Shown in pieces: positions 1 through 23,003 of a DNA stretch of 23,003 bases; the first letter of the stretch is position 1; every line of letters starts with the position of its first letter. Location: positions 1-23,003 of IMG/VR virus record IMGVR_UViG_3300021470_000006, one strand, 5' to 3'. The notes beneath the pieces are model-generated. The model saw only the letters and a list, made by a program, of their open reading frames with translations. It made no database searches and was not told where the DNA came from. This DNA comes from a virus. A program made the translations under genes and the position numbers.

Positions 1-150
1 CTGCGGGTGCTTGCCCGGCGTACCGCAGTCCTTGCCCTTCCAGCAGGTGCACACGCCCGGCTCAAGGCACCCCCACAACTTCACGATCTGCCATCCGCGT
101 GCGGCGTAGCTCGCCGCCAGCTGTCCGATTCCCGTCGTCGCCATTGCCAT
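1..150 (-). CDS. Bifunctional DNA primase/polymerase, N-terminal fragment
   Basis: The first 50 codons of a gene that runs off the left edge. The start of a prim-pol domain is recognisable: a YAARGW helix near residues 15-20, followed by a cysteine cluster (C-x-C, then a further C) leading into GTPGKHPQ. The family pattern is an 'ARGW ... C-x-C ... CGxPGKHP' opening of the archaeo-eukaryotic primase-like fold that makes primers and may extend them. ATG at 150 is chosen because GGAGG sits four bases upstream; a second in-frame ATG at 144 is possible. It follows the gene ending at 212 with a terminator-like hairpin between them, and completes a replication block with the SNF2 helicase. Catalytic residues lie outside the window, so the call rests on the N-terminus only. 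Confidence 0.75.
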   Translation of the reverse strand, partial: MAMATTGIGQLAASYAARGWQIVKLWGCLEPGVCTCWKGKDCGTPGKHPQ

Positions 151-164
151 CGTCCCTCCATGTG

Positions 165-206
165 TTGTAAAAACAGACGCCGGGGCGGCACTGCGCCGCC
201 CCGGCG
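165..206 (-). terminator. Terminator-like hairpin with T tract
   Basis: A perfect 12-bp stem (178-189 with 195-206), almost all G and C, with a five-base loop. On the minus strand it is followed within a few bases by five T (169-173). It has the form of an intrinsic terminator for the gene ending at 212. However, the next gene starts only 19 bases past the T tract, leaving no space for a promoter, so it may be leaky or act as an attenuator. Confidence 0.75.
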
Positions 207-211
207 CAACG

Positions 212-976
212 TCACTCGTCGCCAAACTGCTTGGAAATCCGCGTGAGCGGATCGGTGTAGAGCCGCTTGATCACGAGCCCCTCGTCACGCGATACCGTCC
301 CGATCAGTTCGGGCACAACTTGCGAGTAGTCGATCCCCGACTTGCTCGCCACCTTCTGAAGCGTCAGCGAAACATTCACCATCCAGTGCGGAACTTTCAG
401 CCGCTTGATAAACGGTGCGAACGTCGACAAGCTGCCGCCGCCGACCGAGATCAGCACGGGCCACGCTTCGCCGGGCTGGAGGATCGCCACCGTGCGGCTC
501 TCCTTTACCCGACGGCCGACGCCACCCTTGCCCGAACCCCATCCGAACGGCGAGCCCTCGGCACCCAGTGCCCGCCAGTCATAGGTGCGGTCACCAACGC
601 GAAACGCCTCCAGCTGATCCGCGTCGATGTCCCCCAGCGAGTCGTTCGTCCGAGTCGCCGTGAAGAGGTCGTGCGAAGTCAACACGGGCCGCTGCCCTTT
701 TGTCGGCTCGTCACTGCCCCACAACTGCCCCAGCGGGGCCACGAGGCACAGCAGGCCCGTGATAGCCTTGCTCTCCACCTCGGCACCGTCGGAATTGACG
801 TACTGCCACGTCCTCCCGCCGCCCGCCGGCGTCTTGATCCGAATCAGGTCGCTGACCTGAATCGTCTCGCCTGCCGAAAGATTCGCGGCCATCGCTTCGG
901 CAAACAGGCTGTCACCCTGCAACGCCAGAAACCCCGGCTCCAAAACCGCCAACTCCGTCTCAGTCTTCTTGCTCAT
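212..976 (-). CDS. Conserved phage protein of unknown function (254 aa)
   Basis: I recognise the overall pattern as a protein recurring in metagenomic phages, but no function is established. Visible features are the N-terminal stretch with GxLALQGD, an acidic DLIRIKTPAGGG motif near residues 44-55, a central glycine-rich GWGSGKGG segment, and a hydrophobic GEAWPVLISVGGGSL segment before the C-terminal helical region. The glycine segment is not a proper Walker A motif. The start at 976 has AAAGG seven bases upstream; an in-frame ATG at 1009 lies inside the preceding gene and is less likely. Its place between the helicase-linked gene and the primase suggests a role in DNA replication or recombination, perhaps binding single-stranded DNA. 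That is a guess from context. Confidence 0.8.
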   Translation of the reverse strand: MSKKTETELAVLEPGFLALQGDSLFAEAMAANLSAGETIQVSDLIRIKTPAGGGRTWQYVNSDGAEVESKAITGLLCLVAPLGQLWGSDEPTKGQRPVLTSHDLFTATRTNDSLGDIDADQLEAFRVGDRTYDWRALGAEGSPFGWGSGKGGVGRRVKESRTVAILQPGEAWPVLISVGGGSLSTFAPFIKRLKVPHWMVNVSLTLQKVASKSGIDYSQVVPELIGTVSRDEGLVIKRLYTDPLTRISKQFGDE

Positions 977-989
977 TTTTAAACCTTTC

Positions 990-1004
990 GTATCCGAACT
1001 ATCA
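990..1004 (-). promoter_or_regulatory. Stop-anchored box, copy 1
   Basis: Minus-strand TGATAGTTCGGATAC. The TGA is the stop codon of the gene at 1002-1460, and the box leads after 13 bases into the ATG at 976. A perfect 8-bp stem-loop (1012-1019 with 1024-1031) lies just before it, inside the end of the upstream gene. Confidence 0.6.
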
Positions 1005-1460
1005 ACCACTCGTGCGGCTACGCAGCCGCACGTCTACAAACTGACTCACCAGACCTTCGAACCTTGTCCCATTCACCGCGTCTTCCAACGCACACCCCGT
1101 GTCCTTGGCACGCTCAACCAGCCACGCCTTGAGCGTTGCCGTGTTGAGCGTGATCGCGTCGGCCAATTTCTCGTCGTGCGCCGCCGCGAGGATCGCATCG
1201 CGGTTGCCGACCAACACGGACAGCCGCAGGGATTCCTCCACACGCCATGTCCTCCCCGCAACTCGGCACCCATCGAGGCCGCTTCCAGCGAGCTTCTCCG
1301 CAGCGAGGCTTTCAAGCTCGCTGAGTGCCTTGTCCATCACCTTCAGCCTCATAGCGACCACGTCGCGTTCCGACTGCTTCGTCACCACCATCGCCAGAAG
1401 GTCGGATAGACCCTCGGGTGCAGTCAGCGACTCGGCCAGTGCATCAAGATCAATGCTCAT
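1002..1460 (-). CDS. Conserved phage protein, helical N-terminus (152 aa)
   Basis: No known function. The first 60 residues are charged and helical, probably coiled coil (KQSERDVVAMRLKVMDKALSE region). After an internal CRVAGRTWRVEESLRL segment comes a C-terminal TLNTATLKAWLVERA segment, which I recognise as a recurring pattern in phage proteins encoded next to SNF2 helicases. The ATG at 1460 overlaps the helicase stop codon (ATGA), so the two are probably translationally coupled. Its stop codon forms the first three bases of the box at 990-1004. A replication accessory role is plausible only from position. Confidence 0.8.
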   Translation of the reverse strand: MSIDLDALAESLTAPEGLSDLLAMVVTKQSERDVVAMRLKVMDKALSELESLAAEKLAGSGLDGCRVAGRTWRVEESLRLSVLVGNRDAILAAAHDEKLADAITLNTATLKAWLVERAKDTGCALEDAVNGTRFEGLVSQFVDVRLRSRTSG

Positions 1461-2893
1461 GCCACCACCCCTGTCCTCGGCGAGAGTTTGTCCAGCACCG
1501 CATCGACAACGTTTCGACGCTCACTGAGTGCCGCGTATACCTGTTCGTCCACCGTACCTTGAGTGACAAGGTGGTAGTAGCGAACGCATCGTGTCTGTCC
1601 AGGCCGCCGTAGCCGAGCCAGACTTTGCTCGTACTCGCCAAGCGAAAAGCCGAGCGAGTAGTACACGCAGTAGGCGGCTCGACTTAGGTCGATACCCGCA
1701 CCACCACTTTGAATTTGCACACCGATGATCGTGGCCTCACCCGCTTGCCACGTCGCAAGCTGGTTCGACTCGCCGCTCAACTCCGCATAGGTGCGGCCCA
1801 TCCGCCGTGCCATCGCACCGACCTCAGTAAGATCAGCACGAAACCGGCAGAACACAACGACCGGCTCAAGGTCGCTGAGGTCGCTCAAGCGATCCTCCAG
1901 CGTTGCCGCTTTGCTCGGCATCCCGTCGATCAGCACCAGCCCCGACTCAGCAGTTCGGGCGTAGCCACCCGTCGCTTGCTGGAGCCAGAGCAGCTTGGTC
2001 AGCGCGTTGCCGGCCGTCACTGTTCCGGCCTCGATCTGCGCGGTCATATCCCGCTCGAGGTCTGTGTAGTACCTCAGTGACTTGCCGGTCAGCTTCACCG
2101 GCAGCACCTCGTGGAACGACTCGGGCAAGTCGAGCACATCGTCGATATTCACCCGCCACATATAGGGATCGGTCTTGGCGACAAGCTCGTCTTGGTGCAG
2201 CCATCGCTTCACCTGCGAGGGAAACCGCGTATCGCAGTCGGCATAGCGGCCGCGGAACCGTACGAACGACGAGCCCAGCACCTCGGGATCGAGGAATCGA
2301 AACTGCCCGTAGAAGTCGAGCGGGCTATGCGGAATGGGTGTGCCGGTCAGGCAGAGCCGCTTCGCGTCAGGCTGCTGCGCCGCCAGCTTCGCCAGCCAGC
2401 GAGAGGCTTTTCCGCCCGGCGACTTGATGCGGTGCGACTCGTCCAGAATGATCGCGTCCCACTTCACACCGGCAATGGCCTTGGCAAGTTCGCCACGCCA
2501 CACCGAGTCGTAGTTCACGATCATGCAGACACCGCCCCGCTGCGCCGCGTTGGTCAGCCGCTTGGCCCGGCTCGCCGTCGAGCCGCCGACGAGTAGGACG
2601 GGGTCAAGATTCTGCGCGGCGATCGCCATCAGGGCCACGAGACTCTTGCCCGTGCCCATGTCCAGAGCGAGCATCGCAGCGCGGCGGCTTGCCGCCCACG
2701 CCGCAGCGTCGCTCTGGTGTGCCCACGGCGTCACGTCGCCGCTGGCGTGCAGTGCGATCTGCTTGACCCACGCGGGGCCGACCGCGATCGGGCACACGAT
2801 CAGGATGTTTTGCTTCGACACTCGACACTCCTTTTTCTGGGTCTGCTTCAGTCGCCACGGATTCCATTCCTTCCACCGCACGTCAGTTGTCAT
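1457..2893 (-). CDS. SNF2-family (SF2) DNA helicase/ATPase with rearranged N-terminal motifs
   Basis: ATP-dependent DNA translocase or helicase for phage replication. Motif I is LDMGTGKS, motif II is LDESH, and motif III is the LTGTPIPHSPLD region. Motif V is IQSGGAGIDL and motif VI is QSLARLRRPGQ, followed by YHLVTQGTVDEQVY; these define the SNF2 type. Oddly, the segment that normally follows motif I (ILIVCP...W...H, motif Ia) lies before the PWAHQ Q-like motif, at the very N-terminus. The ATG at 2893 overlaps the previous gene by 11 bases and has GGAGG upstream. A GTG at 2821 with AAGGAG six bases upstream is an equally good start and would give 454 residues, beginning five residues before the displaced segment. 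Either start leaves the helicase core intact. Confidence 0.93.
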   Translation of the reverse strand: MTTDVRWKEWNPWRLKQTQKKECRVSKQNILIVCPIAVGPAWVKQIALHASGDVTPWAHQSDAAAWAASRRAAMLALDMGTGKSLVALMAIAAQNLDPVLLVGGSTASRAKRLTNAAQRGGVCMIVNYDSVWRGELAKAIAGVKWDAIILDESHRIKSPGGKASRWLAKLAAQQPDAKRLCLTGTPIPHSPLDFYGQFRFLDPEVLGSSFVRFRGRYADCDTRFPSQVKRWLHQDELVAKTDPYMWRVNIDDVLDLPESFHEVLPVKLTGKSLRYYTDLERDMTAQIEAGTVTAGNALTKLLWLQQATGGYARTAESGLVLIDGMPSKAATLEDRLSDLSDLEPVVVFCRFRADLTEVGAMARRMGRTYAELSGESNQLATWQAGEATIIGVQIQSGGAGIDLSRAAYCVYYSLGFSLGEYEQSLARLRRPGQTRCVRYYHLVTQGTVDEQVYAALSERRNVVDAVLDKLSPRTGVVA

Positions 2894-3203
2894 CCACCAC
2901 CTCCGCTAAAATCTCCTGCTCAATCGACTCCCAATCGACGCCGATCCGCTCGTCCACCCACGCAGCGATCTGCTCCAGCCGTCGGTGCGTGAGCGGCTCC
3001 GAGAGTGCAGTGCCGTCAGTCGGCGTCACGCCCATGATCCACAGGTTTTCGATGTCCACCGTCGCCGCCTCAAACGGCCAGTGGCCGGGCTTTGCTTTGA
3101 CGGGTGGAGTCACGACAAACTCAAACTCATAGCCGATTTCCACCGCACCAAAACCAAGCTCGCCGGCGTCGTCGGGCATCATGCCGCAGTATGTTTCGCT
3201 CAT
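2883..3203 (-). CDS. Conserved hypothetical phage protein (106 aa)
   Basis: A small acidic protein without a recognised domain. The N-terminal half alternates hydrophobic and acidic residues (VEIGYEFEFVV, then a PP turn), suggesting beta structure. The C-terminal half is helical and acidic (RRLEQIAAWVDERIGVDWESIEQEI). Its start overlaps the stop of the gene at 3200-3490 (ATGA), and its end overlaps the helicase start by 11 bases, so the three are one translational unit. AAGGGGG lies about nine bases upstream of the ATG. Position within the replication block is the only functional hint. Confidence 0.75.
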   Translation of the reverse strand: MSETYCGMMPDDAGELGFGAVEIGYEFEFVVTPPVKAKPGHWPFEAATVDIENLWIMGVTPTDGTALSEPLTHRRLEQIAAWVDERIGVDWESIEQEILAEVVDDN

Positions 3204-3490
3204 CCTTCGATCCCCCTTAGTTCAGCAGTGGCGGTGTCGATCTGTTTCCGCAAGGCTTCCCAGCGGTCGAGCAGTATCTCCACGACCCGCCGCTTCGCTG
3301 CGACTTCTGTGTCAAACCATTCCGCCGGCTTGGCAATCAAGAGGCGATCACCCTGCCGCACCACGTCCTTGCCGTCTTGCTCTATGCCGGTCACAACACC
3401 CGTGAAGATGTGCGAGTTGAGTCGGTCGTACCTCTCGCCCTGAAACTCGACTCCGACCCATGGGTTAAAAACCGTTGTCCCGATAACCAT
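3200..3490 (-). CDS. Hypothetical phage protein (96 aa)
   Basis: The start is set at 3490, where GGAGG lies seven bases upstream of ATG; the longer open frame upstream reads through the hairpin at 3524-3574 and is not supported. The product has a beta-rich N-terminal half (MVIGTTVFNPWVGVEFQG) and a helical C-terminus (RRVVEILLDRWEALRKQIDTATAEL), possibly a coiled coil. No family is recognised. It is the first gene of the small gene/helicase/primase block after a terminator-like structure. Confidence 0.75.
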   Translation of the reverse strand: MVIGTTVFNPWVGVEFQGERYDRLNSHIFTGVVTGIEQDGKDVVRQGDRLLIAKPAEWFDTEVAAKRRVVEILLDRWEALRKQIDTATAELRGIEG

Positions 3491-3523
3491 TTTTCTGCCT
3501 CCGTGTGTTCCGTTCACTGTTTG

Positions 3524-3574
3524 AAAAAAAGAGTCGGGGTGAGCGGGTGAACGGAGGAAACCGCTCACCCCGAC
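3524..3574 (-). terminator. Intrinsic terminator after DUF932 gene
   Basis: A perfect 14-bp stem (3533-3546 with 3561-3574), GC-rich, loop of 14 bases, followed on the minus strand by a run of seven T (3524-3530). It lies 32 bases past the DUF932 stop. The next gene starts 33 bases past the T run, too close for a separate promoter. Confidence 0.85.
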
Positions 3575-3605
3575 GACAGCCGCTTGCGCGGCGTCTAGCG
3601 GCGGA

Positions 3606-4493
3606 CTAGACCGCCATCTCGTACACAAGTCGTTCAGCCCGCTGGACGTGCGAGTCGTGCATCGCTCGAACGATGCGGGCCATTTCAGAAGGATTGCCGC
3701 GTCGCGTCGCGTCGTGCTGCACATAGCCCTGGATCGCGTTGAACGCTTCCCAACCGGACACCACAAAGTCGCTTCCCATATCAGGGCGACCCGTTGCCGA
3801 CCGCTCTTTCTGGAGCCTGCGGAAAATGGCCTCGGTGCGATTCCTGTGGATCGTCAGGCCACGCCCCTCGCGGTCGTCGGGCGTGCCGTAGATCGCGGTC
3901 AGGAAGTCGACCATCTTCACGCGTCGTTCTTCCATGCCGTGGATCACGTTGGCGAGGTTCTGCCAACCCGCTTCCAGCCCGCCGAACGCCAACCGCAACT
4001 CGTCCATCTGGAGCCGTAGCCCCGACGTGTGCCGGATTGCCACCTGCGATCCTTCGACTTGTCGCATGATCGACATATTCCGGCAGGCGTCGCGGAAGAA
4101 GCCGAGCGTTGCGGAGAACGAGCCAAGCCCGCCGTAGGGTGCGTCGATCATCAGCCGCGGGAAAATGTTGTCCCGCGTTCCGAAGATGGACACGCGGTGT
4201 TCTCGCGTTGGCTGGATCGCCACATAGTGCCCGTCGCGGAAGTGTGTCCGCACAGCGGCCACTCCTCCGAACGCAGAGCCAGCCGCTTCGACCAGTGCCA
4301 GCACGTCGTCAGTCGTGTGCGGGACGTATCGCCCGCTCACGCTGTTGCGGCCGATGCACGCCCCCGTGTCGCTGCGGAACAGCCCGTAGTGCGGCGTCCG
4401 CAATCCATCCGGCCCCGACAGGGGGAACTTGTTCACCAAAAATCCAAACTCGTTTCGTACCGTCTCGCCGATCAGTGTTGTGTTCTCGTTCAT
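3606..4493 (-). CDS. DUF932 family phage protein
   Basis: Matches the DUF932 / phage-plasmid-like protein pattern: an N-terminal GLFRSDTG...GRNSVSGRYVPHTTDDVLALVEAA section, a core with DNIFPRLMIDAPYGGLGSFSATLGFFRDACRN, and a helical C-terminus with RNRTEAIFRRLQKE and GWEAFNAIQGYVQHD. At 295 residues it is a normal length. The biochemical role is not known; members are common in phages and plasmids with replication or recombination genes. The ATG at 4493 has AGGA seven bases upstream. The leader carries box copy 2, and a strong terminator follows the gene. Confidence 0.88.
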   Translation of the reverse strand: MNENTTLIGETVRNEFGFLVNKFPLSGPDGLRTPHYGLFRSDTGACIGRNSVSGRYVPHTTDDVLALVEAAGSAFGGVAAVRTHFRDGHYVAIQPTREHRVSIFGTRDNIFPRLMIDAPYGGLGSFSATLGFFRDACRNMSIMRQVEGSQVAIRHTSGLRLQMDELRLAFGGLEAGWQNLANVIHGMEERRVKMVDFLTAIYGTPDDREGRGLTIHRNRTEAIFRRLQKERSATGRPDMGSDFVVSGWEAFNAIQGYVQHDATRRGNPSEMARIVRAMHDSHVQRAERLVYEMAV

Positions 4494-4519
4494 CTTTCAG
4501 TCCTGTTGTTGTGGTTTCC

Positions 4520-4534
4520 GTATCCTAATAATCA
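4520..4534 (-). promoter_or_regulatory. Stop-anchored box, copy 2
   Basis: Minus-strand TGATTATTAGGATAC, beginning with the TGA stop of the 40-residue gene at 4532-4654. It is followed by a GAAACCACAACAACAGG leader that is nearly shared with copy 3 and leads to the DUF932 start at 4493. Confidence 0.6.
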
Positions 4535-4654
4535 CCGCAAAAGTCCAATCACCGCGTCGATCGTCTCCGCGACCAAGCCGGCAAGCTGCCCGCCCGATCC
4601 GAGTTCCTGTCCTAGCCTCACAAGGGTGAGCCAGAGAATGAGTCTGTCTGTCAT
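4532..4654 (-). CDS. Small hydrophobic-helix protein (40 aa)
   Basis: A 40-codon frame whose ATG overlaps the stop of the gene at 4651 (ATGA) and whose TGA stop begins box copy 2. The product starts MTDRLILWLTLVRLGQELG and ends ETIDAVIGLLR. It has two amphipathic to hydrophobic helices separated by GSGGQ, perhaps membrane-associated. The coupling at both ends and the lack of any other good frame in this gap support it as a real gene. No function can be assigned. Confidence 0.6.
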   Translation of the reverse strand: MTDRLILWLTLVRLGQELGSGGQLAGLVAETIDAVIGLLR

Positions 4655-4887
4655 GCTTCACGCCCGGCCCGCGTGGCTGCGAGCGTCTCGGCGTAGTCCT
4701 GCCCAAGCTTGATTGAGTCGCCGGGGAACGCGTAGCGAGCAAGCACCTCCTTGCCTAGTTGGCTCATCGCCCGCGGCATCTCCTCCGCGATCTCCTCGGC
4801 GTCGAAGCCGATGTCGTGCAACGCCGTGCAGCAGGCCACCGTCGCCAGCCAGATTCGCTGCATTGATTCGTCGAGTTGTTTGCTCAT
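4651..4887 (-). CDS. Hypothetical phage protein (78 aa)
   Basis: The start is set at 4887, where AAGGAG lies seven bases upstream; an open frame back to 4923 would run through box copy 3 and is rejected. The product is helical and acidic in the middle (ALHDIGFDAEEIAEEMPRAMSQLGKEVLARYAF), with two adjacent cysteines (VACCTAL). No family is recognised. Its stop overlaps the start of the 40-residue gene, making a two-gene unit ahead of DUF932. Confidence 0.7.
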   Translation of the reverse strand: MSKQLDESMQRIWLATVACCTALHDIGFDAEEIAEEMPRAMSQLGKEVLARYAFPGDSIKLGQDYAETLAATRAGREA

Positions 4888-4911
4888 CGTCCGTCTCCTT
4901 GTTGTGGTTTG

Positions 4912-4926
4912 GTATCCAAACAATCA
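4912..4926 (-). promoter_or_regulatory. Stop-anchored box, copy 3
   Basis: Minus-strand TGATTGTTTGGATAC, beginning with the TGA stop of the gene at 4924-5223. It is followed by AAACCACAACAAGGAG, which includes the ribosome binding site for the gene starting at 4887. Confidence 0.6.
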
Positions 4927-5223
4927 GCCGTTGATTGCGGCGAGGCCCGCGTCAGTCAGGCGGAACCGCGAGTCGTTTTCCAGGTGGCTTCTGGTGATGC
5001 GAACCCTGCCGAAGTTGTAGGCGTAGGTGTGCTTCTCAGTCCGGGCCGGGCGAAGCACGGCGACCTCCAGTAGTCCGAGCCGCATAAGGGCGCAGTGCGT
5101 TCCGCTCCGCACCGATCCGTTGCGACCGGTCAGGCACGGGGCCGATCCGTCCATCGTGGCGTCCGCATAGGTGCGGAGGGCTTCCAGTTGAGTCTTGCTG
5201 ATTGTTGTGGCGTTGGTCATCAT
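4924..5223 (-). CDS. Possible winged-helix-like small protein (99 aa)
   Basis: The pattern SKTQLEALRTYAD ... TGRNGSVRSGTHCALMRLGLLEV ... SRFRLTDAGLAAING resembles small winged-helix proteins in which a helix pair is followed by a 'LTDAGLAAI' wing and final helix. That suggests DNA binding, but the match is by eye only. Two adjacent ATGs occur; the outer one (5223) has GGAG five bases upstream and the inner one (5220) eight bases. The leader holds a GC hairpin and box copy 4. Its own stop begins box copy 3. Confidence 0.65.
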   Translation of the reverse strand: MMTNATTISKTQLEALRTYADATMDGSAPCLTGRNGSVRSGTHCALMRLGLLEVAVLRPARTEKHTYAYNFGRVRITRSHLENDSRFRLTDAGLAAING

Positions 5224-5250
5224 CGCGTCTCCGTAGTCTTGAGTCGTGCA

Positions 5251-5294
5251 GCCCCGCCGCACAGTGCGGCGGGGCTTGGGTATCCGAACAATCA
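5251..5294 (-). promoter_or_regulatory. Stop-anchored box copy 4 with leader hairpin
   Basis: The box at 5280-5294 reads TGATTGTTCGGATAC on the minus strand and begins with the TGA stop of the gene at 5292-5483. After a few bases comes an 11-bp GC stem (5251-5261 with 5265-5275) and then the leader of the gene starting at 5223. No T tract follows the hairpin, so it is not a typical terminator. Confidence 0.6.
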
Positions 5295-5483
5295 GCCCCA
5301 CGCCCCGTACAGGTCGTCGCAGAAAGAGCAGTACGCCTGCTCGTCAATCAGCTTGGCAAGCCTCGCCAGCCCGGCGGTCGTGATCCTCGCCGCCTCGTCG
5401 CCGGGGTTCGTGGCGAGGCCACGCAGCACGTCGCGGAGTTGGTCAACCGTCAGTGAGGCCATTCTGGTTTCAAGGGTCGTCAT
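5292..5483 (-). CDS. Hypothetical phage protein (63 aa)
   Basis: The start at 5483 has GGAG seven bases upstream, in the leader of promoter copy A. The product is mainly helical (SLTVDQLRDVLRGLA ... GLARLAKLIDEQAYCSFCDDLYG) with one C-x-x-C pair near the C-terminus. It is the first gene downstream of a strong promoter, so probably well expressed. Function unknown. The longer open frame upstream crosses the promoter and is rejected. Confidence 0.7.
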   Translation of the reverse strand: MTTLETRMASLTVDQLRDVLRGLATNPGDEAARITTAGLARLAKLIDEQAYCSFCDDLYGAWG

Positions 5484-5590
5484 CGTTCGTCTCCGTTTCG
5501 TTGTCCCTCGCGGTGTCCGCCGCGACTGATCCCATTCTAGGCTATCGTCCTTCCCATTGCAATAGGGTGAGGCAAAATTATTTTTGGGGG
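5481..5590 (-). repeat. Promoter-leader repeat, copy A
   Basis: About 110 bp, closely similar to 7685-7795, covering everything from the start codon back to just upstream of the -35 box. It includes the promoter, a short stem-loop at the predicted 5' end of the transcript (5508-5513 with 5520-5525), the GGAGACGAACG ribosome binding site region, and an AATTATTTTTGGGG tail. Copy A starts the 63-residue gene; copy B starts the amidoligase gene. Confidence 0.85.
5534..5562 (-). promoter_or_regulatory. Sigma70-type promoter A
   Basis: On the minus strand, TTGCAA (5557-5562) and TAGAAT (5534-5539) are 17 bases apart. The same arrangement is preserved in copy B. Transcription would begin near 5527, about 45 bases before the ATG at 5483. 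Confidence 0.75.
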
Positions 5591-5826
5591 GTTTTCCCGG
5601 CCAAAACCGCCCCTTCCAGCCGTACCTCGGAGTCGGTTTCGATCCAGACTTTTGCCCCGCAGGCAAGCGGGTGGTCTGGCGAGTAGACCACTCGGCACGG
5701 CCCCAGCACCTCGACCGCGGTCGCGTACGTGTTCGTCCGTCCACTCTTCACGGTGATGACGGGTTGCCGTTCGCCGGTCTTTGCGTTGCGGCGAATGATG
5801 TGCTGGTTGATGTGGATGCGTGTCAT
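5578..5826 (-). CDS. Conserved hypothetical phage protein (82 aa)
   Basis: The pattern RIHINQHIIRRNAKTGERQPV...SGRTNTYATAVEVLGPCRVVYSPDHPLACGAKVWIETDSEVRLEG is one I recognise as recurring in phage genomes of this kind. It looks like a small all-beta domain with conserved N-Q-H, NTYA, GPCRVVYSP and CGAKVWIETD blocks. No function is established. There is no strong ribosome binding site ahead of the ATG at 5826. The gene ends inside promoter repeat copy A and begins 46 bases from the divergent zinc-ribbon gene. Confidence 0.75.
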   Translation of the reverse strand: MTRIHINQHIIRRNAKTGERQPVITVKSGRTNTYATAVEVLGPCRVVYSPDHPLACGAKVWIETDSEVRLEGAVLAGKTPQK

Positions 5827-5872
5827 GCGTGCAGTGTCCGCGACGCGTCAAGCATCGAGTATGATTTCCCCC

Positions 5873-6082
5873 ATGCTCAACACGTACCACTGCCCGAAGT
5901 GCTCCGCACTGCTTCACGCCACCGGCTCCATCACGATGGAAGGAGTTGCGTGTCCTGTCTTTCAATGCGACACCTGCGTCGTAACGAAGCCGATTTTTGG
6001 CGAGCCGTTTGAAGTCGCTGTGACGTTCGCGGTCAATCCACAGGGTCAACCGTTTGACCCCGTGGACGACACGCTGCTTTAG
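5873..6082 (+). CDS. Small zinc-ribbon-like protein (69 aa)
   Basis: One of only two plus-strand genes in the window. The product has a C-P-K-C pair near residue 7 and a Q-C-D-T-C pair near residue 33, with an extra cysteine at about 28: the two C-x-x-C knuckles of a zinc ribbon. The rest is beta-rich (FEVAVTFAVNPQGQPFDP). An in-frame ATG at 5861 is an alternative start; neither has a clear ribosome binding site. A TATGAT sequence at 5860-5865 could be a -10 element, which would make the transcript from 5873 nearly leaderless. The end overlaps the end of the amidotransferase gene by four bases, convergently. Such ribbons bind nucleic acid or protein; the target is unknown. Confidence 0.65.
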   Translation: MLNTYHCPKCSALLHATGSITMEGVACPVFQCDTCVVTKPIFGEPFEVAVTFAVNPQGQPFDPVDDTLL

Positions 6083-6711
6083 GCGTACTCCACGATCTCC
6101 CCCTCGGGGAACTCGCTCACGCGGCCCGGAAGCTCGAGCCTGAGCGACGCGAGGTAGTACGCGTTGCGAGTCTCGCCAACGTGGAGCGGTTGATCGTTTG
6201 CCCGCGTGGCAATGAGCCGGTCGGGCCACAAGGCCAGCATCGCAAACGGAGACCTGCCCATGGCCTCGCGTGCGGTCTGCGCGGCGCGGGCCATCGGCTT
6301 GCCGCGAAACTTCTGGAGCATCAGCCCCAGCACCTCGCTGTCACACTCGGTTTCCATCTTCAAGAGGTGCTTCGCCACGAGCGATCGGTAGTGGTGGATG
6401 ACGCCGTTGTGCACAACCCACGAGTCACCGCCGTCGTGCGGGTGATTGTTCGTGTTGGTGTCTGGATCGCCGTGCGTCGCGTAGCGGCAGTGCCCAACAA
6501 GCAGCCGCGCGTCCTTCGCCATCGCAAGCAAAGCGAGCGAGTCAACGATGCGGCCTGTCTGCTTGTAGCTGCGGAGCTTGCCGGTGCCGTCCACCCACGC
6601 GATGCCCCACGCGTGCGGGCCGCGGCTCATAGTGATGGTGGCGATCGACTTGATGACTGCGAGGTCGAGGGCGTTGTCACCCTTTGCAACGAATCCAAAA
6701 ATGCCGCACAT
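6079..6711 (-). CDS. Class II glutamine amidotransferase
   Basis: An N-terminal nucleophile (Ntn) hydrolase domain that frees ammonia from glutamine. The start MCGIFGF places the catalytic cysteine at residue 2. Further hallmarks in order are RGPHAWG near residue 30, GHCRYATHGDP and NNHP in the middle, VVHNGVIHHYRSL, then a TECDSEVLGLML segment matching the family's 'T-D-x-E' region. At 210 residues it is a stand-alone glutaminase with no synthase domain, so the ammonia must be used by a partner; the amidoligase encoded just upstream is the obvious candidate. The ATG at 6711 has AAAGGA eight bases upstream. The leader holds box copy 5 and a hairpin. Confidence 0.93.
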   Translation of the reverse strand: MCGIFGFVAKGDNALDLAVIKSIATITMSRGPHAWGIAWVDGTGKLRSYKQTGRIVDSLALLAMAKDARLLVGHCRYATHGDPDTNTNNHPHDGGDSWVVHNGVIHHYRSLVAKHLLKMETECDSEVLGLMLQKFRGKPMARAAQTAREAMGRSPFAMLALWPDRLIATRANDQPLHVGETRNAYYLASLRLELPGRVSEFPEGEIVEYA

Positions 6712-6737
6712 GGTTGAGTTCCTTTCGTGTGTTGTGG

Positions 6738-6781
6738 CCCCGGCGGCGATGTGCCGCCGGGGTTGGGTATCCGAATAATCA
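6738..6781 (-). promoter_or_regulatory. Stop-anchored box copy 5 with leader hairpin
   Basis: The box at 6767-6781 is TGATTATTCGGATAC on the minus strand, starting with the TGA stop of the amidoligase gene. It is followed by a 10-bp GC stem (6738-6747 with 6753-6762) and then CCACAACACACGAAAGGA, which carries the ribosome binding site of the amidotransferase gene. The unit matches copy 4 in layout. Confidence 0.65.
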
Positions 6782-7687
6782 GACGGTCGGTGCAGCGTCG
6801 TACTGCGTGGCAAGGTGGACAAGCCGCTTGCGGGCGGACTGGATCGTCGGGATGCCTTCGCCCTCAATCACGCCAAAAGACTTCTGGTAGGTGACCTGCC
6901 CGTCCTGCGAGACAACCGGAAAACCGTGAGCACCGCCACGCGTCAGCCAGCCAAGCGAAAAGAGCAGGCGAGTCGCCTCAACCACACCAGCGGTCGCACC
7001 CTCACCAAGTCCAAAGTTGGACTTTGAAGCCGGCCGAGTGCTGGCGTTCCACGCAGCCGACTTCTTGCTGACCAGTGCCTTCTCAGCAAGCCCGACGCAA
7101 AGCCGAACATACGCACAAATTTTGGTGGCGTTCAGCGACGCACCAAACACGCGGAACTCAACCGTGGGCTTTCTGGTTGCAAGGTTCAGCAGGTGGTAGC
7201 GGTCATTGCTGGCGGCGCGACGGGCGAGACGCTTGTTGCCGTACTGCTTCACCGACTTGCACCAGCAGGTGCGGTAGCGGCTGCCGGCACCTTGTTCACG
7301 CGACCGCGTGCCCGTTACGGCGTAGAGGGCCTTTTCGTGATTCGACACCAGCGAGATGAGTCGGCCAATGGCGGGCGTGTTCCGCATGTCAAAGCCAACG
7401 TGAACGTGCGTGCCGCACGAGGCGTTGACTTGGCCGCCGCGCCGCTTGATCTCGGCCACCACTTCGCAAACCTGACGCAACCCATCGGCACCCTTGAGGA
7501 CGGGCGAAACAAACTCGCACTTCACGCGGAGGTCGTGCGGGACAATGATGGAAGGATCGGAGTCGGCAAGCCAGCCAGCGGGGAGCCAGTCAACCTGCAC
7601 ACCGCGGCCGTGCGGGCCGGGGGTGACCGAACCAGCGGGCATGTGGGTTTCGATCTCGACGCCAAAGGTGAAGTCAGCAGCGTTCAT
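6779..7687 (-). CDS. Putative amidoligase (COOH-NH2 ligase, Amidoligase_2 type)
   Basis: Predicted ATP-dependent ligase joining a carboxyl group to an amine, of the glutamine-synthetase-like fold. Visible hallmarks: FGVEIET at residues 8-14 (metal-binding glutamates), ADSDPSI near 41-47, CEFVSPVLKG at 57-66, ASCGTHVHVGF at 90-100 (histidines), an arginine/tyrosine-rich SRYRTCWCKSVKQY segment near 137-150, and TVEFRVFGASLN at 176-187. At 302 residues it fits the family. It is the first gene of promoter copy B, with the start at 7687 and GGAG nine bases upstream, and is followed directly by the class II glutamine amidotransferase. The pair suggests synthesis or transfer of an amide on a peptide, cell-wall or phage protein target. 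The substrate cannot be read from sequence. Confidence 0.88.
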   Translation of the reverse strand: MNAADFTFGVEIETHMPAGSVTPGPHGRGVQVDWLPAGWLADSDPSIIVPHDLRVKCEFVSPVLKGADGLRQVCEVVAEIKRRGGQVNASCGTHVHVGFDMRNTPAIGRLISLVSNHEKALYAVTGTRSREQGAGSRYRTCWCKSVKQYGNKRLARRAASNDRYHLLNLATRKPTVEFRVFGASLNATKICAYVRLCVGLAEKALVSKKSAAWNASTRPASKSNFGLGEGATAGVVEATRLLFSLGWLTRGGAHGFPVVSQDGQVTYQKSFGVIEGEGIPTIQSARKRLVHLATQYDAAPTV

Positions 7688-7795
7688 CGTTCGTTTCTCC
7701 GTTTCGTTCTCAGCCGTGGTGTCCGCCACGACTGATCCCATCCTAGGCTATCGTCCGTTTCATTGCAATAGGGTGAGTCGAAATTCTTTTTGGGG
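7685..7795 (-). repeat. Promoter-leader repeat, copy B
   Basis: The partner of 5481-5590 and ahead of the amidoligase gene. It keeps the promoter, the CCCTATTGCAATG block, the GGATCAGTCG start region and the AACGAACGATG start codon context. The 5' stem-loop (7715-7719 with 7726-7730) has the same CGGACA loop as copy A but a changed base pair in the stem, indicating that the pairing is maintained. Confidence 0.85.
7740..7768 (-). promoter_or_regulatory. Sigma70-type promoter B
   Basis: On the minus strand, TTGCAA (7763-7768) and TAGGAT (7740-7745) are spaced by 17 bases. It would start a transcript near 7733 for the amidoligase-amidotransferase genes. Confidence 0.75.
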
Positions 7796-7797
7796 TC

Positions 7798-7819
7798 AAA
7801 AAACCCCTTATATATAGGG
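7798..7819 (-). terminator. Short AT-loop hairpin with T6, upstream of promoter B
   Basis: On the minus strand CCCTATATATAAGGGG is followed directly by six T. The stem is only four pairs, so it would be weak alone. It closely resembles the hairpin at 7996-8013 and would insulate promoter B from upstream transcription. Confidence 0.45.
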
Positions 7820-7995
7820 TGTTTTTGCGTTTGGGGGTTTAGAAAAGGGGGCCGCTGCCCCACCCCCGACCAAACCCAGATCGGCAAAAACCCTTTTCGC
7901 GGGGGTTTCTCGGAGGCGTTCGGCCCCACGAATCCAGCGGTAAACGCACTCTGCCGCGAAAACCTACCTCTTGCGAGCATCAAATGGGCACATCG
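7820..7995. other. Non-coding G-tract region between two terminator-like hairpins
   Basis: No convincing gene. Together with the repeat and hairpins this is a 315-base stretch free of genes (7688-8002). The minus strand holds several G tracts (GGGTTTTTG, GGGTTTGG, GGGGGTGGGG) and repeated GGGTTT or CCCCC motifs. A frame stays open across it, but its composition is low-complexity and it has no ribosome binding site. An untranslated RNA, a replication origin or a decayed gene are all possible. Confidence 0.4.
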
Positions 7996-8013
7996 AAAAA
8001 CCCTATATAAGGG
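7996..8013 (-). terminator. Terminator-like hairpin at end of regulatory gene pair
   Basis: On the minus strand CCCTTATATAGGG is followed by five T (7996-8000). The TAG stop of the gene at 8003-8251 lies inside the hairpin. The stem is short (four pairs), but its position at the end of the two-gene unit fits a terminator. Confidence 0.5.
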
Positions 8014-8251
8014 GGAACGATTTCCCGGCCCGCCCGAGCCAGCCGGCCCAGCAGCCTTGGAGGAAAGCCTCCTCCAGCAAGTCGCGGTCAACGCCCTCAG
8101 GCGGCGTGTACTGCCGCAGCAGGAATGCAGCCACGTCAGCCGGCAGCGTGTCACCACGCTGACGCACGGCCTCGTGAAGGGCAACCAGCGGCCGGTCGTT
8201 CTCGATCAGGCCAGCACGCACCGCCTCGACAAACTCCTCGGGCGTCGTCAT
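8003..8251 (-). CDS. Hypothetical phage protein (82 aa)
   Basis: An acidic, helical protein (TPEEFVEAVRAGLIENDRPLVALHEAVRQRG, then VAAFLLRQYTPPEGVDRDLLEEAFLQGCWAGWLGRAG) with no recognised family. Its start overlaps the stop of the helix-turn-helix gene (ATGA at 8248-8251), so it is coupled to that regulator and may act with it. It ends at a terminator-like hairpin. Confidence 0.7.
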   Translation of the reverse strand: MTTPEEFVEAVRAGLIENDRPLVALHEAVRQRGDTLPADVAAFLLRQYTPPEGVDRDLLEEAFLQGCWAGWLGRAGKSFPLI

Positions 8252-8472
8252 GCCTGCCTCCGCTGGGCGATCCAGTTCGGATTGCCGCTCGTCGTGTGGA
8301 TCAACGGCTTGATCTTCAGCACGTCGGCGGGGGTCAACGCGGCAAGCCGCCCGCTGCTCAAGAATACGCCGATGCCGTTCCGCCGCGCCGCCCGCGAGAC
8401 GGTCGCTGCCGAGCAGCCCAGCTTCGCCGCTGCTTCGTGCGTTGTGAAATAGCCCACGTCGGGAGTCTCCAT
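8248..8472 (-). CDS. Helix-turn-helix DNA-binding protein (74 aa)
   Basis: A compact DNA-binding domain: TTHEAAAKLGCSAATVSRAARRNGIG is a clear helix-turn-helix (helix, G-C-S turn, recognition helix with SRAARR), followed by an SSGRLAALTPADVLKIKPL segment typical of MerR/excisionase-like or repressor-like small proteins. The start at 8472 is chosen for GAGG about nine bases upstream; in-frame ATGs further upstream fall near the predicted promoter start. A promoter lies directly upstream at 8486-8513. Near the integrase, this could be a recombination directionality factor or a lysogeny regulator. Confidence 0.75.
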   Translation of the reverse strand: METPDVGYFTTHEAAAKLGCSAATVSRAARRNGIGVFLSSGRLAALTPADVLKIKPLIHTTSGNPNWIAQRRQA

Positions 8473-8485
8473 GCCGTTCACCCTC

Positions 8486-8513
8486 ATCGTAGCTAGTGTC
8501 AACCGCGAGTCAA
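8486..8513 (-). promoter_or_regulatory. Sigma70-type promoter for helix-turn-helix gene
   Basis: On the minus strand, TTGACT (8508-8513) and TACGAT (8486-8491) are separated by 16 bases, with a second TTGACA inside the spacer. The predicted start point is about ten bases before the ATG at 8472, so the leader would be very short. The -35 overlaps the stop codon of the preceding gene. Confidence 0.6.
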
Positions 8514-8728
8514 TTGGGATTCGTGCGGGGACGACCCGCTTTTGTGCGATCGCGTCGCAGATAAGCAGCGAGGTTTTGCGTGGCTGATTTTCGGCTCACC
8601 GCCCACGCCCGGCCGTTCAGGCGGAACCCCTCGAGCTCTCCCGTCTTGAGGAGTTTCAGCACCCAGACATCCGTGCAACCCAGCATTTCCGCTGCAACCG
8701 GCACCGAAATGAACTCAGGCACTTGCAT
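8510..8728 (-). CDS. Excisionase-type helix-turn-helix protein (72 aa)
   Basis: Fits the small excisionase/HTH_17 pattern: FISVPVAAEMLGCTDVWVLKLLKTGELEGFRLNGRAWAVSRKSATQNLAAYLRR. The first helix pair (AAEMLGCTDVWVLKLLKTG) binds DNA, and the 'GFRLNGRAWAVSRKS' strand pair forms the wing. The tail is basic. The start at 8728 has GGGAG eight bases upstream; the longer frame crosses the hairpin at 8763-8788. It lies opposite the integrase gene, a usual place for an excisionase (Xis), but a repressor role cannot be excluded. Confidence 0.8.
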   Translation of the reverse strand: MQVPEFISVPVAAEMLGCTDVWVLKLLKTGELEGFRLNGRAWAVSRKSATQNLAAYLRRDRTKAGRPRTNPN

Positions 8729-8744
8729 TGTTTTGGCTCCCGTA

Positions 8745-8788
8745 GTATCCGTATTTAAGAAGGCCCGCCCTTCAAACGAAGGGCGGGC
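8745..8788 (-). promoter_or_regulatory. Box copy 6 (variant) with upstream hairpin
   Basis: The box at 8745-8758 reads TTAAATACGGATAC on the minus strand, sharing the GGATAC core but not the TGA, as there is no upstream minus-strand gene here. Just upstream is an 11-bp perfect stem (8763-8773 with 8778-8788) with an AAAC loop. The hairpin sits between the divergent excisionase-like and integrase genes and could end plus-strand or minus-strand transcripts or act as an operator. Confidence 0.5.
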
Positions 8789-8823
8789 GATCAAGTGGCG
8801 GGGACAGGATTCCACCGCCGGGC

Positions 8824-8839
8824 GACACGGGCAGGAAGC
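8824..8839 (+). repeat. Inverted repeat upstream of integrase
   Basis: GACACGGGCAGGAAGC matches the reverse complement of 9756-9771 in 14 of 16 positions, with 11 in a row identical (GGGCAGGAAGC, 8829-8839). The pair brackets the integrase gene, so these may be integrase arm-type binding sites. Confidence 0.5.
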
Positions 8840-8869
8840 AAGAGGTATGAACTAAGTCTAGGAGACAGC

Positions 8870-9739
8870 ATGACCTTGTATGAATTGTTTCACGACCACT
8901 ACCGTCCGCTACGTTTGCGCGGGCGTAGCCTCAACACTGTGCGGCTTTATGGCTGCACAATCAGATCATTCAGCAAATGGCTACGCTACGAAGCCACCGT
9001 CGATGACCTGACTGACCTGACGCTTTCCCGCTTCCTCGACTACCGCGCTTCAATCCGAAGCCCGTACACAGTCGAAAAAGAACGCAGCCAGTTGTGCAGC
9101 TTGGCGCGGTTCGCCGCGGATCGCCGGCTTATCCAGATGAGGCCGGAAGTTCCGCCTGCCCCATTGCCCGAGCGTGAACCGCAAGCGTGGAGCATTGATT
9201 CTCTGCACGCTTTGATGCGGTCGGCCGCTGCCACACGCGGCACCGTTGGCACCGTTGCCGCGTCGGTGTTTTGGGTCTCGCTGATCTCAGTGCTGTGGGA
9301 GACAGCAGAGCGCATCGGTGCTGTCATGGCGTGCTCCCCCGGCGACTTCACCGACCCGCACCTTCTCGTGCGTGCCGAGTACCGCAAAGGCGGGAAGCGT
9401 GATCGGGCGTATCGGCTGACTCCGAAGACGTGCGAGCTCGTGCGACAAACTGCGGGGGCACAGCGTATTTTCTGCTGGCCTCAAAACAAAACCTACCTGT
9501 GGCGACGATATGCCGACGTCGTGGCACGGGCGGGGCTAGGGCACGGCCGGCACCTCGCGTTCCACATGCTGCGCCGCTCGGCAGCGTCGCACTTCCACGC
9601 TCTCGGCGGTGACGCCCAGGCACTGCTCGATCACCGGAACCCGCAGATCACGCAGCGATGGTATTTGGCGCGATGGCTGACGGATAAAAACCCGCAGCCG
9701 TGCGACGTGCTGCCGTCGCTAGGTCAAGGCCTCAACTAG
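8870..9739 (+). CDS. int: Tyrosine recombinase (phage integrase)
   Basis: Integrates and excises the phage genome by site-specific recombination. The N-terminal part (about residues 1-95: LYELFHDHYRPLRLRGRSLNTVRLYGCTIRSFSKWL) is a core-binding SAM-like domain. In the catalytic domain, the first arginine is in WETAERIGAVMA, the beta-hairpin lysine in RAEYRKGGKRD, H-x-x-R in FHMLRRSAASH, the second histidine in LLDHRNPQIT and the tyrosine nucleophile in QRWYLARW. All key residues are present, so it should be active. At 289 residues the length is normal. The ATG at 8870 is chosen because of GGAGA five bases upstream. It is one of two plus-strand genes and is flanked by inverted repeats. Confidence 0.95.
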   Translation: MTLYELFHDHYRPLRLRGRSLNTVRLYGCTIRSFSKWLRYEATVDDLTDLTLSRFLDYRASIRSPYTVEKERSQLCSLARFAADRRLIQMRPEVPPAPLPEREPQAWSIDSLHALMRSAAATRGTVGTVAASVFWVSLISVLWETAERIGAVMACSPGDFTDPHLLVRAEYRKGGKRDRAYRLTPKTCELVRQTAGAQRIFCWPQNKTYLWRRYADVVARAGLGHGRHLAFHMLRRSAASHFHALGGDAQALLDHRNPQITQRWYLARWLTDKNPQPCDVLPSLGQGLN

Positions 9740-9755
9740 TTTTGCACAGCGGGAC

Positions 9756-9771
9756 GCTTCCTGCCCCTGTG
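9756..9771 (-). repeat. Inverted repeat downstream of integrase
   Basis: Partner of 8824-8839 in opposite orientation (core GGGCAGGAAGC on the minus strand, 9756-9766), 17 bases past the integrase stop. Confidence 0.5.
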
Positions 9772-9774
9772 ACG

Positions 9775-9809
9775 AAACCTCGGCTCTTATTTATAAGGGC
9801 AGAGGTTTT
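9775..9809 (+). terminator. Integrase terminator
   Basis: An outer stem AAACCTC/GAGGTTT (9775-9781 with 9802-9808) and an inner CTTAT/ATAAG stem (9786-9790 with 9793-9797). The T residues of the outer arm serve as a short T tract. It lies 36 bases after the integrase stop. Confidence 0.6.
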
Positions 9810-9863
9810 GTGACACCCATTTCGCTACCCATTTTACGAGCCGTCCTACCCAATTTCGTCGGG

Positions 9864-9891
9864 CCGTTCGTGTTTCGCGAATCACGAACGG
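9864..9891. other. 28-bp imperfect palindrome next to integrase
   Basis: Arms CCGTTCGTG (9864-9872) and CACGAACGG (9883-9891) around a TTCGCGAA core (9874-9881). It overlaps the stop of the BPSL0761-like gene and lies in the gap downstream of the integrase. Its dyad symmetry would suit an attachment-site core, a binding site or a bidirectional terminator; no T tract supports the last. Confidence 0.5.
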
Positions 9892-10112
9892 TCGCCCTCG
9901 GCCATGATCCTGTCGGCCTCGGCCGCTGAGAAAGATTCCGCCGCGTACCTCAGATCGACGACGCTAGGGTAGTGTCGCAACAGCCGCAGTGCTGCCTGCC
10001 GCACGGCCAGCGGGATTTTCTTGTAGCCGCCGTCCGCATAGGGAGACGCCAGGCGTAGCAGAAACTCGCGTGCATTGTTGACGGCGCGGGTGCGTTCGTA
10101 GGGGAGCGTCAC
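9882..10112 (-). CDS. BPSL0761 family protein (76 aa)
   Basis: The opening LPYERTRAVNNAREFLLRL, followed by VRQAALRLLRHYPSVVDL, matches the BPSL0761 family pattern, a small helical protein found in bacteria and phages with no established role. The start is GTG at 10112, overlapping the stop of the preceding gene (GTGA). At 76 residues it is typical. It closes the small-gene operon that reads towards the integrase and convergently faces it. Confidence 0.8.
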   Translation of the reverse strand: MTLPYERTRAVNNAREFLLRLASPYADGGYKKIPLAVRQAALRLLRHYPSVVDLRYAAESFSAAEADRIMAEGDRS

Positions 10113-10420
10113 TTCGTATCCTCGCCATGCACACTACCCTCGCTCAGTGTGGTGTCATCGACGTGTGTAGCGTCGGCATCCCTCGCTCGCAGCATGGCGT
10201 CGGCCCATGCGTAGGCGCGGGCCGTGAACTCGCCCATGGCGGCGACGCGGTCGCCGTCGTCGGCTAGCAGTCCCGTCAACGCTGCAGCGGCGAATGTGTC
10301 GCGGAGCCGGTCACGTTCTTCCGCCTGCCTGGCGGCTTTTCGCTTCGCCTCGCTACGCTCAATCATGGCACACTGTGCGGCGATGGCTTCCAGTGTTGGG
10401 TTGGCCCACCACACGGTCAT
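10109..10420 (-). CDS. Hypothetical phage protein (103 aa)
   Basis: Starts MTVWWANPTLEAIAAQCAMIERSEAKRKAARQ, a strongly charged helical N-terminal region. It then has DTFAAAALTGLLADDGD ... FTARAYAWADAMLRARD, a pattern seen in small phage proteins of unknown function (an 'F-x-A-x-AL-x-GLLA ... AY-x-WADAML' core). GGAGG lies seven bases upstream of the ATG at 10420, which overlaps the stop of the previous gene (TGATG). Its stop overlaps the next gene's GTG. Confidence 0.75.
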   Translation of the reverse strand: MTVWWANPTLEAIAAQCAMIERSEAKRKAARQAEERDRLRDTFAAAALTGLLADDGDRVAAMGEFTARAYAWADAMLRARDADATHVDDTTLSEGSVHGEDTK

Positions 10421-10569
10421 CACTTCACCTCCGGTACTTCCCAGAACTTCGGGTCGGCAAACCTTGCAAACTGCTCCAACAGAAAAGGTTTTTCTACATT
10501 CTCCCACACCTTCCGCGCAAGCTCTTCGTCGTGGCGGCACCACCAGTACGGGTCGATAGGTTCAGTCAT
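10420..10569 (-). CDS. Hypothetical phage protein (49 aa or longer)
   Basis: With the ATG at 10569 (GAGG eight bases upstream) the product is MTEPIDPYWWCRHDEELARKV...EQFARFADPKFWEVPEVK, a small tryptophan-rich helical protein with no known family. The same frame stays open upstream to at least 10743, where it would add a Ser/Gly/Cys/Thr-rich segment (with CSCSSC) of high GC at third positions. The start is therefore uncertain. A competing 46-codon arginine-rich frame (10566-10706) with ATGA overlaps at both ends covers the same bases. Confidence 0.55.
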   Translation of the reverse strand: MTEPIDPYWWCRHDEELARKVWENVEKPFLLEQFARFADPKFWEVPEVK

Positions 10570-10702
10570 GCCAGTGTCCTCAGTCGTGTCGTTACCATTG
10601 CCGCCACCGCCTGTGCCGTCACTGCCCGATGACGCCGTGTTGCACGACGAGCACGAGCAGCCGCTGTCGCCGGATGTCGCAGAGTCATGGACAGTCGTCG
10701 GC

Positions 10703-11074
10703 TCATGCCAGTCTCTCCAGCAGCTTGCGAAGGTGGTGCGCATCCTTGCCGCACTCGTCATGGCAAGTCTCGATCAGGTGGACCATGTTTCCGATCGCTT
10801 CGCGCTCGTCGTCGGTGAGGGTATTTCCGGCTCCGGAAATACGCTCTGTCGAGGAAATCGAAGACAGACGCTCCAGCATGCCTGTCAGCACGGCGGCCGC
10901 TTCGCGGTTCTGTCCCGCGTCGGGCTCACCTGTGCAGAGCGTAGCGAGAGCCCAGTTTATCGCGACTCGCTCGCGGTCGGTGATCTGCACCCAGCCGTAA
11001 TCTGCCAGCACGTCGGGCTCGTCGTCGCCAGCGACGATCCGACCGTGCGCGTGTTCGAGCCAGTGTTCGGTCAT
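10703..11074 (-). CDS. Small protein with two ERxAI repeat modules (123 aa)
   Basis: Two related segments are visible: VQITDRERVAINWALATL...AAVLTGMLERL (about residues 29-70) and NTLTDDEREAIGNMVHLIE...DAHHLRKLLERL (about 84-122). Each is a probable helical hairpin beginning with a T-x-x-ER-x-A-I motif and ending in L-x-x-x-LERL. The next-upstream gene carries a third copy. Function unknown. Its start overlaps the stop of that gene (ATGA at 11071-11074). Confidence 0.7.
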   Translation of the reverse strand: MTEHWLEHAHGRIVAGDDEPDVLADYGWVQITDRERVAINWALATLCTGEPDAGQNREAAAVLTGMLERLSSISSTERISGAGNTLTDDEREAIGNMVHLIETCHDECGKDAHHLRKLLERLA

Positions 11075-11358
11075 TTCGTCCTCTCCAGTAGGCCGCGAAG
11101 GATGTCCTCGGCGGTGCCGGGGATGTCATTGACATCCCCGCAGACATAGTGGAGTGCCTCACGCTCCGCGCTGGTGAGCGTGGCGTCCATTGTCACCGTC
11201 ACGTTGCCGCCTTGCACAGACAGCGTAGCGTCTCGGTCTACGAGTCGGCGGATGGCTTCGCGGAGCCTCGCGCACTCGGACTCTGCGATCACAGCCCGGA
11301 TCGTCTGGTCCGCAAAGGCGTGTCGCAGCCAGTCGGCATCGTCGGGGTCAATTTTCAT
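11071..11358 (-). CDS. Small protein with one ERxAL repeat module (95 aa)
   Basis: The N-terminal half is a charged helix region (DADWLRHAFADQTIRAVIAESECARLREAIRRLVD), then a beta-like GGNVTVTMDA stretch. The C-terminal module ATLTSAEREALHYVCGDVNDI...DILRGLLER resembles the modules in the next gene. GGAGG lies nine bases upstream of the ATG at 11358. The 22-bp palindrome at 11403-11424 is just upstream, making this the first gene after a possible operator. No function recognised. Confidence 0.7.
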   Translation of the reverse strand: MKIDPDDADWLRHAFADQTIRAVIAESECARLREAIRRLVDRDATLSVQGGNVTVTMDATLTSAEREALHYVCGDVNDIPGTAEDILRGLLERTK

Positions 11359-11402
11359 ACCGTCAAACCTCCATTTTGTACGGGTTTGCGCATACGATTG
11401 GG

Positions 11403-11424
11403 GCTATACCCAAACGGGTATAGC
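11403..11424. promoter_or_regulatory. Perfect 22-bp palindrome (operator or hairpin)
   Basis: Arms GCTATACCC (11403-11411) and GGGTATAGC (11416-11424) with an AAAC loop, directly past the stop of the Nmad1-like gene. No T tract follows on either strand, so a protein-binding operator or RNA-processing hairpin is more likely than a simple terminator. Confidence 0.55.
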
Positions 11425-11425
11425 G

Positions 11426-12109
11426 TCACTTGTCGCACAGCGGGGGCGACGCGGGGAAAGGTAGACCCGCGCCGCCACGCCCGCCGTCCGGCTTGTTTCG
11501 CCACTCGCGGTAGAGCACCAGGGCGATCACCGCATAACAGGCAATATCGATCAGCGTGTCCTCGATGCCGTCGAACTCGCACACGCCACGCCGGAAGAAA
11601 GCCTTCACCCTGTGCATCTTGTCCGAGATTCGGATCATGCAGCCCGCCCACGCCGGCACGTTCACGACGTCCGCGCTCTGGCGGATGTTCGACAGGGCAT
11701 CCTCGGCAATCCCGTAATCCCTCGTTTTTCTTAAATGCAGCACACGCATCTCGTCGAGCACGCCAAGGAACTCCCTCGAGCCCGGCCGGATGTCGTCGTG
11801 TTCTGCAACGTGGGCGGCGTACTTCTCTGCGCTCTCCTTCGTGAGATGCTTCCAGCGTTCCGTCGCGTCGGGCTTCGGGTGGCACTTGCCGCCGTTGCAA
11901 CAGCCATCACTGCGGGCCTCGTGAACAGACATCATCGCCTCGTTGTGATCGGCCAGCGTCTGTATGGAATCTTGCATAGTTTTTCTTTCAATGAGCAGTC
12001 GTGCCACGTCCGCAGCGAGTCCACCCGCCGTGCCGCACCACTGCCCCTGGTATCGGTACGCACGGGCACGGGCCTCGGCGATGTACTCCGCAGATAGGGT
12101 GTACGTCAT
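11426..12109 (-). CDS. Nucleotide-modification-associated domain 1 (DUF1599-like) protein
   Basis: The C-terminal half (about residues 119-200) matches the Nmad1/DUF1599 pattern: LHLRKTRDYGIAEDALSNIRQSADVVNVPAWAGCMIRISDKMHRVKAFF, then CEFDGIEDTLIDIACYAVIALVLY. The family's D-Y-G...N..., R-x-x-DK-x-x-R and E-D-T-L-x-D-x-x-x-YA residues are all present. It is predicted to act on nucleotides in phages that modify DNA or adjust nucleotide pools. The N-terminal 110 residues are an extra helical region with a C-C-N-G-G-K-C cluster near residue 70, perhaps metal-binding. The start overlaps the phosphoesterase stop (ATGA). Confidence 0.75.
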   Translation of the reverse strand: MTYTLSAEYIAEARARAYRYQGQWCGTAGGLAADVARLLIERKTMQDSIQTLADHNEAMMSVHEARSDGCCNGGKCHPKPDATERWKHLTKESAEKYAAHVAEHDDIRPGSREFLGVLDEMRVLHLRKTRDYGIAEDALSNIRQSADVVNVPAWAGCMIRISDKMHRVKAFFRRGVCEFDGIEDTLIDIACYAVIALVLYREWRNKPDGGRGGAGLPFPASPPLCDK

Positions 12110-13275
12110 GGGTCAAGCCTCGGGGCGGCGACGTGCATTGCTGATAGGCCGCCAGACGGTGCGTAGAGAAATGTTTCCATCGCTTGCCTTGCACCGACGT
12201 AGCCGTTCGTGGAATGCCAATCGTCAGGCGGATTGAGGGCCGGGGCCGTTCGCACGATCACTCCTTGCAGCGTCTCGATTGGCCGGCTCCACTCAGCAGC
12301 CTGCGAGTGGAAGTGCCCCGTGTGCCACTCTCGGTGCGGGCACTGACTCCACTGCTGCGCCGCTTCCAATGCCATCAGCTGCGGAAGCTTGGATTTTGCT
12401 TTGTGCCCATGTGCGAAGCCCAGCAGCGTCCCGCCGCTTGAAAGGTATTGCCTGCCCGTGAAGTCGGGCTTGATTGTGACCCGCCTGTCGTTTCGGAACC
12501 GCTCTCCGAGGATGCGCTGGAACGTCCACGTCAACACCTCGTCGTGGTTGCCGTTGACCACCACGACGTCGGTCGGCGCGCTATCAGCAGAGCGTTCGAC
12601 GATAGCCAATAGGCTATCGCACCCGACCTCAATCATCTTCTGGAGCCGGCCGTCACGCTCCAGCGGAGTGCCGCCGGTCGTCGTGCCGCCGGGCGTGTCG
12701 TAGTGGAAGAGATCGCCAATGAAGGCAATCGTGCGACGAGCGGGCTTGTGCGTATCGCCAACCGCCAGGAGCTCGCCGCTCGCGTCGGCAATCATGCGTG
12801 CCGCGATGTCGAGATCGTAGTCGCCGCCGCCGGTGGTCTTGCCCCAGCAGTATTTTCCCAGATGAGAATCCGCCACAACGAGCACTTGCCACGGCCCCGC
12901 CCGCTTCGGTGCTTTGACAGCCTTGGTCAATGGTCGTCGCAGCCGCGCCGCTGCGATCATCGCCTCGACGATCTCCCTCGTCGTCGGACCGCCTTTCGGC
13001 TTGAGCCGCACAAACACGCGGTGCAACTCAATCGAACCGCCTTTCCCGTCGCCGCACTGCCACACCGTGGCCTCGCTGGCTGCGGTCTCAAAGCGAGTCA
13101 TGTCCGCCTCGATGTGCTTCAGCAAGTCCTCGACGGTCTTGATCCGTCGGCTCGTGGAACGTGCCTCCAGCGTGTCGCCTGTTTGCGACTGCGTGACTTG
13201 CTCGGCATCGGCTGCCGGCGTCGGAGCCGGCAGCTTCGCCCGCACGTCTGCGCTCAGCGGTCGTCTGACAGCCAT
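12106..13275 (-). CDS. Calcineurin-like metallophosphoesterase (389 aa)
   Basis: A metal-dependent phosphoesterase. All motifs of the fold are present in order: VVADSHLG (D-x-H), AFIGDLFHYD (GD), VVVNGNHDE (GNHD), LLGFAHGHK (H-G-H), and WHTGHFHS (GH-x-H). The N-terminal 120 residues are a separate region with a helical stretch (VEDLLKHIEADMTRFETAASEATVW) and a basic linker rich in K, R and P. It may act on nucleic acid or nucleotides; the substrate is unknown. The gene start overlaps the preceding gene by 22 bases, and its stop overlaps the Nmad1-like gene, so they may work together. Confidence 0.9.
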   Translation of the reverse strand: MAVRRPLSADVRAKLPAPTPAADAEQVTQSQTGDTLEARSTSRRIKTVEDLLKHIEADMTRFETAASEATVWQCGDGKGGSIELHRVFVRLKPKGGPTTREIVEAMIAAARLRRPLTKAVKAPKRAGPWQVLVVADSHLGKYCWGKTTGGGDYDLDIAARMIADASGELLAVGDTHKPARRTIAFIGDLFHYDTPGGTTTGGTPLERDGRLQKMIEVGCDSLLAIVERSADSAPTDVVVVNGNHDEVLTWTFQRILGERFRNDRRVTIKPDFTGRQYLSSGGTLLGFAHGHKAKSKLPQLMALEAAQQWSQCPHREWHTGHFHSQAAEWSRPIETLQGVIVRTAPALNPPDDWHSTNGYVGARQAMETFLYAPSGGLSAMHVAAPRLDP

Positions 13276-13520
13276 ACGGACAGACCTTTCAGGGCGATGA
13301 TGGGCCAGCCGCGATCCAGTGCGGCCGACCGGATACAGCGGGCCAGCGTGTGCCGTTTCACGTCGCCCATTTCGCCGGCAAGGAACTGCGTACGCATCGC
13401 CAGCAGTTCGGCCTGCCCGTCAGGAGGCAGCCTGTCGAGCCACGTCGTCCGCACTGACTGCGCTGCCAGCAGCGCGGAGACATCACCCAGCAGGCTTTTT
13501 GGGAGGCTTTTTTTCGCCAC
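13254..13520 (-). CDS. Hypothetical phage protein (88 aa), GTG start
   Basis: The start is set at a GTG (13520) with AAGGAGG nine bases upstream. The longer frame to 13625 lies inside the neighbouring small gene in another frame and is not supported. The product begins AKKSLPKSLLGDVSALLAAQ, continues WLDRLPPDGQAELLAMRTQFLAGEM, then HTLARCIRSAALDRGWPIIALKGLSVWL. It is mostly helical, like a small DNA-binding or terminase-accessory protein, but I do not recognise a defined family. It overlaps both neighbours (38 bases upstream, 22 bases downstream). Confidence 0.65.
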   Translation of the reverse strand: MAKKSLPKSLLGDVSALLAAQSVRTTWLDRLPPDGQAELLAMRTQFLAGEMGDVKRHTLARCIRSAALDRGWPIIALKGLSVWLSDDR

Positions 13521-13656
13521 GTTTCCGGCCCTCCTTGGCCGTGCGCCGCAGGAATACATTGCCGTCGTCGTCAGGCGTGCCGTGCACGAAGTCATCGTCG
13601 TCGATGATGTCGTCGGTCGAAACAAACTCAGTCGGCGGCTTCGGCTTGCGTGGCAT
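13483..13656 (-). CDS. Small charged phage protein (57 aa)
   Basis: A short frame with GAGG seven bases upstream of the ATG at 13656. The product has a basic, proline-rich N-terminus (MPRKPKPPTEF), an acidic middle (STDDIIDDDDFVHGTPDDDGNVF) and a strongly basic C-terminus (RRTAKEGRKRGEKKPPKKPAG). It fills the gap between the structural gene ending at 13672 and the next gene, which it overlaps. No function known; the charge pattern suggests an unfolded or nucleic-acid-binding tail. Confidence 0.65.
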   Translation of the reverse strand: MPRKPKPPTEFVSTDDIIDDDDFVHGTPDDDGNVFLRRTAKEGRKRGEKKPPKKPAG

Positions 13657-13671
13657 CGGGTCGCCTCGTGA

Positions 13672-14268
13672 TTACGTCACCTTGCCGTCGCAGACCGTGA
13701 ACACTGGTGCCGCCGCCGCCGCTGCCGCTGCCGTGTCGGCGGGGGTCAGCAACACGGAGACGGGCGAGCCATCAACAATCCGCGTGTTGGTTCCGTCGGT
13801 GTAGATCACTACCGCAGACCACTTGTATCGCACGGGAACGTACGACGGCGAGAACGGGTCGGTCTCGTACATGGCCGTCGCCGGTGGGTACGAGACGCCA
13901 AACGGGAACGTGACAGACAGGACGCCGCCTGAGTACGACCACGGCAGCGTGCTGCTGAACGCCTCTCCGCGCCGCGCGATGACAGGATACGTCCCCTGCG
14001 GTGCAGCCGGTGTGTTGTAGGCAAGCGCACGGGTGCCGGTACGCCATTGCAAAAAGTCGCCCGGCGAGAAAATCATTTGGATCGGCGCGGTCGTTGCTGG
14101 CGTCGGCCACGCGACAATGACTTCGTTTGTCTCGAAAGTCGGGAGCGCATAGACCACAAGGTGTGCGACGTCCAACGCTGCGGAGCCTTCGCAGACCGTG
14201 ATCTGTGCCGTGTAGTTCCGCCGAGCGGAAATGGTCACAGGAAGATAGAGCGGGAGCGAACGAGCCAT
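13672..14268 (-). CDS. Probable phage tail/structural protein (198 aa)
   Basis: Beta-rich throughout (LYLPVTISARRNYTAQITVCEG, VLSVTFPFGVSY, YKWSAVVIYTDGTNTRIVDGSPVSVLL). A run of eight alanines sits near the C-terminus (residues about 179-186), encoded by a GCC/GCT/GCG triplet tract near 13710-13733. No family is recognised. Its place at the end of the tail cluster suggests a tail-tip or virion decoration protein. AGGAGA lies eight bases upstream of the ATG. Confidence 0.6.
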   Translation of the reverse strand: MARSLPLYLPVTISARRNYTAQITVCEGSAALDVAHLVVYALPTFETNEVIVAWPTPATTAPIQMIFSPGDFLQWRTGTRALAYNTPAAPQGTYPVIARRGEAFSSTLPWSYSGGVLSVTFPFGVSYPPATAMYETDPFSPSYVPVRYKWSAVVIYTDGTNTRIVDGSPVSVLLTPADTAAAAAAAAPVFTVCDGKVT

Positions 14269-14287
14269 GCTGGTAGTCTCCTGCGTG

Positions 14288-14692
14288 TCATTGTGCGGGG
14301 AGTGTCAAGCTCGCCGCATTCCGTATCGCCCGCTTCACCAGTATCTTTCCTGCCATGTCGATGAACGGTAGCCCGCGTGCCGTCGCCTGCTCGCGCAGCC
14401 AGCCGACGATGGTGTCTAGGTTGGCTGCGCACCACCCCGGCGCTTCCTGTTCGCGCCGATCCATTTCAGCAGCGTGCGCCCGGCAGGCACAGTCGGGGGC
14501 GGAGGTGATGCCGATCATGGCGAGGAGCTTTTTGAGTTCCGTGCCGGGGCCGTGCGTGGGTGAGTGGGGCGGCTCGATTATCACCCCATCCCCCTGCGGC
14601 ACTTCGCACTGCCGAAGGCACGACACGCATGACGTTTGCCTGCCGCACGACACGCATACGCCGACTGCGTCAAATACACAAGAAATGTTCAT
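14288..14692 (-). CDS. Cysteine-rich conserved phage protein (134 aa)
   Basis: The N-terminal part has cysteines spaced in pairs (SCVFDAVGVCVSCGRQTSCVSCLRQC), a likely metal site or disulfide cluster. The C-terminal half, GPGTELKKLLAMIGI...CACRAHAAEMDRREQE...WCAANLDTIVGWLREQA...RGLPF, is a pattern I recognise from phage-like regions of planctomycete-type genomes. No function is known. The start overlaps the stop of the preceding cysteine-rich gene (ATGA). It may belong with the tail-tip proteins. Confidence 0.7.
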   Translation of the reverse strand: MNISCVFDAVGVCVSCGRQTSCVSCLRQCEVPQGDGVIIEPPHSPTHGPGTELKKLLAMIGITSAPDCACRAHAAEMDRREQEAPGWCAANLDTIVGWLREQATARGLPFIDMAGKILVKRAIRNAASLTLPAQ

Positions 14693-15495
14693 TCGGCACC
14701 GATAATCGAAAACGATCCCGAAATGCTTCTGTCCAGGTAAGCATCAGACGCCGTTCTGTCGGGCGTAACATCCCAACCAGGCTCGACGGAAACGCCGGAG
14801 CCACTCCCAGACCCCATGCAAAACTCGCCCCTCTTGCCGACGCCACTGATTGGCCCGTAGAAGTTGGCGCGAGATATCTGGCCGTTAATCCGTCGGCCTG
14901 CCGGAGCCAAGAGCGGCGGCTGCACCGGAAAAGCGACTGACAGGTAAAAGTAGCACGAAGGGGCGTCTAGATACCCTCCAATACTCGGATCGCGGATGCG
15001 GCCCGCGCTGGTTGTCATGAAGATATATGCCATAAGGGAGTTGCTTGATGGCGTTGCCGGGCCGTAATACACATAGCCAGACGCCCCGCTCTCGGCAGAA
15101 GTTCTCGCAAGCGTATAGCTCTGAGCAAGCGAGATCCCTTCAGCGCAATCCAGTTGCTCATTGTAGATGGACGGATCAATTGGATAAGTGTTCAAGACCG
15201 AATAGCATTCGCCAGATATAGACACAGACACATGAATCGACTTCGGCATCGCCCCTGTGTCTTGCGTGCCTGACGGGCACGGGCACGCCACCACGCACGG
15301 ATTTGGACTGCACGTCGTCCCCACCCCCTTAAACACCTGCCCCGTCCCTTGGCACTGACACTGAGGCGTGACGCTGCACGTCGTGCCCTCGCAGCACGCG
15401 CCCTCTTTGCAGGCGTTGAGGCAGTCGGCTTCGGTGGCGTAGCTTCCCGAGGTTGCGGGCGAGCCGTTGTACGTGGAGACTTGGCGGCAGGTCAT
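14689..15495 (-). CDS. Cysteine-rich tail-tip or fibre-like protein (268 aa)
   Basis: The first 90 residues are a disulfide-type module: EADCLNACKEGACCEGTTC...TPQCQCQGTG...TTCSPNPC...CPCPSG. The rest is beta-rich and aromatic (CYFYLSVAFPVQPPLL; NFYGPISG), with a GSGSGSGVSV linker. The 'CCEGTTC ... GTTCSPNPC' pattern is one I link to planctomycete proteins. Oxidised cysteines imply a virion surface location, so a receptor-binding or adsorption role is plausible. There is no good ribosome binding site before the ATG at 15495. Confidence 0.7.
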   Translation of the reverse strand: MTCRQVSTYNGSPATSGSYATEADCLNACKEGACCEGTTCSVTPQCQCQGTGQVFKGVGTTCSPNPCVVACPCPSGTQDTGAMPKSIHVSVSISGECYSVLNTYPIDPSIYNEQLDCAEGISLAQSYTLARTSAESGASGYVYYGPATPSSNSLMAYIFMTTSAGRIRDPSIGGYLDAPSCYFYLSVAFPVQPPLLAPAGRRINGQISRANFYGPISGVGKRGEFCMGSGSGSGVSVEPGWDVTPDRTASDAYLDRSISGSFSIIGAE

Positions 15496-15504
15496 TGTTT
15501 GTCG

Positions 15505-16119
15505 TTACGAGTACACGACCCCAAGGATGTCAAGCTTGCAAAATGTCTTATAGGAATTGTAAGAAGTGCCTGGGCCACCGTTAAATATTTCGCCACCCAA
15601 ATACGACGAGAAAGACTTTCCGATAATCCAGTCCCACCTACGAGCATCAGTGACTTCAGTGCACGGCTTCGCTTCAGTTGGCTGCTTTTGTACGGCGCAG
15701 AAAATGCCGCTTGCCGATGCAGTTCCGCACGGAAACGTGAACGACCCAGGGACAAGTATTCCAGATATAAGGACCGTGAATTGCATCGCAGATTGTGACT
15801 CAGCAAGCCGCAGTCGTACCGACCTGCCTTCGGTTGAACCACTGGCAGGCCTTCCCACCTGATGCGTCCATGCGTCTTGTGCTGGCACGCCGAAAGAATT
15901 ACTTGCCACAGCGGTTTGCGATTCCGCAGGTATTGATCTACGTTCGCTAGAAACAATACATTCCACAAACGCACTAAGAGATACCACAACAGAAACAGGG
16001 TTTCCGAAGCAACACGCCCCGTATCCGTCGTAGCACCACCACCCACCACAGCACCCGCAGTTCTCTGCGACCTTGCCGTCCTTGACGATCAGCGATCCGT
16101 TTTTTGTTGCAAGCGTCAT
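15505..16119 (-). CDS. Cysteine-rich tail-associated protein (204 aa)
   Basis: Begins ATKNGSLIVKDGKVAENC, then GCCGGWWCYDGYGACC, a conserved opening in tail clusters of this type: a beta-hairpin followed by a six-cysteine knot. The remainder is beta-rich with scattered cysteines. Base composition in the second half is lower in GC than the surroundings, as in many host-range genes. A tail-tip role is inferred. The start overlaps the preceding gene stop (ATGA). Confidence 0.7.
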   Translation of the reverse strand: MTLATKNGSLIVKDGKVAENCGCCGGWWCYDGYGACCFGNPVSVVVSLSAFVECIVSSERRSIPAESQTAVASNSFGVPAQDAWTHQVGRPASGSTEGRSVRLRLAESQSAMQFTVLISGILVPGSFTFPCGTASASGIFCAVQKQPTEAKPCTEVTDARRWDWIIGKSFSSYLGGEIFNGGPGTSYNSYKTFCKLDILGVVYS

Positions 16120-16556
16120 GTGCAGGCCGTTGTGTCAATCCAAGCCAAGCCGCCGGCAGCCGCGTGGCCGAGGGCCTGCTGCTTGCCCGCCGAGTAGTTT
16201 GGCAAACCCGTGAAATCAAACGAGGCCGCGTAGAACGTGCCGTTCGCTCTGGCAATCACCACCCATACGCCGCTCGGCAGTGTGGCGATGTAGTTCCACG
16301 CGTCAACCGTATTGCCGGTCGCCGCCGCTTCGGCACCGCCCTCGCCAACGTGAAGCGTCAGCGTCTGCTTCGTGCCTTTTGTCCACGCGGCAGTCGTTTT
16401 GCTCAGGTAGTGCGACGACGCCTGTGCGTTGCTGCTGCCACGCGGCCCGTCTTGGTTGCGGCTGCTGCCCTGCACGGCCCGCACCGTCTCGGCAATGGCG
16501 AGCGCAGACTCCCGCGTGAACTTCACGCCGTTCTTCGTGGCTTTGTCTCGTGCCAT
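16116..16556 (-). CDS. Probable baseplate/tail protein (146 aa)
   Basis: A helical N-terminus (FTRESALAIAETVRAVQGSSRN) is followed by a beta-rich domain (LTLHVGEGG...WNYIATLPSGVWVVIARANGTFYAASFDF) ending in a glycine- and alanine-rich tail. Its place between the tail protein at 16558 and the cysteine-rich proteins suggests a virion component. No family can be named with confidence. Confidence 0.7.
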   Translation of the reverse strand: MARDKATKNGVKFTRESALAIAETVRAVQGSSRNQDGPRGSSNAQASSHYLSKTTAAWTKGTKQTLTLHVGEGGAEAAATGNTVDAWNYIATLPSGVWVVIARANGTFYAASFDFTGLPNYSAGKQQALGHAAAGGLAWIDTTACT

Positions 16557-16557
16557 G

Positions 16558-17400
16558 CTAGTTCGGTATCTGTGTAAATGCGCCGTTGAATGGAAGCTCG
16601 TTGTAGACCTTGAACGTGAGCATGTCTGGCGGCGAGCCGTTTGTTTTCGCTACGCCGTTTGATAAAGCCGACGGGTCGCTGACCGGCTCCATGTTTGCGT
16701 CAAGAATCTTTTTCTTCCTGCCGCCTACAACCTGCTGGTAGCCAATGTCCCACAGCTTGAGGTTCCAACCCTCAGGCCGATACGCAAGCTCGACCGACAC
16801 CGACCAATACGACACGTCCTGCCCGCCAACTTGCTCAACCTCGCGTTGCCCGCTGATGCCCTGACATTTCACGCTGCCGGCTGGCATCCCCGACCACGAG
16901 TCAGAGTTCACCGCATTGACGTACTGCATGGCAATGAAGCGTGGGAAGCTTTGCCGACTGCCTGTGATCTGGATGTGCCACGACGAGTATTCTTTTTCGG
17001 CACCTTCCAGCGGGTCGCCCGCGGTGTTGACGATAAACGCGGGGCTGCTGAACCCTTGGTTGTAGTGCAGGATCGCCGGCCCGCTCGCCACGCTGCCACT
17101 GAACGTGAACTTATCCGCGCGATCCCACGGGGCAAGCTGCTTGTCCTCGGGCTTCACGAGGTCGTACGTGAATTCCACCTTGTAGTGGAGCGGGTCGCCG
17201 TCCTGCTGCGCGTTGATCTCGGTGCAGTACACCGGAAACTCGGGATGCTGGTCGAGCCAGTTGATCCCGCAGACTTGGGCAATAGCGGAAACGGAGGTCG
17301 TCGGATCGTCAACCGTCACGACGAACGTGCGTTTGCATTTCACGTTGCTGCCAAACGTCTGCTGCCCGCCGCGACCGTCGCACACTTCGATGTATCTCAT
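16558..17400 (-). CDS. Phage minor tail protein (280 aa)
   Basis: A beta-rich protein directly after the tape measure gene, overlapping its stop (ATGA), which is the usual place of the distal tail or baseplate hub protein. Segments such as RTFVVTVDDPTTSVSAIAQVCGI, YKVEFTYDLV, WHIQITGSRQSFPRFIAMQYVNAVNS and YWSVSVELAYRPEGWNLKLWDIGY resemble tail proteins that compare a position with a bound surface, but the family is not certain. Position gives the main support. Confidence 0.7.
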   Translation of the reverse strand: MRYIEVCDGRGGQQTFGSNVKCKRTFVVTVDDPTTSVSAIAQVCGINWLDQHPEFPVYCTEINAQQDGDPLHYKVEFTYDLVKPEDKQLAPWDRADKFTFSGSVASGPAILHYNQGFSSPAFIVNTAGDPLEGAEKEYSSWHIQITGSRQSFPRFIAMQYVNAVNSDSWSGMPAGSVKCQGISGQREVEQVGGQDVSYWSVSVELAYRPEGWNLKLWDIGYQQVVGGRKKKILDANMEPVSDPSALSNGVAKTNGSPPDMLTFKVYNELPFNGAFTQIPN

Positions 17401-20400
17401 ATCTTCACGACCTCTTCCTCGCTCAGGACAGTCACGACGCTTTCAAGGAGCCTCGACTGCTTCTTCATCTCGGCCAGTTGTTTCTTCGTGGGATCGTCTT
17501 GGCCGCGCAGCAGACGGAAGAACGTGCTGGCCCCTTCGCTGCTATTCACGCTGACGGCTTGGTTCGCGCGGCGGTCAGGTGCGTTGTTCTTTTCCGTCTT
17601 CTCCGCGATGTCGTCTACGCTCGACTCAAGCTCGGTGCGGAGCGTGCCGACCCGCTCCTTGAACTGCGCGGGGTCGATGACGCCGTTGTTCAAGGCGTCT
17701 TGCAGCTTCGCCCGATCTTCGCGGAACTTATCAGCGGGTGACTTCTCGCCGCCGCCCGGCAGGCTATCGGCTGCCTTCTTGCGTACTTGCTCCTTCGCTT
17801 TCTTTTTCTCGTCGTCAGTCAGCGTGCCGTTGTCGTCAATCGCCTTGAGTTCCTCGGCAATCTTCGCCCCCTCGGTCTTGAGCGAGTCACGAATCTTTTC
17901 GGCAAACTTCATGTCGTCGCCGACTCGCTTGAGTTCTTCGTTCATCGCGTCGGCAGCCTCGGCCATCTGGGCACGAGCGGCGTCGGGATCGATCAGCCCC
18001 TTGTCGAGTTTGTCCTTGATCTCCTGCGCGGCCGTGGCAAACTCAACCTTCGCAAGCAGAGCCGCGGCACCAAGCTCCTTGCCAGCACCGGCTGATTTCT
18101 TGATCTCAGCAGTGATGTCCTCGGACGCCTTCTTCTGATCCTCTTGGATTTTCTTGAGTGCCATCCCCGCCGGTGTCTGCGCCACGTAGGCGTCAGTAAT
18201 CTTGTTTGCGGCCTCGGCACGCTGCTCGGCGGTGAGCAGCCCTTGTCGCTCAAGTTCGTAGAGTTCGTGCACCTGTGCGGTCATCTTCTCGTACGGCGAG
18301 AGCAAGCCTTCTTTGATCGACTTGGCTCGATCAATGGCTTGCTTCTGACGTTCGGCCTCAGCGTCCTTGAGTTGCTTTTGCTTTTCGAGTTGCTCCTCGA
18401 TAGCCTTCGTGTCCTGCCCGCCGGTCTGCGCGGGGACCGAAAAGCTCATGCCAAAAAACTTAGCAACGGCCTCGGCCTTCTTGAACAGATACTCGAGGAA
18501 CTGAGCAACGGGCGTCACGACAACTTGCAGGATGGCCGATATGCCACGAATCATATTGGCAATCACCATACCGGCGACACGAAACGCAACGCCAAAGATG
18601 CCGCCCAATGACTTGAGCAGCGGGCCGATCTCGGCACTCATGTCAGCGAACGCTCCGATAGCAATCGCCACGCCCTCGGCGATACCCGCGAAAAGGTCTG
18701 TGAACGGTGCAAGCAGCGTCTTGCCAAGCCGGGACGATGCTGCTGCCGTTGCGTCGAACGCATCGTCAAGACGTTGGAACGATGACACGTCCATGTCGCT
18801 CATCGTGCCGCCCAGCAAGTCGATCTGTGCCCGTGCCTCGTCGAGGCCAGCCAGCCCGGCAATCGCATCGGCACCACCCTTGCCAAACAGCTTGAGTGCG
18901 AGTGCATTCCGATGTGCCGAGTCTTCCATGCCGTTGAGTGCGTTGGCGGCTTTCTCGATCAACTGCTCGGGGCTGCTGCTCTGAAGTTCTTCCTGCGAGA
19001 TTCCAAGCTGTGCGAACGCCTCGGCCTGCTCCTTCGCACCATTGCGAGCGGCATCAGTCGCTACCGAGAACTTGCGGGTGGCCTTGGCAAGATCCTCAAT
19101 TCCCATACCGGCGTTTTCCGCCGCAAGCTTGATGACCTCAAGCTCCTGATAGCTCACGCCCATCTGCGTCGCAAGCTGCGAGTTCCGTTCGACCTCGGCA
19201 CCAGTGGCACCAAGGGCAGCGGCGAGCTTTGTCGCACCGACCACGACCGCGGTGATGATGGCCCCAATGACCATCAGCTGCGGAGCAATTGCCATGAGCG
19301 ACGACCCGCCGGACGCGAACGCATTGCTTAGTCCGCCGGCAATGTCGCTGAACATTGTTTTCAGCCCGGCACCGAAACCGCCGCTGAATCCAGCCATCAT
19401 CTTCTTCATGCCGCCGCCGAACGTGTCGAGAGCACGGGCCGCTGCGCCGATCGGGCCGGGCATCCCGCCGAACGCCTGCCCAAGCGTCTGGGCCTGCGGC
19501 ACAGTGCCCGCCAACGCGTCTTCGGCTTTCTTGCTCGCGCGGGCAAACGTCTCCTGCGAGATCGCACCCTGCGATAGCATCGTCTTAAGCTCGGCAAGCT
19601 CTTGGTCGTATCGCTCGGTGGCAGTGAGGTTTGATTGCGTCACGGCCTTGCCACGCTCCATCGCAGCAGCGAGAGCCTTCACCGCCGGATCAGCGGCTTG
19701 TGTCGCGCGGGTGAAAGTCTCCTGCGAGATTGCACCCTGCTCCAGCATCGTCTTTAGACTTGCAAGCTCTTGGTCGTACTTCTCCTGCTCGGTCAAGTTT
19801 GCCTGCGTCACCGACTTGCCACGCTCCATCGCAGCGGCGAGAGCTTGGGCGGCGGGGTCAGCCGCAGCCATCGCGGCCCTGACGTGCTCCACCGACGCCG
19901 CGTAGTTCTCGTCGTCAACGATGCCCATCTCTAGTGCGGCATCGAGCGACCGCAGCTGCGCCTCGTACTTCGCCGTCGCCGGCTCCGATCCTGCCATGAT
20001 CGCCCGCGACTCTTGCAGCACGCGATTGAATTTCTGCTGGTCTGTCTCCGTGCCGTTGATCGCGCCGGGCAGCGTGGCGATCGCGTTGCGGTACTGCTCT
20101 GCCGAAACCTTGCCCGAGAGAAAGTCCGCACGATTCTCCGCGAGGCCAGACCGCAGCCGCTCAAGCGCTGGAGTCGCTGCCTTGGCCGCTGCGACGACGT
20201 GGCCCTCGGCCTCGGCAAGTTGTTCGGCAGACATCCCCGCGGCCGCCTGCGAGCCTCGTAGGGCCTCCAGGCCTGACTTGATCCGGTCGGCTTCGCTGAC
20301 GGTGGTCTTGAAGCGAGTCTGCAACCGGCCGTACGACGTGCCAAACGAGTCAACGCTTGTCGTGCCGTTGGCGAGGCCAGCCGCCAGCGTCGCCATCTTC

Positions 20401-20546
20401 GCTGCAAACTCGCTCTGCGACGCGGCGGTGCGCTTCGCCGACGCTGCAAAGTTGCCGAACCCGCTGACGGATTGACCGATGGCACCAAGCAAGCCCGACG
20501 CCGATGCCGTGAACGTCGCCCTGACCGAACCAATTGCGTCAGCCAT
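17397..20546 (-). CDS. Tail tape measure protein (1049 aa)
   Basis: Sets tail length and is ejected ahead of the DNA. It is long, alanine-rich and helical, with no stop. The N-terminal 340 residues are coiled repeats, including a 56-residue repeat in tandem (231-286 and 287-342). Hydrophobic segments at about 418-440 (APQLMVIGAIITAVVVGA) and 648-684 may insert in membranes. The region 700-1000 is charged coiled coil (EKQKQLKDAEAERQKQ). By the usual rule of about 0.15 nm per residue, the tail would be around 155 nm. The ATG at 20546 overlaps the frameshift gene stop. No lysozyme or peptidase motif is visible. Confidence 0.93.
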   Translation of the reverse strand: MADAIGSVRATFTASASGLLGAIGQSVSGFGNFAASAKRTAASQSEFAAKMATLAAGLANGTTSVDSFGTSYGRLQTRFKTTVSEADRIKSGLEALRGSQAAAGMSAEQLAEAEGHVVAAAKAATPALERLRSGLAENRADFLSGKVSAEQYRNAIATLPGAINGTETDQQKFNRVLQESRAIMAGSEPATAKYEAQLRSLDAALEMGIVDDENYAASVEHVRAAMAAADPAAQALAAAMERGKSVTQANLTEQEKYDQELASLKTMLEQGAISQETFTRATQAADPAVKALAAAMERGKAVTQSNLTATERYDQELAELKTMLSQGAISQETFARASKKAEDALAGTVPQAQTLGQAFGGMPGPIGAAARALDTFGGGMKKMMAGFSGGFGAGLKTMFSDIAGGLSNAFASGGSSLMAIAPQLMVIGAIITAVVVGATKLAAALGATGAEVERNSQLATQMGVSYQELEVIKLAAENAGMGIEDLAKATRKFSVATDAARNGAKEQAEAFAQLGISQEELQSSSPEQLIEKAANALNGMEDSAHRNALALKLFGKGGADAIAGLAGLDEARAQIDLLGGTMSDMDVSSFQRLDDAFDATAAASSRLGKTLLAPFTDLFAGIAEGVAIAIGAFADMSAEIGPLLKSLGGIFGVAFRVAGMVIANMIRGISAILQVVVTPVAQFLEYLFKKAEAVAKFFGMSFSVPAQTGGQDTKAIEEQLEKQKQLKDAEAERQKQAIDRAKSIKEGLLSPYEKMTAQVHELYELERQGLLTAEQRAEAANKITDAYVAQTPAGMALKKIQEDQKKASEDITAEIKKSAGAGKELGAAALLAKVEFATAAQEIKDKLDKGLIDPDAARAQMAEAADAMNEELKRVGDDMKFAEKIRDSLKTEGAKIAEELKAIDDNGTLTDDEKKKAKEQVRKKAADSLPGGGEKSPADKFREDRAKLQDALNNGVIDPAQFKERVGTLRTELESSVDDIAEKTEKNNAPDRRANQAVSVNSSEGASTFFRLLRGQDDPTKKQLAEMKKQSRLLESVVTVLSEEEVVKI
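19521..19856 (-). repeat. Tandem 168-bp repeat in tape measure gene
   Basis: Two in-frame units (19689-19856 and 19521-19688), each coding 56 residues with the signature LAAAMERGK...YDQEL...LKTML-x-QGAISQETF. By eye the protein copies agree at 42 of 56 positions. A degenerate unit precedes them (YEAQLRSLDAALEMGIVDDENY), and further relics lie near residues 845 and 940. Confidence 0.8.
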
Positions 20547-20880
20547 CGCCGCCCTCCGGTGTCAACGGCTGGAATAGCCCGCCGAGTTTCAGCAACTCTT
20601 TTTGAATGTCCGCCTGATCCATCGGCCGGTCGTAATACACCGGCATAAAGTTCCGCTCGTCAACGTCTTTCGCTCCAGCCGTCCACGCCATCACGCTGGC
20701 AATCGTCGCCGTCTGCCGCCAACTCTGCCCCCACGGCTCGTGAATGTAGTACCCCTGCCACTCCGCGAGTTCAGCAGCGTCGCATCGCTGAAGCAGTTCC
20801 TTCACCGTGCAGCCCAGTGCCAGGGCGAGACGGAAATAAAACTTGCGTGAGACGTGGCCCTCTCGCGGAGGGCGGTCTAG
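20539..20880 (-). CDS. Tail assembly chaperone, frameshift extension
   Basis: This -1 frame has no start of its own that is likely to be used; it is read by frameshifting from the gene at 20877-21221. From the junction codon at 20880 the product continues LDRPPREGHVSRKFYFRLALALGCTVKELLQ, then LAEWQGYYIHEPWGQSWRQTATIASVMAW, which matches the T part of lambda-type G/GT chaperones (a 'FRLA...LG-T-V-EL...EW-x-x-YY-x-x-EPWG' pattern). The whole fusion would be about 227 residues. A GTG at 20805 gives a shorter stand-alone frame, but it would cut the domain. It overlaps the tape measure start by eight bases. Confidence 0.85.
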   Translation of the reverse strand, partial: LDRPPREGHVSRKFYFRLALALGCTVKELLQRCDAAELAEWQGYYIHEPWGQSWRQTATIASVMAWTAGAKDVDERNFMPVYYDRPMDQADIQKELLKLGGLFQPLTPEGGDG

Positions 20881-20886
20881 TTTTTT
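20857..20886 (-). promoter_or_regulatory. Programmed -1 ribosomal frameshift signal
   Basis: Slippery heptamer A AAA AAC (20886-20880), in phase with the upstream gene and directly before its TAG stop. A six-base spacer follows, then a perfect GCCCTC/GAGGGC stem (20868-20873 with 20857-20862) with a five-base loop. After a -1 slip the frame is open to the end of the downstream gene. Confidence 0.88.
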
Positions 20887-21221
20887 GCTGCTTCCTCCAC
20901 CGTGCCCGACTCAAAGCCGTTGAGCCGCATGCACTGCTTGAAAAGCCGCTCAATGACCAGTGCCGACTTCTCGCCGAGCGCGGCAAGTTCCGTGTCGTCG
21001 AACAGCGGCTTGCCGTCAACGTCGCACAGGCAACGCCGCAGCATCTTCAGTTTGTATTGCGGCAGCAGCTTGTCCTCGGTGGACTGCCACTCCCGCTCAA
21101 ACGACTCGCGCTCGGTGCCGCTCATCACGCGGAGCAGAACGGAGTCGCCCCACTCAGGCACGTCGATGTCTTTCGTCAAGCGATCATCAACGGCAAGAAT
21201 CTGTGCTTTGGAAAGTGCCAT
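20877..21221 (-). CDS. Tail assembly chaperone (114 aa)
   Basis: Matches the G-type tail chaperone: DIDVPEWGDSVLLRVMSGTERESFEREWQ, then LKMLRRCLCDVDGKPLFDDTELAALGEKSALVIERLFKQCMRLNGF. It binds the tape measure protein and brings tail-tube subunits to it. Position between the tube genes and the tape measure is as expected. The end carries the slippery sequence. AGAGG lies eight bases upstream of the ATG at 21221. Confidence 0.88.
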   Translation of the reverse strand: MALSKAQILAVDDRLTKDIDVPEWGDSVLLRVMSGTERESFEREWQSTEDKLLPQYKLKMLRRCLCDVDGKPLFDDTELAALGEKSALVIERLFKQCMRLNGFESGTVEEAAKN

Positions 21222-21239
21222 GCGTACTACCTCTGTGTG

Positions 21240-21602
21240 TTATTGCCACGACCTGCGGAAAGTGTAGCTCACGCGCATAAGGTCTCCGACCTTTGCGGTG
21301 CACTTCATACTCTCCATCACGGCGCAAGGAAAGTTGATCGACCATCCTTGACCGCTTGCCATCAGCGGCCCCTTGCTGCCAACGGCGGCGGTGTTAAAAA
21401 ACGTCGCAAACGCCGAGACCGACATTTTGTGGTCGCACGCCGTCTTCTCAAAGATCGGCATATACCGACCGGCCTCGTCGATGGCCCCGCTGCTCAACGG
21501 GTGAATCTCGCGCAGCGGCGAGTTGAAATCGGCGTCAATGTCGGTGATCCTGCCCAGCGTTGAGCCGTTGAACGTCAGCCAGACGCCTTGTGCTGTAATC
21601 AC
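21240..21602 (-). CDS. Tail-tube-like protein, copy 3 (120 aa)
   Basis: Starts at GTG (21602) with AGGAG nine bases upstream, part of a hairpin. The pattern GVWLTFNGSTLGRITDIDADFNSPLREIHPLSSG, with a C-terminal KVGDLMRVSYTFRRSW, parallels the two proteins encoded upstream (a 'G-x-x-x-x-x-T-x-ID' opening and 'VGD...S-x-TF' close). A third tail-tube paralog, perhaps a minor tube or cap protein, is the best reading. The match is by eye. Confidence 0.6.
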   Translation of the reverse strand: MITAQGVWLTFNGSTLGRITDIDADFNSPLREIHPLSSGAIDEAGRYMPIFEKTACDHKMSVSAFATFFNTAAVGSKGPLMASGQGWSINFPCAVMESMKCTAKVGDLMRVSYTFRRSWQ

Positions 21603-21611
21603 GTCGGCGTA

Positions 21612-21631
21612 CTCCTGTGATCAGTCAGGAG
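21612..21631 (-). promoter_or_regulatory. Hairpin pairing the ribosome binding site of the next gene
   Basis: On the mRNA, CTCCTG (21631-21626) pairs with CAGGAG (21617-21612), which holds the AGGAG of the gene starting at 21602. The stop codon of the upstream gene lies in the loop, so a terminating ribosome would open the stem. Confidence 0.55.
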
Positions 21632-21989
21632 CCCCGCCGAGCTTGAACGTCATCGAGAGCTTGACGACTTCGCCAACGGCGTACTTCACGCTGACTGCGG
21701 TGCAGACCGCGTTGCCCGACACGCTGCCAAGCGACGTGGCAAGCGCACCCTCGGCCCCAACCACGGGGTACGCCTCTGCTGACGAGTACAACGCCTCAAC
21801 CTTGACCTCGTCACCGTCAAGTAGCTGCGACGGCTCGTAGCTGCGCGGGCTTCCGTCAGCCGCCGAGAGCGTGCTGGTGTCAATCGTACCGGCGGCTCGA
21901 CTCACGTCGATGCCGGTGAGGTGCCCAATGGCACCAGCAGCAAAAGAAAACGTTGCGCCTTGGGACGATGCTACGACGGGATCAGGCAT
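21621..21989 (-). CDS. Tail-tube-like protein, copy 2 (122 aa)
   Basis: Resembles the protein from 22012-22389: SSQGATFSFAAGAIGHLTGIDVSRAAGTIDTSTLSAADGSPRSYEPSQLLDGDEVKVEALY, then ...NAVCTAVSVKYAVGEVVKLSMTFKLG. The features fit phage tail-tube folds: an Ig-like/tube beta domain beginning with a GIDVS strand and ending in a V-K-L-S-M-T-F-K strand. GAGGAG is nine bases upstream of the ATG. Major or minor status cannot be decided here. Confidence 0.7.
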   Translation of the reverse strand: MPDPVVASSQGATFSFAAGAIGHLTGIDVSRAAGTIDTSTLSAADGSPRSYEPSQLLDGDEVKVEALYSSAEAYPVVGAEGALATSLGSVSGNAVCTAVSVKYAVGEVVKLSMTFKLGGAPD

Positions 21990-22011
21990 GGTCGGAGACT
22001 CCTCAAAGAAA

Positions 22012-22389
22012 TTAGGTGGCAGAAAGCTTGAACGTCGCCGAGCCCTTGATCAGATCGCCAACCGATGCCTTGACGCTGGCCTGCGTGCAGATTGCCTTGG
22101 TGCACAGAGCCGTGTTCGCCGAAGCAAAGCTTCCGGTGAGCGTAAACGATGCCTTCGTACCGACAGCCGGCAGCGTTGCGCCGATAAAGTCGACCTTCAC
22201 TTCGGGCGAGTCAGACAGCGCGGCCTTCTTGAACAACCGCTTTTGCCCGGCCACAACGCCGAGGTGCGAGACGTCGGTCTGTGCGGCGGAGGCCGAGACG
22301 TCGATGCTCGTGATCTGAGCCGACAAACCGCTGAACGTGAAGCCAGCGGTACCCTGCGAGGACGTGACAGTGCTGGTGGTTACGGGCAT
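22012..22389 (-). CDS. Tail-tube-like protein, copy 1 (125 aa)
   Basis: The start at 22389 has AGGAG eight bases upstream; the GTG at 22398 leaves no space after that site. SSQGTAGFTFSGLSAQITSIDVSASAAQTDVSHLGVVAGQKRLF...LSDSPEVKVDFIGA...GSATFKLSA parallels the next gene along its whole length. Lying right after the tail terminator gene and before the chaperones, it is the likeliest major tail-tube protein. Confidence 0.75.
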   Translation of the reverse strand: MPVTTSTVTSSQGTAGFTFSGLSAQITSIDVSASAAQTDVSHLGVVAGQKRLFKKAALSDSPEVKVDFIGATLPAVGTKASFTLTGSFASANTALCTKAICTQASVKASVGDLIKGSATFKLSAT

Positions 22390-22404
22390 CCTTGCCACTC
22401 CTGT

Positions 22405-22842
22405 TTATTCGGTGATGCGGATCGAAAACGTCTGCGACAGTGCGTATATCGGGGTTGCCTTGCCGTCCACTGGCATCGCTACCTCGTCCGACTCAGCGGT
22501 CTGAACCACACTCATAATTGTAGAACCGTATGCGTCGCCCGTGTATGACACGAGTACGGAGAGGACTGCCGCGCCAGCCTCGCGGGCGGCGACGTAAGAG
22601 TCGGCGTAGCACTCAACTTGCAATTCGGCCTGGCTCGCGTTGGTCGCTCCGGTGAGGTCAACCGTGTCGCGGCTTGTAGAGAGTCGGCGATACACCGCAA
22701 ACGTCCGCAGCCCGTCGGCACCCAGCTTTGTCGCTCCTTGCGGAGCGAGTACGGGGTAGACCCGGTGGCCGAGCATATAGGCCGAACGTGGGTCGGTGGT
22801 CAGGAGCCAGTGCACAAACTTCTCGACAATGTTGGCGAGCAT
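22405..22842 (-). CDS. Tail terminator/completion protein (DUF3168-like, 145 aa)
   Basis: Caps the tail tube at the head end. The pattern HRVYPVLAPQGA...TFAVYRRLST...LTGATNASQAELQVECYADSYVAAREAGAAVLSVL fits DUF3168-type proteins (a 'V-Y-P-x-x-AP-Q-x-A ... Y-x-R ... V-x-x-x-x-x-Y-x-x-A' core). Position just before the tube genes is as expected. The ATG at 22842 overlaps the stop of the upstream gene (TGATG). Confidence 0.8.
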   Translation of the reverse strand: MLANIVEKFVHWLLTTDPRSAYMLGHRVYPVLAPQGATKLGADGLRTFAVYRRLSTSRDTVDLTGATNASQAELQVECYADSYVAAREAGAAVLSVLVSYTGDAYGSTIMSVVQTAESDEVAMPVDGKATPIYALSQTFSIRITE

Positions 22843-23003
22843 CAGTCCAGCCCTTTCTGACGGGCTTCGTCGATAGCACGGTCAAGCGCGACCTCAAGCT
22901 CCGCGGTGAGGATGTCGCGGCACGCGTTGGCCGTGGCGGAATACGCACGCCCAAGCGGGTGGTAGCCGCGGATGCCCTTCGCCCGCTTCGTGATCATCGG
23001 CCA
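22842..23003 (-). CDS. Partial tail-completion or head-tail protein (C-terminus)
   Basis: The last 53 residues of a gene that enters from the right edge: it ends RGYHPLGRAYSATANACRDILTAELEVALDRAIDEARQKGLD, an amphipathic helical tail. Position directly upstream of the DUF3168-like gene suggests an HK97 gp10-like protein, but the conserved part lies outside the window. The frame is open to the edge and the stop overlaps the next start. Confidence 0.55.
   Translation of the reverse strand, partial: WPMITKRAKGIRGYHPLGRAYSATANACRDILTAELEVALDRAIDEARQKGLD

Follow-up and report, generated by a model that had tools for sequence, protein, structure and literature searches.

An amidoligase gene and a gene for a stand-alone class II glutamine amidotransferase (GATase), which adjoin on the minus strand of a 23,003-base virus record (analyzed at its full length and hereafter called the window), almost certainly constitute one functional module and have been inherited together within a large phage clade. 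Acting on a host or virus molecule, the pair probably forms or trims an amide bond of an unusual kind. The reading that we favor, with a probability of about 0.38, is that a peptide of the host envelope, a putative target, is amidated at the expense of ATP by a prophage-borne pair in which the GATase feeds the amidoligase. Pairings of this kind were already known; new in this planctomycete-linked variant are the two-gene version, a zinc-ribbon companion, and a swap of partners among related amidoligases. The features of the window referred to below are the following:

5532 to 5566, minus strand: second copy of the promoter module, downstream of the pair (repeat and pattern search)
5873 to 6082, plus strand: zinc-ribbon protein of 70 residues with CxxC...CxxC (CPKC...CDxC), convergent with the GATase gene, the two stop codons overlapping
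6079 to 6711, minus strand: stand-alone class II GATase (Ntn hydrolase, Cys2), 210 residues from the ATG at 6711
6738 to 6762, minus strand: intergenic hairpin between the amidoligase stop and the GATase start, after the leader CTGATTRTTCGGATACCCAA at 6763 to 6782
6779 to 7687, minus strand: Amidoligase_2 family carboxylate-amine ligase, glutamine synthetase (GS)-like, 302 residues, ATG at 7687 and stop at 6779
7710 to 7735, minus strand: leader hairpin or inverted repeat with the core CGTGGCGGACACCACG, between the promoter and the amidoligase start, the core being conserved in relatives
7738 to 7772, minus strand: predicted sigma-70-like promoter of the pair (promoter B), with -35 TTGCAA at 7763 to 7768, a 17-nt spacer, and -10 TAGGAT at 7740 to 7745 (repeat and pattern search)
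8795 to 9739, plus strand: phage integrase (PF00589, E 4.6e-7; phrog_1, E 1.4e-25)

The two genes are separated by 67 nt, in agreement with a preliminary description of this DNA that had placed them in one operon. An amidoligase-first scan of viral contigs recovered 80 loci, of which 48 carry a GATase, as does the window. In a GATase-first scan, 76 of 80 loci proved to have an amidoligase immediately upstream in the same orientation; of the remaining four, one has the GATase at the very start of its contig and the others lack an amidoligase over the ~5 to 6 kb upstream. In a tree of 135 distinct amidoligase sequences, the window's clade comprises 73, and a GATase is present in every one of the 71 sequence-distinct loci of this clade with enough flank; scans of this type recover the nearest relatives, and close kin remain among the distinct loci. 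Within the clade, 13 to 135 nt usually separate the two genes, or ~370 to 800 nt where another gene is inserted, and their order is kept across several phage backgrounds. Phage genomes are mosaic, and the three GATase loci without an amidoligase despite at least 5 kb of upstream sequence would suit mere chance neighbors, but the linkage in 71/71 and 76/80 loci, the constant order, and the several backgrounds contradict this explanation, which is scarcely credible. The same two figures contradict an equal frequency of either gene alone, the outcome that the preliminary description had named as speaking against functional coupling. In many loci, an additional open reading frame, termed c8 (HEFGH/HEFAH), separates the two genes or follows them; the window lacks it, and only 4 of 15 members retain its motif. 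No annotated phage similar to the region at the DNA level was found, and searches of the region with Rfam, for tRNAs, and for defense systems (PADLOC) returned nothing relevant.

Profile searches matched the amidoligase to PF12224 (Amidoligase_2; E 1.8e-23, 84.1 bits against a curated cut-off of 22) and to phrog_2443, "amidoligase enzyme" (E 4.6e-25). In the glutamine synthetase family, GxExE, HxH, and ExR are the metal-, nucleotide-, and substrate-binding motifs. Among 57 aligned amidoligases, T7, F8, G9, E11, E13, D44, E58, H94, and H96 are invariant, as are R163, Y164, N168, E177, and R179, so that the ExE, HxH, and ExR motifs of a GS-fold catalytic domain are conserved as E11/E13, H94/H96, and E177/R179. 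The AlphaFold2 (AF2) model (pLDDT 92.9) matched glutamine synthetases with a VIA Z of 13.2 (rmsd 3.8, 214 residues aligned) and YbdK with a VIA Z of 13.0; PafA and Dop were also among the structural matches. Since the amidoligase profile matched no PDB sequence, the fold assignment rests on structure comparison. Residues 1 to 302 of the model align with GS residues ~117 to 430, i.e., with the C-terminal catalytic domain only, indicating that the enzyme is devoid of the GS N-terminal domain, which helps bind ammonium. Comparison of the window copy with its nearest relatives yielded pN/pS values of 0.35 to 0.41; the gene is under purifying selection. By sequence and model, the enzyme is a GS-fold, ATP-dependent amidoligase with an intact active site.

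The GATase open reading frame can be extended to 262 residues, up to 6867, merely by a TTG start; the conserved start MCGIFGF lies at 6711, and because homologues begin at MCG, we assigned the start to this ATG. The protein matches PF13522 (GATase_6; E 1.2e-10, 42 bits against a curated cut-off of 27) and phrog_14519, "glutamine amidotransferase" (E 6.5e-22). C2, R76, T79, G81, H90-P91, H101-N102-G103, and D124 are invariant in an alignment of 32 GATases, and these positions include the GATase_6 glutamine-site residues C2, R76, N102-G103, and D124. All the motifs that the preliminary description had quoted for both proteins are thus in place, its family assignments (Amidoligase_2 and class II GATase) were borne out by the profiles, and a loss of catalytic residues was looked for and found in none of the 57 amidoligases or 32 GATases aligned. 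The AF2 model of the GATase (pLDDT 94.1) compares with GlmS, PurF, and EgtC at VIA Z values of 25, 24, and 21.4, respectively. pN/pS between the window copy and its nearest relatives is 0.26 to 0.40, and the gene is under purifying selection, with an active site that is intact by its residues. A GlmS, PurF, or AsnB holoenzyme was ruled out, as the protein has 210 residues without a second domain (a glutaminase lacking a synthase domain, as had been described) and scores far under the equivalog cut-offs. Membership in EgtC (NCBIfam TIGR03442) was likewise ruled out, with 36.2 bits (E 4e-9) against an equivalog cut-off of 218.65, the fold nevertheless being shared. Stand-alone class II GATases of the EgtC type hydrolyze gamma-glutamyl compounds. 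EgtC shares its Ntn fold with the window GATase, the sequence of which lies closer to GlmS and PurF; against sequence profiles, window-clade GATases in general reach much higher scores with these two than with EgtC. A search downstream of the conserved start for the Arg-aromatic (Q-loop) motif revealed W, Y, or F directly after the substrate-binding Arg in 67/67 window-clade GATases where the motif was located. This arrangement resembles GlmS HTRWATHG, the Trp of which gates the ammonia channel.

Among related amidoligases outside the window's clade, the slot that follows the amidoligase gene is filled by different enzymes. In Bacteroidales loci it holds a class II GATase of divergent sequence, and in most Bacillota and gut-phage loci a gamma-glutamyl cyclotransferase (PF06094). 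A peptidase C26 (PF07722, E ~2e-45) occupies it in L057 and L058, its gene overlapping the amidoligase gene by 4 nt in L058; in L061, C26 lies ~5 kb from the amidoligase. The 135 distinct loci divide into those with GATase only (90), cyclotransferase only (19), both (9), C26 only (3), GATase plus C26 (1), none (7), and those cut short (6). On the tree, the GATase-only label changes 15 times and the cyclotransferase-only label 7 times. The seven loci of the "none" class lack all three types of partner within 6 kb despite enough flank; a partner is therefore not universal outside the window's clade. Class II GATases, cyclotransferases, and peptidase C26 all attack gamma-glutamyl bonds, and a gamma-glutamyl cyclotransferase is not known to feed ammonia to a partner. 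The swap, the chief argument for a gamma-glutamyl ligase/hydrolase couple, makes such a couple a serious rival to an ammonia donor with its acceptor, and the earlier statement that the glutaminase "needs" an ammonia acceptor was too strong, given EgtC-type hydrolases and the cyclotransferase or C26 found in the same slot. A gamma-glutamyl cyclotransferase had also been suggested as a conserved third component; it was rejected as a constant third gene, since neither the window nor most of the clade has it; the third gene that tracks the pair is instead a zinc ribbon.

The zinc-ribbon protein aligns with its homologues at four invariant Cys residues. Nineteen loci were seen to combine it with the pair, and a zinc-ribbon-first scan, run with a subset of the zinc-ribbon alignment, retrieved both enzymes in 16/16 loci, mostly on the same contigs as those 19. 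Its gene lies on the same strand as the pair in L005, L006, and L208, and these orientation flips argue that it is not a shadow open reading frame; pN/pS values against the window copy are 0.20 to 0.45. A search of 16 virus records with the pair turned up no zinc ribbon, using the profile that does detect it in the Planctomycetota genomes; the gene therefore seems accessory rather than obligatory. No family claimed it in family profile searches. In LysW, a conserved C-terminal glutamate is the attachment site. A LysW-like amino-group carrier was ruled out on the C-terminus, which is unconserved in 19 homologues (L, R, G, V, P, Q, N, D, F, I), and the match to a lysine-biosynthesis protein profile reached only E 0.22. 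That the zinc ribbon might nonetheless act as carrier or substrate, receiving an amine or amino acid from the amidoligase, with the GATase either supplying ammonia or taking the group off again, would be a long shot; if true, the three-part phage system would give viruses an equivalent of amino-acid chemistry on carrier proteins, or of pupylation. In the portions of the literature on the pair accessible to us, this third gene goes unmentioned.

The best three matches among bacterial genomes are planctomycete contigs (Planctomycetia, Planctomycetaceae, and Gemmataceae), in each of which a GATase adjoins the amidoligase. A phage-type GATase (E below 1e-85) occurs in 2 of 392 Planctomycetota genomes (E 3e-93 and 8e-89), one of which is also the single genome of the 392 with the zinc ribbon; the next matches, at E of about 1e-36 to 3e-36 and weaker, lie in open frames of GlmS-like length, mostly 600 to 680 residues. 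Presence in only two genomes indicates that the pair is mobile cargo rather than a host gene. The phage host is likely a planctomycete, an assignment that rests on contigs of metagenome-assembled genomes (MAGs), which can hold stray phage sequence. Small helix-turn-helix genes and the integrase adjoin the pair in the window, and integrase homologues lie near it in several close relatives; our best guess is a prophage-borne pair, cargo of a phage with an integrase. The preliminary description had set the pair apart from structural genes, which holds for the window's lineage but not for other phages of the clade, where terminase and portal genes neighbor it. No structural or DNA-modification neighbor is conserved across the clade. 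The pair appears as recurrent cargo of phages linked to a phylum on which our literature search found little phage work.

That such pairings exist in phages, as the preliminary description noted, is documented. LUZ24-like phages (PMC3890496, PMC3517423) and OM43 phages (PMC10580990) carry an amidoligase and a GATase, and in PSA-HP1 and its relatives both belong to a "peptidoglycan modification cassette" (PMC5498523). This longer cassette of phiEco32, LUZ24, and PSA-HP1 comprises a PF14395 COOH-NH2 ligase, Amidoligase_2, GATase II, ATP-grasp, and a gamma-glutamyl cyclotransferase, and has been read as modifying peptidoglycan against superinfection (PMC5498523, PMC10580990, PMC11318856); a study of Clostridium prophages repeated the idea for an amidoligase with a cyclotransferase (PMC11318856). 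Cassette and window have in common Amidoligase_2 followed by a class II GATase, as we checked directly in the operons of phage tf (tf_21/tf_22) and Alcaligenes phage QDWS535, for example. They differ in that the PF14395 ligase was not found in 12 window-related virus records, possibly fragments, in a search for which the tf record was the positive control; that the cyclotransferase is missing from the window; that the 210-residue window GATase contrasts with proteins of ~470 to 530 residues in cassette phages; and that the amidoligases of the two groups sit on separate long branches of the tree. Phage-ZRK32, from a deep-sea planctomycete, has an amidoligase and a glutamine amidotransferase for which a role in nitrogen metabolism was proposed; it also has a glutathione synthase and a gamma-glutamylcyclotransferase, and the likeness to the window is one of description alone (PMC10945688). 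Several papers on phage amidoligases and GATases cite the 2009 analysis of Iyer et al., and in the portions of this literature accessible to us the function has been guessed since 2009, with no biochemical test or experimental demonstration found. The two-gene version described here would be easy to express and assay.

MurT has a Mur-ligase fold, and GatD is a class I GATase. In the favored amidation reading, the GATase would hydrolyze glutamine at Cys2, the ammonia would pass to the amidoligase, and the latter, with ATP, would activate a substrate carboxylate as an acyl phosphate and convert it to the amide, as in peptidoglycan amidation by MurT-GatD, where a ligase likewise works with a separate glutaminase (PMC3267633), the likeness being one of analogy only. 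We put ammonia transfer between the two enzymes at even odds. It is favored because the closest matches to the GATase are GlmS and PurF, both of which channel ammonia, and because a GlmS-type aromatic follows the substrate-binding Arg; it is weakened by the cyclotransferase or C26 that can fill the GATase slot, by the missing GS domain that helps bind ammonium, and by the good structural match to the gamma-glutamyl hydrolase EgtC. Alternatively, the amidoligase might gamma-glutamylate an amine, or load it with a similar group, which the GATase would then remove, so that no ammonia would be transferred. EgtA/EgtC and PuuA/PuuD each pair a GS-superfamily ligase with a gamma-glutamyl hydrolase, and the pair could be likened by analogy to them or to the protect-deprotect logic of BtrJ/BtrG; no ergothioneine or polyamine genes were recognized near it in profile searches of the window. 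Three unrelated gamma-glutamyl-cleaving types in one slot (class II GATase, GGACT in L076, and peptidase C26), the recurrence of cyclotransferase-only loci on the tree, the subthreshold and structural matches to EgtC, and the fold match to YbdK, a carboxylate-amine ligase, all speak for this alternative. Nevertheless, the GlmS-type aromatic and the profile scores point away from EgtC, and GATase and cyclotransferase coexist in nine loci, LUZ24-like operons included, meaning that they are not strict substitutes; we regard this alternative as a close rival, somewhat less likely than the favored reading. The partner swap makes the choice between ammonia donor and gamma-glutamyl hydrolase testable.

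As for the target, amidation would act on a host cell-envelope peptide, either a peptidoglycan stem or a surface peptide. An envelope modified by a prophage or early in infection might reduce adsorption of competing phages or time lysis, the zinc ribbon serving as an accessory (target recruiter or regulator) that some members can dispense with. We propose the envelope tentatively, because published authors interpreted the phiEco32/LUZ24/PSA-HP1 cassette as an anti-superinfection modification of peptidoglycan. Modification of a phage or host protein, a nucleotide, or a DNA-linked amino acid, with the zinc ribbon as target recruiter or as the target itself, would accommodate a companion that tracks the pair despite orientation flips, the terminase and portal genes beside the pair in parts of the clade, and the structural matches to PafA and Dop, two enzymes of the GS fold that have a protein tag as their substrate. 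It appears unlikely, as the zinc ribbon escaped detection in 16 pair-bearing records and no structural or DNA-modification gene is a constant neighbor. An auxiliary role in nitrogen metabolism like that suggested for Phage-ZRK32, in which the genes would help the host build nitrogen into its amino acids, is very improbable: a glutaminase feeding a specialized amidoligase brings no net nitrogen gain, and in the portion of that report accessible to us the growth effect is not linked to the genes by deletion (PMC10945688).

Promoter B lies within one copy of a 100-nt repeat present at 5490 to 5589 and at 7696 to 7795 (87% identical). In L002, L003, L004, and L006, TTGACA/G-17-TATAAT occupies the same place and is followed by a GCGGCGGACACCGC-like conserved inverted repeat, a GGAG ribosome site, and the start codon. 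This phylogenetic footprinting supports the predicted promoter and, with it, the earlier proposal that the pair has one of its own. The leader hairpin copy before the amidoligase folds better than shuffled sequences (RNA fold z -3.35), whereas the second repeat copy does not (z -0.31). A compensatory T-A for C-G change distinguishes the inverted repeats of the two window copies, and the element may be an operator or act as RNA. The intergenic hairpin is strong (RNA fold z -4.96). The preceding CTGATTRTTCGGATACCCAA is a repeat not expected by chance that recurs before other genes of the phage and its relatives, and the leader occupies the same place in L002, L003, and L004.

In two related viral loci, L057 and L058, the GATase is replaced by a peptidase C26, which lies immediately 3′ of the amidoligase gene.

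L057 8865-9491 and L058 8882-9511, peptidase C26 (gamma-glutamyl hydrolase family)

The window itself carries two kinds of repeated sequence.

5490-5589 and 7696-7795, two copies of a 100-nt promoter and leader module
4908-4927, 5276-5295, and 6763-6782, minus strand, intergenic leader CTGATTGTTCGGATACCCAA

The duplicated module encloses the inverted repeat CGYGGCGGACACCRCG, with a compensatory change in one copy versus the other; the repeat or the module may be an operator bound by a repressor, or else an element acting as RNA. The leader CTGATTGTTCGGATACCCAA precedes several genes and is present too in L002-L004 and L006, and the TGA of its copy at 6763 provides the amidoligase stop codon.

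Further proteins are encoded near the pair or the amidoligase in related loci.

L009 7519-8781, minus strand, 420-aa protein
L013 8757-9266, L014 6120-6698, L016 8903-9397, and L074 7845-8270, unnamed protein of ~150 aa
L042-L044 and L038 (e.g., L044 7698-7913), small conserved protein of 67-71 aa (MTIYTAELE...)

The 420-aa protein is encoded near the pair, and its cluster occurs in 22 paired loci. It matched phrog_11143 as well as a profile for ABC-type ATPases, and its C-terminal half also gave matches of acetyltransferase type. The ~150-aa protein likewise lies close to the pair; a zinc-protease-like HEFGH/HEFAH motif is retained in 4 of its 15 members and lost from the rest; neither of the two members tested had a Pfam or PHROG match. 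The small protein comes from a distinct group of phages, where it is encoded shortly before the amidoligase.

17397-20546, minus strand, tape measure protein

This window protein contains internal repeats of ~35-45 aa each (QELAxLKTMLxQGAISQETFxRA), which SHOCT and GvpG profiles match.
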